In this document: one piece after another, positions 1 through 64,000 of the stretch
Layout of the letters: each line of letters begins with the position of its first letter
Position numbering within the stretch: position 1 is the stretch's first letter
Assembly: GCF_002733835.1 (NCBI RefSeq)
Contig: NZ_NVWY01000032.1
Coordinates: 1-64,000, forward strand
Source of the DNA: Alcanivorax sp.
GTDB taxonomy: Bacteria; Pseudomonadota; Gammaproteobacteria; Pseudomonadales; Alcanivoracaceae
Direction: 5' to 3'
DNA length: 64,000 nucleotides
Made by a program: the position numbers and the translations under genes
The notes under the pieces: model-generated
Databases searched by the model: none
Told to the model about the DNA's origin: nothing
Seen by the model: only the letters and a program-made list of their open reading frames with translations

Positions 1-892
1 TTTTAAAAAGGATGTTTTCCATCACGTAAGAGCCATAACCGCGCTGGAAGCTGAATTGACGTTGTTCTTCCGGCTTGATGGCCTGGTCCTTGTTGGTCTT
101 GCTGAACAGCACATCGTAGAACCCCCACTGGGGCGCACTAAGGGCTCCGGGGATACCCATTTCTCCACGCAGGGCGATATCGGCGAGGCGTACAGCTCGG
201 CTGGTGGCATCCCCCGCAGCCCAGGATTTTCGTGAGCCCGCATTGGGAGCATGGCGATAAGTACGCAGTGCCTGGCCATCCACCCAGGCATGGGAGACCG
301 CAGACAACATTTGCTCCCGATTGCCACCCATGAGGTATGAGACCACCGCGGTGGACGCAACTTTGACCAGCAACACATGATCCAGCCCGACACGATTGAA
401 GGAGTTCTCTAGGGCCAGTACGCCCTGAATTTCATGGGCCTTGATCATCGCTTCCAGAACCGCCTTCATGGCCAAGGGCGGCTCACCGTTCGCTACTCGT
501 TTTTGTGAGAGATAATCGGCTACCGCCAGAATGCCGCCCAGGTTATCCGATGGGTGCCCCCACTCTGCAGCGAGCCAGGTATCGTTGTAATCCAGCCAGC
601 GGACCATGCAGCCGATGTCCCAGGCCGCTTTTACGGGATCCAAACGGTACGGGGTGCCGGGAACCCGAGCCCCGTGAGGCACCACAGTGCCCTCCACTAT
701 CGGGCCAAGATGCTTGGTGCATTCCGGAAAACGTAGGGCAAGGAACCCGCAACCGAGGGTGTCGAGCAAGCAATAGTGCGCGGTTTGCCAAGCTTCTTCC
801 GATTCGATGCGGTAATCGCGAACGTAGTCAACAATGTCCTGAATAACTTGATCGTAATCGGGTCGCAGATTCTGGTCGGTATTGCTGGCCAT
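1..892 (-). CDS. prpD: 2-methylcitrate dehydratase PrpD (C-terminal part outside window)
   Basis: Open reading frame running off the left edge, starting [14 protein letters not shown] with GGAGG eight bases ahead of the ATG. About 297 residues are visible of the roughly 490 usual for MmgE/PrpD proteins. PrpD dehydrates 2-methylcitrate to 2-methyl-cis-aconitate in the cytoplasm. The visible part shows the family-typical stretches LLDTLGCG (about residue 43), RWLDYNDTW (about 98) and [18 protein letters not shown] (about 200). It is the last gene seen of the minus-strand propionate operon. Because acnD and prpF are also present, this cell can dehydrate methylcitrate by two routes. The assignment is from family resemblance plus operon context. 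The gene was translated by hand because its stop lies outside the window. Confidence 0.93.
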
Positions 893-1111
893 GGTAGCAG
901 CCTCCCTGGACAGGTTGGCTTTCAGGGTCTCCCCCTGGATGGCAGAGGGTCAAGCATTGCCGGGGTTAATTGAGCGGCTTTTACAGTTGCAGATCGGGTT
1001 CACCCAAGGGCACAGAAAGGCAAAGCCGTAACCCGACAATGGATTTGTCGGATTACGCCTTCAGGCTAATCTGACCTACAGTGGCGTTAGCTGCGATGAG
1101 GCACGCCTACA
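893..1111. repeat. prpF-prpD spacer with REP-like palindrome
   Basis: This 219-base spacer between prpF and prpD has no gene. At about 1045-1081 there is an imperfect palindrome (TGTCGGATTACGCC, short loop, GGCTAATCTGACCTACA). Its left arm can alternatively pair with CCGACAA just upstream (about 1033-1039). This resembles the widespread extragenic palindromes of proteobacteria and could stabilise mRNA or limit read-through from prpF into prpD. No poly-T tract makes it a convincing intrinsic terminator. Confidence 0.5.
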
Positions 1112-2290
1112 TCAGAAGCAGTCTCCGGGAATGCGGACATTGCCTTCCATCAACACACGGGCGCTACGGCTCATGCTGGCTTTGGTGGCCGTCCACTGCC
1201 CATCGATCTGTTTGGCACCCGCGCCAACCCGCAGCGTGCCCGACGGATGACCAAAGGTAACGCTGTCGCGCTCGCCGCCGCCGGCAGCCAGGTTCACCAA
1301 GGTGCCGGGTACCGCTGAAGCGCTGGCGATGGCAACGGCGGCGGTGCCCATCATGGCGTGGTGCAGCTTGCCCATGGACAACGCTCGCACCAACAGGTCC
1401 ACATCTTCTTCACCGATTTGCTTGCCGCTGGAGGCGGCGTAGCTCTTGGGCCTGGAGACGAAGGCAATCTTCGGGGTGTGCTGTCGCGCTTCCGCTTCTT
1501 CAATGTTGTCGATCAGGCCCATGTGCTTGGCACCGTAGGCTCGGATCGTTTCAAACGTCTGCAGCGCTTCCTTGTTTTCGTTGATGTCACCCTGCAGCTC
1601 GGTACCGGTGTAACCAATATCTTCTGCGTTGACGAAAACGGTAGGAATACCGGCATTGATCATGGTGGCCGGGAAAGTACCAACGCCCGGAACCTCCAGT
1701 TCATCAACCACATTGCCGGTGGGGAACATGGCGCCCTCCCCGTCGGCCGGGTCCATGAAGTCCACTTTTACTTCGGCGGCCGGAAAGGTTACGCCGTCCA
1801 GTTCAAAATCGCCGGTTTCCTGCACTTCACCATTGGTAATGGGAACGTGGGCAATGATGGTTTTCTGGATATTGACCTGCCAGATGCGCACAATCGCAAT
1901 GCCGTTATCCGGGATACGGTCAGCAGACACCAGGCCGTTATTGATGGCAAAGGCTCCGACGGCGGCGGTCAGGTTGCCACAGTTGCCGCTCCAGTCCACG
2001 AAAGACTTATCGATGGAAACCTGCCCAAACAGATAATCCACATCGTGATCGGCCTTTTCACTTTTCGCCAGGATTACTGACTTGCTGGTGCTGGAGGTGG
2101 CGCCACCCATGCCATCGGTGTGTTTGCCATAAGGATCGGGGCTACCGATCACCCGGAGCAGAATCTTGTCGCGGGCTTCGCCGGGAACCTGCGCGGCCTC
2201 AGGCAGATCCGTCAGGCTAAAGAAAACGCCTTTGCTGGTGCCGCCACGCATATAGGTTGCGGGGATTTTAATTTGTGGGGCGTGAGCCAT
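1112..2290 (-). CDS. prpF: 2-methylaconitate cis-trans isomerase PrpF
   Basis: Start chosen at MAHAPQIKIPATYMRGGTSK (392 residues), with a GGAG-type site upstream; a longer frame to 2494 only runs through REP sequence. PrpF isomerises the 2-methylaconitate made by AcnD so that the aconitase-like hydration can finish. The family hallmark YMRGGTSKGVFF is at residues 13-24, WSGNCGNLTAAVGAFAI is near 115, and the C-terminus keeps the VTFGHPSGT segment. It sits directly downstream of acnD, the usual AcnD/PrpF pairing, separated by a REP cluster. Substrate specificity follows from that pairing and is not visible in the sequence itself. Confidence 0.95.
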   Translation of the reverse strand: MAHAPQIKIPATYMRGGTSKGVFFSLTDLPEAAQVPGEARDKILLRVIGSPDPYGKHTDGMGGATSSTSKSVILAKSEKADHDVDYLFGQVSIDKSFVDWSGNCGNLTAAVGAFAINNGLVSADRIPDNGIAIVRIWQVNIQKTIIAHVPITNGEVQETGDFELDGVTFPAAEVKVDFMDPADGEGAMFPTGNVVDELEVPGVGTFPATMINAGIPTVFVNAEDIGYTGTELQGDINENKEALQTFETIRAYGAKHMGLIDNIEEAEARQHTPKIAFVSRPKSYAASSGKQIGEEDVDLLVRALSMGKLHHAMMGTAAVAIASASAVPGTLVNLAAGGGERDSVTFGHPSGTLRVGAGAKQIDGQWTATKASMSRSARVLMEGNVRIPGDCF

Positions 2291-2339
2291 TGTATTGCTC
2301 CCTTTAAAAAACCCCGGCGGTGATACCGGCGGGGCTGGA

Positions 2340-2505
2340 TATTCGCGTGCAAGCACGCTCCTACAGAAATCGGGCGGTAGGCGCTTGCCTGCAAACAAAA
2401 GATCGCCTGCAGGCAGGCTCCTACGGTAGTCATTGGTGGGAGCGGAAGTGGTATGTGGGAGCGTGCTTGCACGCGAATATTCGTTTGCAAGCAAACTCCC
2501 ACAGA
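2340..2505. repeat. REP-like palindrome cluster (about five units)
   Basis: Between acnD and prpF lie alternating inverted units of the form GTAGGAGCGTGCTTGCACGCGAA, at about 2341-2364, 2376-2397, 2403-2424, 2454-2476 and 2480-2503. The same unit recurs at 6472, 19074, 19683, 20561 and, degraded, 29191 in this window. The only RAYT transposase in the window lies among the 19-kb copies. These are probably REPIN or BIME elements and may form mRNA hairpins inside the operon. Confidence 0.85.
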
Positions 2506-2572
2506 GTCTTCTGCTCTAGTCCACTCTTGCACAGGGCGGCTGCTCTATGCCGCCGCCCCAGAGACGCCAGAC

Positions 2573-5164
2573 TTAGCCCGCTTCCGCCATGAACTCGTTG
2601 GCGAATTTTTGCAGGATGCCACCGGCGGAATACACGGACACTTCTTCTGCCGTATCCAGGCGACACAGCACCGGGATGCGCTCTACGTCACCGTTGGCAC
2701 GGTGCATGACCAGTGTGAGCTCAGCCCGCGGAGCCGGGGTGCCTTCCACATCAAACGTTTCCGTACCGTCGATGTTCAAGGTCTTGCGCGTTGTCCCTTC
2801 CTCGAACTGCAGGGGCATTACACCCATGCCGATCAGGTTGGTGCGGTGGATACGTTCGAAGCCTTCAGCCACGATGGTTTCCACCCCGGCCAACGCTACA
2901 CCCTTGGCGGCCCAGTCACGGGACGAGCCCTGACCGTAGTCGGCACCAGCGATAATGATCAGCGGCTGTTTACGCTCCATGTAGGTTTCAATGGCTTCCC
3001 ACATGCGCTTCACTTCGCCTTCCGGCTCAACCCGGGCCAGAGAGCCCTGGATCACATTGCCCGCTTCATCCTTGACCATTTCGTTGAACAGTTTCGGATT
3101 GGCCAGCGTGGCACGCTGGGCAGTCAGGTGATCGCCACGGTGGGTTGCATAGGAGTTGAAGTCTTCTTCCGGCAAACCCATCTTGTCCAGGTACGCCCCT
3201 GCCGCACTGTCCAGCAGGATCGCGTTGGACGGCGACAAGTGGTCCGTGGTGATGTTGTCCGGCAGCACAGCCAGTGGACGCATGCCTTTGAGCGCGCGGG
3301 CTTCGGCCATGGTCCCTTCCCAGTAAGGCGGGCGGCGAATGTAGGTGGACTGTGGACGCCAATCGTACAGCGGGCTCGCTGCACGTACACCATCGCCTTT
3401 TTTCTCGAACATGGGAATGTAGGTCTTGCGGAACTGCTCCGGCTTCACCGCAGATTTAACGATCGCATCGATCTCTTCATCGGACGGCCAGATATCCTTG
3501 AGCATGATCGGATTGCCGTCCTGATCGTGGCCCAACACATCCTTCTCGATATCGAAACGAATGGTGCCGGCGATAGCGTAAGCGACTACCAGTGGCGGAG
3601 ATGCCAGGAACGCCTGCTTGGCGTAGGGGTGAATCCGGCCATCAAAGTTCCGGTTGCCCGACAGCACAGCGGTGGAATACAGATCACGCTCGATCACTTC
3701 TTTCTGGATTTCAGGATCCAACGCGCCGGACATGCCGTTACAGGTGGTGCAGGCAAAGGCCACCACATCGAAGCCTAGCTGCTGCAGCTCGGGCAGGAGG
3801 CCTGATTCTTCCAGGTACATTTTTACCGTCTTGGAACCGGGCGCCAGAGAGCTCTTAACCCAGGGCTTACGAATCAAGCCCAGCTTGTTGGCGTTACGGG
3901 CCAACAGACCCGCACCGATGATATTGCGCGGGTTTGAGGTATTGGTACAGCTGGTAATGGCAGCGATGATCACGGCGCCGTCAGGCATCAGGCCTTCTTC
4001 CTCCTTCCATTCCTTGGCAATGCCACGGCTGCCCAGCTCGGAGACCGGCAGCAAAGAGTGAGGATTGGAAGGACCAGCCAGGTTACGACCAACGGATGAC
4101 AGATCGAACGACAGCACGCGTTCGTATTCCGCTTCTCTCAAACTGTCAGCCCACAGGCCGGTTTCCTTGGCGAACTTTTCTACCAATGCCACCTGATCAT
4201 CTTCACGGCCGGTGAGGCGCAGGTACTCAATGGTCTGATCATCGATAAAGAACATGCCAGCGGTAGCACCGTATTCCGGTGTCATGTTGGCAATGGTAGC
4301 GCGATCGCCAACGGACAAGCTGTCGGCCCCTTCGCCGAAGAATTCCAGGTAGGCACCAACAACACGCTCTTTCCGGAGAAACTCGGTCAATGCCAGCACC
4401 AGGTCGGTACCGGTGATACCCGGATGCAGCTTGCCGGTCATCTCCACACCAACGATATCCGGCAGACGCATCATGGACGGGTTACCGAGCATGACATTCT
4501 CGGCTTCCAGACCACCCACGCCCACGGAGATAACGCCAAGCGCATCCACCATGGGGGTGTGGCTGTCAGTGCCCACACAGGTATCCGGGAAGGCCACGCC
4601 ATCGCGCACCTGTACCACCGGAGACATCTTTTCCAGGTTGATCTGGTGCATGATGCCGTTACCCGGGGGGATCACATCCACGTTATCGAAGGCGGTTTTA
4701 GTCCAGTTGATAAAATGGAACCGGTCCTCATTGCGGCGCTCTTCCACCGCGCGGTTCTTCTCGAATGCGCCCTCTTCAAAACCGGGATGCTCCACAGCCA
4801 GGGAGTGATCCACGATAAGCTGGGTCGGCACCACCGGGTTCACCTGGGACGGATCACCGCCCTTCTCGGCGATGGCATCACGCAGGCCGGCCAGGTCTAC
4901 CAGCGCGGTCTGGCCGAGAATGTCATGGCAGACAACGCGGGCCGGATACCAGGGAAAGTCCAGGTCGCGTTTGCGTTCGATGAGCTGCTTGAGCGCACCG
5001 GTCAAATCCTGAGGTGCACAACGGCGCACCAGCTGCTCTGCCAGAATTCGGGAAGAGTATGGAAGTTTTGCATAGGCCCCAGGCTGGATCGCATCGACCG
5101 CCGCGCGGGTGTCGAAATAGTCCAGCTCGGTGCCGGGAAGGGATTTGCGGTATTCGGTGTTCAT
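2573..5164 (-). CDS. acnD: Fe/S-dependent 2-methylcitrate dehydratase AcnD
   Basis: This 863-residue aconitase-family protein has the length expected of AcnD. It binds a 4Fe-4S cluster and converts 2-methylcitrate to 2-methyl-trans-aconitate, which PrpF then isomerises. Visible aconitase signatures are CVGTDSHTPMVDALG near residue 193, SCTNTSNP near 405 and FACTTCNGMSG near 470. Together these supply the three cluster cysteines, and the C-terminal swivel domain carries DYGQGSSRDWAAKG. Start MNTEYRKSLPG. It lies between prpC and prpF on the same strand. AcnD rather than AcnA is favoured by the neighbouring prpF. Confidence 0.95.
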   Translation of the reverse strand: MNTEYRKSLPGTELDYFDTRAAVDAIQPGAYAKLPYSSRILAEQLVRRCAPQDLTGALKQLIERKRDLDFPWYPARVVCHDILGQTALVDLAGLRDAIAEKGGDPSQVNPVVPTQLIVDHSLAVEHPGFEEGAFEKNRAVEERRNEDRFHFINWTKTAFDNVDVIPPGNGIMHQINLEKMSPVVQVRDGVAFPDTCVGTDSHTPMVDALGVISVGVGGLEAENVMLGNPSMMRLPDIVGVEMTGKLHPGITGTDLVLALTEFLRKERVVGAYLEFFGEGADSLSVGDRATIANMTPEYGATAGMFFIDDQTIEYLRLTGREDDQVALVEKFAKETGLWADSLREAEYERVLSFDLSSVGRNLAGPSNPHSLLPVSELGSRGIAKEWKEEEGLMPDGAVIIAAITSCTNTSNPRNIIGAGLLARNANKLGLIRKPWVKSSLAPGSKTVKMYLEESGLLPELQQLGFDVVAFACTTCNGMSGALDPEIQKEVIERDLYSTAVLSGNRNFDGRIHPYAKQAFLASPPLVVAYAIAGTIRFDIEKDVLGHDQDGNPIMLKDIWPSDEEIDAIVKSAVKPEQFRKTYIPMFEKKGDGVRAASPLYDWRPQSTYIRRPPYWEGTMAEARALKGMRPLAVLPDNITTDHLSPSNAILLDSAAGAYLDKMGLPEEDFNSYATHRGDHLTAQRATLANPKLFNEMVKDEAGNVIQGSLARVEPEGEVKRMWEAIETYMERKQPLIIIAGADYGQGSSRDWAAKGVALAGVETIVAEGFERIHRTNLIGMGVMPLQFEEGTTRKTLNIDGTETFDVEGTPAPRAELTLVMHRANGDVERIPVLCRLDTAEEVSVYSAGGILQKFANEFMAEAG

Positions 5165-5291
5165 AGCCTGGGGATCTCTTGTCTGGGTGCTTTAATGTAA
5201 GCCGAGGAATAAATACATTGGCGCTGGATGGCAGACGCACAATGCCCGACGGGGTTAGCGTCAGGCATCGAGCGTCAGGCGCTAGGCGTTA

Positions 5292-6437
5292 TCAACCCCG
5301 CTCAGCGATCGGCGTTACCGCCCGCAGTTCTTCACCGGTGTAATCCGCGCTCGGACGAATAATGCGGTTGTCTGCACGCTGTTCCATTACGTGGCCGGCC
5401 CAACCGGTCAGGCGGCTCATCACGAAAATCGGGGTGAACAGCTTGGTCGGAATGCCCATGAAGAAATAGGCAGACGCATGGAAGAAATCGGCGTTGCAGA
5501 ACAGTTTCTTCTCGCGCCACATGACTTCTTCACAACGCACGGACACCGGATACAACACGGTATCGCCCACATCCTGGCCCAGCTTTTCGGCCCACTGTTT
5601 AATGATGGCGTTGCGCGGATCGGATTCGGTATAGATTGCATGGCCAAAGCCCATGATCTTCTCTTTACGCTCCAGCATGCCCATCATTTCTTTCTCGGCA
5701 TGATCCGCATCGGTGAATTTTTCGATCATGTCCATGGCCGCTTCGTTGGCGCCACCATGCAGCGGGCCACGCAGGGTACCGATGGCACCGGTGATACAGC
5801 TGTGGATGTCAGACAGCGTGGAGGCACACACACGGGCGGTGAACGTAGAGGCGTTGAATTCGTGCTCTGCGTACAGAATCAGCGAAACGTTCATAACACG
5901 CTCATGCAGCTCGTTGGGCTTTTCGCCACGCAGCATGTGCAGGAAGTGGGCGCCAATGGAGGCATCGCCAGTGTTTTCGTCAATACGCACACCATCGTGA
6001 CTGAAGCGATACCAGTAACAGATGATGGACGGGAAACAGGCCAGCATGCGATCGACACAAGCTTCCTGGGTCGGGAAAACCCCCATCGTGCTAGTGTCTT
6101 CCTGTTCCAGATTGCCCAGCATGGAACAACCGGTGCGGATCACGTCCATGGGGTGAGCCTCTTTCGGAATCTGCTCCAGAACGGTTTTCAGTTCTGTTGG
6201 CAGGCTGCGCAGACCTTGCAGCTTGGTCTTGTAGGCATCCAGTTCGGCCTGAGTCGGCAGCGCGCCCTTGAGAATCAGGTGCGCCACTTCTTCAAATTCA
6301 CAGTTTTCCGCCAGATCCTTAACGTCGTAACCGCGGTAGGTCAGGCCTGAGCCAGAAACACCTACAGTGGAAAGTGCGGTTTTACCGGCTACCTGGCCAC
6401 GCAGACCTGCTCCGCCGAGTTTTTTTGCTTCTGCCAT
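5292..6437 (-). CDS. prpC: 2-methylcitrate synthase PrpC
   Basis: This 381-residue citrate-synthase-family enzyme condenses propionyl-CoA with oxaloacetate. It begins MAEAKKLGGAGLRG, with GGAGA ahead of the ATG. Catalytic histidines are seen in LRGPLHGGANEAAM (near residue 227) and GFGHAIYTESDPR (near 265). The short length and N-terminus (GQVAGKTALSTVGVSGSGLTYRGYD) are those of PrpC-type rather than housekeeping citrate synthases. The position after prpB confirms the pathway. Confidence 0.95.
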   Translation of the reverse strand: MAEAKKLGGAGLRGQVAGKTALSTVGVSGSGLTYRGYDVKDLAENCEFEEVAHLILKGALPTQAELDAYKTKLQGLRSLPTELKTVLEQIPKEAHPMDVIRTGCSMLGNLEQEDTSTMGVFPTQEACVDRMLACFPSIICYWYRFSHDGVRIDENTGDASIGAHFLHMLRGEKPNELHERVMNVSLILYAEHEFNASTFTARVCASTLSDIHSCITGAIGTLRGPLHGGANEAAMDMIEKFTDADHAEKEMMGMLERKEKIMGFGHAIYTESDPRNAIIKQWAEKLGQDVGDTVLYPVSVRCEEVMWREKKLFCNADFFHASAYFFMGIPTKLFTPIFVMSRLTGWAGHVMEQRADNRIIRPSADYTGEELRAVTPIAERG

Positions 6438-6471
6438 GATCTATCTCCTTTCAGGGAATCTCATTATTGCT

Positions 6472-6546
6472 GTAGGAGGCTGCTTGCAGCCGAACCGTTT
6501 TACCCGGCATTCAAGGGGTATGGTTCGCGTGCAAGCACGCTCCTAC
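6472..6546. repeat. REP inverted pair between prpB and prpC
   Basis: Two units of the GTAGGAGGCTGCTTGCAGCCGAA / TTCGCGTGCAAGCACGCTCCTAC type (6472-6494 and 6524-6546) face each other across 29 bases. This is the typical two-unit REPIN arrangement and matches the other copies in the window. Confidence 0.85.
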
Positions 6547-6566
6547 GGTAATCAGTAAACGATGTT

Positions 6567-7457
6567 TCAGCCCTTGCCCTTGGCGAAGAGTGCATCCAGT
6601 TTCTGCTCGTAATCGTGGTAGTTCAGGAAATCATACAGCTCCATACGTGTCTGCATGATGTCTACCACGTCTTTCTGGTGGCCCTGTTCACGGATGCTCT
6701 GGTACACCTGCAGCGCTGCTTTGTTCATGGCACGGAAGGCACTCAGTGGGTACAGGACCATATCGGCGCCGGCCTCGGCCAGCTCTTCGCGGCTGAACAG
6801 CGGGGTGGCACCAAATTCGGTAATGTTGGCCAGCAACGGCGCATCGCCCAGGCCTTTCTTGAAGGCTTTGTAATCTTCCAGGGTATGTACCGCTTCTGCG
6901 AAGATGCCATCAGCACCAGCATCGATACATGCGCGTGCACGCTCAATCGCTGCTTCCAGACCGTCTTTCTGGAAGGCATCAGTACGGGCAATGATGAAGA
7001 AATCATCGTCCGTCTTGCCGTCAACAGCCGCTTTCACCCGGTCGACCATTTCCTCCTGGGAAACGATTTCCTTGTTCGGACGGTGACCGCAGCGCTTCTG
7101 GGCAACCTGGTCTTCCAGGTGTACCGCACCCGCGCCAGCCTTGATCATTTCCTTAACGGTGCGGGAAATGTTGAACGCCCCACCCCAGCCAGTATCAATA
7201 TCCACCAGCAGCGGCGTTTCCACGGCACTGGAGATACGACGCACGTCTTCCAGCACGTCATTCATGCTGGTCATGCCCAGGTCAGGCATGCCGTAGCTGG
7301 CATTGGCCACACCACCACCGGACAGGTAGATAGCACGGTAGCCGGTCTGTTCGGCCATCATTGCCGCGTAGGCATTGATGGTACCCATGATTTGAAGGGG
7401 CTTTTCTTCCGCGAGCGCTTTACGGAAGCGGGCGCCGGCGGTCAGGTTTGCTGACAT
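6567..7457 (-). CDS. prpB: 2-methylisocitrate lyase PrpB
   Basis: This 296-residue isocitrate-lyase-superfamily protein splits 2-methylisocitrate into pyruvate and succinate. The catalytic loop KRCGHRPNK is at about residue 121, the Mg-binding VDIDTGWGG near 85, and the phosphate/substrate segment [16 protein letters not shown] near 44. The start has the site AGGAG, which also contains the TAG stop of the upstream GntR gene. Regulator and enzyme are therefore co-transcribed and probably translationally coupled, with nine bases between them. Confidence 0.96.
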
Positions 7458-7466
7458 GGCGTTCTC

Positions 7467-8165
7467 CTAGTTATCCGATTTCAGGTTTTCCGCCTTGTGA
7501 GCGGCATATTGGGTTTCGATGTTCTTGCGGGCACTACTGATATGGCGGCGCATCAACAGCTCCGCCATCTCGCCATCGCGGGCTTCAATGGCTTCCACGA
7601 TACGGCGATGTTCGTTAAGGGCTTTTTGCGGGCGATTGGCCACCGAGCTGAACTGATAACGGTACATACGCACCAGATGATAGAGCTCACCAATCAGCAT
7701 CTGGCTGAGGGTCCCGTTGTGGCTGCCCTGGATAATGCGGTAATGGAAATCCAGGTCGCCCTCTCGCTGGAAATAGGCGGTGTCCTGTTGCAGATCCTGC
7801 TGCTGTTCATGCTGGGCCAGCACGTCATTGAGGCCGTTGACTTCCTCCGCTGACATTTGCTCAGCAGCCAACCGCGCCGCCATGCCTTCCAGCGCTTCGC
7901 GCACATGGTAGATTTCGATGAGGTCATCGAAGCTCAGGGAGGCAACACGAGTACCCACATGGACAACACGCTCTAACAGCTTGCGGGATTCGAGGCGACG
8001 GATGGCTTCGCGGAGCGGGCCGCGGCTGACACCGTAGCGCCCTGCCAGCTCGGTTTCGCTGACTTTGGAGCCGGGCGGAATCTCGCCACGCACAATATCG
8101 TCCTGCAAGCGGGCGAAAACCCGGTCAGCCAGGGTACGTGCAGATTCTGGTGCAGTGACAGACAT
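7467..8165 (-). CDS. GntR-family (FCD) regulator of the prp operon
   Basis: This 232-residue protein has an N-terminal winged helix (residues about 12-75, including ETELAGRYGVSRGPLREAIR) and a C-terminal all-helical FCD ligand domain. The FCD domain carries conserved acid/His metal-site residues in HYRIIQGSHNGTLSQM and RRIVEAIEARDGEMAELLMRRH. It is the first gene of the prp operon and so probably its own regulator and that of the pathway, sensing a pathway acid such as 2-methylcitrate. Two identical 12-bp dyads lie just upstream, as expected for autorepression. Ligand and direction of control are inference. Such regulators take the place of the sigma-54 activator PrpR in many pseudomonads. 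Confidence 0.9.
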   Translation of the reverse strand: MSVTAPESARTLADRVFARLQDDIVRGEIPPGSKVSETELAGRYGVSRGPLREAIRRLESRKLLERVVHVGTRVASLSFDDLIEIYHVREALEGMAARLAAEQMSAEEVNGLNDVLAQHEQQQDLQQDTAYFQREGDLDFHYRIIQGSHNGTLSQMLIGELYHLVRMYRYQFSSVANRPQKALNEHRRIVEAIEARDGEMAELLMRRHISSARKNIETQYAAHKAENLKSDN

Positions 8166-8176
8166 AAAACAGCCCG

Positions 8177-8188
8177 ATTGTTGACAAT
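8177..8188. promoter_or_regulatory. GntR operator 1 (ATTGTTGACAAT)
   Basis: A perfect dyad ATTGT-TG-ACAAT lies 12 bases before the regulator's start codon. The same 12-mer occurs again at 8240-8251. Short TTGT/ACAA dyads are characteristic of FCD-type GntR regulators. Confidence 0.75.
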
Positions 8189-8239
8189 TTCAACGACCGG
8201 GCTGGACTTTACGCCCTAACAATAGGGACTTCAAGGGCA

Positions 8240-8251
8240 ATTGTTGACAAT
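8240..8251. promoter_or_regulatory. GntR operator 2 (ATTGTTGACAAT)
   Basis: Second identical copy, 63 bases from the first (about six helical turns), which would suit cooperative binding or looping. Between the copies the minus strand has TTGAAG and TAAAGT separated by 17 bases, a weak candidate for the operon promoter. Confidence 0.72.
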
Positions 8252-8266
8252 GCCTGACTTAAACCA

Positions 8267-10294
8267 TCAAGGCACCAGTGGATCGCAGCCACCGCCGGGG
8301 GCGCCGGCAAAGAACTGCACGGCGCCACGCCCAATGGAAAACAGGAAGGCTTGCTGATCATCGCTAAGCGTTTCACCTTCCGCAAGCGCCTCCCGCCATT
8401 CCTTCGACTGGATAACGGGGTAGAAATCATCAACCCAGGCAGCACGGACCTTGTTATCAAAACCGGTAGAATCATTGGGACCGCCTGTACGATACAGCGG
8501 ATAACAAGCGTCATTCATGTCTACTCGCCCCAGAATAGTGACACCGAAGTTTGCGGCACCACTGTTTTCTGCCCCCGGCGCCAACAGCAAAGTGAGGTTA
8601 GCGCTTCTGTTTGAATTATCAGGATCTTCAAGGGTGCGACTCACAAAGCCCACATCCCACTGGTCGCAATTTCCAAGCGGCCCGGCAGTGACCAGACCAT
8701 TATCCGGATTACCCGCATCACTAACCACCGCGACACAAAACTCCGTGGTATTGTCGACATCGCTTGCCACTCTAGGCATTTCCTCTTCAACAGGAACCAG
8801 AATTTCTGTTGGATAGTTTTCGCTTGCACTATCGCCTATTTCAAATTCCTCATTATCTATAGGACGGCATGTAGACCCGGCCTCATCAATATCCTCTTGT
8901 AAACATGCCCGCATCAAACGAACAGTGAAGGGACCAGCCGCCGACAGATCATTAATATATGCTTGATCAGGAACGACTTGGGGCACGGTAAGCACTTCCG
9001 AAGTGAGAGGCAATTCAACGTCATCGCCGCCCAGCAAGCGGCCTGTCGCCTCACCTTTTTCGGCTTCCTGTAAATCCGGGCTTAATGAGGGATAATCGCG
9101 CTGTATATCATTTTTGGTGTCATCTTCAGCCCGGTCGGGCAGAAAAGCACTATAAATTCGCTTATTGAGAAAGCGTCCTTTGAAACTAATCTGTACATCT
9201 GCCCCGGCCTCGACCGAGAGAACCTCACCATCCAGTTGCAGTGTTTCATCGACAGTCGCATTTTGCGAAAACGCCACAAGGGTGGTGAGTGTTTCCAGGT
9301 CTTCACCCTCACCCTGCGTCTTCACAGCCTTACCCAAGCCCAAAACGCGGCCGTTGGGTAGTATCAAAGGAGGCTCAGCAGTGACTTCCTGCCCATCTAC
9401 AATGGTCCCATCAGGGAAGCGCAAGTCTATACCCACAATAGAGTCCGGAAGCTGATCACAAAACAGCAGCGAAATTTGGCTTCGGCAGGTATCAAAGCGG
9501 TAATTTCCGGCGAAAGAATAACGGTCGGCCTCTAGCACATTTGCCAAGGGAATAGCCGAGCTTGGATTAAGCTGCGCGACACCGCCCGCTACCGCGTCAT
9601 TCACCTCTGCGAAATAACCGTTACCCTCAGCACCATTCCCCCAAGCTGCCAGAAAATCATTATAATCTTCCAGCTCAAAGGTTTCCTGAAGCGCTGTATC
9701 AGTCGACACGTTGCTGTCGCCAACCGCCTGCTCCACTAAAGCTTCAGCCACGTCATGGGCCTCATTCGGAATATTTACAAAAGCCTCATTGGCGGAATCT
9801 GTATCCAGCCCTTGAATGAACGCAGCCACATTTCTCACCTGCGCTGACACCGTGGCTGCTTCCCTTCTAGGTGAAATCACCAAATCAGAAACCGTCACTG
9901 TATAACTTTCCGCCAAGGCGTCGGCAGGGAACACAAGCTCACCCAAAGAAATATAGTGGCCTTCAAATAACGCATCGCCGACCAAAAACTCTACTCCACT
10001 GGTGCCGGCAGGACATAAAGCGTTAAAAGCAGGAATAGTCACTTGCGCACCAGTACTGCTGACGGATTGCTCTTCATCTTGATTGGTGAAATAGACGACA
10101 TTGCTCCCCGTACAGCTATACCCAAGGTTATGCACCCGCGGCCCAACCAGCTCGACCAGCACCTCACCACGGGTATTAGGCTGACAACCAGCACCGGCCG
10201 GGCAACCTGGAATAGTTGCATCAGAGAAATCTTCGCCGCCATTGCAACCGGCCAAACCCATCGATAGTGCTGCCAGAATTAAAATAAATCGCAT
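8267..10294 (-). CDS. Large secreted lipoprotein, FilF-like
   Basis: This 675-residue protein has a lipoprotein signal (MRFILILAALSMGLAGC; lipobox LAGC, lipidated Cys near residue 17), so it is probably anchored in a membrane facing the periplasm or cell surface. The mature part is acidic, rich in Gly, Asn and Asp and has paired cysteines; I see no catalytic motif. Its place at the end of a cluster with an exported DUF6160-type protein, C39-like peptidase, two barrels and another lipoprotein matches the fil gene set of Acinetobacter as I remember it, where the large lipoprotein is FilF. Function there is described only as a putative pilus system. Homology to FilF needs a search. Confidence 0.7.
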   Translation of the reverse strand: MRFILILAALSMGLAGCNGGEDFSDATIPGCPAGAGCQPNTRGEVLVELVGPRVHNLGYSCTGSNVVYFTNQDEEQSVSSTGAQVTIPAFNALCPAGTSGVEFLVGDALFEGHYISLGELVFPADALAESYTVTVSDLVISPRREAATVSAQVRNVAAFIQGLDTDSANEAFVNIPNEAHDVAEALVEQAVGDSNVSTDTALQETFELEDYNDFLAAWGNGAEGNGYFAEVNDAVAGGVAQLNPSSAIPLANVLEADRYSFAGNYRFDTCRSQISLLFCDQLPDSIVGIDLRFPDGTIVDGQEVTAEPPLILPNGRVLGLGKAVKTQGEGEDLETLTTLVAFSQNATVDETLQLDGEVLSVEAGADVQISFKGRFLNKRIYSAFLPDRAEDDTKNDIQRDYPSLSPDLQEAEKGEATGRLLGGDDVELPLTSEVLTVPQVVPDQAYINDLSAAGPFTVRLMRACLQEDIDEAGSTCRPIDNEEFEIGDSASENYPTEILVPVEEEMPRVASDVDNTTEFCVAVVSDAGNPDNGLVTAGPLGNCDQWDVGFVSRTLEDPDNSNRSANLTLLLAPGAENSGAANFGVTILGRVDMNDACYPLYRTGGPNDSTGFDNKVRAAWVDDFYPVIQSKEWREALAEGETLSDDQQAFLFSIGRGAVQFFAGAPGGGCDPLVP

Positions 10295-10334
10295 ACGTTA
10301 TACCTGTGAGCTCGCGATATGGTTGTTAGGCCTG

Positions 10335-11207
10335 CTATGGTGCAGACAGAACCAGTTCGCCTTCAATTACCTGTTTCAAGCCATCAGAAGCTGGCCGAGC
10401 GTCCAAATAAGGAAGAAAAACAATGAGATAGTGTTGACCCTGTTCACGCTCCAAGGTTCCCTGCAGGTACCCGTAACGATACCATGTTTCCGGGTATTTC
10501 CTGCTAAACGGCTGATCAATCATCATGACCGGCACGCCTTTTGAATTCAGCCATAACAACTCTGCACCCAAATACCCTTTCTTTCTGATAAAGGATACCA
10601 GGGAAACCTCCGACACCTCGTCGGCCGGAGCGAAGGCCACTGCCCGCCATGGCGAATCGCCTTTCAAAACCAGACTTTCACGATCAAACGTCACGACACT
10701 CTCTGCGCCTGGCTCCAGAGGCTTGGCCGTCTCAATAAGATGCATACAGCAATCTGCCCGTAATGCTCTGTAGGTCTCCAAAAACGCGTCCTCGGCAACC
10801 TCTTCATAAGGAGCAGGAGCGTCCTGAGCGGCTTTACGCTCTGCTTTCATATCCAAAGGACGACTGACTAACTGACCCATTTCATCCACATAGGTAATGA
10901 AACGCTCATTCTCTCTTGCCGCCAATTCCTCATCGACTTCTTCACTGGGGCGGTAATCATCAACATCGCTCTGCGAAAACGCTTCGGAGGTCGGGTCGAC
11001 TTTTGAGGTTACAGCTGCGCTCTGCTGGTAGGCCTCTCGTCCACCATTTTTTGGCGCGGCCTTTGTCTCCGCGCGCCGCATTGTTACCAGATTTCCTTGG
11101 GCGTCAGTGTATACGTAAAACCCTTCGCTATTGCTCCTCGTGTTACCAGATTGATTCTGGCAAGCACTCAGCAAAAGCAGCAGAGATAACAGGGCTAATC
11201 GTTGCAT
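10335..11207 (-). CDS. Lipoprotein, FilE-like
   Basis: The start is set at MQRLALLSLLLLLSAC (290 residues) because this gives a clean lipoprotein signal with lipobox LSAC; the frame extends upstream to 11291 without a signal. Two related segments, GFYVYTDAQGNLV near residue 29 and RFITYVDEMGQLVS near 95, look like an internal repeat. A C-terminal domain follows with no motif I recognise. It lies 40 bases before the large lipoprotein gene and 99 after the FadL-like barrel. The arrangement corresponds to FilE in fil clusters; this identification is from gene order and general resemblance. Confidence 0.65.
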   Translation of the reverse strand: MQRLALLSLLLLLSACQNQSGNTRSNSEGFYVYTDAQGNLVTMRRAETKAAPKNGGREAYQQSAAVTSKVDPTSEAFSQSDVDDYRPSEEVDEELAARENERFITYVDEMGQLVSRPLDMKAERKAAQDAPAPYEEVAEDAFLETYRALRADCCMHLIETAKPLEPGAESVVTFDRESLVLKGDSPWRAVAFAPADEVSEVSLVSFIRKKGYLGAELLWLNSKGVPVMMIDQPFSRKYPETWYRYGYLQGTLEREQGQHYLIVFLPYLDARPASDGLKQVIEGELVLSAP

Positions 11208-11305
11208 AGAGTTGCCGGTGGTTATCAGGCTCATCGCCTGCAAACCTCCGCTATAAACATTTCTTACAGCAGATTTTTTGCAAACGAACATTTCTTGCCT
11301 ACAAA

Positions 11306-12973
11306 CTAGAATTTGGTTCGGAACGCCAAGCCGACGATAGTCACCGTCGCTTCAGTCTTGATGTCCAAACCTGCATACGGGTTGTACACAACATTGTCGA
11401 TCCCTGTGCAGTTGGCAGCACAACTCGTGTTAGCAGGGATTTCATCTTTGCTGCGCAGCTGGCCGATACCAAGATCGATATCTGTATCTTTATCCCATTT
11501 ATAACCCAGGCCCAAGCTGTAATAACGTGCTTCATTAATCGGCACCATGGGGCTTCTTCTATCTTCAGGAATTGCTGACGCTCGGGGCTCATAACCTGCC
11601 CTTAACTGAATTCGACCGGTCAAATCATATGCTGCACCAAACGCCAGGTTCCACGTGGACTGGAAATTCAGTGGGTAACTTAACTGTGTAGACGTGGAGC
11701 CAGGCGAAAACAGTCGTGCCAGACTCAGCACCGCAGAACTACGGTCGAAGACGATATTGAATGCGTCCCACTCTTTGTAGTCCGCCCAAACCGCATCGAC
11801 ATTAAGTTGCAGTCGTTCGGTGGGCTTGAATTTGATACCTGTCTGAAAAGTAGCTGGCATGGTTAAATCCATGCTTACCTTGCCCACTTCCTCTTCAGGA
11901 ACGTAGGAGGGAATACCCAATACAGCCAAGGCAATGGCACCGGTTGCCGAGCCACCAATACCATTAATGGTGGAGCGCGCGGCGTTGGAATAGGAAATTT
12001 TGTAATCCCCTTTCATGTGCGTTTTAGCCTCTGAACGCCACACGGCTCCCCATGCAAAGCGATCATTCGGCTCCCACAACACCCCCAGGTTATAGGACGG
12101 ACTGAAACGCTGGTCCATGGAGACATCCAGCGAGGCAAGGTTTTTAAACGGCCCAAGGCCTTCCTCAGGGCGACAAATACCAAAAAGGATCAGGTCGAGC
12201 GCAATATTTGACTCCCCCTGGAAGGGAGCACAGATACTTTCATCAAGAGTTCGTGCAAACCCCAGCAGTTCGTTAGGCGCTCGGAAATCCTGCTCCAGAG
12301 CGATCGCCTGAAAGCTCATGCCGATGGAAGCACCCAGCATAAGCTCATCGTTAACCCGATAGCCCACAGAAGGCGACAGATAGGTGATGCGCTCCAGCGC
12401 CATACGCTCACCCATATAGTTACCCACATCATCTTCATCCCGGTAGAACCCAGCTGCCAGCGGCAAATAGGTTGCGGTACCAAAGGTGAATTTAGAGCCA
12501 GCTGGTCGAATAGAAAATGAAGGAAGCGGCCCGGCAATAAGCGGCCCAGGCGGCAGATCTACCGTATCATTAATAAACGGCACATACAGAGAAATGCCTT
12601 CCACCGTACTGGTTGCAGATTTGAACTCGCGACAGTAATCCACGCCATCATCGGGAGCATCGCTACAGACGATGGGGTCGTCCGAAAACCCAAAAACGTT
12701 ATATCCTGGCGGCGCTGAAAACTCTGACTCCAGCTGAAAATCCGCACCCACGAACTGCAACTCCACACGGCGACCATCCAGCTTCGCCAAGCCAGCCGGA
12801 TTGAAGTGAATGGCCATAATCCCGGGAGGATCAGCGGTAACCGCATGCCCCATACTCATTGCTCTCACATCAAGAGCGATGTTGTTAGCAAGCTGGGCAT
12901 GAGTCAGCCCCACCGCCAAACTGGCAATCAGGCCAAGCAGTTTCACGCCAAGCTGCTTATTGTTCTTTTTCAT
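11306..12973 (-). CDS. FadL/OmpP1-family outer-membrane protein
   Basis: This 555-residue protein has a cleavable signal peptide (ends THA near residue 27). The mature N-terminus is typical of FadL: MSMGHAVTADPPGIMAIHFNPAGLAKLDG. It continues with alternating beta strands and ends in the terminal-Phe motif VGLAFRTKF. FadL proteins pass hydrophobic molecules across the outer membrane. Here it sits in the fil-like cluster, so it may serve that system rather than general fatty-acid uptake. It is longer than E. coli FadL (about 420 mature residues) owing to cysteine-containing loop insertions near residues 90 and 245-270. Confidence 0.85.
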   Translation of the reverse strand: MKKNNKQLGVKLLGLIASLAVGLTHAQLANNIALDVRAMSMGHAVTADPPGIMAIHFNPAGLAKLDGRRVELQFVGADFQLESEFSAPPGYNVFGFSDDPIVCSDAPDDGVDYCREFKSATSTVEGISLYVPFINDTVDLPPGPLIAGPLPSFSIRPAGSKFTFGTATYLPLAAGFYRDEDDVGNYMGERMALERITYLSPSVGYRVNDELMLGASIGMSFQAIALEQDFRAPNELLGFARTLDESICAPFQGESNIALDLILFGICRPEEGLGPFKNLASLDVSMDQRFSPSYNLGVLWEPNDRFAWGAVWRSEAKTHMKGDYKISYSNAARSTINGIGGSATGAIALAVLGIPSYVPEEEVGKVSMDLTMPATFQTGIKFKPTERLQLNVDAVWADYKEWDAFNIVFDRSSAVLSLARLFSPGSTSTQLSYPLNFQSTWNLAFGAAYDLTGRIQLRAGYEPRASAIPEDRRSPMVPINEARYYSLGLGYKWDKDTDIDLGIGQLRSKDEIPANTSCAANCTGIDNVVYNPYAGLDIKTEATVTIVGLAFRTKF

Positions 12974-13003
12974 GGCATACCCCTTCCGACTGCTTGTAAC
13001 GGC

Positions 13004-14017
13004 TTAAGCACCTGGCTTCAGGCCTGAGAAATCGATCGGCATAGAAATGCCAAGCAGCACATCTGGGGAGTCTTCGGTTAAACCAAAGCCAAAACTCAAG
13101 TTCACAATGCGGTTGCTGGAAGTACGCAAGCCCAGTGACGTATTCACGACACTGGATGTGGAATCTTCTGACTGAGCGGAATAACTTTCGAAAATAAAAT
13201 TGGTATCGAAATTATACGATTGCTGATAACTCGCGCTCAGGGACACCTCATATGAAAGCGCATACGCAAAGCCCATGGAGAAATTCAGGCTATCGCCCGG
13301 CTGCACTTCGCGCAGAATCTGGTTTCCTCGCAGCTGATTCAACCCGGTGGCGTCAAACGCGTAGGTGTACCCTACAGAGCCGAAAAGCACGACTGGATCA
13401 ATAACTTTACTCGCGCTGACGCCAGCACCCAAAGAGTAATACCCCGAGCCACTCGACACCTCTTCACGCGTATTAATGTCGTAGGGGCTATCCCCTGTTG
13501 GCGTACTCAACGTGGTATACAAAGTGGTATTCATTGCGCCTGGTTTTACCGGAAAGGGCTGATAACGCAAGCTGAATGAAACATCGCCCAGCGCCGCTTG
13601 AGAGACATCTTTCTGGGTATCGTATTTATAGGAGACAGGCAGGCGCGTGTTAAACGTCAGGTTATTCCAGATACCGTAATCAAGGGAAAGAGACGACGAA
13701 AAAGCGTGCTGTGCATCCTGCTCGACCCGGAACCGGCTAATGCTGCCTGAATTTTCATCAATCGCGATATCAATACGATCATCACGATAATAATTGTAAT
13801 TGGCAGAGAAATTGAGCGACATCTGGCCACTTGGCAAAAGCGAGTATTGTTTTTCCGCTGCCTGGAACACCTCTTCCAGGTTTTTTTCCTGCGTGACATC
13901 ATCTTCTTGGGTCTGCAAGGCATCACGTGCTTCTTCCACGCTATCTGCCGCCCAGGCAACATGCTGCAACAACATGAAAGCAGCAGTTGCTGCAACCTTC
14001 CCAGACATCATTTTCAT
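13004..14017 (-). CDS. Outer-membrane beta-barrel protein (transporter-like), FilC-like
   Basis: This 337-residue protein has a signal peptide ending WAADS near residue 24. A short coiled or acidic N-terminal stretch (residues 25-60, EEARDALQTQEDDVTQEKN) is followed by strands rich in alternating aromatic and polar residues (LNFSANYNYYRDDRIDI, LSLDYGIWNNLTFNTRLPVSYKYD). It resembles the small outer-membrane channel or MetA-pathway-like barrels annotated as transporter. It is sandwiched between the C39-like peptidase and the FadL-like gene, with short spacers, suggesting one transcript. Substrate is unknown. Confidence 0.7.
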   Translation of the reverse strand: MKMMSGKVAATAAFMLLQHVAWAADSVEEARDALQTQEDDVTQEKNLEEVFQAAEKQYSLLPSGQMSLNFSANYNYYRDDRIDIAIDENSGSISRFRVEQDAQHAFSSSLSLDYGIWNNLTFNTRLPVSYKYDTQKDVSQAALGDVSFSLRYQPFPVKPGAMNTTLYTTLSTPTGDSPYDINTREEVSSGSGYYSLGAGVSASKVIDPVVLFGSVGYTYAFDATGLNQLRGNQILREVQPGDSLNFSMGFAYALSYEVSLSASYQQSYNFDTNFIFESYSAQSEDSTSSVVNTSLGLRTSSNRIVNLSFGFGLTEDSPDVLLGISMPIDFSGLKPGA

Positions 14018-14060
14018 GCAAGCCTTCCTTTGTTCTGGTTGTTATTAGCCACTGCAGGCT

Positions 14061-14870
14061 TTATTTGTGGAAGTAGGTTCGCGTCGGCACGTTAATTACG
14101 CGTTTGCTACCGTCGTCTTCTGTGATCTGCACTCTCTCGAGAGTACTGGCCTTGTCTGCCCAGTTTTCTATTGGCGCAGTAAACACTGGAAACACTTCGA
14201 ATGCCCAACGGTTAATGGTTCGTTCATCCATCAGGCGCAGATCATAATCCGTTAACTGGAGCCCATCCTGAGGCTCAAAACCGTTCGGGAACACGATAAA
14301 GAGTACGTTTTGATCCCAGACTTCCTGAAACTTTGTCTCACTGAAACTGATATTCCCCAAAGCAGGATCGGCAACATAGACATGGCCATTCTGATACTTC
14401 TTAAGCACAACGAAATGCTTAAACCCACCATAAGCGATCGGAACAATAGCGGGGTGATCCAGCGTCTTAATATCTGACATTTCGGCTCTAAACCCCCCAC
14501 TAGGGTGGCCCAGTGCTGTCGCCAGACGCTTCATATCAAGAAGGGAAAATCCTCGGCGCTCGACAATCTTATCCGTTTCACCAAATCGCAACAGCCCTTC
14601 CATGATCTGGCGCTCCTGGAACTGGCGTCCAAGATACTGATTAAGCACCGTCGTAAGGGCTGCAGAGCCACAGGAATAGTCATACGCCTGGCGCGTAACA
14701 TTGTGATAACGGAACTCCGATACCGGTTTAACCACGATATCCCGTTCACGTAATGGCACTGGTGTCGTCGGGTGTTCGTAGTAGACCTCCCCTTTCTCGG
14801 GGGGTTCGATCACAACAGACTCATTGGCTGCAAAAAATATCAGCGCCACACCCAGCATGGAAGTCAGCAT
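14061..14870 (-). CDS. Periplasmic C39-like cysteine peptidase, FilB-like
   Basis: This 269-residue protein has an N-terminal signal or anchor (MLTSMLGVALIFFAANES). The core is a C39 peptidase domain: DYSCGSAALTTVLNQYLG (Cys near residue 66), FKHFVVLKK (His near 151) and VYVADPALGNISFS (Asp near 165). The Cys-His-Asp triad is therefore intact. C39 domains normally sit on ABC exporters and cut bacteriocin leaders after a double glycine, but here there is no ABC or membrane-transporter part. The domain is stand-alone and exported. A C-terminal extension of about 80 residues follows. The co-located exported protein at 16778-17632 carries a leader-like motif and is the obvious candidate substrate (inference). 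Confidence 0.82.
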   Translation of the reverse strand: MLTSMLGVALIFFAANESVVIEPPEKGEVYYEHPTTPVPLRERDIVVKPVSEFRYHNVTRQAYDYSCGSAALTTVLNQYLGRQFQERQIMEGLLRFGETDKIVERRGFSLLDMKRLATALGHPSGGFRAEMSDIKTLDHPAIVPIAYGGFKHFVVLKKYQNGHVYVADPALGNISFSETKFQEVWDQNVLFIVFPNGFEPQDGLQLTDYDLRLMDERTINRWAFEVFPVFTAPIENWADKASTLERVQITEDDGSKRVINVPTRTYFHK

Positions 14871-15102
14871 CTATGGCATCCAGCATTATTGTTATTGTTT
14901 GTGTCAAATATGGTCAGACATGTTAACCACGTCACCCAGCACAGGCAACCATGTTAATTCGCCGAAGAAGCAAAGTTGCAAGCTTAGCGGTCATTCCAAG
15001 TGCTCACCACCATCGCAACGTATAAAATCAACAGGTTACAAACCGCCCAAGAACATAAAGACTTCACCCACACTCCCTTCCCCATTGGCAACTTACATTA
15101 GG
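14871..15102. other. Spacer between C39-like gene and sulfotransferase gene
   Basis: About 230 bases, noticeably more A/T-rich than the flanks and without a credible gene. It probably holds the promoter for the five downstream fil-like genes, but I see no clear sigma-70 boxes or operator. Confidence 0.4.
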
Positions 15103-16683
15103 CTACACGGAAAGGTCATACCCATAGCGCTCAGCAGCCGCTTTGAATTGTGGCAATACAGGCTCCAGCCATGGAGCGTAATGCCTCCAGCGGCCAACTG
15201 AATCGGTGTAAATTTTCTGGGTCACCCCGCCATAGCTGGGCGTGGCCAGGGTTTTTCTTTGTTTCGCATGCAGGTCAAAATCCAGAACAGCGTCATCCCA
15301 CGGTAGACCGAGGAAAGACAGTATCTTTTTTGCCTCTGCACCCAAGTCCGCCACCACATCCTCATAGCGAATTGTGTGCATACGCTCGGACAAGGCAAAG
15401 ACATCCTCATATTGCCAAAGCAAGCTCATGACATTTCTGTAAAATGTCGCCGCCGCCTCCAGATCCACAAAATTGGCCATGGACTCATTCATCTGAAAGG
15501 ACTGCATGTAACCACTAAGCACGCTGTCGCAAGGGTGGCGTACGGCAACAATAAATTTGGCCTTCGGAAACAAGCGAAGAATCAAGCCGATTTCCACTGA
15601 ATTCAGCGGCATTTTATCGATTAGCAATTTCCGCTTGTCTCGCCGCAGCCGCTCGCTTACCACCTGAAAATAGGTGCTACGAAGCGCTTTAATCTGGCTT
15701 TCTGGCAAATTGCTCATATAGCGAAAACCGGCAAGCCATTGCTCTTTCCAGCCCTGGGACTCATTCATGGCACCATCCTTTATGGCCGAAGCATTTAGCC
15801 ATGGGATCAACGCCTGCATCACTCTCGCTGTCGTTGGTGGCTCTTCCAGCGCCTGAATGCCTGCATGAGCGTCCAGCACCTGCTCCAGCAATGTGGTTCC
15901 CGAGCGAGGAAAGCCAACCAGAAATACTGGCTCATTATCCGTAAAATAATGCTCCCATTGCGCGACCCACTCCTTGTCGTAAAGCGAGCGATACACCTCA
16001 ATCCGCCTTCGCAGCGGATTCTCGGCAATATTTTGGGTCTTGGCCAGGATGCTGTTGGCACGCTTGAAGGCGGCAAACGCCTCCTCATAACGGCCCAATG
16101 CATCCAGTGCCTTGCCCACTACTTTCCAGGCACTGGCCACGTATTGATCCTCTGGCAAGGATTGCAGCACTGGCTCGATGGTCTCAATCACCGCTTGGCG
16201 GTCCTTGAGTTGCAGCAATACCGTCGCCCTGAGATACCAATGCCGCGAATTCCCTGACACCGCTTCCAGCTCAGCCTGGTGATCCAGCGCCTGCATCGCC
16301 TCCTCCGGTCTCAGCAAACGCTCAAGCGCTTCCGCTTTGGCCAGCCAAACCCAGGCCATGGAAGCCGGCGACAATTTCTCGATCTTGTTAAGTGCCACCA
16401 AGGCATCCGACCAGCGCGCCGAAGCACGAAACAGCTTGTAACGCAGCTCCCAACCCTGCCATTCGCCGCTCCTGTGTTTTATCACACGGTCAACCAAGGG
16501 CTTAACCAAACTGGCGCTATCCTTTGCGAGTGCCACATCCAATACGGTGTGCAGGCAGCCATAATCCCAAACGCCTTTTCCCGCCAAGGCTGTCAGCAGC
16601 TCAACGGCCCTCACAAGCTGCCCAGCCCGGCAGAGCTGTGCAACCTGCCCGCGTAACTGTTCTACCGTTATCCTTTTCTGCAT
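15103..16683 (-). CDS. TPR-sulfotransferase fusion protein
   Basis: A 526-residue protein in two parts. Residues about 1-240 are helical TPR-like repeats (for example ALDALGRYEEAFAAFKRAN near 190). Residues about 250-526 form a PAPS-dependent sulfotransferase domain with the 5'-phosphosulfate loop FLVGFPRSGTTLLEQVLDAH (near 256) and the 3'-phosphate site VRHPCDSVLSGYMQSF (near 381). Such proteins transfer sulfate from PAPS to proteins or small molecules and act in the cytoplasm. It lies between the exported DUF6160-type gene and the C39-like gene on the same strand, so it may modify a component of that system; this is inference from position. No signal peptide is visible. Confidence 0.85.
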   Translation of the reverse strand: MQKRITVEQLRGQVAQLCRAGQLVRAVELLTALAGKGVWDYGCLHTVLDVALAKDSASLVKPLVDRVIKHRSGEWQGWELRYKLFRASARWSDALVALNKIEKLSPASMAWVWLAKAEALERLLRPEEAMQALDHQAELEAVSGNSRHWYLRATVLLQLKDRQAVIETIEPVLQSLPEDQYVASAWKVVGKALDALGRYEEAFAAFKRANSILAKTQNIAENPLRRRIEVYRSLYDKEWVAQWEHYFTDNEPVFLVGFPRSGTTLLEQVLDAHAGIQALEEPPTTARVMQALIPWLNASAIKDGAMNESQGWKEQWLAGFRYMSNLPESQIKALRSTYFQVVSERLRRDKRKLLIDKMPLNSVEIGLILRLFPKAKFIVAVRHPCDSVLSGYMQSFQMNESMANFVDLEAAATFYRNVMSLLWQYEDVFALSERMHTIRYEDVVADLGAEAKKILSFLGLPWDDAVLDFDLHAKQRKTLATPSYGGVTQKIYTDSVGRWRHYAPWLEPVLPQFKAAAERYGYDLSV

Positions 16684-16717
16684 TCAACGACGCCTATAGA
16701 TCAGCCTTCTTCGAAAC

Positions 16718-16748
16718 AAAAAAATACCCGGGCAAGCCCGGGTATTTT
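16718..16748. terminator. Bidirectional-looking intrinsic terminator after the DUF6160-type gene
   Basis: A GC-rich palindrome (AAATACCCGGG, short loop, CCCGGGTATTT) is flanked by A and T runs. It lies 30 bases beyond the stop of the exported protein gene. The abundant structural-type gene is thus probably transcribed mostly alone, with partial read-through into the sulfotransferase gene. Confidence 0.8.
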
Positions 16749-16777
16749 TCAACTCGCAACCGAAGTTGCAGCCATTA

Positions 16778-17632
16778 TTAGTGACCAGAGATAGCCACCG
16801 TAGTACCAGCAAGGTCAAGACCGGTCAGGTACACGTTCCCCAGAGGATTCTCCCCCGGTTGCCCCACGCCGTTATCACCCAAAGTTAGGCGAGAAATATC
16901 CACACCCACATTGGTAGCACCGTCACCCACGGTCAGCAGAAGACCGGCGGCATTCAGGTTAGCAGTAGTGACATTGGTGCCTGCACCAGCCCCAAGATCC
17001 AAGTTGGTAACCGCAATTGTTTCTGCACCAATCCAGCCAGCATTACTGGTGCCACCAAACAACTGCACATCGCTCAGTTCCACCCCTACAACACCGGTCA
17101 GTTCCAAGAAGTTGGAGGAGCCAGCAGCTGGAGTGCCTGCATCAGGACCCAATTGCATAATCAGATCGGAGGCCGCCAGCGTCACTGTGCCTACGGACAG
17201 CACTGTAGTGGAATCGCCAATCAAGCCAAGACGACCCGCATCGGCAGATTCCCCAGCAGTTGCGGAAGAGCCTTGAACACCGATTTCCAAGTTGGTCAGC
17301 GTAATATCATTCGGAATGCCAATGGCAACCTGAAGCACACCAGTGTTAGCACCAGCTGCACCGCCAGTACTACCAGCATCAATATCAATGGTAACGTTGT
17401 TCAGGTTAACGCCCAAACCCTCAATCGTCATGAAACCAGCAGGACCAGTGCCATCAAGACCATCGGTATCTTCAATCCACACATCAGTGCTGATGCTACC
17501 ATTGATTTCCATGCTGATACCGTCCTGACCAGTCACGCTGGACAGGGCTTCATCCTGCATCGGCTCGAGAGCCAGGGCGCTCATCGGCGCGACGGCTACG
17601 GCAGCAGCCAGAGCAAGTTTCTTGAAATTCAT
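16778..17632 (-). CDS. Exported DUF6160-type protein, FilA-like
   Basis: This 284-residue protein has a Sec signal (MNFKKLALAAAVAVAPMSALA, cleavage near residue 21). It is followed at once by LEPMQDEALSSVTGQDGIS, the conserved N-terminal segment of DUF6160 or FilA-like proteins. The rest is Gly-, Ala-, Asn- and Thr-rich with recurring strand-like units (ITLTNLEIGVQ, VELSDVQLFGG, AVTNLDLGAG), suggesting a repetitive beta structure such as a fibre or surface layer protein; there is no cysteine. The gene has a strong GGAG site, its own long upstream region and its own terminator, all consistent with high expression. The ALSSVTG motif resembles the end of double-glycine leaders; see findings. Confidence 0.78.
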   Translation of the reverse strand: MNFKKLALAAAVAVAPMSALALEPMQDEALSSVTGQDGISMEINGSISTDVWIEDTDGLDGTGPAGFMTIEGLGVNLNNVTIDIDAGSTGGAAGANTGVLQVAIGIPNDITLTNLEIGVQGSSATAGESADAGRLGLIGDSTTVLSVGTVTLAASDLIMQLGPDAGTPAAGSSNFLELTGVVGVELSDVQLFGGTSNAGWIGAETIAVTNLDLGAGAGTNVTTANLNAAGLLLTVGDGATNVGVDISRLTLGDNGVGQPGENPLGNVYLTGLDLAGTTVAISGH

Positions 17633-17937
17633 ATTGTTCTCCTCGTGTGCACAACGTTGTTGTAATGCTTATGTGCGCCCCAGTCTTCGCAGAGCACGTA
17701 GTTACGTTAACACAACAGTTACAAAAACAAATATGCTCGTTACAAAATGGTTTTTGCCCCAGAGCGATACCTATCTCTTTGTAATTGTTGAGCTTTATTT
17801 TTTTGGTACATCCGTAACAAGTTTTCGCCCCGTAAGCCTCAGCACCCTTTTCAGTGGAACTGTTACCTTGAGTAACAGGATTGGGCATCGTTGCGTTACA
17901 GGGTTAGACTAGCCAACCCATTTTACTCTGGCCGGCC
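17633..17937. promoter_or_regulatory. Divergent promoter region (fil-like gene / pabB) with inverted repeats
   Basis: A 305-base non-coding region, rich in GTTAC/GTAAC words. A perfect inverted repeat CTGTTAC-CTTGA-GTAACAG occupies 17860-17878, and an ACAACGTTGT palindrome lies near 17648. The 19-bp inverted repeat is a good operator candidate, about 60 bases from the pabB start and 230 from the exported-protein gene. The binding protein is unknown. Confidence 0.55.
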
Positions 17938-19077
17938 ATGACTTTCCGTTGCGTTTTTCAATCTGAGGGCGAACTACGCTGGCTCGGCGAGCCAGATGCG
18001 GTGCTGCGCGCGCGCTCTCGGGCTGAGCTGCAGCAGTTACAGGCCAGTGTGGAGCAAGCGCTGGCGGGGGATTTTTGCTTCGCTGCTGGCATCCTGCCCT
18101 ATGAGGCCGGTGCCCAATTGCAGGGATTAACGGCTGCGCCCTACTCGGCATGGGTCTACCTGTATAAGGATGCGCCCGGCAGAAACGAACCGGGTGATCC
18201 CCGGGCAACAGAAACAAAGCCAGCCAGCTTTGCTCTGACATCCGCGTTTCAGCCCGAACAAACGCGCAATGACTATCTGGACAGCCTTGCCAGGATCCGT
18301 GATTACCTGCGTGCGGGAGACTGTTACCAGGTCAATCTTGCCCAACGTTTTTCGACCCGCTTCAGGGGCTCCACCCTGGAAGCCTGGCTGGCATTGCAAC
18401 AGGCCCACCCTGCTCCGCACAGCTGCTTCTTCAAGAACGAGGATGGAAGCAGTGTATTCGGGGTCTCTCCGGAACGGTTTCTCTCCATCAGGAATCGGCA
18501 GGTAATTACGGAACCGATCAAGGGCTCCCGGCCACGAGGGCGCACCCCCAAAGAGGATGATTTTTTGGCCGACGAGTTGCAGGCCAACCCCAAGGATCAG
18601 GCCGAGAACCTGATGATTGTGGACTTGCTGCGCAATGATCTGGGCATCAGCTGTGAATCCGGCAGCATCCAGGCATCCCCGCTTTTCGAACTGCGCCGGT
18701 TCAGTAATGTGCAACATCTGGTGAGCACCATCACTGGCACCCTGAAGGCTGATGTCACTCCGCTTCAGGCCTTGTTCAGCGCCTTTCCGGGGGGATCGAT
18801 TACTGGGGCACCCAAAAAACGAGCCATGGAAATCATCGCCGAGCTGGAGCCGGTGCCCCGCGGGGCCTATTGTGGCAGCTTCTTCTGGATGGATGACCAA
18901 GGGAACCTGGACAGCAATATCCTGATTCGCACCCTGCAAACCGAGGGCGACAATCTCTATTGCCACGGCGGAGGCGGCATTGTGTTCGATTCCGAGCCGG
19001 AAGCGGAATATGAGGAAAGCTGCTTCAAAGTCGCCAAATTGATGGGGGCGCTGGAGGAGCGCTTCCTCTCATTGTAG
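17938..19077 (+). CDS. pabB: Aminodeoxychorismate synthase component I PabB
   Basis: This 379-residue chorismate-binding enzyme makes 4-amino-4-deoxychorismate for folate. Typical motifs are CYQVNLAQRFSTR (near 129), FGVSPERFLS, EPIKGSRPRGRTPKED (near 197), DLLRNDLG and FPGGSITGAPKKRAMEIIAELE (near 284). The last motif has the PIKGT-like Lys of the PabB subgroup. It is shorter than E. coli PabB (453) because the N-terminal region is reduced. The TAG stop is formed by the first bases of the adjoining REP unit. Confidence 0.92.
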   Translation: MTFRCVFQSEGELRWLGEPDAVLRARSRAELQQLQASVEQALAGDFCFAAGILPYEAGAQLQGLTAAPYSAWVYLYKDAPGRNEPGDPRATETKPASFALTSAFQPEQTRNDYLDSLARIRDYLRAGDCYQVNLAQRFSTRFRGSTLEAWLALQQAHPAPHSCFFKNEDGSSVFGVSPERFLSIRNRQVITEPIKGSRPRGRTPKEDDFLADELQANPKDQAENLMIVDLLRNDLGISCESGSIQASPLFELRRFSNVQHLVSTITGTLKADVTPLQALFSAFPGGSITGAPKKRAMEIIAELEPVPRGAYCGSFFWMDDQGNLDSNILIRTLQTEGDNLYCHGGGGIVFDSEPEAEYEESCFKVAKLMGALEERFLSL

Positions 19078-19145
19078 GAGCTTGCTTGCAAGCGAACCCG
19101 CACCTGCCTTAACGAAGAGCATTCGCTTGCAAGCAAGCTCCTACA
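19074..19145. repeat. REP inverted pair upstream of RAYT gene
   Basis: Units GTAGGAGCTTGCTTGCAAGCGAA (19074 onward) and its inverse ending near 19145 are separated by about 27 bases. Together with the downstream cluster they bracket the transposase gene, the arrangement described for RAYT loci. Confidence 0.88.
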
Positions 19146-19224
19146 GCATTTGTCTGGACCCACCGGCACGCAGAATAGCGCCAGTCCCGCCCCAACACTG
19201 AACCTCGCATGTCAACCTTGCACC

Positions 19225-19686
19225 ATGAAACCTTACTATCAAGGCAAAGCATTGCGACATGGCCGTTATAGCGCTGCTGGCAATGTGTATATGATTACTG
19301 CCGTAACAGCGTGTCGCCACCCTGTATTTGCTGATTTTCTGCACGGACGGAGTGCCATCAAAGCCATCCGCGATAGCGACAGGCGGGGCTTCTCGACGAC
19401 CTATGCGTTTGTGGTGATGCCCGACCATCTTCATTGGCTGTTTCAGCTTGAAGCAGAAGAAACGTTATCCAGGGTCGTACAGCGAGTTAAGTCTCAGACG
19501 ACACGAGAAATCCGGCGACAACCAGGCACAGTGGTTCAGGTCTGGCAGGCGGGTTTCCATGATCATGCCATGCGGGATGAAGACAGCCTGATTCAGGCAG
19601 CCCGCTATATCGTGGCTAATCCGTTAAGGGTCGGGCTATGTCGCAGTGTTCGTGATTATCCGCATTGGGATTGTATTTGGATGTAG
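19225..19686 (+). CDS. REP-associated tyrosine transposase (RAYT)
   Basis: Start chosen at MKPYYQGKALRHGRYSAAG (153 residues); the frame is open upstream to 19150 without a good start. This is an IS200/IS605-like Y1 transposase of the REP-associated group. The HUH metal motif is DHLHWLF (near residue 73), and the presumed catalytic Tyr lies in ARYIVANPLRVGL (near 131), a family hallmark. RAYTs are domesticated single-copy enzymes thought to move REP palindromes. Flanking REP units on both sides match those elsewhere in the window, so this protein is the probable source of all of them. It looks intact. Confidence 0.93.
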   Translation: MKPYYQGKALRHGRYSAAGNVYMITAVTACRHPVFADFLHGRSAIKAIRDSDRRGFSTTYAFVVMPDHLHWLFQLEAEETLSRVVQRVKSQTTREIRRQPGTVVQVWQAGFHDHAMRDEDSLIQAARYIVANPLRVGLCRSVRDYPHWDCIWM

Positions 19687-19817
19687 CAGGCTCGCGTGCA
19701 AGCACGCTCCTACATTATGCCATTCTGTAGGAGGCTGCTTGCAGGCGAACCGGGTTGGCAGATCAAGGCCGATGTTCGCTTGCAAGCATACCCGTGGGAC
19801 ACAGAGCGCTCCTACAG
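19683..19817. repeat. REP cluster downstream of RAYT gene
   Basis: Four or so units: GTAGCAGGCTCGCGTGCAAG plus its inverse to 19713, GTAGGAGGCTGCTTGCAGGCGAA near 19728-19750, and a degenerate inverse ending at GCTCCTAC near 19814. The first unit supplies the TAG stop of the transposase gene. Confidence 0.85.
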
Positions 19818-19825
19818 GGTGCTGG

Positions 19826-20443
19826 CTACAGCGGAATATCGCGCTCGCTGGCTTTGATGATCTCTTTCTTGAGGTCAGCGTAGCTGTGCACCGCCGGGAA
19901 CTGCGGAAACTCGGCGATCACGTTGTCTGGGGCATGGAACAGGATGCCCTGCTCGGCTTCACCCAGCATGGTGGTGTCGTTATAGGAATCACCGGCGGAA
20001 ATGACCCGGTAGTTCAGGCTGTGGAACGCAATAACCGAGGCCCGCTTCGGGTCTTTCTGGCGCAGTTTGTAGTCGGTGATCCGACCTTTCTCGTCCACTT
20101 CCAGGCGATGACAGAACAGGGTCGGCCATCCCAGCTTCTTCATCAGCGGCTTGGCGAACTCGTAGAACGTGTCGGAAAGAATGATCAGCTGGAAGTTCTC
20201 ACGGGCCCACTCTACGAATTCCTTGGCTCCGTCCATCGGGTCCAGGGTATCGATGACCGCCTGAATGTCGGGCAGGCCGTAGCCATGCTCATCCAGGATT
20301 TTCAGGCGCATGCGCATGAGCTCGTCGTAGTCCGGAATATCCCGGGTGGTGGCACGCAGTTCATCGATGCCGGTTTTTTCAGCGAAGTTGATCCAGATTT
20401 CAGGGATCAGCACCCCTTCCAGGTCCAGGCACAACAATTCCAC
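19826..20443 (-). CDS. thrH: Phosphoserine phosphatase / homoserine phosphotransferase ThrH
   Basis: The GTG start at 20443 (site GGGG) gives exactly 205 residues beginning (M)ELLCLDLEGVLIPE, the length I recall for Pseudomonas ThrH; the open frame to 20605 only crosses REP DNA. This is a HAD-superfamily protein: motif I is DLEGVL with Glu in the usual second-Asp position, a feature of this group, and motif IV is ISAGDSYNDTTMLGEA (near 150). It hydrolyses phosphoserine and can transfer phosphate to homoserine. The neighbours (REP, cysB) add nothing to function. Confidence 0.93.
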   Translation of the reverse strand: MELLCLDLEGVLIPEIWINFAEKTGIDELRATTRDIPDYDELMRMRLKILDEHGYGLPDIQAVIDTLDPMDGAKEFVEWARENFQLIILSDTFYEFAKPLMKKLGWPTLFCHRLEVDEKGRITDYKLRQKDPKRASVIAFHSLNYRVISAGDSYNDTTMLGEAEQGILFHAPDNVIAEFPQFPAVHSYADLKKEIIKASERDIPL

Positions 20444-20560
20444 GGTGTTTCCCCTTTGGGTTGATAAGGCGCGCACAATGTAGCGGCGCCCCGGGGGCTT
20501 TGCAACGGGTGAGCCATTAGGCGGGGGCGTTTGCAGCAAAATGCTTACGGATAATTTTGT

Positions 20561-20618
20561 GTAGGAGGCTGCTTGCAGGCGAACGGTGCAAGGGTTCGCT
20601 TGCAAGCAAGCTCCTACA
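20561..20618. repeat. REP inverted pair between cysB and thrH
   Basis: GTAGGAGGCTGCTTGCAGGCGAA and the inverse TTCGCTTGCAAGCAAGCTCCTAC are separated by 12 bases, a compact REPIN. Confidence 0.88.
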
Positions 20619-20629
20619 GTAACGGCCTG

Positions 20630-21655
<1,026 letters not shown>

Positions 21656-21774
21656 TCATTCAACGCATAGATCACCGCGCCTGGTGCTGCGCCGTGAATT
21701 CGGTGAAGTGACGGCACAAAGGAAAGCGCCCTTTTCAGCGACAAGCCATTGTTACACCAAACATGCAACTTTGC

Positions 21775-22713
21775 TCAAACCGGTGTCGAGTCTTTCTTTT
21801 TATTAGAAATGCCATGGGGGACATGGCCGGCTGCCACATGCTCGGCTGCAGACTCACAATGACCCTGTTGATCATCGAAGAACACATCCGCCCCAAAGGC
21901 ACGCAGGAACTCTCCTTTGGATAACCCGCCCAGAAACAGGCTTTCGTCCAGGCGAATGTCCCAGTCCCGCAGGGTACGCACCACTCGCTCGTGGGCAGGA
22001 GCCCCCCGTGCGGTCACCAGGGCGGTACGGATTGGACAATCCGCCACCGGGAAGCTGTTCTGCAACTGATGCAACGCCGCCAGAAACGGCTTGAAAGGGC
22101 CGCCATCCAACGGCTGCCTGGCGGACTGGCGCTCATTCTCGGTGAATGCCTCGAGGCCATCGTTCTGGAAAATCTGTTCCGACTCATCGGAAAACAACAC
22201 CGCATCACCATCAAAAGCAATGCGCAAGATGCCATCCGGTCGCTGACACTGGCCACCGGACAGGATCGTCGCCGCCGCATAGCCCGCCTCCAGCACCTGC
22301 TGCACATCCCCCGGGTCCGTGGATAAAAACAGGTGCGCGCCAAACGCTGATACATAGCGGTGTGGGCTCTCACCACTGGCAAACGCCGCACGTGTAATAG
22401 GCAGCCCATAATGGTCTATGGAGTTAAACACCCGCAGCCCGGTATCCGAGCTGTTGCGCGACAGAAGAATGACTTCGACTCGTCCTTTGCCCTGCTCAAG
22501 ATCGTTAATCGCCAGAAGCTTCTGCACCAGCGGAAAAGCATCCCCCGGTTCCAGCAAATCATCCTCGTGCTGAACCTGGTAGTCCTGAAAGGCTTCCAGC
22601 CCCTCTTCCAGATAAACCCGGTGACTGTCGGAAAGATTGAACAAGGCCCGTGAGCTGATCGCGATGACTAACTTGCCATCGAAAGTTACCGGCATAATTC
22701 CCGTCTCGATCAT
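21775..22713 (-). CDS. 5'-nucleotidase (bacterial cytosolic type)
   Basis: A 312-residue protein of the 5'-nucleotidase family related to vertebrate cN-I. Segments are MPVTFDGKLVIAISSRALFNLSDSHRV (residues 7-33), EVILLSRNSSDTGLRVFNSI (near 80), LRIAFDGDAVLFSDESEQIF (near 163; the HAD-like DGD and DE) and LFLGGLSKGEFLRAFGADVFFDDQ (near 260). It probably removes phosphate from nucleoside monophosphates. A start at residue 7 is possible. Confidence 0.85.
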   Translation of the reverse strand: MIETGIMPVTFDGKLVIAISSRALFNLSDSHRVYLEEGLEAFQDYQVQHEDDLLEPGDAFPLVQKLLAINDLEQGKGRVEVILLSRNSSDTGLRVFNSIDHYGLPITRAAFASGESPHRYVSAFGAHLFLSTDPGDVQQVLEAGYAAATILSGGQCQRPDGILRIAFDGDAVLFSDESEQIFQNDGLEAFTENERQSARQPLDGGPFKPFLAALHQLQNSFPVADCPIRTALVTARGAPAHERVVRTLRDWDIRLDESLFLGGLSKGEFLRAFGADVFFDDQQGHCESAAEHVAAGHVPHGISNKKKDSTPV

Positions 22714-23022
22714 GGTTGATGATGCTCAGTATCCAGCCCCACTGCTAAAACCGCAACGCCATGCTGATACGCGGGATGATTGGCGCTCAACACCTGACAG
22801 AAAACCACGCGCCAGATAAAAGGTGGTAGCGAACCGAGGGGGGAGCTGCCCCGTCCCTCCCCTACTTGCCCGGCACGTCCGGCATCTCATAATTGATCAA
22901 TGGTTGTTCAACGTTCATATGTGGCATAAAGTTGCAACGGCAAGTGCGTTGATCTGGGCCAGCGCTCATCCCGAGCCCGTTGGCCATTAACGAAATAATC
23001 CGTAGGGGAAAGGGAGTCATCC
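22714..23022. promoter_or_regulatory. Intergenic region upstream of the algP-like gene
   Basis: A 309-base divergent region. Nothing coding is visible. An A/T-rich part around 22890-22935 (AATTGATCAATGG, CATATGTGGCATAAAGTT) could hold promoters. The site AGGGGAAAGGGAG lies just ahead of 23023. No repeat or terminator seen. Confidence 0.4.
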
Positions 23023-23649
23023 ATGGCTGCTAGCAAGGTGAAAGATACCGTCGAGGAACTTCAGGCTCAGATTCGCAAGCTGGCTGAGCGCTTCGACAAG
23101 GAACGTGAGAAGCAGATCGCACAGTTGGAAAAGCAACTGGATAAAGTGCGAGACAGCCTCAACCAGCAACTGAAGCGCCAGCGCGAATATTTCGCCAAGC
23201 TGGAAAAGCTCCAGGCCGAATACCGTGAAAAGGCCACCAGCACCGTAAAACGTCAGCTTGACCGCGCCCGCAAAACGGCAGACGAAACCCGCAAACAGGT
23301 GGATGATTCCGAAGCCCGCAAGCGCATTCTGGAAACCGAGGTCAAGGTTCTTAAGGCCACCGCCAAGCAGGCCCACAGCCTGGCACGCGTGATCGGCCAG
23401 TACGAAAAGGACCTGGAAAAGCGCGCCAAGGAAATCGAGCGCAAGGTAGCGCCAAAGAAAGCGGCGAGCAAAAAAGCCCCGGCCAAGAAAAAGGCCGCAG
23501 CCAAGAAAGCGCCCGCTAAAAAAGCCGCTACCAAGAAGGCACCGGCCAAGAAGAAAGCTACCGCCAAGAAAGCAGCAGCAAAGAAGGCTCCCGCTAAAAA
23601 GGCGGCGGCGAAGAAAGCACCAGCTAAAAAGGCGCCTGACGCGTCTTGA
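23023..23649 (+). CDS. AlgP/histone-H1-like protein with KA-rich tail
   Basis: A 208-residue protein. Residues 1-140 form a long charged coiled coil (heptads through QAQIRKLAERFDKEREKQIA and following). Residues about 143-205 are a Lys/Ala/Pro tail of repeats such as KKAPAKKAA, like the C-terminus of histone H1 and of AlgP (AlgR3) of Pseudomonas. The tail should bind DNA without sequence specificity. AlgP was linked to alginate gene control, but that role cannot be assumed here. The repeat-coding DNA (about 23451-23640) is prone to length change. Confidence 0.82.
   Translation: MAASKVKDTVEELQAQIRKLAERFDKEREKQIAQLEKQLDKVRDSLNQQLKRQREYFAKLEKLQAEYREKATSTVKRQLDRARKTADETRKQVDDSEARKRILETEVKVLKATAKQAHSLARVIGQYEKDLEKRAKEIERKVAPKKAASKKAPAKKKAAAKKAPAKKAATKKAPAKKKATAKKAAAKKAPAKKAAAKKAPAKKAPDAS
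23451..23640 (+). repeat. Tandem KA-coding minisatellite in the algP-like gene
   Basis: Imperfect short repeats of AAGAAAGC/GCCAAGAAG type encode alternating KKAPAKKAA units. Codons for Lys and Ala vary between units, so selection acts on the protein rather than on the DNA. Confidence 0.75.
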
Positions 23650-23658
23650 TTCTGGGCT

Positions 23659-23696
23659 CCATAAAAAAACCGCCTTCATGGCGGTTTTTTTTATGG
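23659..23696 (+). terminator. Intrinsic terminator of the algP-like gene
   Basis: A perfect hairpin (CCATAAAAAAACCGCC, loop TTCAT, inverse) ends in a T run, about 10 bases after the stop. Confidence 0.92.
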
Positions 23697-23753
23697 CTGT
23701 TCACAGCCAGGAAATCGGTACCTTCCGAACCTCACCGCATCCGGACACAGATT

Positions 23754-24149
23754 TCACCTGGTGCCCGGCGTTCCGAGCAATGGCTCCATCCCCGCCAGAT
23801 AGCGAATCTGATGTTGATCGGTGTCACCGACCAGTTCGCGCAGATTTGAATAGGTCCGCAACCCGATTCGGTAGGCCTGCCCTGCCCGCTGGCAACTTAC
23901 CACTTCAGCAGAAACCCGTCGCAGGATCATGCCAGGCGAATAAAGATCAAGCTGCAGAATGCTGCCATTACTGAACTTGATTGGGGAGGTCAGGCCGATA
24001 CCGTAGCGGTTATAATCAAGCGCCTTGGCCCGGGCCATGAAGCGCCACCCGCCAAACAGCCGGTGGCGATAGATGTCGATACGCATTTGCGTGTTGATTC
24101 GTGCCAGCTTGCGGCGGTTTGCGCCGCGCGTTTCCCTGCTATCCATCAT
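23754..24149 (-). CDS. PilZ-like domain protein
   Basis: A 131-residue protein with N-terminal NRRKLARINTQMRI, giving the RxxxR element of PilZ domains. DYNRYGIGL (near residue 46) is at the place of the D/NxSxxG motif, but with Asn for the usual Ser. PilZ proteins bind cyclic di-GMP; with the altered second motif binding is uncertain. Its start overlaps the stop of the upstream unknown gene by 11 bases, so the two are co-translated. Confidence 0.65.
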   Translation of the reverse strand: MMDSRETRGANRRKLARINTQMRIDIYRHRLFGGWRFMARAKALDYNRYGIGLTSPIKFSNGSILQLDLYSPGMILRRVSAEVVSCQRAGQAYRIGLRTYSNLRELVGDTDQHQIRYLAGMEPLLGTPGTR

Positions 24150-24816
24150 CGAACCGTATAAGCATGTTGTCGAAGTAATTGACCACCGCCTTCCTGGCGT
24201 TGGTATCCATGGCTGTCAGGCCTTTGTGTGTTGCCGTGGCTGCAGCTTTACATATTGTAACACGAGCAGCGGACACAAGGGCACGGTTTACCCTGCCCAG
24301 CTGCAGACAGGAAACGGAATTATCCATAAAGTTTACCACTGCGCCCTCATTGATCGCCTGCATGACACCCAATAATGCCTCTATCTGCCCGTCGCCTTGC
24401 TGATACTCAAGAAACACCATGGACGCTTTTTCCGCCACAGCCGGATCCAACGGGTACGCCGCGTAAACCCTGCCTTTTAAGGTCTTTCTCAGGCTCCGGA
24501 AATAGCCGGCCAACGCTTGCTGTTCTGCTACCGTGGTATTGCGAATCAGCCGTCCGACCAGGCTGTCGGCAGCCCGGTTAATCACCCTCATTGCCCCCAA
24601 AATCAGACGGGCCGCCGCGCCCTGTGTATTTGCGGCTTCGATGGGCCCCTTGAAGTAAACGGTTAACACAACATCAACAAACTCGGTGACCAGTAGCTCC
24701 AGCTCCGCAACATGGGAGGCTCCCGGCTCCCTCTCACATTGGTTCAGATACGCATCAAGGGCATCGCGCAGTGGCGCCGGGGCGGGAAAGGCGACGTGCA
24801 GGGTATTTTCATCCAT
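24139..24816 (-). CDS. Unknown cytoplasmic helical protein upstream of PilZ-like gene
   Basis: A 225-residue protein that I do not recognise. No signal peptide or membrane segment. It is predicted from composition to be helical, with alternating Ala/Leu/Val and charged residues; cysteines occur in SVSCLQLG and VTICKAA. It overlaps the PilZ-like gene, so it may be a partner in c-di-GMP-linked control. That is inference from operon structure only. Confidence 0.6.
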   Translation of the reverse strand: MDENTLHVAFPAPAPLRDALDAYLNQCEREPGASHVAELELLVTEFVDVVLTVYFKGPIEAANTQGAAARLILGAMRVINRAADSLVGRLIRNTTVAEQQALAGYFRSLRKTLKGRVYAAYPLDPAVAEKASMVFLEYQQGDGQIEALLGVMQAINEGAVVNFMDNSVSCLQLGRVNRALVSAARVTICKAAATATHKGLTAMDTNARKAVVNYFDNMLIRFDDG

Positions 24817-24959
24817 ACTTGAGAGACCGTATTAACAAAAACGTCGGGGGCGCCTGAATACGCCTTTGTGCTTGGACCTGAAACACAACTGTCAGCAATC
24901 ACGAGCACAGTTATGTTTCCTGGCTCACCGTAATTTGCCAGGAAAACACGGAAAGGCGC

Positions 24960-25766
24960 ATGGCTGTTTCACCTCCCCAACAAAGCAGGAACCCAGGGAA
25001 AGTGGCGAATCATACTGGAATATTCTCGCCGGGACGGCTGCTGTACTGCCTGGCTTTTATGGCGTGCCAGCCATTGGCCGCTCAGGAACCTTTTCCCGCC
25101 GAACTGCGGCCCGCTGAGGGCACTTACCGGGTAGTGGTCAATGGCATTCCTGTGGGTCTAAGCGCCTCTATTCGCCTGGAAAAAGCCGAGCCCGGGTATC
25201 GGCTGCATTTCACCGCCCGCAACCGGCTGTTCAGCCACGAAGAAAGCGCCCATTTCGACTGGCATAACTGCGAAGCCACCCCCTATCACTATCAACATGC
25301 CAGCACAGGCTTCGGGATGCAGCGAGGCGGCGAAATCCGCTTCGACTGGGACGCGGAACAAGCACTGGGCAGCAAGGCCACCTATGCACTGGCAGCGAAC
25401 ACCCTGGATGCACTCAGCGTAGCCATGGTTGCACGCTGCCATATGGCAAACGGCGATACCGCATTCAGTTACGCCGTTGCCGAGCCTGATGGGATGACCG
25501 ACTACCACTATCAATCACTGGGCACGGAAGCACTGGAAACGCCTGCAGGGACCTGGCAGGCAACGGGGCTTGAGCGGGATTATGCAGAACGCGGCCGCCA
25601 TTCCGAATTCTGGGCCGCCCGCGAACTGGATTACTTCATGGTGCGCATGGACCACCGGGAAAACCCGTTCATTCGCGGCCGCATCGAACTGACCGACTTC
25701 CGCTATCTGGATACACCCGAGAGCAGCACCGAACGCCAGGACGGCAACACCGTTACCAGCCGCTGA
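24960..25766 (+). CDS. DUF3108-type exported protein
   Basis: A 268-residue protein. After about 25 polar residues there is a hydrophobic signal (LLYCLAFMACQPLAAQ, cleavage near residue 43). The mature domain reads GTYRVVVNGIPVGLSASIRLE and continues with beta-rich repeats (YRLHFTARNRLFSHEESAHFDW). This matches the pattern of DUF3108 periplasmic or outer-membrane-associated proteins of unknown function. The 3' end overlaps the 3' end of the opposite-strand DUF2489 gene by 64 bases. Confidence 0.7.
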   Translation: MAVSPPQQSRNPGKVANHTGIFSPGRLLYCLAFMACQPLAAQEPFPAELRPAEGTYRVVVNGIPVGLSASIRLEKAEPGYRLHFTARNRLFSHEESAHFDWHNCEATPYHYQHASTGFGMQRGGEIRFDWDAEQALGSKATYALAANTLDALSVAMVARCHMANGDTAFSYAVAEPDGMTDYHYQSLGTEALETPAGTWQATGLERDYAERGRHSEFWAARELDYFMVRMDHRENPFIRGRIELTDFRYLDTPESSTERQDGNTVTSR

Positions 25767-26194
25767 ACCGCATCACCGACAACAGCGGCCTGTTCTTCCT
25801 CCAGCTGCCACCGGTAATTGTCCTGATTATGACGGGCCCGGGCGGTCAGTCCGTCACGATTCTCTCCCCGGTCGAACTGCTGGCATGTCTCTGCAAATTG
25901 ATGGATTGCCGCTACATCCACTTTCGGAGCAATATCCGCCGGCAGGCTATCCAGCAAGGCGCTGATACGAATGGCCGCCTCACTCAGTTCGACTTGCTTC
26001 TGATCAACCGCACGGCAGAGCACCTCAAGGCTATCGAGTATCTGCGTGTACTTCGCGGCACTGCGGCCCTCCTCCGCCAGTATCAGGGCTTTGCGGTGGC
26101 GCGCCATCCAGACTTTCCAAACCAGCAAACCGAGCACGGCGCCAATCAACAGTCCGATAACGATTGCCAGTACTACCTGCCCGGCCATGGCCAT
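25703..26194 (-). CDS. DUF2489 membrane-anchored protein
   Basis: Start set at MAMAGQVVLAIVIGLLIGAV (GGGAG upstream), 163 residues. One N-terminal transmembrane segment (residues 4-25, then WKVWMARHRK), followed by a cytoplasmic helical domain with LDSLEVLCRAVDQKQVELSEAAIRI, as in DUF2489 proteins. Function unknown. Converges on the DUF3108-type gene with a 64-base overlap of coding sequence. Confidence 0.7.
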   Translation of the reverse strand: MAMAGQVVLAIVIGLLIGAVLGLLVWKVWMARHRKALILAEEGRSAAKYTQILDSLEVLCRAVDQKQVELSEAAIRISALLDSLPADIAPKVDVAAIHQFAETCQQFDRGENRDGLTARARHNQDNYRWQLEEEQAAVVGDAVQRLVTVLPSWRSVLLSGVSR

Positions 26195-26424
26195 ATCGAA
26201 TTCTCCCGGAAGACGTGATCGAACCCTCCAGGGGCACACGCCTTCATCGATTATTTATCTTGGCGCCAAGTCGGCAGTTACCACTGCTGATGCTCAACAC
26301 GGAAATGACAAATTTGCTTCATGAATAACGCATCATATCCACGTAACCATGATTGAAAATTGCCTGTCATCGCGCCATTGTACGTTCCACTGAGCGTACG
26401 TTCACACTATTCTCCGGAGGCCGA

Positions 26425-26889
26425 TTGAACGCTGACCTGCCCGGGTGGCTCGCGCCACTGGCCCAACAACTGGAACCCTGGTTGCCAGCCCTGACCATCA
26501 CCGGGGTAATCATGGCCGTGGCCTCACTGGTGGCCTTGCCCTGGTTCCTCGTGCGAATACCGGAAAACTATTTTACCCAGTCCTATTCGCCGCACCAAAA
26601 CCGGGGAATGGTTGCCTGGCTGGTGTGGCTGTTGCGCAATCTGGTCGCAACGGTATTACTGGTCGCCGGCATCCTCATGCTTATCCTTCCCGGCCAGGGC
26701 CTGCTGACCGTTTTAATCGCTATCATGACCAGCACTTTTCCGGGGAAGTACCGTTTGGAACGCGCTATTATGCGCCGCCCCGGGGTCTTCCGGGCCGCAA
26801 ACTGGATCAGGGCCCGATACCATCGCCGCCCACTGGAACACCCGGACGCATTCAAGGAGTCCCCCCATGGCCATTACCCCCATGGTTAA
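26425..26889 (+). CDS. Small membrane protein upstream of mtnA
   Basis: A TTG start at 26425 with a strong CGGAGG four bases ahead gives 154 residues; an ATG at 26353 in the same frame lacks a site. Two transmembrane segments (ITGVIMAVASLVALPWFLV and NLVATVLLVAGILMLILPGQG) and a basic C-terminus. The LPGQGLLTVLIAI segment recalls PGPGW-type membrane proteins. Its end overlaps mtnA by 23 bases, so it may be part of the methionine salvage transcript. Function unknown. Confidence 0.65.
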   Translation: MNADLPGWLAPLAQQLEPWLPALTITGVIMAVASLVALPWFLVRIPENYFTQSYSPHQNRGMVAWLVWLLRNLVATVLLVAGILMLILPGQGLLTVLIAIMTSTFPGKYRLERAIMRRPGVFRAANWIRARYHRRPLEHPDAFKESPHGHYPHG

Positions 26890-27928
26890 TAGCGCCGCCA
26901 TTCGCTGGCACGGCGATCGCCTGCAGTTACTGGATCAACGCCACCTGCCAACGGAAACCCTGTGGCTGGATATTCTCGACAGCCAGCAAGCGGCAGACGC
27001 CATTCGCGATATGGTCGTGCGTGGCGCCCCGGCCATCGGAATCACCGCCGCCTACGGGCTGGCGCTGGAAGCCCAACGGCTCGGCGAGAGCGCTACCCTC
27101 GCCTCGCTACAGAATGCCATTGCCTGCCTGGCAGCCAGCCGCCCGACAGCCGTCAACCTGTTCTGGGCACTGGAACGATTGCAACGTGTGGCCGGCGATC
27201 TTCAGGGCAACGCCTTGTGCCAGGCGTTAACGGACGACGCAGAGAGCATTCACCGCGAAGACCTGGCCGCTAACCAGGCCATGGGCGAATTTGGGGCCGA
27301 CCTGCTCCCTGATGGCGCCACCGTTTACACCCACTGCAACACCGGCGCCCTGGCCACCGGCGGGCATGGCACCGCCTTGGGCATCATTCGTAGCGCCTGG
27401 GCCCGTCAGCAGCTCTCCGGCGTCTATGCCGGCGAAACCCGACCCTGGTTGCAAGGCAGCCGCCTGACCAGCTGGGAACTGCTCAATGACGGCATTCCCG
27501 TGACGCTGGTTGCCGATAGCTGCGCAGGCCAACTTATGCAACAAGGAAAAGTGCAGGCGGTTATCGTCGGTGCCGACCGGATCACCGCCAACGGTGATAC
27601 CGCCAACAAGATCGGCACCTATAACCTGGCCGTACTGGCGCAGCACCACCAGATTCCTTTCATCGTTGCTGCCCCCGTTTCCACACTGGACCCTGCCCTG
27701 CCCGATGGTAGCCACATTATGATTGAACAGCGCGATGGCAACGAAGTGCGCGCCATTCAAGGCAAACCGGTGGCCCCGGATAACTGCCCGGTGTACAACC
27801 CCGCTTTCGATGTCACCCCCGCTGCGCTGATCACCGCCATCGTCACCGAACAGGGTGTTATCCATCACCCGAATACGGAAAAGCTCAAGGCCCACCTAAG
27901 CCAGGCAAAGGATCGCCGCCATGACTGA
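26867..27928 (+). CDS. mtnA: Methylthioribose-1-phosphate isomerase MtnA
   Basis: A 353-residue eIF2B-alpha-like sugar-phosphate isomerase converting methylthioribose-1-phosphate to methylthioribulose-1-phosphate. Catalytic Cys in VYTHCNTGALA (near 156), catalytic Asp in GADRITANGDTANKIGTY (near 238), and the N-terminal VVRGAPAIGITAAYG (near 51). AAGGAG precedes the ATG. First enzyme of the salvage operon mtnA-B-D-C on the plus strand. No mtnK is seen, so 5'-methylthioadenosine is probably opened by an MtnP phosphorylase elsewhere. Confidence 0.96.
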   Translation: MAITPMVNSAAIRWHGDRLQLLDQRHLPTETLWLDILDSQQAADAIRDMVVRGAPAIGITAAYGLALEAQRLGESATLASLQNAIACLAASRPTAVNLFWALERLQRVAGDLQGNALCQALTDDAESIHREDLAANQAMGEFGADLLPDGATVYTHCNTGALATGGHGTALGIIRSAWARQQLSGVYAGETRPWLQGSRLTSWELLNDGIPVTLVADSCAGQLMQQGKVQAVIVGADRITANGDTANKIGTYNLAVLAQHHQIPFIVAAPVSTLDPALPDGSHIMIEQRDGNEVRAIQGKPVAPDNCPVYNPAFDVTPAALITAIVTEQGVIHHPNTEKLKAHLSQAKDRRHD

Positions 27929-28556
27929 TCGCCCCTATTCCACCAGCGCATTCCGTGACGCCGCCCGCGCCCTGGCCGCCACCGGGCAACGCATTTATGC
28001 CAATGGCTGGTCCCCGGCCACTAGCAGTAATTACTCCCAGCGCCTGAATGCGGACTTTGCTGCGGTGACGCAATCCGGCAAGGACAAGGGCCTGCTCCGT
28101 GAAACCGACATCATGGTCGTAGACATGGAGGGTCAGCCGGCTTCCGCCGGTAAACCCTCGGCCGAAACCCTGTTGCATACCCAGCTTTACCGTTTTGATG
28201 CCAACATTCAGGCGGTGCTGCATACCCACAGCCACGCCACCACGGTGCTGACCATGCACTGGCCCGCCAACAGCATTACGCTGGAAGGCTATGAGCTGCT
28301 CAAGGCCCTGGAAGGCATTACTACCCATGACAGCCGGCTGACCATTCCCGTCTTTGAGAACACCCAGGATATCGCCGCCCTTGCCGCCCAGGTGGACAAG
28401 GAAATGCGCGCCGGTCATATCAGCCATGCCTATCTGATTCGAGGTCATGGCCTGTACACCTGGGCGCAGGACCTGCCGGCCTGCTACCGTCAACTGGAAG
28501 CACTGGAAACCCTGCTGGCCATTGAGCTGGAGTGCCGTCGCCTGCGAGGATGCTGA
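27921..28556 (+). CDS. mtnB: Methylthioribulose-1-phosphate dehydratase MtnB
   Basis: A 211-residue class II aldolase-fold protein. The zinc-binding His pair is in VLHTHSHATTV (near 98) and a further His is in YLIRGHGLYTWA (near 172). It starts eight bases inside mtnA and so is translationally coupled. It dehydrates methylthioribulose-1-phosphate to the diketo phosphate used by MtnC. Confidence 0.95.
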   Translation: MTDRPYSTSAFRDAARALAATGQRIYANGWSPATSSNYSQRLNADFAAVTQSGKDKGLLRETDIMVVDMEGQPASAGKPSAETLLHTQLYRFDANIQAVLHTHSHATTVLTMHWPANSITLEGYELLKALEGITTHDSRLTIPVFENTQDIAALAAQVDKEMRAGHISHAYLIRGHGLYTWAQDLPACYRQLEALETLLAIELECRRLRGC

Positions 28557-28617
28557 CGCACCCGGCAAGACGACAAGACAGAACGCGCAAAGAGAGAACT
28601 GATAAAGAGGTGTCGCC

Positions 28618-29163
28618 ATGCACAGCGAACTGAAAGTCTTTTCCGACCAGGCACCCGACGTGCTGGAACAACATCACACCGACAAGGCGGCCATGGCGCG
28701 GGTGCTGGCCAGTGCCGGGGTACGCTACGAACAATGGCAAGCCAACCAGCCGTTATCCGAAAGCCCCCAGCAGGATGAAGTGATTCAAGCGTATCAGGCA
28801 GACATCGACCGACTAATCGCCGATGAAGGCTACCAGACGGTGGATGTGGTCAGCATGGTTCCGGACCACCCCGACAAAGCCGCCTTCCGGCAAAAGTTTC
28901 TGGAAGAACACCGGCACAGCGAAGATGAAGTGCGCTTTTTCGTGGAAGGCCAGGGGCTGTTCACCTTGCATATCAATGGCAAGGTCTACGAAGTGCTGTG
29001 CACCAAAGGTGACCTAATCAGCGTCCCCGCCAATACGCCGCACTGGTTCGATATGGGCCCCGCCCCCCGTTTTGTGGCCATTCGCCTGTTCAATAACCCG
29101 GACGGCTGGGTGGCCAACTTTACTGGCAGCGACATTGCCCAGCGCTTCAACCGGCTGGGCTGA
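28618..29163 (+). CDS. mtnD: Acireductone dioxygenase MtnD
   Basis: A 181-residue cupin. Metal ligands are in EEHRHSEDEVRFFVEG (near 97) and a later His in NTPHWFDMG (near 140). It oxidises acireductone to the keto acid precursor of methionine (Fe form) or to an off-pathway product (Ni form). RBS AGAGG. Located between mtnB and mtnC in the operon. Confidence 0.96.
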   Translation: MHSELKVFSDQAPDVLEQHHTDKAAMARVLASAGVRYEQWQANQPLSESPQQDEVIQAYQADIDRLIADEGYQTVDVVSMVPDHPDKAAFRQKFLEEHRHSEDEVRFFVEGQGLFTLHINGKVYEVLCTKGDLISVPANTPHWFDMGPAPRFVAIRLFNNPDGWVANFTGSDIAQRFNRLG

Positions 29164-29190
29164 CGTAACCACCGATATACAGCCAAATCC

Positions 29191-29213
29191 TAGCGTGCAG
29201 GCACGCTCACACA
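29191..29213. repeat. Degenerate single REP unit
   Basis: TAGCGTGCAGGCACGCTCAC between mtnD and mtnC retains the core of the REP palindrome but has lost its partner. Confidence 0.6.
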
Positions 29214-29229
29214 GCAGGGCTCGACATTC

Positions 29230-29910
29230 ATGATCAACGCCATCATCACTGACATCGAAGGCACCACCAGTAGTATTGCGTTTGTGAAAGACGTGCTGTT
29301 TCCCTATGCCGCCAAGCAGTTCCCCGCCTTTCTCCAGGCCCACTGGGACGATCCATCGGTACAGGAACAAATTCAGGCCGCCGAAGTCGAGGCCGGCGAA
29401 TCCCTGGGTAACCCGGAGCAAGCCAGTGCCCTGTTCCGCCAGTGGATTGAGCAAGACCGTAAAGCCACACCGCTAAAGGCCCTGCAAGGCATGATCTGGA
29501 AGGCGGGCTATGAAAATGGTGATTACACCGCCCACCTGTACCCGGACACCGCCCCGGCCCTGAAAAAGTGGCACGACAGCGGGCTGCCCTTGTATGTGTA
29601 TTCCTCCGGCTCCATCGCCGCCCAAAAACTGTTCTTCGGGTACAGCGATGCCGGCGATCTCACCGGCTTGCTATCCGGCTATTTCGATACCACCACCGGG
29701 CCCAAACAGGCCGCAGACAGTTATCGGAAGATCCAGCAGGCCATTGGCCATCCTGCCAACACCTTGTTGTTTTTATCTGATATCGAAGCAGAGCTGGATG
29801 CCGCGGCTGAAGCAGGCTTTCACACCTGCCTGCTGGACCGTGAACAGGCCGGGCTGGAAAGCCGACACCCGGTGGTCAGTGATTTCAACCACATCAATTT
29901 CCCTGACTAG
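29230..29910 (+). CDS. mtnC: Enolase-phosphatase E1 MtnC
   Basis: A 226-residue HAD-superfamily bifunctional enzyme. Motif I is ITDIEGTTSSIAFVKDVLFPY (with DIEGTT), then YSSGSIAAQKLFFGYS (near 120) and LFLSDIEAELDAAAEAGF (near 178). It enolises and dephosphorylates the diketo phosphate to acireductone, feeding MtnD. Last gene of the operon. Confidence 0.96.
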   Translation: MINAIITDIEGTTSSIAFVKDVLFPYAAKQFPAFLQAHWDDPSVQEQIQAAEVEAGESLGNPEQASALFRQWIEQDRKATPLKALQGMIWKAGYENGDYTAHLYPDTAPALKKWHDSGLPLYVYSSGSIAAQKLFFGYSDAGDLTGLLSGYFDTTTGPKQAADSYRKIQQAIGHPANTLLFLSDIEAELDAAAEAGFHTCLLDREQAGLESRHPVVSDFNHINFPD

Positions 29911-29916
29911 GGGTTA

Positions 29917-31083
29917 CTACCGAGATGACGGTTGCTGGCAACGCCACACCACAAACTTGGCGTTGCTGGCCAATACCGTCACCGACCCGAATCGACGGGA
30001 AAGCACCTTGTGGTAGCCCAGATGGCGATTACCAATAACCCGTAATTCGCCGCCCGGCGCCAGGGCTCGTGCCGCCTGATTAAACAGCCGCCGGGCCACA
30101 TGATCACCAACCACATGGCCGTCATGAAAAGGCGGATTCAACAGAATGCAGTCGAAATCATTCTCCAACCCCACCAGACCATCACCATGGTGAAAGCGGC
30201 ACTGCCTATCGGGAAAGTAGCGCGACACATTGTCACGGGCGCTTTCCAGTGCCTGCCAGGATTCATCACAAAACGTCATCTCGACGCCGGGGCTGGCCTG
30301 TAATGCAGCCAGACCGATCACCCCATTGCCGCACCCCAGATCCACCACCCGTGAACCCGCCGGCAACGACTGCGGCAGATGATCCAGGAAAAATCGCGCA
30401 CCAATATCCAGCTGCTGCTGGGCGAACACGCCAGCATGCACGGTTAATTGCCAGTCCCCTGCTTTCACCTTGCTGGGGTAGCCGGTGTCAGCCAGAACCT
30501 GCCCCGGGGTCTGTGCACTGAACAAACGGGCTTTCTTCCAGCCGTACTCGGCACGACCGTTACCCAGATAACGTTGCAGCAATGACACCAACTGCCGGGG
30601 CAAGTGCTTGTCCATGCCTGCCAACCACACGGGGACACCCTGCGGAAGATGTTGGCTCAGCCAGTGCAGCTGCCACTCCAGCAGCGCAACCGACTTGGGG
30701 ACACGCATAATCACTTGATCTGGAGTCTGGCCCGGCGCGTCAAAAGGCCACAGAAACCGGACTCCCTGCAGGCTGTTATCCTCGCCATTGGCCAGGGTGG
30801 CAGCCTGAGCCATAAAGGAATCACCACTGCTTTCCACCGCTGCGCTACCCGCCGTGGCCGCTTGCTGTAACGCCAATGCCAGTGCGCCCTGCTGATCATT
30901 CAGCACCAGGGTTTTAGCGCCGGCCTTTGCGGCTTCATCCGCTTGCGATACAGGCAGGCCGCGTTCTGCCAACGTATTGAGCAGGTACCGATCCGCATTA
31001 TCCCAGGCCTGTAAGGTCTCATTGCGCCGGCGCGGCCAGCGCTGCAATGCAAGCTGGCCCCAGGGGTGAAGGAAAGCTGTCAT
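29917..31083 (-). CDS. rlmG: 23S rRNA (guanine-1835-N2)-methyltransferase RlmG
   Basis: Start at MTAFLHPWGQLALQRWP (388 residues, site AGGA); the open frame to 31173 lacks a better start. Tandem methyltransferase-fold protein of the RlmG/RsmC group: a degenerate N-terminal half, then a SAM-binding C-terminal half with VVDLGCGNGVIG (near 246) and the catalytic LLNPPFHD (near 316). RlmG over RsmC is suggested by length and the N-terminal sequence. It is convergent with mtnC, six bases apart. Confidence 0.88.
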   Translation of the reverse strand: MTAFLHPWGQLALQRWPRRRNETLQAWDNADRYLLNTLAERGLPVSQADEAAKAGAKTLVLNDQQGALALALQQAATAGSAAVESSGDSFMAQAATLANGEDNSLQGVRFLWPFDAPGQTPDQVIMRVPKSVALLEWQLHWLSQHLPQGVPVWLAGMDKHLPRQLVSLLQRYLGNGRAEYGWKKARLFSAQTPGQVLADTGYPSKVKAGDWQLTVHAGVFAQQQLDIGARFFLDHLPQSLPAGSRVVDLGCGNGVIGLAALQASPGVEMTFCDESWQALESARDNVSRYFPDRQCRFHHGDGLVGLENDFDCILLNPPFHDGHVVGDHVARRLFNQAARALAPGGELRVIGNRHLGYHKVLSRRFGSVTVLASNAKFVVWRCQQPSSR

Positions 31084-31237
31084 TCGGGTCCTTTCATCGA
31101 GAAATACATGGGTGAAATACCTGCGGGCACGCATTTTGCCCGCTGATTGCAGGATTGGCCAGAAACTGCGCAACCACGCGTCCCCGCCGCATTTAGGTAT
31201 GGCATTTTCTGAATTGGCTGCTAGAATGCGCAGCCAT

Positions 31238-31314
31238 CGGAGTATAGCTCAGCTTGGTAGAGTACTACGTTCGGGACGTAGGGGTCGCAGGTTCGAATCC
31301 TGCTACTCCGACCA
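31238..31314 (+). tRNA. tRNA-Pro (anticodon CGG)
   Basis: A 77-base cloverleaf: acceptor CGGAGTA pairs with TACTCCG, then ACCA with an encoded CCA end. D-arm GCTC...GAGT. The anticodon stem CTACG/CGTAG encloses loop TTCGGGA, so the anticodon is CGG. T-arm GCAGG-TTCGAAT-CCTGC. Its 3' 48 bases are repeated at 40957-41004, marking it as the integration site of the downstream island. It remains complete, its 3' part now being island-derived or restored. Confidence 0.97.
31267..31314 (+). repeat. attL: 48-bp direct repeat (tRNA-Pro 3' end)
   Basis: Identical over 48 bases to 40957-41004, from ACGTTCGGGACGTAGG to the CCA end. It includes the anticodon loop and the T-arm, a usual crossover region for tyrosine integrases. 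Confidence 0.95.
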
Positions 31315-31320
31315 AAAAAG

Positions 31321-31366
31321 GCCCTATAAACAAGGGCTTACGAAGAGGCCGCGAAAGCGGCCTTTT
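31321..31366 (+). terminator. tRNA terminator, left copy
   Basis: Hairpin GCCCT...AGGGC (31321-31337), then GGCCGC-GAAA-GCGGCC followed by TTTT (31347-31366). The same GGCCGCGAAAGCGGCC stem with T run follows the right att copy at 41037, so similarity between the two island ends extends past the tRNA. Confidence 0.85.
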
Positions 31367-31377
31367 CTGTTTCTGTC

Positions 31378-31401
31378 TCTAGGGTCCAAATAGGGTCCAA
31401 C
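31378..31401. repeat. Candidate integrase arm-type site, left copy
   Basis: A 24-base segment containing AGGGTCCAAAT-AGGGTCCAAC (two 11-base units) is identical to 40806-40829 beside the integrase gene. It sits 64 bases inside the left att. Tandem short repeats near both ends are what integrase arm sites look like. Confidence 0.7.
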
Positions 31402-32086
31402 GTGCAACAAATCCCCCTGAATCATCCCAACCAGACACACTGCCCAAAGGGTCAGTGTTTACCACCTACAACCACAACCCCCTAAGGGATTTAATCATCT
31501 GCGTGCGCCGCGCGGTCAGCGCCCCCGTATGACCCAGATCCGGGGAAGGACCCAAACTGTGTTTACCCCCTCACTGGGGCCTATAGGTATAACCCCCTAG
31601 CAACCCATCCATCTGCATGCGCCGTGAGATCAGCGCCACCGTATGCCAGCTCAGAAACAGCCAGACAGATCCGCCAGCAACCACCTCAAGATTGAGGGCG
31701 TTAACCAGGTACTAACGAAGCCCAGCCCGACCACCCCAGTGGTGAATCTCTTTTCAATTCCTCAGGCGCAAGAAAAGCATTGAGGGGGCGGTGTCCGCTG
31801 ACGGGCCTTGGGACTTTCACACTACCCCCTACCCGTACAGAATCCGTGTGAGGCCAATACCACTGGTCTCAGTGGTCTCACCGGTCTCAGTAGAAGAACA
31901 GGGCAATAAAATCAGTTGGTTAGCATGGAACAGGCTGAGACCACTAGCACAGATGCCACTGGTCTCACTGGTCTCAGGGGGTGTTGCTGAATGATTACAG
32001 AGAGGGATGGAACTAATTTGGCGCGCACCTTACTGATTTCCAGATGGGGTACGGGGAAACGTATAAAGCGCCTAACTGAAGCTTGG
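31402..32086. repeat. Non-coding left end: tandem duplication and GGTCTCA iterons
   Basis: No credible gene. About 31455-31545 and 31559-31650 are degenerate copies of one block (each has TGTTTACC, AACCCCCTA, CATCTGC-TGCGCCG, TCAGCGCC and CCGTATG), offset by about 104 bases. GGTCTCA occurs at 31865, 31874 and 31883 (period 9), as TGAGACC at 31936, and again at 31961 and 31970. These features suggest a replication origin, packaging site or excision control site. Confidence 0.6.
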
Positions 32087-32392
32087 TCAGGTAGGTGAAT
32101 GGGTCAGGTCATGGAACTGAATACCCGCCGCGCGGATCACCGCCGTCATGGTTTTCAGCGTCGGATTCCCCTTTGGCGACAGCGCACGATAGAGGCTCTC
32201 ACGGGATACCTTCGCCCGTTCTGCCACCACAGCCATACCACCTTGCGCCTCCACTACATGACGGAGGGCCAGCAGAAAAGCCGACTCACCACCCAGTTCA
32301 TCCAGTTCATCAAAGGCGGTCCGCAGGTAGTCCACCGCCATGGAGGGATCTTCCCGCAGCATCTCAATCACCGCATCATCATGCTGTTTCAT
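32087..32392 (-). CDS. HigA-like antitoxin (helix-turn-helix)
   Basis: A 101-residue protein with a C-terminal Xre/Cro-like helix-turn-helix (GGMAVVAERAKVSRESLYRALSPKGNPTLKTM, residues about 52-83), in the style of the addiction module antidote family paired with Gp49-like toxins. It overlaps the toxin gene by four bases (ATGA), so toxin is first and antitoxin second, the HigBA order. Expected to neutralise the toxin and repress the promoter via the inverted repeat at 32728-32745. Confidence 0.88.
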   Translation of the reverse strand: MKQHDDAVIEMLREDPSMAVDYLRTAFDELDELGGESAFLLALRHVVEAQGGMAVVAERAKVSRESLYRALSPKGNPTLKTMTAVIRAAGIQFHDLTHSPT

Positions 32393-32727
32393 GGTTTCCT
32401 CTCCTGATAATCCGCCAGTAAAGCCTTGGCTTGATCAATGTCTGCCTGCTGGCCTTTCTTGCTGCCACCGGTTAACAGCATCACCAACCGATTGCCAACC
32501 TGAGCGTAGTAAACTCGATAGCCAGGGCCGTAATTGATACGAAGCTCCATCACACCCCCACCAACAGACTTGCAATCGCCGGGGTTTCCCAGTGCCAAAC
32601 GGTTGAGCCGGGTCAGCACCCTCATCGCAGCCTGCCGGTCCTTGCGCTTCAAGGCATTCAGCCAGGACTGGAAAGGGTCGTGACCGTCACTGGTCAGATA
32701 ATGAGTAACTTCCATCATACCGGGCAT
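32389..32727 (-). CDS. HigB/RelE-like toxin (Gp49 family)
   Basis: A 112-residue protein of the addiction-module killer family: DPFQSWLNALKRKDRQAAMRVLTRLNRLALGNPGDCKSVGGGVMELRINYGPGYRVYY and VMLLTGGSKKGQQADIDQAKALL. The GVMELRI...GYRVYY strand and the GGSKK basic segment are family marks. It presumably cleaves mRNA on the ribosome. ATGs also occur at residues 4 and 5. It would help keep the island in the population. Confidence 0.9.
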   Translation of the reverse strand: MPGMMEVTHYLTSDGHDPFQSWLNALKRKDRQAAMRVLTRLNRLALGNPGDCKSVGGGVMELRINYGPGYRVYYAQVGNRLVMLLTGGSKKGQQADIDQAKALLADYQERKP

Positions 32728-32745
32728 TGTAGCTTATATGCTACA
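32728..32745. promoter_or_regulatory. higBA operator/promoter
   Basis: Inverted repeat TGTAGC-TTATAT-GCTACA abuts the toxin start codon. On the minus strand TTGCCC and TATAAG are 18 bases apart, with TATAAG inside the repeat and only five bases from the ATG. Repressor bound here would block the polymerase, and the mRNA may be leaderless. Confidence 0.6.
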
Positions 32746-32787
32746 CAATAAGCCACGGGCAACCACACAGAGCCACAACAAAGAACC

Positions 32788-33042
32788 ATGAATACACTCT
32801 TCCTATTATTGGCCGAATTTGAGACAGGCATAATTCCTCTGGATGATATTGCGGCTAAATACCTTGGTCTAAGCCCAGCCCAAGCTCGCCGCCGCGCAGC
32901 AAGCCAGGCTCTGCCCTTCCCTGTACATAAAGCCATAAGCAGCCAGAAAGCCCCGTGGCTGGTAAGTGCCCATGATTTTGCCAAGCACTTGGACCAGCAA
33001 CGAGAGGCAGCCAGAAGCGAATGGAACGCCTTGAACCGCTAG
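32788..33042 (+). CDS. PrtN-like activator (pyocin activator family)
   Basis: An 84-residue protein: MNTLFLLLAEFETGIIPLDDIAAKYLGLSPAQARRRAAS and a C-terminal LVSAHDFAKHLDQQREAARSEW. This fits the pyocin activator PrtN family of small DNA-binding regulators (LPF/IPLxxVxxxYF motif, then a Lys-rich strand). It is the only plus-strand gene of the island and is convergent with the DUF927 gene (stop codons overlap). It may control island or resident prophage genes; in Pseudomonas, PrtN links DNA damage to pyocin expression. Confidence 0.75.
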   Translation: MNTLFLLLAEFETGIIPLDDIAAKYLGLSPAQARRRAASQALPFPVHKAISSQKAPWLVSAHDFAKHLDQQREAARSEWNALNR

Positions 33043-34913
33043 GCCGCCTGTTTGGCCTGGGCATCAGGATATAGAGCGGCAGCCTTGATGATGTAGCAGC
33101 GGGTTTGCTTCATGCCCATGCCCGGTAAACGCGCCCTGCCCTGCAAACGCTCACCATCGCACTCAAGCGCCCCAAGATCCGCCAGCACCCTAGCCACTCG
33201 CTTGGGGTCATGCCCCTTTGCAAAGGATTCCTTAAACGCGCCCGGGAAAACATAGAACAAGCTCTCCGTAGACTTGCCATCCAACTGGCTGTTTTGCTCA
33301 AGGGTCCGCCGAAAGCCCCACCGCTCCATGGTACGGGGCGCATGATCATCAATACGGGAGTCCTCGCTATCCCACCGGGTAAACCGGCTCTCCCCGTAAA
33401 CCTCCAGCAGGTAGCGCACGGCATCAATGATTTCCCGCTCTTCATGGCTACCTTCACCACCACGGCGATGGAGCCAGGCAACAAAGCAGCTCACCGCCGC
33501 GCCGAGCGCCTCTCCCGGCTCCCAGCTAGTCACGCCCCACTCTGTGGCTAATTCACCCGCAGCAGCCACCAGAGAGAACTTGTCCGCAGCCCTTCGGGCC
33601 TGTCCGCTTGCCTTATCCGTCAGGCAATCAGCCATGAAACGCAGCCGGATAGTCCTGATTCGCTCAGCAACAGACGCAAAGCGCGAGGGCTCTAGCAGGG
33701 CCTGCAGGAATGCAGGGAAGGCGGTACCGTGTAACTCAGCCACGGTGCTATTAAGATGATCAGAAAGCGCAGCACCGCCGTTATAGTTGTGGTCCGTCTG
33801 GTAGATCCCCAACCGTTTGCGGTCCTGTTCATTCTCATGGAGGCATGCCGGCACAGTGAGCAACCGCATCTCCATCCCCGCTTGGGGCTTTTTCCCGGCG
33901 TCGGTCATATGGTCCAGCAAGGTGCGTTCACCTGAGGAGAGAAACACCACTCGCCAACGGTGCTGAATATCACGGGCACCGCCCCGGTCATTGGCCCGGG
34001 CCTTACCTTGCCCATTGCCCAGCATGTAGACCGTCTCGCCAATAATGCGCGGGTCACACTGGCCGATTTCATCCAGAATCAGCAGGCAATCAGAGTGAGC
34101 CGCCGCCGTGGCCTCAAGGGCATTGTCTGTTGCTCGCCAGGTGCGCGGATACTCTGCCGGACCGCCATAGACCGACGCCGCAACCTTGAGCAAAGTGCTC
34201 TTGCCCAATGACGAATCCCCCACAAAGTGAAAGCCGCAGGTTTCCGCCCCGATCAGATCCAGCAGGGGCGCAGCAAAGGCCGCACTAATGGCGAACATAA
34301 CCAGGTCATTCCCCTTGGCCATGCTGGCCACCTTCTCTTGCCAGTCCGCCAGCTCCCCCTTCTCAGCCATACGACACACAGAGGGCGCATCAGAGTAGTA
34401 ATGCAATGGCTCAGCCGGTGTACCAAGCACCCTGTCAGGGAGCATGAAGGCATTGCCGTGCCACCCCATCTTGTTAACCAGAGTTACCCGGGAAGACACA
34501 TCAGAGCCCATCAGGTACTCAATAAGCGGCCTTCTCACATATCGGTCTGACTCGATCTTGAGCCCCATGCTCAACAACTTCTTAACGACTTCGGTACCGC
34601 CATCAGAGCCAAACAGCTCATAGGGGATATTCCATTCTCGGTCCACGCCGTCTCGATCCTTGAAGCGGACCAGAGCCCCCCATTCCCTGCCGGCATCAGT
34701 ACGGGACTGGGCAACCACCTCTAGCCAGTCACAGAGCCGTTTCCAGAGAGACACCTTGGGGTTAGCATCAAACCACCACACCCCGCTCTGATCGACACGA
34801 TAACGGGCACCCTCTTCCTTGCTCTTGCTGTTGCCCGGTTTCTTTCTGCCGTTGGTGCTGGCGGACTGGGGCTTACCCGTTGGTTTCAGGCTGTCAGCCG
34901 TTGTTTTCTTCAC
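33039..34913 (-). CDS. DUF927-type P-loop (helicase-like) replication protein
   Basis: A 624-residue protein; the GTG start with GAGGG ahead overlaps the primase gene by four bases. N-terminal low-complexity basic stretch, then a DUF927 domain with WWFDANPKV. Walker A is HFVGDSSLGKSTLLKVAAS (near 234) and a Walker B-like segment is CLLILDEIGQCD (near 279). A C-terminal winged-helix-like part follows. It takes the place of the helicase half of P4 alpha protein. Probably unwinds island DNA after excision. Confidence 0.87.
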   Translation of the reverse strand: MKKTTADSLKPTGKPQSASTNGRKKPGNSKSKEEGARYRVDQSGVWWFDANPKVSLWKRLCDWLEVVAQSRTDAGREWGALVRFKDRDGVDREWNIPYELFGSDGGTEVVKKLLSMGLKIESDRYVRRPLIEYLMGSDVSSRVTLVNKMGWHGNAFMLPDRVLGTPAEPLHYYSDAPSVCRMAEKGELADWQEKVASMAKGNDLVMFAISAAFAAPLLDLIGAETCGFHFVGDSSLGKSTLLKVAASVYGGPAEYPRTWRATDNALEATAAAHSDCLLILDEIGQCDPRIIGETVYMLGNGQGKARANDRGGARDIQHRWRVVFLSSGERTLLDHMTDAGKKPQAGMEMRLLTVPACLHENEQDRKRLGIYQTDHNYNGGAALSDHLNSTVAELHGTAFPAFLQALLEPSRFASVAERIRTIRLRFMADCLTDKASGQARRAADKFSLVAAAGELATEWGVTSWEPGEALGAAVSCFVAWLHRRGGEGSHEEREIIDAVRYLLEVYGESRFTRWDSEDSRIDDHAPRTMERWGFRRTLEQNSQLDGKSTESLFYVFPGAFKESFAKGHDPKRVARVLADLGALECDGERLQGRARLPGMGMKQTRCYIIKAAALYPDAQAKQAA

Positions 34914-35806
34914 AAGCGCCCCTCCAATTCCAGCAAGTACCTATCGTTGTAATCGGTGCCAGGTAGCCCATCAGGGAAGTCCGGCACCATCCATTCACCG
35001 CCTACCGCTTTCGCGGCCTCGATAGCGGCACTCTTGCCGGGGTTTCCATCAGTGAACCGGTCATTGTCGCCGGCAATGATCAGCAGTCTGTCCACATGGC
35101 GCTTGCGTAGTGACTCGGCCACGGGCCGCAGGTTGCCGCAATTCATCGCACAGGCCACAGCAGCGCCCGTGAGGGCATGAATCGTTGCCCCGGTGGCCCA
35201 GCCCTCGCACACATACAACGGGCCATCAGCGCCCCCCAGTGCGCTATAGCAGCCGGTAATACGTCCGCCAGCAACAAACCGCTTTTTCCCGTCTGGATAA
35301 ATGCGCTGCAGATTCACCAGCGATTCACCATCAACCAGGGGAATCAGTAACGCGCCGTCATGCTTGTCCTGCCGCAGGCCATAGGGCTCAACTTGCTTTG
35401 CCTGCAGGTAAGCATGGCAAGGGTCCGCAGGGTTGGCCCAGTGCCACCAGGTCTTTACCTTCATGGCAACCAGAGCCTGCCTCTCTTCACGCTCTTTTCG
35501 GGCCTGAACCTGTTGCTGGCGGACCCTCTCAGCCATGGCGGCACGTTCTTCAGCTGACAGCGTGGAACGGTCCACAGAGCACCACGATTCCTGTACGCCG
35601 GTTTTCCAGTTGCCATAGGAGCCGGACGGCACACCATCGAGAAAAAGCACATACCAGCCGCTCTGGTGGCCTCTCTTGTCCTGTTCTGTGCGGAACCGGT
35701 GCAACTGGCCGTCAGCATGTAGCTCACCCGGTATTGGGCCATTCAGGGACTCGACTGCCACCCGAAAGGCGGCAACCACATCGGAGTAATTCGGAAGGGG
35801 TGTCAC
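34910..35806 (-). CDS. Toprim-domain primase-like protein
   Basis: A 298-residue protein with a GTG start (GAGGG upstream) and a four-base overlap with the previous gene. N-terminal about 160 residues contain the mobile-element primase region (SGWYVLFLDGVPSGSYGNWKTG). The Toprim core follows, with GPLYVCEGWATGATIHALTG (catalytic Glu near 199) and LLIIAGDNDRFTDGNPG (Asp pair near 248). No zinc finger is present, so it is shorter than P4 alpha. Forms a two-gene replication unit with the DUF927 protein. Confidence 0.88.
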   Translation of the reverse strand: MTPLPNYSDVVAAFRVAVESLNGPIPGELHADGQLHRFRTEQDKRGHQSGWYVLFLDGVPSGSYGNWKTGVQESWCSVDRSTLSAEERAAMAERVRQQQVQARKEREERQALVAMKVKTWWHWANPADPCHAYLQAKQVEPYGLRQDKHDGALLIPLVDGESLVNLQRIYPDGKKRFVAGGRITGCYSALGGADGPLYVCEGWATGATIHALTGAAVACAMNCGNLRPVAESLRKRHVDRLLIIAGDNDRFTDGNPGKSAAIEAAKAVGGEWMVPDFPDGLPGTDYNDRYLLELEGRL

Positions 35807-36117
35807 GGTCCACCCTCCCCGGCTAATCGCCGCCTATGGTCAGCATCAACAGCCAACTCCCCAAGCAGCATGGTCAGCCGGCCAAGATCCGCCAGCAACC
35901 AACCCGCTTTTGCCAAGGTGCCGGGGTCCACTTCCTCAGGTGAGGCAGACGCAGCGACCAGCAGTTCACCGATAGCAGAAACACCCAGCTGCAGATTACC
36001 CAATGACATATCCGCCGCATCGCAGATCCGCCCCAGTGATTCCTTGTCAGTGGGCGGGGCCTTATCCAAAGCCACCAACAGATCCACCCAACCGGGCACA
36101 ACGTAAGGGGCCGTCAT
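35803..36117 (-). CDS. Small island protein, unknown
   Basis: A 104-residue acidic helical protein (KAPPTDKESLGRICDAADMSLGNLQLGVSAIGELL). No motif that I recognise. It overlaps both neighbours by four bases, so is an integral part of the replication operon. Corresponds in position to P4 orf106/orf151-type accessory genes. Confidence 0.6.
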   Translation of the reverse strand: MTAPYVVPGWVDLLVALDKAPPTDKESLGRICDAADMSLGNLQLGVSAIGELLVAASASPEEVDPGTLAKAGWLLADLGRLTMLLGELAVDADHRRRLAGEGGP

Positions 36118-36755
36118 ACGCCACCCCCTAGCTCTGCCTGAGCCTGTTGCGCCAGGTACACATCATGGCCAGTAATACGCAGCTCTGTAGGGTCATTAGG
36201 CAACGCCTTGCCGCTGTATAGGCAGGCAACACGATCAACCAGGGCACGTATCGGGCTGGCCGCTTGCGGTGCTACAGGCTCACTTTCCCCCTTGGGGGCA
36301 TCAAGAAGCCGTGACACCTCAGACTCAATGGATTCAAAGTCACACAGCGCATCCTCTGCCACATCAAAAGCCAAGCGGACAACCACCGCATCAGGCTTGT
36401 CACTCACCAGCTCAGAGCACAAGGCCTGTATTTGGCTGCAAACCTCAATCAGCAGATCAACACTGTTCTTGTGCTCACCTACCTCCTCAGCAATAGCGGG
36501 GCCGCAGACATTGTTTTGAGTGCGGCATAGCTCAACCAGGTCCGCCAGCTTCAGGGCATCCCTCTGGAAAATCTGGCACCACTGGCCAGCCTGGCTGAAG
36601 GCACAACGCATCAACGCCACCCGGTGAGGGTCAGTAGGCTCACGCCCTTTTTCACGCATCCACAGGGTGCGACACAGAGCCTCAAGCTCTTCCAGCTTCT
36701 CAACCCCAAGGGTCACGGTGTCATAGTGGTGGCTGACTACATCAAAGCGGTTCAT
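36114..36755 (-). CDS. Unknown island protein in replication operon
   Basis: A 213-residue protein starting MNRFDVVSHHYDTVTLGVEKLEELEALCRTLW; the open frame continues 13 codons upstream, but the ATG at 36755 forms an ATGA overlap with the 72-residue gene. Helical, Cys-containing (LCRTLW, VELCRTQNNVCG). No recognised domain. Gene order places it where P4 has its epsilon-type gene; functional equivalence is not shown. Confidence 0.6.
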   Translation of the reverse strand: MNRFDVVSHHYDTVTLGVEKLEELEALCRTLWMREKGREPTDPHRVALMRCAFSQAGQWCQIFQRDALKLADLVELCRTQNNVCGPAIAEEVGEHKNSVDLLIEVCSQIQALCSELVSDKPDAVVVRLAFDVAEDALCDFESIESEVSRLLDAPKGESEPVAPQAASPIRALVDRVACLYSGKALPNDPTELRITGHDVYLAQQAQAELGGGV

Positions 36756-36970
36756 GCCACACCCCCTTGTACAGTGGGTACCTGTACAGGGCATTGTGAG
36801 GCGACGGCTTCAGCACGGGAGGCATGGGCCTGCAGGCTGCGAGCCTTTTCCATGTGGTGGTTATAGCGGCGCAGGCGGTTGCTCAGACTGGTATCGCTAC
36901 GCAGTGCGGCCAAGGCCATGGCACGGTGCGCACGGGCACGAAGCGCAGACGGAATACGGGTAGGTTTCAT
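36752..36970 (-). CDS. Small basic protein behind the immunity region (kil position)
   Basis: A 72-residue basic protein (MKPTRIPSALRARAHRAMALAALRSD) with Shine-Dalgarno AAGGAG seven bases before the ATG. That site is part of CACAAAGGAG, the third complementary element (seqC-like) of the immunity region, so translation can be blocked by the antisense RNA. It is the first gene of the operon, like kil in P4. The short Arg-rich sequence itself is not diagnostic. Confidence 0.65.
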   Translation of the reverse strand: MKPTRIPSALRARAHRAMALAALRSDTSLSNRLRRYNHHMEKARSLQAHASRAEAVASQCPVQVPTVQGGVA

Positions 36971-37182
36971 GGGTATTGCTCCTTTGTGTTTGGAGCCGTC
37001 CCCGGTTGCGGCCAAGCAACGAATGGGGGCGACTGTACGCGGGTTGGCCGACCGGTCACAAAGGGAACCGGCACACCCGAAGGTGTCCCACGCACAGCCA
37101 CCATAACGCTGAGTAGCAGACACAAAAAAAGCGCCTGCTAGACGGTGGGCGCTTGTGCGCCTTTGTGAATTCGACCGGCCAA
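36971..37182 (-). ncRNA. P4 CI-like antisense immunity RNA region
   Basis: On the minus strand three related elements are seen. The seqA-like element at 37182-37160 reads TTGGCCGGTCGAATTCACAAAGG. The seqB-like element at 37064-37044 (CCTTTGTGACCGGTCGGCCAA) is its near-perfect complement. The seqC-like element reads TTGGCCGCAACC near 37014, then CACAAAGG at 36988-36981 over a ribosome-binding site. Between A and B lies a terminator hairpin, and a stable stem-loop GGACACC-TTCG-GGTGTGCC lies at 37070-37089. The same arrangement in satellite P4 yields the CI RNA that ends transcription early. The translated region also resembles ash/Icd-like annotations. RNA ends are not determinable here. Confidence 0.72.
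37124..37154 (-). terminator. Conditional terminator inside the immunity region
   Basis: On the minus strand AAGCGCC-12 bases-GGCGCTT is followed by a T run, immediately downstream of the seqA-like element. In the P4 scheme this is where transcription stops when the antisense RNA pairs with seqA. Confidence 0.8.
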
Positions 37183-37371
37183 GGTCGGCCACGGATTTTG
37201 CCGCAGCAAAGAAACTGTATCGCGGCCAGGGCAGCAAGGCAACGGCTCTTGCGCTTATCCGATCCGCCAGAACCCTGCATTCATTGCGTGAAAGCATGGA
37301 GACAACTCCTCTCCCCCTGCCCCTGCAGGGGCTATACAGCCCGCGCCATGGACAGAGGGACGTTTCTCGGA
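37183..37371. promoter_or_regulatory. Spacer upstream of the immunity region
   Basis: A 189-base minus-strand leader between the gene ending at 37372 and seqA. It contains GC-rich palindromes (CTATACAG, CCCCTGCAGGGG). A promoter corresponding to P4 pLE is expected here but no boxes are convincing. Confidence 0.35.
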
Positions 37372-37734
37372 TTAAGCAGCCAGAGGGGTCTCTGGTGCTG
37401 GCGGTGGTGGTGCGGACGGGTCCCGGTAGCCCCACTGGCTCAGCAGAGCCAGCACCTTCTCTGCATTGCGCTGGTCTCTCTCGAAGTCAATGGAGTAGCG
37501 CACTAGGCGAGAGCCCTTGCCGCGGTAGGCCGCTACGGTGATGGGCTCCCCGTCGATCCTTACCCCGTAGTGATTGCGCAGAGTGGATACCGTTGAATTC
37601 AAGGCGGTGTCATGCAGGCGCATAGCCTCGAAGCGGTGCAAGCCGTCACGGGTCGCCAACGCATGCAGAATCCGGGCGATTTTCTCCGGGTCCTCCGGTG
37701 GGATCAGCCTGCTGAAGTAATCACGATCAATCAT
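37372..37734 (-). CDS. Small island protein, winged-helix-like, unknown
   Basis: A 120-residue protein from MIDRDYFSRLIPPEDPEKIARILHALATRDGLHRFEAM, chosen because this ATG overlaps the upstream stop by eight bases. The middle segment (LNSTVSTLRNHYGVRIDGEPITVAAYRG...VRYSID) has the look of the helix-turn-helix and wing found in small phage regulators of the DUF-type winged-helix group. Pro-rich tail. Probably a regulator. Confidence 0.6.
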   Translation of the reverse strand: MIDRDYFSRLIPPEDPEKIARILHALATRDGLHRFEAMRLHDTALNSTVSTLRNHYGVRIDGEPITVAAYRGKGSRLVRYSIDFERDQRNAEKVLALLSQWGYRDPSAPPPPAPETPLAA

Positions 37735-38020
37735 GGCAGCGATCCCCCAGCTCAAGCCGAAATTTACCCATAAGCCGAAGCTTACGGCTTCGAAGATCCT
37801 CTTCTTCCTCACTGCCTGCTGTTACGAATGATGCCTCACGGTAAACCAGTGAGCCTGGTACAAAGCTCTCTATTTGCTCCCATTCCTTTGGCGCGGCCTG
37901 AACCTTGGCCAGGGCTTCAGTTTCACTATCGGCATACACATAGCGGGAGACCGCAAACACGCCGGCCACATCGAGCCGATACAGCTTGCTACCCGTCTTG
38001 CTGTGGTTGCTGGCGGACAT
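37727..38020 (-). CDS. Small island protein, unknown
   Basis: A 97-residue protein: MSASNHSKTGSKLYRLDVAGVFAVSRYVYADSETEALAKVQ, then acidic. The strand-strand-helix pattern (YRLDV, RYVYADSETEALAKV) recalls small phage proteins with a dsRBD- or DUF-like fold, but I cannot name it. It overlaps its neighbours by one base (TAATG) and eight bases. Confidence 0.6.
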   Translation of the reverse strand: MSASNHSKTGSKLYRLDVAGVFAVSRYVYADSETEALAKVQAAPKEWEQIESFVPGSLVYREASFVTAGSEEEEDLRSRKLRLMGKFRLELGDRCHD

Positions 38021-38280
38021 TACTTGCCCCCCTGTGCGGCCTGAGCCGTATTGGACACCGGGTCAAACTGACTCAGCCAGGCATCCAGTTCCGCCAGGGG
38101 GTAGAAGACACGCCGCCCCAGCTTGAGATACTTTGGAGCGGGAACGCCACCCAGCTCACCAGTAGCACGGCTCTTGCGAAGAGTGGCCTGGGCAAAGCCA
38201 AGGTAATGGGATGCCTGAGCCTCGCTCAGGCGCTGGGGAAGGCCGTCACGGCCAATAGCATTAGCGGTTAGTAGCGTCAT
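38020..38280 (-). CDS. AlpA-like DNA-binding regulator / excisionase
   Basis: An 86-residue protein starting MTLLTANAIGRDGLPQRLSEAQASHYLG (GAGGAA seven bases upstream). MerR-like helix-turn-helix (SEAQASHYLGFAQATLRKSR) plus a wing and the GRRVFYPLAELDAWLSQ segment, as in AlpA/Vis proteins that act on P4-type int and att. It heads the minus-strand operon. A likely recognition site is the GGTCTCA family of repeats, though this is inference. Confidence 0.85.
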   Translation of the reverse strand: MTLLTANAIGRDGLPQRLSEAQASHYLGFAQATLRKSRATGELGGVPAPKYLKLGRRVFYPLAELDAWLSQFDPVSNTAQAAQGGK

Positions 38281-38332
38281 CGGTATTTCCTCATGCATCC
38301 GTCTTGGTCACGAGGAATTAGCGCATTAACAC

Positions 38333-39307
38333 CTACTGATTTCGCGGGGGTGTGATTTTCAATTTAAACGCAGAAATACCCCCAATTTCGCGCTGAGCAT
38401 CACTAAGCCCGGTCCCTCTCGGTTCATAAAACCAGTTGCCTTTTCGGCCTAGCATCCCAAGCGGTCGTCGCATTGTAGGCCACGGGTACCAGATAACTTT
38501 GTCCGTGAAGTCCCGCAACCTATCCTTGACACGATCAGCATTCCAACCACCTTCATCGCTCAAACAGTCGTTGATGATAAGTGAGACCAACCCCCTACAG
38601 GGCCGTCCATCACTCGGCATTGTCATACCGTAGGTAACAACTGTTCCGACGGGCTCTTCAGTAAAGTTAGCGGTATTCGCAAGCCTTGCCGTGTACACCC
38701 TGAATCGTAACTCAAGATCATAAGCCAGCAGGGTCTCAACGCTAGGAGGCAAGGCTGTATTTCCGCCGGCCACAAACTCGACGCAACCGAATGGTTTTCG
38801 CTTAAAGTTCACCTGAGAAGTATGCTCTTCCCCATCCTTTGCATAGCGCCAAAGCTCATCAAGAGCACTCACAAAGAAAGATGGCGCAACATGCAGAGCA
38901 TAGTCAGGATGCAAATTCTCAGCTATTGGAGTACCGGCGATATCTAAGTTTTTGAGCGCACGACCTAAAGCAGGGGAGCCGTTCTCAAGCGACGGAGCCA
39001 AGTAGTCTAATACCTTCTCAACCGCCTCTCTGTAACCTGTCCAGTATTCCCCCCGATCTTGGCCTGGGAAGATTAAATCATCGACCGGTTCCTGTAGCTG
39101 TGCCGACCAAACGGAATAGGCCACATCAACAATCAAGCTCTGCGCCAGACTAAACGGCCAGCCCTTAACCAGTTTCTCCAAACCGGCACGGACCTCCCTA
39201 GGCAGGCCATGGACCGCATACCAATGAGCAAACTCCCCGTGATAATACTCAGGAGAGAAGTATTCGTTACAGGGCTCTTCAGGAAGGACAAACAAGTCTT
39301 TACTCAT
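38333..39307 (-). CDS. Unknown cargo protein of the island
   Basis: A 324-residue protein from MSKDLFVLPEEPCNEYFSPEYYHGEFAHWY. No signal peptide or transmembrane segment, and no domain I recognise. It contains many Trp/Tyr residues and a conserved-looking tail (GMLGRKGNWFYEPRGTGLSDAQREIGGISAFKLKI). Its DNA looks more A/T-rich than the surrounding island genes, suggesting separate origin (judged by eye, not counted). It lies between the AlpA-like gene and the integrase, the place where P4-like satellites carry exchangeable anti-phage genes. A defence role is a hypothesis from position only. Confidence 0.65.
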   Translation of the reverse strand: MSKDLFVLPEEPCNEYFSPEYYHGEFAHWYAVHGLPREVRAGLEKLVKGWPFSLAQSLIVDVAYSVWSAQLQEPVDDLIFPGQDRGEYWTGYREAVEKVLDYLAPSLENGSPALGRALKNLDIAGTPIAENLHPDYALHVAPSFFVSALDELWRYAKDGEEHTSQVNFKRKPFGCVEFVAGGNTALPPSVETLLAYDLELRFRVYTARLANTANFTEEPVGTVVTYGMTMPSDGRPCRGLVSLIINDCLSDEGGWNADRVKDRLRDFTDKVIWYPWPTMRRPLGMLGRKGNWFYEPRGTGLSDAQREIGGISAFKLKITPPRNQ

Positions 39308-39364
39308 GCGCAAATTCTAGCCAATCCCTACAGAGAAACACACAGCACTAATCCTGTGACCAGT

Positions 39365-39467
39365 TGAGACCAGTGCTATTTCTTCATGTGGTCACACACG
39401 AATCCACGCTAACCCTATGACTTAACTGCCATTCGCATCAGCTGAGACCGGTGAGACCGGTGAGACC
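39365..39467. repeat. TGAGACC iterons at the integrase 3' end
   Basis: TGAGACC at 39365, 39443, 39452 and 39461, the last three with 9-base period. This is the inverse of the GGTCTCA series at 31865-31976. Three lie inside the integrase coding sequence and encode its VSPVSPVSA tail. Confidence 0.7.
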
Positions 39468-40789
39468 GCTGAAAAATCCGGGTCTGAGGATTCAGCAACC
39501 GGGGTGCTGGCGGACGCAAAGGCATCAACCACGTCCCTTGCCCGGTTGGGTTGCAGGTGAGCATAGTGCTGAATTGTGGTCTGGATATCGGTATGCCCCA
39601 TCAGCTTGGAGACCGTCAGCAAGTCCACGCCATCCATCACCAAGCGGGAAGCAAAGTTGTGGCGAAGGGAGTTCAGCGCCAGCGCATCAGGCAAGCCCCC
39701 CGCTTTCTTGATTGCCGCCCACGGTTTGCGCATTGCCGACTTGTCCAGCCGGCCTCCGGTACGCTCTGACGGGAATACATAGCCCTCCCCAGGCTTGCCG
39801 CATTGCTTCCACCAGTCCGCCAGCACCTTGGCCAGGGCAGATGAAATAGGGAACAAGGTTGGCTGTTGGTTGTGGTGGGCAGTTTTCTCTATCACCTTGC
39901 GGATAGTCTTGAATCGCAGGTTCACATGCTCCCAGCGCAGCCCGAACAGATCCCCCGGGCGAAAGCCGGTATAGAACATGGCCAGCACCCAAGGGGCCAC
40001 ATGGTCCGCATAGGGCACGGCATCCAGATCCGCCAGGTAAGCGCGGCCATGGGCGCGACTGTTGCGCCGTTGCTCTCGCTTCTTCTTCTGGTACCCCTCA
40101 AGCCCTTTGAACAGCAAAGACAACTCTTCATCGAGCAGGTACCGGCGCGCCGTTCCCGCAGAAGCCAGCTCTTGCTCAGTGAGTGCGGGTTTCTGCAGCT
40201 TCACGCCGGCCAAGGGGTTGGCATCAATCAGGCCATCACTGGCCGCATGGTTGAGCATGGCGCGAAGCGCGTCCCATGCTCTGCTTATGGTGGGATACTG
40301 CAGGCCGTCAGCCTCTTTATCAGCCTGCCATGCCAGCAGCTCTGATTTCTTCAGGCTCTGCATTGGCCGGGACAGCCACTGGCCGAAGTGGCCCTTAATC
40401 ATCCGCTTTGTCTGGTCCCCGGACTTACGGCGAGCCAGGTAGGCACCATAGGGACCCTCAAGGTATGCGCCAAGGGTCTGGGCCTGTTGCCGGCGAGCAT
40501 CCAGCTTTGCAGCCTCCCGCATGGCGCTGGGGTCTCGCCCCGCAGCTACCTCACCCAACCGGGCTCTTGCTTCCTGCCTCGCTTGCTCAGCCGTCACCGC
40601 ACCATAGCGCCCAACAGTGAACGCTCTACGCTGGCCAGCATCATTACGGTACCGGACTCGAAAAGACGCACCACGGCTACCGGCTCGAAGGTGGAAGCCT
40701 GGCAAATCCGTATCGTGTAACTCGGCTCCCGGCTTGGGGTCATCAGCAAGGAATTTGGCCGCGCTTCTGGCAGTGATTTTTTGCTGCAT
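39422..40789 (-). CDS. Tyrosine integrase of the tRNA-Pro island
   Basis: Start set at MQQKITARSAAKFL (455 residues); an open frame to 40831 runs into the arm-type repeat. N-terminal arm-binding/DUF4102-like part (HDTDLPGFHLRAGSRGASFRVRYR, FTVGRYGAVTAEQARQEA), core-binding part near 95-190, catalytic part from about 240. Arg I is in FYTGFRPGDLFGLRW (near 275), box II is SLRHNFASR (near 378), with Asn-Ser where many have His-Asp. His is in GHTDIQTT (near 396) and the Tyr nucleophile in HYAHLQP (near 408). It probably recombines the 48-bp att. Confidence 0.93.
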   Translation of the reverse strand: MQQKITARSAAKFLADDPKPGAELHDTDLPGFHLRAGSRGASFRVRYRNDAGQRRAFTVGRYGAVTAEQARQEARARLGEVAAGRDPSAMREAAKLDARRQQAQTLGAYLEGPYGAYLARRKSGDQTKRMIKGHFGQWLSRPMQSLKKSELLAWQADKEADGLQYPTISRAWDALRAMLNHAASDGLIDANPLAGVKLQKPALTEQELASAGTARRYLLDEELSLLFKGLEGYQKKKREQRRNSRAHGRAYLADLDAVPYADHVAPWVLAMFYTGFRPGDLFGLRWEHVNLRFKTIRKVIEKTAHHNQQPTLFPISSALAKVLADWWKQCGKPGEGYVFPSERTGGRLDKSAMRKPWAAIKKAGGLPDALALNSLRHNFASRLVMDGVDLLTVSKLMGHTDIQTTIQHYAHLQPNRARDVVDAFASASTPVAESSDPDFSAVSPVSPVSADANGS

Positions 40790-40805
40790 TTTGGGCGACT
40801 CCGTT

Positions 40806-40829
40806 TCTAGGGTCCAAATAGGGTCCAAC
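40806..40829. repeat. Candidate integrase arm-type site, right copy
   Basis: Identical 24 bases to 31378-31401, with two 11-base AGGGTCCAA units, 17 bases before the integrase start codon. Binding here could both build the recombination complex and repress int. Confidence 0.7.
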
Positions 40830-40956
40830 AAAACGCCCTATCTAGCAACTACCGGAAACGGAGAGAAACACGGAAAACCAACACAACACACTGTTTTAGC
40901 TTGTATTTATTGTGGGTTATTGTTGCTGGCGGATTCTGTAGATTTTCCCCTTCTAC

Positions 40957-41004
40957 ACGTTCGGGACGTAGGGGTCGCAGGTTCGAATCCTGCTACTCCG
41001 ACCA
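40957..41004 (+). repeat. attR: 48-bp direct repeat (partial tRNA-Pro)
   Basis: Exact copy of the last 48 bases of tRNA-Pro. The 5' half of the tRNA is absent upstream (TTCCCCTTCTAC instead of the D-arm), so this is a tRNA fragment and not a second gene. Confidence 0.95.
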
Positions 41005-41036
41005 GATAAGCCCCTGAAATAAGGGGGCAGTAAAAA

Positions 41037-41057
41037 GGCCGCGAAAGCGGCCTTTTT
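41037..41057 (+). terminator. Original tRNA-Pro terminator (right copy)
   Basis: GGCCGC-GAAA-GCGGCC followed by TTTTT, presumably the pre-integration terminator of the tRNA gene. The left island end carries a related hairpin at 31347. Confidence 0.88.
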
Positions 41058-41133
41058 CGTTTCTGGCCCATTCAGGGCATTGCAAGGCGAAACCGGTAAA
41101 ACCCCATCCTGCCCTGCTCATTAATCCGGCATG

Positions 41134-41766
41134 TCACCCTTCAGCCAAACGTGGATTCAACGTATAGCTCACCGTCAGACTGGCCTGATCCAGTGCATGC
41201 GACTTGATCTGTTCAGCCAGCGCTGCACCGCTCAGATCCTTGCCGTCCGGCAGGGTTTCCACATCCAGTGCATAGACCGTAAAGATATAGCGGTGCACGG
41301 TGCTGTCATTCCACGGCGGACAAGGGCCGTCGTAACCGAAGTACTGGCCTTCCATGTCTGCGTCACCCGCAAACCAGCCCGTGTAGTCATTAAGCCCATG
41401 GCGCTGCCCGTCCGGTGCCGCCGGGCCGCGTTTGCCTTTCGGGGTGACGCTGTCGCAATGGCTGCCTTCGCGAATTTCACTCTGGTCCGCAGGAATGTTG
41501 AACAACGTCCAGTGATAAAAATCGACCCGCGGCAGGCTGGCCGGCACTTCCCGGTCTTCCTGGTTCACATCATCGGCCGCACTGGGCGCGTCCGGGTCCA
41601 GGCACACCACCGCAAAGGAGCGCGTCCCTTCCGGGGCTCCCTTCCAGGCCAGATGCGGGTTGATGTTGCTCGACAGGGATACATGGGTATCCGGGTCGAT
41701 CACCGCAAAGGCAAATTTTTCCGGAATCGGGGCCTGGTCGGTGAGGCTGTTGCTAAGTAACTGCAT
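41134..41766 (-). CDS. YbhB/YbcL-type phosphatidylethanolamine-binding-like protein
   Basis: Start at MQLLSNSLTDQAPIPEKFAF with AGGAG ahead (210 residues). PEBP/Raf-kinase-inhibitor-like fold: NPHLAWKGAPEGTRSFAVVCLDPDAP (near 37), FYHWTLFNIP (near 80), YDGPCPPWNDSTVHRYIFTVYALD (near 145). Bacterial members lack a settled function. No signal peptide. Monocistronic. Confidence 0.9.
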   Translation of the reverse strand: MQLLSNSLTDQAPIPEKFAFAVIDPDTHVSLSSNINPHLAWKGAPEGTRSFAVVCLDPDAPSAADDVNQEDREVPASLPRVDFYHWTLFNIPADQSEIREGSHCDSVTPKGKRGPAAPDGQRHGLNDYTGWFAGDADMEGQYFGYDGPCPPWNDSTVHRYIFTVYALDVETLPDGKDLSGAALAEQIKSHALDQASLTVSYTLNPRLAEG

Positions 41767-41877
41767 CGGTAAGCTCTCCTTGTTGCACTGCATGCATACT
41801 CTATCAGGCATGCGGGTAATAACGGGGAATTCAAGTTACTGGATGCCGAACGCATAGCACCCCAGGCCATTAACCGG

Positions 41878-42393
41878 CTAATCACCCGCCATCAGGGGAA
41901 ACTGCGCCAGCGGCTCATAGCTCGGAAACGGCTCGCCCAACTCACTGCGGTACAACATCAACGTATTGACGGGTAACACCCAGTCTCCAATGGCCTTGAA
42001 AGGCGTCTGCGTCGGCCCCGGTTTGGCCAGCGTAATATGGGGACGAAACGGCCGCTCCTCCGGCGAGAAACCGTAGCCCTGAAGACACAACCAAAGGTCA
42101 TGGTGTAGCTGCTTGAGCGCCGGGCACGCGGCACCGGTCAGCGCCATAAAAGGGCCCTGTTCCCGGGGAAAAGGCTCACAACGGTTGAGTAACTGCTGAA
42201 ACGGTGGATTCTCGCCAGCGAGCGCTGTCAGCGGGCCATGCAGCTGGCTCAACGCCGATTGGGTCTGCTCCCCCAGAAACGCCAGTGTCAGGTGCAGGTT
42301 GGCTATGGGGGTCGCACGGCCCATGCTGTGGGACAATGTCACACACTGGTCTGCCAATGCGTCAGTGACCGGAATCCCGATAAAACAGCGCAT
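41878..42393 (-). CDS. thpR: RNA 2',3'-cyclic phosphodiesterase ThpR (LigT family)
   Basis: Start MRCFIGIPVTDALADQ (171 residues). The paired catalytic HxT motifs are NLHLTLAFLG (near 31) and RPHITLAKPG (near 118), the signature of 2H phosphoesterases. It opens 2',3'-cyclic phosphates in RNA. The frame extends far upstream to 42630, but only this start gives the family N-terminus. Confidence 0.92.
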   Translation of the reverse strand: MRCFIGIPVTDALADQCVTLSHSMGRATPIANLHLTLAFLGEQTQSALSQLHGPLTALAGENPPFQQLLNRCEPFPREQGPFMALTGAACPALKQLHHDLWLCLQGYGFSPEERPFRPHITLAKPGPTQTPFKAIGDWVLPVNTLMLYRSELGEPFPSYEPLAQFPLMAGD

Positions 42394-42618
42394 GTGTCCT
42401 CTTGACCTCCCAGTCGATGGCATGGCGTCCCGACAGGGACAGCGGTAGAATGCCGCCCCGGCTGGCCGGAACCCTGAACGTATTCGGATTAGAGCCTCGC
42501 AGCTCAGGCTATCAGCTCGGCCACGATGCGAACATGACAACAGACACGCTCTGCGTGCCGAACAGTCTGACCGTTTTCTCTTCAGCCCCTTCACACCTTC
42601 ACCCGCGGACGCCGCCCA

Positions 42619-43464
42619 ATGAAAGATCAACCACTAAAGGGTGCCTTGCTGCTGATACTCGGGGAAGGCCTGCTGGCGGTAATGGCTGCCATGATCAAGC
42701 ACCTGTCTGATCACCTCGACACCGAGGTCATCGTGTTTGCCCGTAACCTTTTCGGACTGATGTTCCTGCTACCGATTATCGCCACTCGCGGCGGCTTTGG
42801 GCAGCTGCGAACCCGCTTTGTGCATCTGCACCTGATCCGAGCTTTTACCGGCGTCAGTGCCATGTTTTGTTTCTTTTACGCCATTGGGCATATTGCCTTG
42901 GCAGAGGCGGTACTGGTCAAAATGACGGTGCCGTTTTTCCTGCCCATCATCGCCTGGCTATGGCTCAGTGAACGGATTGGATTACATACCTGGCTGGCCA
43001 TCATCGCCGGCTTTATCGGCGTTGCCATCATTATGCGCGCCGGCCAGGGTCACATTGACCCGGTGATGTGGGTAGCCCTGGCCGGCGCGGCCATCATGAG
43101 CATTGCCAAAGTCAGCATCCGACGCATGGCGGTTTCCGAGCCCGCCCAGCGGGTAGTGTTCTACTTTGCGCTCTTTGCCACACTGTTTTCGTCTCTGCCT
43201 TTACTATGGGCCACCACCCTGCCTGCGGGTACCGATTACCTCTGGCTTCTCGCCATCGGCCTGGTGGCCACCGGCGGACAGTACGCCATGACCACCGCCT
43301 ACCAGATTGCCCGGCCCGGCCAGGTCGGTGTCTACAATTACTCCTCCGTGATCTGGGCTGCGTTGCTTGGCTGGATGTTCTGGGGGGAAACCCTGGTGCT
43401 GACCACCATCATCGGCACCCTGTTGATCGTGGCCGCAGGAATCTGGAATCTCAAGTCCCGTTAG
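42619..43464 (+). CDS. DMT-superfamily (EamA) transporter
   Basis: A 281-residue protein with about ten transmembrane helices in two EamA repeats (residues 1-135, 145-280). The first has VIVFARNLFGLMFLLPII and the second VVFYFALFATLFSSLPLLWA. Typical of drug/metabolite exporters such as RhtA-like or SAM-type carriers. The substrate cannot be read from the sequence. Confidence 0.9.
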   Translation: MKDQPLKGALLLILGEGLLAVMAAMIKHLSDHLDTEVIVFARNLFGLMFLLPIIATRGGFGQLRTRFVHLHLIRAFTGVSAMFCFFYAIGHIALAEAVLVKMTVPFFLPIIAWLWLSERIGLHTWLAIIAGFIGVAIIMRAGQGHIDPVMWVALAGAAIMSIAKVSIRRMAVSEPAQRVVFYFALFATLFSSLPLLWATTLPAGTDYLWLLAIGLVATGGQYAMTTAYQIARPGQVGVYNYSSVIWAALLGWMFWGETLVLTTIIGTLLIVAAGIWNLKSR

Positions 43465-43626
43465 GAAACCCGCTCAGATTCGAAAAATGGCCCATTCAGA
43501 AGGCTATTTTCGCTGCATATCCCCTATGCTTGGCCCAGCTTGGGCAAGGCAGTCTCCTTTTCGCTTCCCCACACAGGGGAAACGAAAAGAGCCTTGAAGG
43601 TGACGCCATACAACGGAGAGTTCGGC

Positions 43627-44583
43627 ATGAAACCGAAGCACCTGTTTCTTTTTATTCTGTGTACTTTCTTTTTGAATGGCTGCGAAGACGCAGCACGCTG
43701 GGCCTATGATAATGGCCTGAGCATGGAGAAAAGCCGCGCCGGCCTGGAAGACCGGACCCTGACAACGGCGGACGGCATCGAGTGGCACCTGCTTGTCAGT
43801 GAACAAAATAGTGAAAACATCTCCGACAAGGAAACCGTACTACTGATTCATGGGTTCAGCGCCGATTCCAGTAACTGGATTCGCTTTGCCAACGAACTGG
43901 AAGGTGACTTCTTTTTTGTCATCCCGGACCTGCCAGGCCATGGCGAAACCACCCGCACACTCAATCTGGATTACACCATGGCAGCCCAGGCCTCCCGCCT
44001 GCTAACGCTGATGGATGCTCTCGACATCCAGCAATTCCATGTGGCGGGCAACTCCATGGGTGGCGCCATTTCCCTGGCCATTGCGCAACAGGCCCCGGAG
44101 CGTGTGCTTTCCATGGGCCTGGTGGACTCGGCCGGGCTGACTCGCCAGACCAGGGAATTCAAAAATGTTCTCGCCAAAAGCGAAAGCAACCCGCTGATTC
44201 CACACAAGGCGGAACAATTCCAGACCACCCTGAAGTGGGCCATGGAAGAACCGCCTTACATGCCCGGATTCTTTATCGACATCATGGGGCAAAAGAAAGC
44301 GGAGAACGCCGATGTGGCTGAAAAAATATGGCAAGATCTGATGGACGACCCAGGCATGGTGCTCGAAGACAAAAACGTGCTGCCCGCTATTCAAACACCA
44401 ACCCTGGTGCTATGGGGTCGCGAAGATCGCTTGCTTGGAGTCGATAATGTAGACGCCTTTCTCGAGGAATTACCGCAATCCCGAGCGGTGATTCTTGATG
44501 GCATTGGCCATGTTCCCATGGCAGAAGCGCCCGGTAAAAGCGCCGATGCCTTCCGTGCCTTCTGGCGCGAAGCGCGCCCCTGA
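43627..44583 (+). CDS. Alpha/beta-hydrolase lipoprotein (lipase/esterase-like)
   Basis: Start MKPKHLFLFILCTFFLNGC gives a lipoprotein signal (lipobox LNGC), 318 residues; the open frame upstream lacks it. Alpha/beta hydrolase fold: oxyanion strand VLLIHGFSADSSNW (near 72), nucleophile elbow VAGNSMGGAISLA (Ser near 142), acid LWGREDRLLG (Asp near 264), and His in DGIGHVPMAEAP (near 294). Likely a membrane-attached esterase or lipase of the periplasm; the substrate is not evident. Confidence 0.88.
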   Translation: MKPKHLFLFILCTFFLNGCEDAARWAYDNGLSMEKSRAGLEDRTLTTADGIEWHLLVSEQNSENISDKETVLLIHGFSADSSNWIRFANELEGDFFFVIPDLPGHGETTRTLNLDYTMAAQASRLLTLMDALDIQQFHVAGNSMGGAISLAIAQQAPERVLSMGLVDSAGLTRQTREFKNVLAKSESNPLIPHKAEQFQTTLKWAMEEPPYMPGFFIDIMGQKKAENADVAEKIWQDLMDDPGMVLEDKNVLPAIQTPTLVLWGREDRLLGVDNVDAFLEELPQSRAVILDGIGHVPMAEAPGKSADAFRAFWREARP

Positions 44584-44607
44584 AACGCGCCTGAAACCCA
44601 AGACTGA

Positions 44608-45852
44608 TCAAGCTCCGCCGACTCGTTGCTCCGGCGGAGTCCAGTCAAACGGGACCTGATAGCTCATCAGAAAGCCTCCCAGCGTTATCAGCACCCGGGA
44701 AATGCCGATATAGGAATCGGGAATGCTGATGCGCTCTTCCCGAAAGCGGCTCATCAATTCGCCCATGGCAGCTATTGGCCCCTGTTCACTGAGGCGATCG
44801 GTCAGCACATACAATGCCAACTCCTTCAGGGTTTCCGGGCTGCCACCCTTGAACCCGGCCTGAACAAAAAGCTCACCGATATCCACCGGCCCCTCAAAGC
44901 CCATCAATCCATATAGCAGGCGGGAGTAACGCCGCACCTCATCCGCCGTGAGCACACCAATAGCGCCGTAATCCAGAATCACCACCTGTCCGTTATCATT
45001 CACCAGAAAGTTACCCGGGTGCGGGTCCGCCTGGTAAACGCCAAAGCGTGTGACCTGCTGAAGATAGCTGGTCAGCAACACTCCCAGCAGGTCCTGGGCT
45101 TTTTCCGGGTGAGTATCCAGGTAATTGCGCAGTCGCTGCCCGCCTTCCCAGCTGGTCACCAGCACCGATTCACCGCATAAACCCTCGATGATATCCGGGA
45201 TGCGAATGCGCTTGTGATGGGGCTGGCGGGAAAAACGCGAGGTATTCGCGGCTTCGTTACGGAAATCCAGCTCCATGGCCGTCATGGTCAGTAGCTGCTC
45301 AATGGCCTGCTGCAGATCAAACTCACGGAAGGTGGGCGCCACCAGCGCCGCCACTGCCTGGAAAACTTTGGCATCCTGCTCAAAGACTTTCTTCACACCA
45401 GGCAAACGCACCTTGACGGCGACCTCCCGGCCATCCTGTAGCTGTGCCTGGTGTACCTGGGCGATGGACGCCACCGCCACCGGCGTTTCATTGAACCAGG
45501 CAAACCGCTCACGCCAGTCCCTGCCCCAGGAACGTCGCAAGGCTTTCTCGATCAATGGAAAAGGCACAGGCTGGGCATCATTCTGCAATTGCTGAAACGC
45601 TTCAATGTATTCCAGCGGCAGCACATCAGGACGGCAGCTGAAAAACTGGGCAGCCTTGACCCAGAAAGCCCCATTGCGACGGCACAACGCGACCAGAATC
45701 TCCGCGCCGCGACGATGACAGGCAACACGGTCCCCACTACGTAGCCCGGACGCATATACCGCCCCAATTCTGGTCACCGCAGCAACAGCACGAATGTACC
45801 GCGATCGCCCTGCAGCCAGCCCACCCAGGCCCACGATGCTTTTCCTGATCAT
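44608..45852 (-). CDS. ABC1/AarF-family atypical kinase (first of two)
   Basis: A 414-residue protein of the ABC1/UbiB kinase-like family. KxGQ-like segment FWVKAAQFFSCRPDVLP (near 64), A-rich loop VAVASIAQVHQAQ (near 124), Lys VAVKVRLPG (near 145), catalytic-loop YQADPHPGNFLV (near 276) and metal Asp ILDYGAIG (near 291). Family members bind ATP and support isoprenoid/quinone lipid metabolism. Lacks the C-terminal hydrophobic anchor seen in the second copy at 50504. Confidence 0.86.
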   Translation of the reverse strand: MIRKSIVGLGGLAAGRSRYIRAVAAVTRIGAVYASGLRSGDRVACHRRGAEILVALCRRNGAFWVKAAQFFSCRPDVLPLEYIEAFQQLQNDAQPVPFPLIEKALRRSWGRDWRERFAWFNETPVAVASIAQVHQAQLQDGREVAVKVRLPGVKKVFEQDAKVFQAVAALVAPTFREFDLQQAIEQLLTMTAMELDFRNEAANTSRFSRQPHHKRIRIPDIIEGLCGESVLVTSWEGGQRLRNYLDTHPEKAQDLLGVLLTSYLQQVTRFGVYQADPHPGNFLVNDNGQVVILDYGAIGVLTADEVRRYSRLLYGLMGFEGPVDIGELFVQAGFKGGSPETLKELALYVLTDRLSEQGPIAAMGELMSRFREERISIPDSYIGISRVLITLGGFLMSYQVPFDWTPPEQRVGGA

Positions 45853-45962
45853 TCTGTTTTTGTCACTTGTATTGCCATTCCTGCATTATGCCTGTGATTT
45901 CATACTTGAATCACAGGGGGCTTGACCGTACTGTTCCCAAACTTTGCCGCTGGTGAGCGATT

Positions 45963-46598
45963 ATGTCAGGAACAGTTATACGTGCTGGAGAACCCCATAC
46001 CATTCGCACTCGCGGCATTACCCTGCTGCGTTCCGGCCACAAGGAAGTACGGCGACTGAAACGGGCCAACCACACGCCATCAATTCACGGCAACAAGGTG
46101 TGGAATTCCAGTTACCTGATCATGGACCATCTGACCAAAAGGAAGCTGTCTGCGGATCAGCACCTGATGGATATCGGTTGCGGGTGGGGGCCACTGTCAA
46201 TTTTCACGGCAAAACGCTTTGGCTGCCGGGTAACCGCAGTGGATGCCGACCCGGATGTGTACCCCTACCTGGATTTGCATGCCAGCATCAACAAGGTGGA
46301 CGTGACGCCGCTGCAAGCCCGTTTCGAGAAGCTAACACAAGCCAGACTGGCGGATGTGGATATCGTTGCAGGGGCGGACATCTGCTTCTGGGATGAACTG
46401 ACGCCAGTGCTATATAACCTGATTCGTCGCAGCCTGCGTGCTGGCGTCAAACAGATCATCATTGCCGACCCGGGCCGTTCTCCGTTCTATGCACTGGCGG
46501 AAAAATGCGAAGCAGGCAAGCTGAACAGCCGCGTGGTCGAACGCCGTACCAAAACCCCGAAGGCCCTGTGCGCGGATCTGTTAATCATCGACAATTGA
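45963..46598 (+). CDS. Class I SAM-dependent methyltransferase
   Basis: A 211-residue protein. SAM-binding motif LMDIGCGWGPLSIFTAK (near 69), acidic loop VTAVDADPDVYPYL (near 90) and motif IV-like DIVAGADICFWDEL (near 137). Resembles predicted protein/small-molecule methyltransferases of the nicotinamide N-methyltransferase-like type. Target unknown. Directly upstream of lon but with its own spacing. Confidence 0.8.
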   Translation: MSGTVIRAGEPHTIRTRGITLLRSGHKEVRRLKRANHTPSIHGNKVWNSSYLIMDHLTKRKLSADQHLMDIGCGWGPLSIFTAKRFGCRVTAVDADPDVYPYLDLHASINKVDVTPLQARFEKLTQARLADVDIVAGADICFWDELTPVLYNLIRRSLRAGVKQIIIADPGRSPFYALAEKCEAGKLNSRVVERRTKTPKALCADLLIIDN

Positions 46599-46652
46599 AT
46601 TTTCCCGCCTCGCCACCATGTTCTTTCCACGGACCATGGAAGTGACAGGATT

Positions 46653-49052
46653 ATGACCGACAACGATAGCGCCCATCAGCATAGCGACAAACGCCCCTCA
46701 GACAGTGCAGGGCAACAGTCCGGCAGCCTCACTGTACCGGAGCACACCCCGCCACAGCGCATTTACCTGATTCCGGTCAAACACCGCCCTTTTATGCCGG
46801 GGCTGGTGCAACCGGTCATGCTGGAAAAAGAACGCTGGCAACAAACCCTTGAGCGCGTCAGCCAGACCCCGCACCAGTCCCTGGGGCTGGTGTATGTGGG
46901 CGAAAAGAACCCGGACTCAGTGACCGCCGAGGATTTTCCCGAGTTCGGCTGCCTGGTAAAAGTCCATGCCCTCAACGAGGAAAACGACCAGTTTCAACTG
47001 GTAGCCCAGGGCACCGCACGCTTTCGCATCAACAGCTGGTTGAGTCGAAAACATCCGTTCATGGCGGATGTGAGCTACCCGGAACCCCGCGCCGAAGCCG
47101 ATGAAACCATCCGAGCTTACGGGATGGCGATCATCAACACCATCAAGGAACTACTGCCGCTCAACCCGCTGTACAACGAAGGGTTGCGCCACTACCTGCA
47201 GAATTTTTCGCCAAGCGAGCCCTCGCCGCTTACCGATTTTGCCGCCGCCCTGACCAGTGCCAATGGAGTGGAGCTACAAACCATTCTGGAAACCGTGCCG
47301 CTCAAGCCGCGCATGGAAAAAGTCCTCACGCTGGTAAAAAAGGAGCTTGAGGTTGCCCGGCTGCAAAGCGAAATTTCCGATGAGGTTAACGAGAAGGTCA
47401 GCCAGCATCAGCGCGAATTCTTTCTCCGCGAACAACTGAAAATCATCCAGCGGGAACTGGGCCTGAGCAAGGACGATAAAACCGCCGAAGCGGACTCCTT
47501 TCGTGAACGCATGCAAGCCCTCGCCCCTCCCGAGCCGGTACAAAAACGCTTCGACGATGAATTACAGAAACTGTCCGTGCTGGAAACCGGCTCGCCAGAA
47601 TACGGGGTGACCCGTAATTACCTCGACTGGCTGACCAGCGTGCCCTGGGGCCAGTACAGCGATGACAATCTGGACCTGGGCCATGCCCAAACAGTGCTCG
47701 GCGCACACCACAGCGGGCTGGATGATGTGAAAGACCGCATCATCGAGTTCCTCGCCGTGGGGGCCCTGCGGGGTGAAGTGAAGGGCTCCATCATTCTGCT
47801 GGTGGGTCCGCCCGGGGTGGGCAAAACCAGCATTGGCAAATCCATCGCCGATGCCCTGGATCGCCAGTTCTACCGCTTCAGTCTGGGCGGCATGCGTGAC
47901 GAGGCGGAAATCAAGGGGCATCGGCGCACCTACATCGGCGCCATGCCCGGCAAACTGGTCCAGGCGCTGAAAGAAACCGGCACCAGCAACCCGGTGATCA
48001 TGCTTGATGAAGTCGACAAGCTGGGCCAATCGTTTCAGGGCGACCCGGCTTCCGCGCTGCTGGAAGTACTCGACCCGGAGCAAAACCAGGATTTCCTGGA
48101 TCACTATCTGGATGAACGCCTGGACCTGAGCCACGCCTTGTTCATCTGCACGGCCAACACCCTGGACAGCATTCCCGGCCCCCTGCTCGACCGCATGGAA
48201 GTGATCCGCCTGTCGGGTTATATCACCGAAGAAAAGGTCGCCATTGCCCGGCAACATCTGTGGCCCCGCTCCCTGGAACGGGCCGGCGTCAAACCCGGGC
48301 AGCTGCGCATCAGCGACAGCGCCCTGCGTCATGTGGTGGAAGGCTATGCTAGAGAAGCCGGGGTGCGGAACCTGGAAAAACAGCTCAACAAGATCATCCG
48401 CAAAGCCGCAGTAAAACTGTTGGCTGGCGAGAAGAAGCTCAGCATCTCCGGCAAGAACCTGACCGATTTCCTCGGCCAACCGTATTTCCAGACAGAGAAA
48501 ACCCAACGCGGCGTGGGCGTGGTTACCGGACTTGCATGGACATCCATGGGCGGCGCCACCTTGTCCATTGAAGCCAATCAGGTACACAGCAAGCAACGGG
48601 GATTCAAGCTGACCGGGCAACTGGGCGACGTGATGAAAGAATCCGCCGAGATCGCCTACAGTTACGTGGCGAGTAATCTGGCGCAGTTTTCCCTGGATTC
48701 GGCGCAGCTCGATGAGGCCTTCCTGCACCTGCATGTACCTGAAGGGGCTACGCCCAAAGATGGGCCCAGTGCCGGCGTCACCATGGCCACCGCCCTGCTC
48801 TCGTTGCTGATGAAAAAACGGGTACCGCGCAAGGTTGCCATGACCGGGGAGCTGACCCTCACCGGTCAAATATTGGCGGTTGGCGGCATCCGCGAAAAAG
48901 TCATTGCGGCACGCCGCGTGGGGATCAAGGAAGTGATTCTTCCGGAAGCCTGTCGCCGGGATTTTGATGAACTGCCCGACTACCTGAAACAGGGACTCAC
49001 CGTCCACTTTGCCGAGCAGTACAGCGATGTCTTCCACATCCTCTGGGGCTGA
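46653..49052 (+). CDS. lon: ATP-dependent protease Lon
   Basis: A 799-residue LonA-type protease. N-terminal substrate domain (YLIPVKHRPFMPGLVQPVMLE) with an unusually polar first 35 residues. AAA+ module has Walker A GPPGVGKTSIGKS (near 387) and VIMLDEVDKLG (near 450). Peptidase domain has Ser in PKDGPSAGVTM (near 706) and Lys in IREKVIAARR (near 749). The N-terminus differs from E. coli Lon (LPLRDVVVYP), so this may be a second Lon paralogue; the main lon may be elsewhere. Confidence 0.93.
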   Translation: MTDNDSAHQHSDKRPSDSAGQQSGSLTVPEHTPPQRIYLIPVKHRPFMPGLVQPVMLEKERWQQTLERVSQTPHQSLGLVYVGEKNPDSVTAEDFPEFGCLVKVHALNEENDQFQLVAQGTARFRINSWLSRKHPFMADVSYPEPRAEADETIRAYGMAIINTIKELLPLNPLYNEGLRHYLQNFSPSEPSPLTDFAAALTSANGVELQTILETVPLKPRMEKVLTLVKKELEVARLQSEISDEVNEKVSQHQREFFLREQLKIIQRELGLSKDDKTAEADSFRERMQALAPPEPVQKRFDDELQKLSVLETGSPEYGVTRNYLDWLTSVPWGQYSDDNLDLGHAQTVLGAHHSGLDDVKDRIIEFLAVGALRGEVKGSIILLVGPPGVGKTSIGKSIADALDRQFYRFSLGGMRDEAEIKGHRRTYIGAMPGKLVQALKETGTSNPVIMLDEVDKLGQSFQGDPASALLEVLDPEQNQDFLDHYLDERLDLSHALFICTANTLDSIPGPLLDRMEVIRLSGYITEEKVAIARQHLWPRSLERAGVKPGQLRISDSALRHVVEGYAREAGVRNLEKQLNKIIRKAAVKLLAGEKKLSISGKNLTDFLGQPYFQTEKTQRGVGVVTGLAWTSMGGATLSIEANQVHSKQRGFKLTGQLGDVMKESAEIAYSYVASNLAQFSLDSAQLDEAFLHLHVPEGATPKDGPSAGVTMATALLSLLMKKRVPRKVAMTGELTLTGQILAVGGIREKVIAARRVGIKEVILPEACRRDFDELPDYLKQGLTVHFAEQYSDVFHILWG

Positions 49053-49716
49053 CAATGCGTCCTACTACATTGTCCCCCTGTGCCACGAGCGCGTGGGAAC
49101 GGTGTACCGGGATGCGCATATCCTGCTGATCAACAAACCCGCATACCTGTTAAGCGTTCCTGGCCGTGCGCCGGAGAACAAGGATTGCGCGGTCCGCCGC
49201 TTGCAGGCTCAGTATGCAGACATTCGCCTGGTACATCGTTTGGACCTGGATACCTCGGGGATCATGGTGTTTGCTCTCACCGCCCAGGCGCAAAGCAGAC
49301 TGAGCCGGCTATTCCAGCTTCGCACGGTGCAAAAACGCTATCAGGCCGTTGTACATGGTCTTGTGGAGCACGACAGCGGCAGTATCGACCTGCCGTTGAT
49401 TGCGGACTGGCCAAACCGCCCCTTGCAGAAGGTCTGCCACGAAACCGGTAAAAATGCCTTAACTCACTACCGGGTGCTGGAGCGGGACATTCCCGGCAAC
49501 CGGACCCGCTTGCTGCTCAGCCCCGTCACTGGCCGCAGTCACCAGCTGCGCATTCATTGTCGCGAGCTTGGCCATCCGATCATCGGCTGCGACATGTATG
49601 CCCCCGCCAAAATCGAAGCCCTCAGCCCGCGCCTGCTGCTGCACGCCGAATGGCTCGCGTTCAACCACCCTGTCACAGGGCTGTGGCAGGAATTCACTTC
49701 CCCCTGCCCATTCTAG
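49027..49716 (+). CDS. RluA-family pseudouridine synthase
   Basis: ATG at 49027 (229 residues) inside the lon 3' end (26-base overlap); a TTG at 49009 is less likely. Catalytic Asp in RLVHRLDLDTSGIMVFAL (near 71), then TVQKRYQAVVHG (near 100), SPVTGRSHQLRIHCRELGHPIIGCDMY (near 160). Of RluA type (23S rRNA U746 / tRNA U32) by size and sequence; the exact target needs comparison. Confidence 0.86.
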   Translation: MSSTSSGADNASYYIVPLCHERVGTVYRDAHILLINKPAYLLSVPGRAPENKDCAVRRLQAQYADIRLVHRLDLDTSGIMVFALTAQAQSRLSRLFQLRTVQKRYQAVVHGLVEHDSGSIDLPLIADWPNRPLQKVCHETGKNALTHYRVLERDIPGNRTRLLLSPVTGRSHQLRIHCRELGHPIIGCDMYAPAKIEALSPRLLLHAEWLAFNHPVTGLWQEFTSPCPF

Positions 49717-49717
49717 T

Positions 49718-50041
49718 TCAGGTCCACTCTTCACCGTAATCGTGAAACAGCTCGTCACCGGCCTTGATTTTCTTCAGCGCCACCACCGTCAAATCATCGT
49801 AATAGGCAACATTGGCGCGCTTGTTATGATTGATGAAACGTAAATCGCACAACACCCGATAGCGCTCCTCGCCCTCATCATCCAGCCACAACACATAAGG
49901 GCCGCTACCCTTTGCAGGCTTAACCTTGCACTGCCCCAATTCGGTATTGCGGGCGATATCCCGGCTGGCAAAAAGCCCCCGGCCGTGGACCTCACTGTTG
50001 CGGACTTCAACCAGATCATCGCGTAAATAGTGTTCAGACAT
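49718..50041 (-). CDS. Minimal SET-domain protein (predicted lysine methyltransferase)
   Basis: A 107-residue protein that is almost entirely a SET domain: RNSEVHGRGLFASRDIARNTEL (near 13), CDLRFINHNKRANVAYY (the NHxxxxN cofactor/substrate motif, near 66) and KIKAGDELFHDYGEEW (the ELxxDY motif, near 92). No pre-SET or post-SET cysteines. Methylates an unknown protein if active. It converges on the pseudouridine synthase gene, with a MITE just upstream of its start. Confidence 0.85.
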   Translation of the reverse strand: MSEHYLRDDLVEVRNSEVHGRGLFASRDIARNTELGQCKVKPAKGSGPYVLWLDDEGEERYRVLCDLRFINHNKRANVAYYDDLTVVALKKIKAGDELFHDYGEEWT

Positions 50042-50055
50042 GTTTGCGCTTTACC

Positions 50056-50344
50056 TTGGGAACCTCTGAATAACTCCTTGCGTACTCAGCGTGGCCTGAA
50101 GCGTGCAGCTGTTGAGTCTTGTCTTGACGGACAGGGTGGCTCCCTTTCCTAAAGGCAAGGCGCAGCAGATGTGCGCTTCAGGCCACGCCCTCCGGGTCTT
50201 CCAGGCTGGCCCGCACTCGTCGTTGCGTTTTTTCGATGGATGGACATATCTCGATCCCAGTTAGGGGACACCTTCAAAATCGCGCCTAGATTGCGAGCCA
50301 GCCTGAAAGACTGAGCATGCAAGGAGTTATTCAGAGGTTCCCTT
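50056..50344. mobile_element. MITE with 24-bp (extended about 31-bp) terminal inverted repeats
   Basis: Perfect inverted ends of 24 bases (GGGAACCTCTGAATAACTCC and onward at 50058-50081; complement at 50319-50342). With two or three mismatches they extend to CTCAG/CTGAG. CTTG directly flanks both ends if the element starts at GGAACC, so a 4-base target duplication is likely. An inner inverted pair GTGGCCTGAAGCG (50091-50103 and 50174-50186) can form a second hairpin. It has no coding capacity. The ends are of IS5-family style, hence a non-autonomous derivative (inference). Confidence 0.85.
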
Positions 50345-50503
50345 GCAGTGATTACCATGGCATCTTGCCAGAAAACCGATAATGCTGTTAATAGCCGGTT
50401 AAGGCCCCTTAACGGCCCAGCAGTCGTTTTACCGGCCACTTGTTGCAACCTTGCGACAACGCCTTCGAACGGGCAACACAGCCCAGCCTACAGGGACAAT
50501 GTT

Positions 50504-52165
50504 GTGAACCTTTTGCACACAGGCAAAGATCTACTGCGCATGAATGAACTGGCGGCAATCCTGCTCAAATACGGGTTTGCAGACGTGATTCGGCGGCTGG
50601 GGCTTTCCACCCCGGTCGAGCATGCAGGCAAACTGGTTCGCAGTAGCATGAAGCCGGACATGCTGCGCATGCGCACAGCAGAACGCCTGCGCCATGCCAT
50701 GGAGGAAATGGGCCCCACCTTCGTCAAGCTTGGTCAGGTGCTGGCAACCCGCGTGGACATGTTCCCCATGGACTGGATTGCCGAATTCGAGAAGCTGCAG
50801 GACCAGGCCCAGGCGGCACCATTCGATTCGCTCAAGGCTGACATTGAGGCCTCGCTGGGAAAACCTGTCGACAGCCTCTTTGCCCGCATTGATCCGGAGC
50901 CGATCGGTGTGGCTTCCATCGGCCAGGTGCATAGCGCACTGACTCGCCGTGGTCAGAAAGTGGTGTTGAAAGTTCAGAAACCGGGCATCCGTGACAAAAT
51001 TGATTCGGACCTGCGTTTACTCGACCAGCTGGCCAAACTGGCCGCCGACAATTCCGTTGAATTACGGCGCTACCGGCCTGTAGAACTGGTGCGCGAATTC
51101 AAGCGGTCGCTCACCCGGGAACTGGATTTCACCATTGAAGCGCGCAACGCAGACCGTATCCGTAAGAACCTGCGACAGTTCAAGTGGCTGCAGATTCCCA
51201 AAGTATATTGGGACCTTTCATCTCCTACCGTGCAGGTGCAGCAGCATATCGAAGGCATTCCGGCAAAAGCCGTGGAGCGGCTCGATGACGCCGGGCTGGA
51301 CCGGGAATTAATCGCACGCCGAGGTGCTCTGGCCGCCTGGAAAATGGCTCTGGAGGACGGCTTTTTCCATGCCGATCCGCACCCCGGCAACTTTATCATC
51401 ATGTCGGGAAACCGCATTGCCATGCTGGATTTCGGCATGGTCGGCAAACTCAGCCACAGCCGCCGCGAGCAGATTCTGCAGATTACCCGCGCCGTGGTGC
51501 TGCGTGAGGCCGAGCAATGCGCCGGTGTACTGTCTGGCTGGTCCGACGGGCAACCCATCAAGTTCGACCAGCTTGTGTCCGACGTGGAAGACGTGATTAG
51601 CCAGTACCACGGCGTGTCCATTTCCCAGCTGGATATCACCGCCCTGCTCAATGACATCACCGCGCTGGTACGCAATCACAACCTGGTATTGCCCAGCGAT
51701 ATTGCGCTGTTTATCAAGGCCATCATTACCCTGGAAGGTTTTGGCCGACTACTGAACCCGCAATTCGACCTGATGAGTGAGGCCGAGCCGCTACTCAAAC
51801 GAATGATCCGCACACGCTATTCCCCAGTTCGCCTGGCAAAGAGCCTGAGCCTGCGAGCGCTCGATGTGGTCGACAAGGTCTATGCGCCGCCCCCCGTACC
51901 GGGCCAGGCCGCTCCCGGTGAGGCAGGCATTGATCCTCGTCATCTGGAACGGCTGATCACACGGATTGAACGCGGTCAGTACAGACAGGTCCAAACCCTG
52001 CTGGTAACCGGTGGATTACTGGCCGGCGCCATCATGTTGAGCGGCCGGGTGCCCCCTGCCCCTTGGGGAATCTCGGTGTTTGGCTTTATTATCTTTCTCT
52101 CAAGTGCCGGCTGGGCTGGCTGGCTAATGTTCGTGTCCCGACGTTTCCTTCGGGAATGGGAGTAA
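50504..52165 (+). CDS. UbiB/ABC1-family kinase-like protein (second copy)
   Basis: A GTG start at 50504 (AGGGA upstream; (M)NLLHTGKDLLRMNELAAIL) gives 553 residues; ATG 50540 is an alternative. Motifs: EMGPTFVKLGQVLATRVDMFP, VASIGQVHSA, KVVLKVQKPGI (Lys near 155), HADPHPGNFIIM (near 290), MLDFGMVGKL (near 308). Two C-terminal hydrophobic segments (TLLVTGGLLAGAIML and WGISVFGFIIFLSSAGWAGWLM), as in UbiB. Involved in ubiquinone biosynthesis or lipid handling. It ends eight bases before the M48 gene. Confidence 0.88.
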   Translation: MNLLHTGKDLLRMNELAAILLKYGFADVIRRLGLSTPVEHAGKLVRSSMKPDMLRMRTAERLRHAMEEMGPTFVKLGQVLATRVDMFPMDWIAEFEKLQDQAQAAPFDSLKADIEASLGKPVDSLFARIDPEPIGVASIGQVHSALTRRGQKVVLKVQKPGIRDKIDSDLRLLDQLAKLAADNSVELRRYRPVELVREFKRSLTRELDFTIEARNADRIRKNLRQFKWLQIPKVYWDLSSPTVQVQQHIEGIPAKAVERLDDAGLDRELIARRGALAAWKMALEDGFFHADPHPGNFIIMSGNRIAMLDFGMVGKLSHSRREQILQITRAVVLREAEQCAGVLSGWSDGQPIKFDQLVSDVEDVISQYHGVSISQLDITALLNDITALVRNHNLVLPSDIALFIKAIITLEGFGRLLNPQFDLMSEAEPLLKRMIRTRYSPVRLAKSLSLRALDVVDKVYAPPPVPGQAAPGEAGIDPRHLERLITRIERGQYRQVQTLLVTGGLLAGAIMLSGRVPPAPWGISVFGFIIFLSSAGWAGWLMFVSRRFLREWE

Positions 52166-52173
52166 AATAGACA

Positions 52174-52962
52174 ATGACGTTGCGTAAATTTCTCACCCTT
52201 GGCGTGCTTGCTGGCAGCCTCGCCGCCTGTGCCACCTCTCCACTGGGTCGCCAGCAGTTTCTGTTGCTGCCCGCGGACCAGATGGATGAAATGGGTGTCA
52301 CCGCCTATTCCCAGATGAAAAATGAAAAACCGCTGAGCAGCAGCCAGCAGCAGACGGCTTATGTCCGCTGTGTGACCACGGCGATCACTGCCACCCTGGA
52401 TGGCTCCCAGCAATGGGAAGTCAACCTCTTCCAGGACGACAGCGCCAATGCGTTTGCCCTGCCAGGCGGTAAGATCGGAGTGAACACGGGTTTGCTGAAA
52501 GTGGCCAACAACCAGAGTCAGCTCGCCACAGTGATTGGCCATGAAATCGGCCATGTGCAGGCACAACATTCCAATGAGCGCATGTCACTTCAATACGCCA
52601 CCCAGAGCGGCATGCAGGTACTTGGCGCGCTTGCGGGAGAGGACAGCGCCACCAAACAAGGCGTATTGGCCGCGCTTGGCGTTGGCGCCGAATATGGGCT
52701 GGCACTGCCTTTCAGCCGCAAACATGAAGCCGAGGCCGATATCATAGGCCTGCAACTGATGGCACAGGCCGGCTTTGATCCGCGTCAGAGTGTATCTCTG
52801 TGGCAGAACATGAACGCGGCCAACGGCAACGAGCCGCCTGAATTCATGTCCACTCACCCGTCCAATAGCACCCGTATCAATGGGCTGCAGGCACGCATCC
52901 CGGAGGTTATGCCGCTGTATAACCAGGCGAAAGCCGCAGGCCGTAACCCGCAGTGTGGGTAA
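52174..52962 (+). CDS. M48-family metalloprotease lipoprotein
   Basis: A 262-residue protein with a lipoprotein signal (TLGVLAGSLAACATS; Cys near residue 19). Zinc motif VIGHEIGHVQAQHSNER (near 120), third ligand in KHEAEADIIGLQLMAQAGFDP (near 185). Resembles LoiP/Oma1-like periplasmic proteases that process outer-membrane proteins. Probably co-transcribed with the UbiB-like gene. Confidence 0.92.
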   Translation: MTLRKFLTLGVLAGSLAACATSPLGRQQFLLLPADQMDEMGVTAYSQMKNEKPLSSSQQQTAYVRCVTTAITATLDGSQQWEVNLFQDDSANAFALPGGKIGVNTGLLKVANNQSQLATVIGHEIGHVQAQHSNERMSLQYATQSGMQVLGALAGEDSATKQGVLAALGVGAEYGLALPFSRKHEAEADIIGLQLMAQAGFDPRQSVSLWQNMNAANGNEPPEFMSTHPSNSTRINGLQARIPEVMPLYNQAKAAGRNPQCG

Positions 52963-53015
52963 AGAATAGCTGCGAACGGCGAGCTGCCAGCAACGAGTAA
53001 AAAAACAAGATCCAT

Positions 53016-53056
53016 AAAAGCAAAAAACGCAGCCCAAGGCTGCGTTTTTTGCTTTT
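53016..53056. terminator. Strong bidirectional terminator
   Basis: A perfect 19-base stem (AAAAGCAAAAAACGCAGCC / inverse) with a three-base loop, between the M48 gene and nfuA, which converge on it. Confidence 0.93.
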
Positions 53057-53087
53057 CTAGAAGCTAGATACTAGAAGCTCATAGCGG

Positions 53088-53681
53088 TTAGCTGTAATAC
53101 GCGTTGTCCGTCACCGAGTGGTCCGTCTTGTCCCGCACACCGGCCAGCTCTGGAATCCGCTCCTGCAGGGTTTTCTCTACCCCGTCGCGCAGCGTCACAT
53201 CCACCACAGAACAGCCCTGGCAGCCGCCGCCGAATTCCAGCACGGCCACGTTGTCCTCGGTCAGTTCCAGCAGCTGCACACTGCCACCGTGGGCCGCCAG
53301 GTTCGGGTTAATCTCGGCGTACAGTACGTAGTTGATCTTTTCTTCGATGGTGGCATCTTCGCTGATATCCGGCACGCGGGACTTGGGTGCACGGAACGTC
53401 AGCTGGCCTCCCATGCTGTCTTTCTTGTAGTCGATAACCGCGTCTTCCAGATAGCGAACGCTCTTACCCTCGATCCAGGCATGAAATCCTTCATAGTCAT
53501 AGCGAACATCACTTTCTTCCTGTTCGCCCTCCGGGCAATATGCCATACAGCATTCCGCATGCGGGGTGCCTGGGCGCTCGACAAAGATACGCACACCAAT
53601 CTCGGCCTGATCCTGCTTGCTCAGCAAGTCACGCAAGTAATCCTGGGCGGTTTCGGTAATGTCGATCAACTGCTCTGCCAT
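53088..53681 (-). CDS. nfuA: Fe-S biogenesis protein NfuA
   Basis: ATG at 53681 (AGGA at the best spacing), MAEQLIDITETAQDYLRDLL, 197 residues. N-terminal degenerate A-type (HesB-like) domain, C-terminal Nfu domain with EFGGGCQGCSVVDVTLRDG (CxxC near 154) that holds a 4Fe-4S cluster for delivery to targets. AcnD and the sulfite reductase in this window are Fe-S enzymes it might serve. Confidence 0.95.
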   Translation of the reverse strand: MAEQLIDITETAQDYLRDLLSKQDQAEIGVRIFVERPGTPHAECCMAYCPEGEQEESDVRYDYEGFHAWIEGKSVRYLEDAVIDYKKDSMGGQLTFRAPKSRVPDISEDATIEEKINYVLYAEINPNLAAHGGSVQLLELTEDNVAVLEFGGGCQGCSVVDVTLRDGVEKTLQERIPELAGVRDKTDHSVTDNAYYS

Positions 53682-53948
53682 CATGATTCCTGGTCGGTAT
53701 GAATGAACCCATACGCAATAAACAGCGTAAGAGGTAAAAGCGGCGGTGGACGCCGGCCTCATTTCCTGACTATTTTAGTCAGGTACTCACCAGTTGCAAT
53801 GGCGACACCACACACTCAATTCAAGTCCGCCTGCATGATGCTGTCGCCAGGCCGCTCGCAGGGGTACAATACGCCCCCCGGTGACGCGTGTTTGTTATAC
53901 GCGGCCGGCATCCAACGTTTAGCCTTCAGCCAAAACACAGGATTACCC

Positions 53949-54194
53949 ATGTCAGACCAACACCCCTCACAGGATCAGGCTCACGAGCCCGATGACGGCA
54001 AGCCCACACTCTGGCAGACGATTCACAGCATTCTGGCCGGCCTTCTCGGCGTGCAAAGCAGTAAAAACCGGGAACGCGACTTTACCAAGGGCGATGCGGG
54101 CAACTTTATCGGCGTGTATGTGGTGATGGTATTGGCACTGGTGATCGGCATGGTGGTGACCGTGAATCTGGTGCTGGATGCCGCAGCTAAATAG
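53949..54194 (+). CDS. DUF2970 small membrane protein
   Basis: An 81-residue protein: MSDQHPSQDQAHEPDDGKPTLWQTIHSILAGLLGVQSSKNRERDF followed by one transmembrane helix (FIGVYVVMVLALVIGMVVTVNLVL). The LGVQSxKNRxRDF motif is the mark of DUF2970. Function unknown. Confidence 0.85.
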   Translation: MSDQHPSQDQAHEPDDGKPTLWQTIHSILAGLLGVQSSKNRERDFTKGDAGNFIGVYVVMVLALVIGMVVTVNLVLDAAAK

Positions 54195-54327
54195 CCCTAC
54201 GTAATAGAGATATGCCAAGATATTTCTTTTCACTATAAGGGCGCTTTGCTAGAGTGCCGCTCTGCTCCCTCCGGGAGCGACGCTTACCTATTGAATTTTA
54301 AGCATTTAAGGACGGTGATACAGTCCC

Positions 54328-55974
54328 ATGTACGTCTATCAGGAATACGATCAACGGTTGCTGGAGGAGCGGGTGGCGCAGTATCGCGATCAGACCCGCC
54401 GTTTTCTCGCCAATGAGCTCAGCGAAGACGAGTTTCTGGCACTTCGCCTGCAGAATGGCCTCTACATTCAGCGTTATGCGCCCATGCTGCGTATTTCCGT
54501 TCCTTATGGCCTGTTGGCAAGTCGCCAACTGCGTCGTCTGGCGCACATCGTGCGGACCTACGACAAGGGTTTCTGCCATGTCAGCACCCGCCAGAACATT
54601 CAGTTGAACTGGCCTTCCGTTGAAGAAGTGCCGGATATTCTGGCGGAACTGGCCGACGTACAAATGCATGCCATTCAAACCAGTGGCAACTGCATCCGTA
54701 ATATCACCACCGACGAATTCGCAGGCGTTAATCCCAAAGAGATTGAAGACCCGCGCCCCTGGTGCGAAATCATCCGCCAGTGGTCCACCTTCAATCCGGA
54801 ATTCGCCTACCTGCCGCGTAAATTCAAGATTGCCGTGAACGCCGTACCCGACGCCGATCCGGCCTTGATCGGCGTGCACGATATCGGTGTGCAGCTGGTC
54901 CACGGTGCCAACGGCGAAACCGGCTTCCAGGTATGGGCTGGCGGTGGCCTGGGCCGCACCCCCATGACCGGTGCCATAATCGGTGAATTTGTGCCGTGGC
55001 AGGACCTGCTGGCTTACCTTGAGTCTATTTTGCGGGTTTACAACAAGTACGGTAACCGCGACAACAAGTACAAGGCTCGCATCAAGATTTTGGTGAAAGC
55101 CCTGGGCGCGGAGAAATACCGCGAACTGGTGGAACAGGAATTCGCCGAACTGAAAGGCGGCGAGATGACCCTGACTGCGGAAGAAGTGGCGCGCATCAAG
55201 GGCTGCTTCACCGCCCCGGATTACCAAAGCGTCGATACGGCCGCACTGGATGCCAAGCTGGTCGAAGACAAGGCCTTTAGCCGCTGGTTCCACACCAATA
55301 CCCGTGCCCACAAGCAGGCCGGTTATCGTGCCGTTACGCTGACACTCAAGCGTACCGGCCGCGTCCCTGGTGATATCAGTGACGAGCAGCTGGAGGCCGT
55401 GGCCGATCTGGCTGACAAATACAGCTTTGGCGAGCTTCGCAACAGCCACCAACAGAACATGGTGCTGTCCGACGTGGCCGCCAACGACTTGTATGATCTA
55501 TGGAAAGCGCTGGATGCACTGGGTTTTGCCACACCGAACCTGGGCCTGCTCACCGACATCGTGGCCTGCCCTGGTGGCGATCTGTGTGCGCTGGCAAACG
55601 CAAAATCCATCCCTGTTGCTGAATCCATTCAACGCCGTTTCGACGACATGGACTATGTCCACGATCTGGGCCCGTTGGACCTGAACATTTCCGGCTGCAT
55701 GAATGCCTGTGGTCACCACCATATCGGCCACATCGGCATCCTGGGTGTCGACAAGAAAGGCAAGGAATTCTACCAGGTCACGCTGGGCGGCCGCGGCGAC
55801 AAGCTGTCCCGTGTGGGCGAGAAAATGGGCCCGTCTTTCGAGTCCGAAGAAATCACCGATGTGGTAGAAAAAATCATCAAGTTCTATGTGGAAAAACGCC
55901 TCGAGAATGAGCCGTTTATCGACACCTACGAGCGTATTGGCATGGACCCGTTCAAGGAGCGCATCTATGGGTAA
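54328..55974 (+). CDS. cysI: Sulfite reductase hemoprotein (CysI/nitrite-sulfite reductase family)
   Basis: A 548-residue siroheme enzyme. N-terminal half-site repeat with GFCHVSTRQNIQLNWPS (near 84) and TSGNCIRNITTDEFAG (near 118). Siroheme/4Fe-4S cysteines in DIVACPGGDLCALA (near 413) and DLNISGCMNACGHHHIGH (near 456). Reduces sulfite to sulfide for cysteine synthesis. Followed by DUF934, the pairing usual in Pseudomonas and relatives. Likely CysB-controlled. Confidence 0.92.
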   Translation: MYVYQEYDQRLLEERVAQYRDQTRRFLANELSEDEFLALRLQNGLYIQRYAPMLRISVPYGLLASRQLRRLAHIVRTYDKGFCHVSTRQNIQLNWPSVEEVPDILAELADVQMHAIQTSGNCIRNITTDEFAGVNPKEIEDPRPWCEIIRQWSTFNPEFAYLPRKFKIAVNAVPDADPALIGVHDIGVQLVHGANGETGFQVWAGGGLGRTPMTGAIIGEFVPWQDLLAYLESILRVYNKYGNRDNKYKARIKILVKALGAEKYRELVEQEFAELKGGEMTLTAEEVARIKGCFTAPDYQSVDTAALDAKLVEDKAFSRWFHTNTRAHKQAGYRAVTLTLKRTGRVPGDISDEQLEAVADLADKYSFGELRNSHQQNMVLSDVAANDLYDLWKALDALGFATPNLGLLTDIVACPGGDLCALANAKSIPVAESIQRRFDDMDYVHDLGPLDLNISGCMNACGHHHIGHIGILGVDKKGKEFYQVTLGGRGDKLSRVGEKMGPSFESEEITDVVEKIIKFYVEKRLENEPFIDTYERIGMDPFKERIYG

Positions 55975-56455
55975 GGTAATCATTGATGGCGCCATCGTGG
56001 ATAACCAGTGGCAACGCCTTGAAGGTGACACGCTGGAAGGCGAGCTACCCACCGGCAACATCATTGTGCCGCTGGCCTACTGGCAGGCGAACCGTGATGC
56101 GCTGCTCAGTCGTGGTGATGTGGCCGTGTGGCTGGCGCCGGGCGAAGAACCGAAAGATCTGGAAGACGACCTGGCCGCCCTGCCCTTGGTCGCCATCCAT
56201 TTCCCGGCATTCAAGGACGGCCGCGGCTATTCCTACGCTCGGGAGCTCCGTACCCGCTACGGCTTTAAAGGTGAAGTGAGAGCCACCGGTGACGTACTCC
56301 GTGACCAGCTTTTCTACATGACCCGTTGCGGCTTCAACGCGTTTGAAGTGCGTGAAGATCGCAGCATCGAAGAAGCACTTGAAGGCCTGAACGACTTCAG
56401 CGTGACCTACCAGGGTGACGTGAACGAACCGCGCCCTCTCTATCGGCGCGGCTAG
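55967..56455 (+). CDS. DUF934 protein linked to sulfite reductase
   Basis: A 162-residue protein; the ATG at 55967 overlaps cysI by eight bases (AAGGAG upstream). Segment HFPAFKDGRGYSYARELRTRYGFKGEVRATGDVLRDQLFYMTRCGFNAFEVRED is the DUF934 core. Almost always beside sulfite reductase; probably assists that enzyme, mechanism unknown. Confidence 0.9.
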   Translation: MGKVIIDGAIVDNQWQRLEGDTLEGELPTGNIIVPLAYWQANRDALLSRGDVAVWLAPGEEPKDLEDDLAALPLVAIHFPAFKDGRGYSYARELRTRYGFKGEVRATGDVLRDQLFYMTRCGFNAFEVREDRSIEEALEGLNDFSVTYQGDVNEPRPLYRRG

Positions 56456-56477
56456 TCTTCAAAAGCCTTCGTTCCGG

Positions 56478-56515
56478 GAAAACGCCGCTGTCGCATTAAA
56501 GCCAGCGGCGTTTTC
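56478..56515. terminator. Convergent terminator DUF934 / zntB
   Basis: A 13-base stem GAAAACGCCGCTG / CAGCGGCGTTTTC with a 12-base loop. It overlaps the last codons of zntB and works for the plus-strand cysI transcript. Confidence 0.75.
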
Positions 56516-57452
56516 GCATCCATACCAGTACCCCCACACTGACTACACCAATTCCCGCCATAAACCACCAGAACCCCGCAGGATCTTCAACACCTGGCAG
56601 GCCTCCCACATTGATCCCGAACAGCCCGGTAAGAAAACCCAACGGGAGAAACAACGCCGAGATCATCGCCAGTAGATACATGCGGTCGTTGATAGCTTCG
56701 TTTTGTACCGAGAAAACCTCCTCCTGCAACAAGGTGGCATGCTCACGGGCCGCATCCAGATCTTCCAGCAGACGCTGCAAGCGATCACCGGCCTCACGAA
56801 GCAACAAGGCATCGCCACCGGTGAACATGGTTTCGTTCTGCAACCGGGCCAACGCTTCACGCTGCGGCGCAAAAAAACGTCGCAACGTAATAGAGCGACG
56901 ACGAATCTGGCTGAGACGTGGAGTCAGACTAATGGTCGGCGTCTCCTCAATGGACAATGCACAGTCCTCCACCTCGGATTCCAGATTTTCGATCACGTCT
57001 TCCATTCGCCAGATCAGCTGATCCACAAGCCGTGCGACCAAGCCCGGGATACCGACAGCGCCCTCACCAGCATCCAGCTCTTCTTGCACCGTCACCAGCG
57101 ACAGCAATGTCCGTTTCTGGGTGCTGATCATGCCTTGGGGGCCGACCCACAATCGCAGAGCAATCATGTCTTCAGGGCGCGCTCCAGGATGGAGGTTCAC
57201 CCCGCGCAGATACACCAGCAGACCACCCGCCACCTCCGTGGCACGAGGCCGCGTTTCCATGGCGGTGAGCGCCGAAATCACCACCGGCGGAATGGATTGC
57301 CGCTCAAGCCACTGCTGACTCTGCGGCTGGGTATAATCCAGGTGCACCCAATATGGAGAGGTTTCGGTTAACGGCACCTGCGCATCAAACGCACTAGCCC
57401 CGCCCTGCCCATCCAGGGTTAGAGCTATTTTCAACCAGTGAGACTCGTTCAT
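56496..57452 (-). CDS. zntB: CorA-family zinc/magnesium transporter ZntB
   Basis: A 318-residue protein with a large cytoplasmic N-terminal domain (to about 255), then two transmembrane helices with the family signature GLFGINVGGLPG (near 276) in the loop after MYLLAMISALFLPLGFLTGLFG. The C-terminus is basic, RKRRWL. ZntB rather than CorA from the GINVGG-P loop and overall sequence. Mediates divalent metal movement across the inner membrane. Confidence 0.88.
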   Translation of the reverse strand: MNESHWLKIALTLDGQGGASAFDAQVPLTETSPYWVHLDYTQPQSQQWLERQSIPPVVISALTAMETRPRATEVAGGLLVYLRGVNLHPGARPEDMIALRLWVGPQGMISTQKRTLLSLVTVQEELDAGEGAVGIPGLVARLVDQLIWRMEDVIENLESEVEDCALSIEETPTISLTPRLSQIRRRSITLRRFFAPQREALARLQNETMFTGGDALLLREAGDRLQRLLEDLDAAREHATLLQEEVFSVQNEAINDRMYLLAMISALFLPLGFLTGLFGINVGGLPGVEDPAGFWWFMAGIGVVSVGVLVWMRKRRWL

Positions 57453-57531
57453 AAGCGTCCTTTACACTCAAAACTGCATCACATCCTGCTACCCTAAACA
57501 GCATGCTTTAGCTGACAAAAGTGCACAAATA

Positions 57532-57558
57532 AAAAAGCGCGGATAAACCGCGCTTTTT
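57532..57558 (-). terminator. Intrinsic terminator downstream of the AcuI-like gene
   Basis: AAAAAGCGCGG / CCGCGCTTTTT with a five-base loop, 42 bases past the stop on the minus strand. Confidence 0.88.
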
Positions 57559-57599
57559 ACCTTTTGCCAGCTCTGTTTAAGCTCGGAGGCCTGCTATTG

Positions 57600-58589
57600 T
57601 CATGGCAGTTTCACTACAACTCGCCCGCGAACCCCGCCTGCCAGAATACGATCTATCCAATCGGTCACACCAGCAAGATCCGTTTCTGCAGCCTCCAGCA
57701 GCGCAAGCTCTCTCGGCATCCACTCATCAGCCAGTAGCTGCCACATTTGCTGTTTGATCTCGCAGGGCAACTCAACACTATCCACCCCCAGCAAGTTGAC
57801 GCCACGCAGAATGAACGGAAATACCGTCATCTCCAGTTTGGGTGATCCAGCCAGCCCGCAGCATGTCGCACTGCCACCATACTTGAGCCCCTTGAGGGCA
57901 GCAGCAAGCATCTCACCACCGACGCAATCCACCGCACCAGCCCATTGCTCTTTAGCCATCGGCTTGACCGCGCTTTCCAGAAACGCCTCACGGTCAATAA
58001 TCCGCGCGGCGCCAAGAGCCGCCAGCCATTCACTGACATCCGTTTTACCGCTGACGGCGACCACCTCAAACCCCAGCTTGGCCAGAATCGCCACGCAGAC
58101 ACTGCCTACGCCACCAGTAGCGCCAGTCACCAGCACCGGACCCTGATCCGGGTTAACACCCGTGTCGAGTAGCGATTCCACACTCAGTGCCGCAGTCAAG
58201 CCTGCGGTACCCAAGAGCATGGCATCACGAGGCGCCAGGCCATCCGGTAGTGGCACCAACCATTCCGCAGGCACGCGGATATATTCCGCATAGCCACCAT
58301 CGGTGTTCATGCCCAGATCATAGCCGGTGCAAATCACTGCATCGCCCACGCTGAACGGGCCATCACTGGCCTCTTCAACCACACCCACGGCATCAATACC
58401 CGGCGTGTGGGGAAACTTGCGGGTGACGCCCTTGTTGCCGGTGGCCGACAGCGCGTCCTTATAGTTCAGGGATGACCACTGAACTCGTACCAATACACCG
58501 CCTTCACCCAGTTCACTCAGTTCACGCTCTACCAGCGAGTTGGTATAGCCGGTATCCGTTTCGCGGGTTTGTAATGCCTGAAAACTCAT
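57600..58589 (-). CDS. AcuI/YhdH-type acryloyl-CoA reductase
   Basis: Start MSFQALQTRETDTG with GAGGAG upstream (329 residues). Zinc-free medium-chain reductase: SSLNYKDALSATG (near 38), HTPGIDAVGVV (near 61), NADPH loop VLVTGATGGVGSVCVAILAKLG (near 146). Reduces acryloyl-CoA to propionyl-CoA. This fits a cell with a methylcitrate operon that handles propionyl-CoA, although the two loci are 50 kb apart. Confidence 0.87.
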   Translation of the reverse strand: MSFQALQTRETDTGYTNSLVERELSELGEGGVLVRVQWSSLNYKDALSATGNKGVTRKFPHTPGIDAVGVVEEASDGPFSVGDAVICTGYDLGMNTDGGYAEYIRVPAEWLVPLPDGLAPRDAMLLGTAGLTAALSVESLLDTGVNPDQGPVLVTGATGGVGSVCVAILAKLGFEVVAVSGKTDVSEWLAALGAARIIDREAFLESAVKPMAKEQWAGAVDCVGGEMLAAALKGLKYGGSATCCGLAGSPKLEMTVFPFILRGVNLLGVDSVELPCEIKQQMWQLLADEWMPRELALLEAAETDLAGVTDWIDRILAGGVRGRVVVKLP

Positions 58590-58624
58590 GGGCCACTCCT
58601 CTGCGGTGCTCGGCATAAATAAAA

Positions 58625-59677
58625 TTAATGGATCTGGCGCTGGCTACCGCGGTGCCAGAATTTTTCCAGCACCCGATGCAACGTTGCTTCCAGCGAGAAT
58701 CCCAGCCTCTCGCCCAGCTTGCGCTTCGCTTCCCACTCGACCTGGTAGAGAGTCTGGCTGTCTTTGCGAAGTTGTAACAGCTCATCGCTGGTCATGATTT
58801 CATCAACAAGACCCAGCTCCTTTGCCTGGCTACCGAACCAGTGCTCGCCGGTGGCAACCTTGTCCAGGTCCAGCCCACGGCGGTTATCGCGCACGAAGCT
58901 TTTAAACAACTGATGGGTATCTTCCAGCTCTTCCTGGAACTTGGCCCGGCCTTTCTCTGTATTTTCACCCAGCATGGTCATGGTGCGCTTGTACTCACCG
59001 GCGGTCATCAACTCCACATCAATATCATTTTTCTTGAGCAGGCGATGAAAGTTCGGAATCTGCGCGACCACACCAATGGAGCCAATAATCGCAAAAGGCG
59101 CGGCGACAATACGATCAGCAATACACGCCATCATATAACCCCCGCTGGCGGCCACCTGATCCACCGCAATGGTCAACTTGATGCCCTGATTACGGATACG
59201 GCGCAGTTGCGAGGACGCCAGCCCATAGCTGTGCACCAGCCCCCCCGGACTTTCCAGGCGAACCAGCACTTCGTCATCCTGGCTGGCGACCTGCAAAATG
59301 GCGGTAATTTCACGGCGAAGGTGATCCACGCCACTGGCCTGAACGTCGCCGTTGAAATCAAGCACAAACAGGCGCGGCAGAGTCTTGTCTTCGGTACCGG
59401 CTTTCTTTTTTTGCTTGGCTTCCAGCTTTTCCTGTTTGCGTTTGGCTTTGTCAGCCTTCTTGCGCTGAGTCTCCGGAATGATTTCCGCTTCCAGGGACGC
59501 CTTAAGATCATCGAACTCATCATTGAGATGGCGGACTTTCAACTCGCCATCCTGGTCGCCCTTGCCCCGGTTACGCGACGCTGCTGCCGCAATGCCGCCC
59601 AAAATAAACAAAATCGCCACTACCAGGGTGGCGACTTTGGCCAGAAACATGCCGTATTCCATTAAAAACGCGATCAC
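58625..59677 (-). CDS. sohB: SohB-type inner-membrane S49 peptidase
   Basis: A 350-residue protein. N-terminal transmembrane segment (KVATLVVAILFILGGIAAAA), then a Lys-rich linker (RKKADKAKRKQEKLEAKQKKK, residues about 70-92). S49 domain with QVAASGGYMMACIADRI (Ser near 177) and GEYKRTMTMLGENTEKGRAKF (Lys near 227). Periplasmic serine peptidase related to SppA. An alternative start is MEYGMF at residue 6. Confidence 0.93.
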   Translation of the reverse strand: MIAFLMEYGMFLAKVATLVVAILFILGGIAAAASRNRGKGDQDGELKVRHLNDEFDDLKASLEAEIIPETQRKKADKAKRKQEKLEAKQKKKAGTEDKTLPRLFVLDFNGDVQASGVDHLRREITAILQVASQDDEVLVRLESPGGLVHSYGLASSQLRRIRNQGIKLTIAVDQVAASGGYMMACIADRIVAAPFAIIGSIGVVAQIPNFHRLLKKNDIDVELMTAGEYKRTMTMLGENTEKGRAKFQEELEDTHQLFKSFVRDNRRGLDLDKVATGEHWFGSQAKELGLVDEIMTSDELLQLRKDSQTLYQVEWEAKRKLGERLGFSLEATLHRVLEKFWHRGSQRQIH

Positions 59678-59861
59678 TGTTTATCTACTCTCCAGGGGAT
59701 CCGGCGCGCGGCGCCAGTCAATTCAGGGAACTCAAACTCCCGCTGATTCTACATAAGCCAGAGCCATTGGGGTAATCAAGGGAGGACAAAGATCGGGCAA
59801 CGCAGCGCGTGCCAGGACAGGAAACACGCCAGCGGAGCATCCCCGCTGGCGGTATGGAGGA

Positions 59862-60509
59862 TCAGTCCCAACCAGAAATGGCTTGCTGGGCACTGCCGTT
59901 CATGGGACGGGCCACCAGCCCGGTGGGCCCCACATTGACTTGAAACAAGGCGCCATCGGCCATGGGCAGGTAAGCTGCGCTACCGTAGCGGGCATCAATA
60001 ATCAGGCTCCAGCCTTCCTTTGCCAACAACCACACATCCAGGCCAACCGGGTCGCGGTGCAGGCTGTAGACCGTGCGGTCGCGGGAGCGCTCATCTTCCA
60101 GCGCATAATAGCGGCCCTGGATGCGATCCAGTTGATAGCCCGGCTTCAAACCAAGCAAACTGAACGGCATCTTCCATTTGATGATCCGCGCATCCAGTTG
60201 CCACTGATCCCCTTTCAACCGGAAGTCCTCAGCACTGCCGTCCGTGCGGGTGACCGTGGCAATGAAGGATTGCTCACCGGATTCACGGAAACTGACCGTA
60301 GCCACCGAGACCTCCTGGGCATATTCCTTGTAGCCGTAAAGATTCAGCGCAAAAACGCTCATGTAGCCAGCCACTAACAGTAACAGCAGCCCTGCGGTGC
60401 CTTTCAGCCACTGCAACACCCACTTTTGGCGCAGCAATATCCAGGCGCCCAACAAGACGAACAGGAGACTGAAAGCGATAAGCACCAAGGGTGCCAAGGT
60501 GTAATTCAT
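59862..60509 (-). CDS. Membrane protein with periplasmic domain, unknown
   Basis: ATG at 60509 (MNYTLAPLVLIAF, GGA upstream; a TTG two codons earlier is less likely), 215 residues. Two transmembrane helices (LVLIAFSLLFVLLGAWILL and TAGLLLLLVAGYMSVFALNLYGY), then a beta-rich domain (SFIATVTRTDGSAEDFRLKGDQWQLDARIIKW). Widely annotated as a multidrug-transporter-like protein but without transporter features. Twelve bases from nudC on the same strand. Confidence 0.75.
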   Translation of the reverse strand: MNYTLAPLVLIAFSLLFVLLGAWILLRQKWVLQWLKGTAGLLLLLVAGYMSVFALNLYGYKEYAQEVSVATVSFRESGEQSFIATVTRTDGSAEDFRLKGDQWQLDARIIKWKMPFSLLGLKPGYQLDRIQGRYYALEDERSRDRTVYSLHRDPVGLDVWLLAKEGWSLIIDARYGSAAYLPMADGALFQVNVGPTGLVARPMNGSAQQAISGWD

Positions 60510-60521
60510 GCTCAAATCCTT

Positions 60522-61322
60522 CTAGAAACGCGCGATCCATTGATCTATCAGCGAACGGGCAATACTGCCCGGCGGCGGCACCATGGGAAGATCCTGATAA
60601 TGAAACCAGGCGGCATCAACGATTTCGTCGTCATCAATGCGAATTTCTCCGCCCGCATATTCCGCCATGAATCCCAGCATCAGGGAATGGGGAAACGGCC
60701 ACGACTGACTGTTCAGGTACTCCAGGTTCTTTACTGAAATACCACTTTCTTCCATAACCTCCCGCGCCAGCGCCTGCTCTGCAGTTTCACCCGCTTCCAT
60801 AAACCCGGCAAGGCAGGAATAAAACCCCTCGGGAAAACGGGCAGACCGCCCCAGCAGCGCGTGCTCACCCTTGGTGACCAGGGTAATGATGCAGGGAGTG
60901 ATTCGTGGGTACTGGAAATAACCGCAACCGGCGCAGGTCATCGCCAGGTCACGGGGATGCGGTTCGGTGGGAGAGCCGCAACGACTGCAAAAACGGTGAT
61001 TCTGGCGCCAGCTCAAAAACTGCAGGGCCCGGCTGGCCATGGAAAATTCGGCATCACTGAGCGTGGCCCCGATCAGGCGGCGCAGTGGCACACGTTGTAG
61101 CTGACCATCATCGAATTCATGACGGGAGAGTTCGCAGACATAGCAGGGCTGACCGGAAAGAAAACCCAAAAAATGGTAATCCGGGTGTTGGCGAAGCCAC
61201 TTGGCTGGCAGTTCCGGGAACTGCCAGCCCGCCTGGGTAGAAATGAGCACATCCTGATCATGGATGACATAACAGCGGGCGCTATCTGCGTCCTGGGGTT
61301 CCGGGCTGGAAAGATCAATCAT
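60522..61322 (-). CDS. nudC: NAD+ diphosphatase NudC
   Basis: A 266-residue Nudix hydrolase. Zinc ribbon FCSRCGSPTEP...MTCAGCGYFQYPR (near 110-133). Nudix box in CLAGFMEAGETAEQALAREVMEESGI (near 165) and the NudC-specific SQSWPFPHSLMLGF (near 205). Cleaves NADH and removes NAD caps from RNA. Confidence 0.95.
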   Translation of the reverse strand: MIDLSSPEPQDADSARCYVIHDQDVLISTQAGWQFPELPAKWLRQHPDYHFLGFLSGQPCYVCELSRHEFDDGQLQRVPLRRLIGATLSDAEFSMASRALQFLSWRQNHRFCSRCGSPTEPHPRDLAMTCAGCGYFQYPRITPCIITLVTKGEHALLGRSARFPEGFYSCLAGFMEAGETAEQALAREVMEESGISVKNLEYLNSQSWPFPHSLMLGFMAEYAGGEIRIDDDEIVDAAWFHYQDLPMVPPPGSIARSLIDQWIARF

Positions 61323-61358
61323 GGCTGTCTCATGCGACGTTGTTCATGCGGCGTAGAC

Positions 61359-63038
61359 TCAGGCGACTTTCGACACCGGAAAGCCTAATGCATTCATGCT
61401 TTCCTCAGCCACCTCCAGCACGCCATCACCAATGGGTTTCTGCTCTTCCATGCTTTCCAGGTAGTAATCCACCCCGGTCAGCGCATCAGCCAGGGTTTCC
61501 ATGTTTTCTCGAGTCGGCACCTGATCACCGCTTAGCAGCCGGTTGCTGATGTATTTATGGCATGCCTCGGTAACGGCCTTGGCACGATCCAGTTCCAGGA
61601 ACATCAGGCCACCCGCAATCGAGGCGAACGTACCGGGCAGGTTGGACAGATGCATGGCATCCCAGTTGTTATCCATGAACGAGGAGATGGAGCGCTTGGC
61701 CAATGCCAGGCCGGCGCGGCACTCGCCCACCACCGTCATGCGAGCGTCATCCAGTTGATACAGGGAAATATTGGTGTTGTTGGCAGTGCGGTGGACATCA
61801 TCTTCCGGGCTAATACTACGCTCCAGGCCCGCCACCACGTTTTCCACTATCAGCAGGTCATCGACCAGCCCATGAAAAGCCTCTCCTTCCACATTCTGAT
61901 CCGGGGCCCATTTCGACACTTCCCGGGCGCGCAATTTGATTGCCCGGGATTCGTCATCCTTGTTGATCATGTCCAGGGTACTGCCCAGGCGATTCAGGCT
62001 GGCAGCAACCGACTGGTAATTGGTGTCGGCAACGCCCTGGGAAGCCAAATCCAGGCTTTCCTTCAAATCCGCAATTTCATCGCGCATGGCCGTGGCCACA
62101 GAACGAATCACCGAGCCGCTGGCACCGGTCATCAATGCCAGCTCACGCTGCAATACGGTGTCACTAACCTCGGACTTCAGACCAAAAGCCTGCTTCACAT
62201 CGCCAATGGTGCCGCTATCTTCAGCGGATAGCGAAACGATAAACAGACTTTCCTTGATCAACAGCAGCGGCGCCTCTTCCGTCACCGCCTGGTCACCATC
62301 GTAAACCAGTTTTTTGAGCTGACGATCGAATTGGGATAGCAGGGCCTTGCGAGCAGGCGTAATCGCCATCTGGTCGCAGTACATGGCTGTCAGCACGGCC
62401 TGAGCCACCCACAGAAAGCGGCTTAGACCGCATTGACCTGCCGCACGATCCAGGCGCACCAGCGCCCGGGCCATCAACTTGAGATTAGTGGCATTGCCTT
62501 GCCCACGCAGAACCCCCAGCAACCCGACCTGGTACATATGCCGCAGGCGACGGGACAGGTCTGACAGTTCGCTAACCGATAGCTCTCGCTGGGGAGCTTC
62601 AGGTGCACGCTGACGGGACAGGTCGGCACTAAAGAAATGGCTCTCCTGAATCAGGCCTTTTCCACCGGAACGCCGCAGTTCATTAATCCCACCAATCAGC
62701 AAGGCAGGAAGTGTGCGGTTTTTCAGCTGCACATAGTCAAAATAACGGGCCAGCAGGACAATCGCATTACTCAACGCCTGAATGCGGGCCTCAGAGACTT
62801 TTTCCTGTAGCTCCCGAGCGGCCAGCGCCATTTCTTCACTCATTAAAGCTGCTGCAGGCAGCTCAACCACCTGGCAGATACCGCGGAGTTGCTGAAAGGC
62901 TTGCGCGCAATGCTGCAACTCATCCTGGCGGCTATGGTCGTCCGAAAACGCTTCAAGCTGGTTTTCAGCTTCCGTCAGGGTGGTATCTATCGCTTCCTTG
63001 AGAAAAGTCAGGGAGGTGGTGTTTGTTATGGCAACCAT
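61359..63038 (-). CDS. Orphan ChpA/PilL N-terminal-like protein
   Basis: A 559-residue helical protein matching the N-terminal region of the twitching-motility kinase ChpA: FLKEAIDTTLTEAENQLEAF, VVELPAAALMSEEMALAARELQ (near 57), FDYVQLKNRTLPALLIGGINELRR (near 99), ESHFFSADLS (near 132). In ChpA this precedes Hpt and CheA kinase modules, all absent here. No intact Hpt phosphorylatable His motif is obvious. It may be a split-off scaffold for a type IV pilus chemosensory system, or a degenerate Hpt-like adaptor. Confidence 0.7.
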   Translation of the reverse strand: MVAITNTTSLTFLKEAIDTTLTEAENQLEAFSDDHSRQDELQHCAQAFQQLRGICQVVELPAAALMSEEMALAARELQEKVSEARIQALSNAIVLLARYFDYVQLKNRTLPALLIGGINELRRSGGKGLIQESHFFSADLSRQRAPEAPQRELSVSELSDLSRRLRHMYQVGLLGVLRGQGNATNLKLMARALVRLDRAAGQCGLSRFLWVAQAVLTAMYCDQMAITPARKALLSQFDRQLKKLVYDGDQAVTEEAPLLLIKESLFIVSLSAEDSGTIGDVKQAFGLKSEVSDTVLQRELALMTGASGSVIRSVATAMRDEIADLKESLDLASQGVADTNYQSVAASLNRLGSTLDMINKDDESRAIKLRAREVSKWAPDQNVEGEAFHGLVDDLLIVENVVAGLERSISPEDDVHRTANNTNISLYQLDDARMTVVGECRAGLALAKRSISSFMDNNWDAMHLSNLPGTFASIAGGLMFLELDRAKAVTEACHKYISNRLLSGDQVPTRENMETLADALTGVDYYLESMEEQKPIGDGVLEVAEESMNALGFPVSKVA

Positions 63039-63429
63039 GGACTCTCCGCAAGCACCAAACTGTTATTATCATCGGGTTCGTTCGTTAGGCGCGCAAACCC
63101 CCGGATACACCCGCAATCGTCAAAACAGGATTGTAAAACAAGGCGCATCAACTTTTGCACGTCATCAAAGACTGCGTCAACTTTCATTTGTAAGCAACTG
63201 ATTTATTGATGATTTGTTAACCTGCCCACACTCCTCCCCGTGGCCAGACACGGTTGCGCGTTACGTGCGCCAACCGGCTGCGTCAATCCCTCCATTGATC
63301 CAGGGCAAATTGCCACCCCTTTGCACTGTACTGGGGCAAGCCAAGTCCTTATCATTGCCGCGCCCGAGTTTGGCGTGCTTCATCCGAGCTGGGCGCCCTT
63401 TCCCATTTGCCGTTCAGCAGGAACTCGTC
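63039..63429. promoter_or_regulatory. Divergent intergenic region before nhaB
   Basis: About 390 non-coding bases. The part at 63120-63230 is A/T-richer (TTTATTGATGATTTG) and may hold promoters. No repeat, operator or RNA gene is convincing. Confidence 0.35.
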
Positions 63430-64000
63430 ATGTCAGCCACGCTAGGCCGCGCCTTTATTCAGAACTTCCTGGGGCAGGCCCCCGCCTGGTACAAATACAC
63501 CATCGTTGCCTTCCTGCTGATCAACCCCCTGGTGGCCCTGGCCCTGGGCCCGGTGACGGCGGGCTGGCTGCTGCTGGCCGAGTTCATTTTCACCCTGGCC
63601 ATGGCGCTCAAGTGCTACCCCCTGCAACCCGGCGGCCTGCTGGCCATTGAAGCGGTCATGATCGGCCTCACCTCCGCTGATACCGTGCTGCACAAGGTGG
63701 TGGGCAATATCGAGGTGATGTTGCTGTTGATCTTCATGGTTGCCGGGATTTTCTTCCTCAAAGACCTGCTGCTGTTCATGTTCACCCGTCTGCTGCTGGG
63801 CGTGAAATCCAAAGTGACGCTGAGTCTGCTGTTCTGTGCGGCCGCCGCCCTGCTCTCCGCCTTTCTTGACGCGCTGACGGTTACCGCCGTGGTCATTGCC
63901 GTATGCACCGGCTTTTATGGCATTTACCACAAGGTAGCCTCCGGCAAGACGTTCCAGCAGAAACACGACCACGGCGACGACACCGCCGTGGAAGAGCTGC
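63430..64000 (+). CDS. nhaB: Na+/H+ antiporter NhaB (N-terminal part, runs off window)
   Basis: Open frame from ATG 63430 (AGGA upstream) to the right edge, about 190 residues: [26 protein letters not shown]. Four or more transmembrane helices and the typical [20 protein letters not shown] and [14 protein letters not shown] segments, with the membrane Asp of NhaB. Exchanges Na+ for H+ across the inner membrane, expected of a marine bacterium. Translated by hand; the stop lies beyond the window. Confidence 0.93.

Follow-up and report, generated by a model that had tools for sequence, protein, structure and literature searches.

Which proteins would be cut by a C39 peptidase that stands alone and apparently faces the periplasm? 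C39 peptidases are known as parts of ABC exporters, in which they cut leaders at the cytoplasmic face of the membrane, and the residue at position -1 of their leaders is usually Gly, Ala or Ser. The window, a stretch of 64,000 nucleotides from an Alcanivorax sp. genome, carries such a peptidase gene, filB, in one cluster with the gene of an exported protein, filA (Table 1). Homologues of FilA, FilB, FilC and FilD are arranged in the Fil order (E-values of 7e-32, 1e-89, 8e-109 and 2e-233, respectively), with scores below the cut-offs of the curated NCBIfam models (111/220, 300/475, 365/630 and 775/970 bits). FilC also matches the FapF model NF058560 (E = 1e-19, below the cut-off). The hairpin directly after filA is absent from the terminator scan output, and a promoter scan returned none.

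Table 1. Positions, within the window, of the fil genes and of the parts of FilA.
Feature	Position	Strand	Basis
Lipoprotein in filE position	10335..11291	-	LSAC by eye; MalM match below threshold only
Lipoprotein in filF position, 675 aa	8267..10294	-	LAGC by eye; no family match
filD, OmpP1/FadL-family barrel	11306..12973	-	PF03349, E 7e-67; NF050080, E 2e-233, 775 bits, below cut-off 970
filC, outer-membrane barrel, distant FapF relative	13004..14017	-	NF050079, E 8e-109, 365 bits, below cut-off 630
filB, stand-alone C39 peptidase, 269 aa, N-terminal hydrophobic helix	14061..14870	-	PF03412, NF050078, alignment, fold
TPR-sulfotransferase gene, 526 aa, between filA and filB	15103..16683	-	PF13469, E 3e-43
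Terminator-like hairpin TACCCGGG-CAAG-CCCGGGTA, bordered by runs of A and T, directly after filA	16720..16749	.	Read from sequence
filA, exported protein, 284 aa, DUF6160, homologue of Fil fimbria subunit	16778..17632	-	PF19657, NF050077, Sec signal by eye
FilA residues 1-21, Sec signal peptide, end ALA	17570..17632	-	Read from translation
FilA residues 22-36, LEPMQDEALSSVTGQ, predicted second leader	17525..17569	-	Register by inspection and column profile
FilA residues 37-284, predicted mature beta-rich body	16781..17524	-	Model

FilB matches the C39 family PF03412 (E = 1.4e-19, 70.7 bits, cut-off 22) and the FilB model NF050078 (E = 1.3e-89, 300 bits, below the cut-off of 475), and is 92% identical to the FilB of an Alcanivoracaceae MAG. 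An alignment of 13 FilB proteins shows no change at the catalytic residues Q61, C67, H152 and D168. The structure model has a mean pLDDT of 68.0, higher in the core, and a Foldseek search returned the C39 fold, with PCAT1 (E = 2e-8), ComA (5e-8) and the protease-leader complex 6mpz (1e-6). The absence of an ABC exporter, described in the initial annotation together with an intact catalytic site, is confirmed: FilB covers the peptidase part alone of the peptidase-ABC models, the 269-aa reading frame holds no fusion to an exporter, and a scan of seven proteins of the cluster gave no match to an ABC transporter model above its cut-off. Since the short hydrophobic helix at the start of FilB (residues 2-16) is without an A-x-A site, it may anchor the protein in the inner membrane instead of being cleaved off as a signal. 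Against the FapD model NF058616 FilB scores 121.1 bits and does not reach the cut-off of 330. The genome encodes another C39-like protein on contig C51, a lipoprotein with TPRs, which adjoins a DUF6627 protein and was assigned to a different system.

FilA is a full-length match to the NCBIfam model NF050077 (E = 7e-32, 110.9 bits, below the cut-off of 220) and passes the gathering score of DUF6160, PF19657 (51 bits, cut-off 27). Its Sec signal, which forms a helix at residues 2-13 and 15-19 in the structure model, ends in ALA at residues 19-21, and residues 22-38 behind it read LEPMQDEALSSVTGQDG, in agreement with the initial annotation. The segment behind the signal has the register of a double-glycine leader, with hydrophobic residues at -12 (M25), -7 (L30) and -4 (V33) and Gly at -2 (G35), while the last position, -1, is occupied by Gln (Q36) and not by Gly, Ala or Ser. 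The -4/-7/-12 hydrophobic rule of C39 leaders is given in PMC10885120 (in excerpt), and agreement with it supports the reading as a C39 leader. A cut after TG had been proposed; it is less likely, as the hydrophobic residues would fall at -11, -6 and -3. Because of the hydrophobic residues at -12, -7 and -4 and the Gly at -2, the predicted cut most likely lies after GQ, the exact bond being read from this register. The FilA model (mean pLDDT 70.7, moderate confidence) has a short, low-confidence helix at residues 28-34 in the second leader (blocks with pLDDT 49-65), and a fold search with it gave no PDB match at E ≤ 0.001. In the alignment of FilA orthologues the shared sequence extends past the leader. 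For Acinetobacter sp. Tol 5, a FilA band identified by Edman is mentioned in print (Hori et al. 2011, as cited in an excerpt of PMC3498257).

The same post-signal motif was found in further proteins of the Alcanivorax genome, four of them on another contig (C63). One of these four is the match L005 (E = 0.34); the match L006 (E = 1.1) is FadL-like by eye and was taken as chance. Two other genomes, G121 and G221, hold 15 tagged proteins each, mostly unlinked to filB. Their bodies are similar in only 7 of 105 pairs (G121) and 5 of 105 (G221) by BLASTP at E ≤ 1e-3, and leader identity is 0.48 and 0.47, respectively. The segment from the A-x-A site to GQ spans 16 residues in 29 of these 30 proteins, and position -1 is Gln in 29 and Glu in one. 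Column information is 3-4 bits at -12, -10, -4, -2 and -1 and about 0.5-0.8 bits beyond +4. The proteins were collected with the DUF6160 model and with a pattern that prescribes -12, -7, -4 and -2, and part of the conservation at these positions comes from this choice. Two patterns were applied to 80 named FilB loci; in 46 of them one pattern or both marked a tagged reading frame on the same strand as FilB, the hit in L162 being false by eye. The remaining 34 have no tagged gene within about 6 kb by either pattern, and 22 of them are from Marinobacter. The first pattern was too strict, demanding V, I or L at -4 and missing A and T variants; L155, missed by both, carries LEDEAMSEMTGQ by eye. 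Genome G442, in which the fil gene order is that of the Marinobacter loci, has DUF6160 proteins away from the fil locus.

Co-occurrence was followed in four overlapping samples (class, order, one genus and own family), the union of which is 713 genomes. A FilB-type C39 was defined by a score of at least 170 bits against NF050078; this threshold was chosen once a clear gap in the scores had become visible. In the union, a DUF6160 match is present in 60 of 60 FilB-positive genomes and in 3 of 653 others, as raw counts that ignore kinship. The two features occupy identical genomes in the class sample (6/276 each), and over-cut-off DUF6160 occurs in the same 29 of 215 genomes as FilB in the order sample. 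They share the same 8 of 199 in the one-genus sample, where 144 other genomes have only lower-scoring C39 matches; in the own-family sample FilB is found in 26 of 41 genomes and DUF6160 in all 26. None of the sampled genomes in which the sole C39 match is FapD-type or ABC-linked gave an over-cut-off DUF6160 match. Counting against the two-leader reading, G690 and G711 have over-cut-off DUF6160 without FilB and without a good FilD, the missing FilB being either an assembly gap or a real loss. A match in G324, also without FilB, is sub-cut-off (25.3 bits), lies in a protein without the leader pattern and was judged by eye to be chance. The motif goes beyond chance, since it recurs in proteins of its own genome and the DUF6160 model, which contains it, matches in all 60 FilB-positive genomes. 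The tag follows FilB through the whole genome, not through adjacency. The initial annotation had proposed to test whether the motif is confined to cases with a neighboring C39 gene. Taken literally, this fails, with tagged genes mostly unlinked and no tagged neighbor found in many Marinobacter loci; the annotation's pairing of a second, double-glycine-like leader with a stand-alone C39 is strongly supported by the co-occurrence, and the cleavage and order of events it proposed keep the rank of predictions.

A periplasmic stand-alone C39 had been regarded as unusual, but has a precedent in FapD of the Fap amyloid system, shown in 2017 (PMC5557850, in excerpt). The catalytic Cys is required there, and the C38A mutant loses FapC secretion. 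In the excerpted text, the substrate of FapD is reported as unknown, the Fap proteins are said to be without canonical C39 sites, and N-terminal peptides are missing for FapE alone. In Pseudomonas fap operons, FapE carries LKDxE[LM]AxLRG[RK] directly after its signal, and by sequence FapD and FapE are the sister case, with LxDxELxxLRG as the predicted leader. Counting against FapE, FapC is drawn as the target of FapD in PMC10638192 (in excerpt). Around 50 other stand-alone C39 loci, the canonical leader pattern was found in 34 of 170 nearby exported genes and in 2 of 163 other genes (p = 4e-9, with 2.4 expected from shuffling). It lies near the peptidase in 22 of the 50 loci, and by pattern only 22 to 26 of 50 FapD-type loci carry the motif. 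These counts are probably low, because the C39 gene calls of L078, L088, L095, L101, L105 and perhaps L097 and L098 by the codon-usage caller are wrong or empty.

In the route proposed here, FilA would be one of a set of exported proteins with two leaders in tandem. The first would be an ordinary Sec signal, taken off by signal peptidase. The second would be a C39 leader of the double-glycine type, about 15-16 residues long, with the consensus hydrophobic at -12, acidic at -10, often E at -8, L or M at -7, V or I at -4, G at -2 and usually Q at -1. FilB, facing the periplasm and probably anchored in the inner membrane, would recognize this short leader in trans and trim it, most likely after GQ, before assembly or further export, for FilA probably with the FilC and FilD barrels. 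Trimming of Sec-exported proteins in trans by FilB, on the periplasmic side, is considered likely; cleavage, bond, site and order are deduced from sequence. The broader proposal, held with somewhat less assurance but still favored, is that two-leader export is a general, unrecognized N-terminal sorting route, in which periplasm-facing stand-alone C39 peptidases (FilB, FapD and relatives) each mature Sec-exported proteins with leaders of the double-glycine type, FapE being the FapD substrate, cut at LxDxELxxLRG, and FilB acting in trans on as many as 15 or more unrelated proteins in one genome.

The Gln at -1 (R, K or G in the FapE type) counts against two leaders and would suit a docking element, an amphipathic segment bound in a chaperone-like manner by FilB or another fil part. 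Some C39-like domains do work without proteolysis (PMC5557850 and PMC6173800, in excerpt), and peptidase-dead ones serve as chaperones in some type 1 secretion systems. Docking without cleavage is nevertheless unlikely, given the invariant Q, C, H and D of FilB and the effect of FapD C38A. Co-occurrence alone does not name a substrate, and Rouse et al. considered FapF as a FapD target (PMC5557850, in excerpt). FilB might accordingly cut another protein, such as the FilC linker, with the second leader removed by another protease or kept, and tag and FilB joined merely through the fil system. This is quite improbable: most tagged proteins of G121, G221 and the Alcanivorax genome lie away from fil and bear no relation to FilA, yet track FilB, and the tag register is one recognized by C39 enzymes (PMC10885120, in excerpt).

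DUF6160 could also be a plain domain that the members of one family share at their N-termini by common descent and that is passed on together with the fil cluster, without any trans-acting signal. The likeness of FilA orthologues beyond the leader agrees with this, as do the FapE-like neighbors of FapD, since homology covers most of the protein in 5 of the 10 cases tested. Such a domain is very improbable in view of the tagged pairs of the two genomes, of which 98/105 and 100/105 have no similarity behind the leader, and of the drop in column information past +4. With trimming by FilB as the preferred reading, the leaders found here provide concrete predicted substrates and sites for FapD and FilB, and DUF6160, so far a family without an assigned function, becomes a probable processing tag. 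The reading also predicts how Fil fimbriae and many uncharacterized exported proteins mature. In searches of openly licensed PMC papers, none was found that treats DUF6160 as a leader or deals with the substrates of FilB.

Among known systems, PCAT1, ComA and LahT share with FilB the C39 fold and catalytic residues, and with the Fil tag a short leader, helical in these systems and perhaps so in the Fil tag, with hydrophobic residues at -4, -7 and -12; in LahT one leader serves many precursors with diverse cores (PMC10885120, in excerpt). The Fil system differs from these in lacking an ABC transporter, in large substrates moved by Sec, in a -1 residue that is mostly Gln and in a predicted cleavage outside the inner membrane. 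FapD and FapE of Pseudomonas resemble Fil in the stand-alone periplasmic C39, the FapF-type barrel and a leader in canonical register after the Sec signal. They differ in the end of the tag (RG[RKG] in the FapE type, GQ in Fil), in the many unlinked tagged proteins that FilB genomes can hold and in the FapD model score, which FilB misses. The Fil fimbriae of Acinetobacter (FilA-FilF), in which FilA is named as pilus subunit in the excerpted literature on Acinetobacter sp. Tol 5, have FilA to FilD in the same order as the window, where a sulfotransferase gene is inserted and the FilE and FilF positions are taken by lipoproteins without a family match. If the route holds, its logic of one peptidase for many proteins is comparable to that of exosortase or rhombosortase tags. 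PEP-CTERM and GlyGly-CTERM are short sorting tags on many unrelated proteins, each co-occurring with one processing enzyme, exosortase or rhombosortase; the Fil tag differs in being N-terminal, behind a Sec signal, and in its enzyme, a C39 cysteine peptidase.

The exported fimbria-subunit homologue FilA begins with a Sec signal (MNFKKLALAAAVAVAPMSALA), followed by a predicted second leader (LEPMQDEALSSVTGQ) and then DGIS. With Q36 as -1, M is at -12, L at -7, V at -4 and G at -2, and these residues coincide with the positions that C39 peptidases read in leaders. In the review excerpts used here (PMC10885120), LahT pockets hold the hydrophobic -4, -7 and -12 residues of a helical leader, and the C39 cut comes after GG, GA or GS; compared with these leaders, Q at -1 of FilA is unusual. 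The initial annotation had proposed a second leader behind the Sec signal, with which the C39 register agrees, and a cut after TG, which is less likely and would shift the register by one. In 20 aligned FilA orthologues T34, G35 and G38 are common to all and Q36 is nearly always present. In a structure model of FilA, residues 28-34 form a short helix at low confidence, and beta strands follow from 38.

FilA to FilD are full-length matches to the NCBIfam Fil models, all under the curated cut-offs. The closest relative among named FilB proteins, from an Alcanivoracaceae MAG, is 92% identical to FilB of the window. The catalytic residues of this stand-alone C39 peptidase are invariant in 13/13 aligned proteins, and its AlphaFold2 model (mean pLDDT 68.0, core higher) resembles PCAT1, ComA and the protease-leader complex 6mpz. 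Its N-terminus is an uncharged hydrophobic helix without A-x-A, and FilB of the window may therefore be membrane-anchored; that of FilB at locus L071 (genome G221) is by eye rather like a cleaved signal. The hairpin after filA was read by eye and was not among the results of a terminator scan of the window. In the nearest relative (L146), too, filA and filB lie apart, at about 3.1 kb; the distance is shorter in other relatives. The window also holds an IS200-like Y1 transposase (PF01797), which we take to be perhaps a REP-associated transposase.

Features of the window and of other loci
Feature	Position	Strand	Location or remark
filA	16778-17632	minus	window
Terminator-like hairpin	16720-16749		window, after filA
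TPR-sulfotransferase gene	15103-16683	minus	window, between filA and filB
filB	14061-14870	minus	window
filC	13004-14017	minus	window
filD	11306-12973	minus	window
Lipoprotein gene	10335-11291	minus	window, fil cluster
Lipoprotein gene	8267-10294	minus	window, fil cluster
Y1 transposase	19150-19686		window
Four-protein tagged cluster	9053-15639		L007 (own contig C63, 62000-79035)
C39-like lipoprotein	970-2378		L010 (own contig C51), PF13529/C39 and TPRs
Two small exported proteins	9311-10476		L139, beside a FapD-type C39

The second leader, or tag, lies within the DUF6160 model (PF19657), and a search of the same genome with this model found additional proteins on a different contig. Four large, adjoining exported proteins on contig C63 are tagged after their signals (QKMQDSELADVTGQ, EALEEQEMGAITGQ, VEMEEEQMANVTGA, TAMSDDSMSEVSGR); the C39 search of this genome gave no match near them. 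The same model was used to collect 15 tagged proteins each from genomes G121 and G221 (n=30). The bodies behind the leader are related (BLASTP, E <= 1e-3) in 7/105 and 5/105 pairs, respectively, and mean leader identity is 48% and 47%. The segment that runs from the A-x-A site to GQ spans 16 residues in 29/30. Positions that the search pattern leaves free are conserved as well: D -10 (22/30), E -8 (18/30), L/M -15 (29/30), Q -1 (29/30) and A/G +1 (24/30); past +4 column information drops to ~0.5-0.8 bits. Part of this conservation is a selection effect because DUF6160 was used to find the proteins. The C63 cluster is adjoined by desaturase-like, radical-SAM-like and glycosyltransferase-like genes, with an IS3-like transposase fragment at the contig end (labels by eye). 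The C39-like lipoprotein on contig C51, the second C39-like protein of this genome, adjoins a small exported DUF6627 protein, possibly as another peptidase-substrate pair.

FilB-type C39 and DUF6160 occur together across genomes. Both were found in the same 6 of 276 genomes of a class sample (DUF6160 at E <= 1e-3; FilB-type at least 211 bits, next match 130), in one of which (G008) all DUF6160 matches are under the Pfam cut-off. The order sample (215 genomes) has FilB-type C39 (at least 174 bits, next match 125) and over-cut-off DUF6160 in the same 29; a sub-cut-off match without FilB in G324 was judged by eye to be chance. Within one genus of family f3, the source of the Pseudomonas-type fap operons L126-L129, the same 8 of 199 genomes carry both, and 144 others have lower-scoring C39 matches only (mostly 92-114 bits among the matches listed) and DUF6160 in none. 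Of the 41 own-family genomes, 26 have FilB and 28 have DUF6160; the extra two (G690, 93% complete; G711, 96%) are also without a good FilD match. In the union of these overlapping samples (713 distinct genomes by handle) 60/60 FilB genomes are tagged and 3 tagged genomes are without FilB, with score limits set once the gaps had been seen and counts that ignore phylogeny. Simple common descent is an unlikely cause because of the contrasts within genus and family. Fourteen control genomes gave no DUF6160 match at E <= 1e-3; at E <= 10, 4/14 gave matches, each under the cut-off.

The two-leader system is real and probably functional. Pre-proteins would be exported by Sec and lose the first leader to signal peptidase; FilB would bind, then remove, the short second leader, and the mature proteins would be assembled or handed to the outer membrane, with FilC/FilD as the probable route for FilA. 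Speculatively, the second leader may block early subunit assembly or steer subunits to FilB. For Acinetobacter sp. Tol 5, excerpted sources term FilA the Fil pilus subunit (PMC11784438) and describe Fil fimbriae, with a FilA band identified via Edman degradation (figure legend, PMC3498257).

FilB is homologous to FapD (121 bits vs cut-off 330), and FilC to FapF (70 bits vs cut-off 700). In excerpts of PMC5557850 and PMC6173800, FapD is periplasmic, its C38A mutation abolishes FapC secretion, its target is termed unclear, and FapE is the sole Fap protein without N-terminal peptides. The gene adjoining fapD in L126-L129 encodes, after the signal, LKDQELATLRGR, LKDAEMADLRGR, LKDQELAQLRGK and LKDQELAQLRGK, in that order; that of L128, the one scanned, is FapE by model (347 bits vs cut-off 250). 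These leaders follow the canonical register, R occupying -3 and R/K occupying -1. At 50 stand-alone non-FilB C39 loci, a subset of all hits drawn from the class sample (35) and the order sample (15), the canonical pattern occurs in 34/170 near exported genes (shuffled expectation 2.4) vs 2/163 far or opposite-strand exported genes (p 4e-9), and LxxxxLxxxRG in 28/170 vs 1/163. The latter far hit and one of the two canonical ones are a single L132 gene adjoining a second FapD copy. Near hits occur at 22/50 and 26/50 loci, respectively. A matrix trained on 29 Fil tags alone (threshold >= 8 bits) selected 13/117 near vs 0/95 far genes at the first 35 loci. When 10 such neighbours were scanned, 5 resembled FapE along most of the sequence, 1 matched FapE weakly around the leader alone and 4 had no FapE match. 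Judged from these motifs, the leader type likely extends to FapE; the drawing of FapC as FapD's target in the excerpted PMC10638192 counts against this extension.

FapA genes of L126-L129 have LSDxDFxxVxSG, which with a cut after SG would be in leader register, and FapA is a possible second FapD substrate. The two small proteins of L139 carry leaders of a different type (LTSAQMDGVSAG, LSAPQLDAVTAG); these fit the canonical register and have AG at -2/-1. In L133, L136 and L137, small exported proteins next to FapD-type peptidases have PMSADQLADSSGRQG-like motifs, which are intermediate in type between Fil and FapE leaders. In L132 and L133 whole FapD-type units plus neighbours are tandemly duplicated.

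The C39 leader logic itself is already known. Neither C39 leader use after Sec, in trans, on a set of unrelated proteins nor the likely extension of such leaders to FapE came up in literature searches that covered openly licensed PMC papers.
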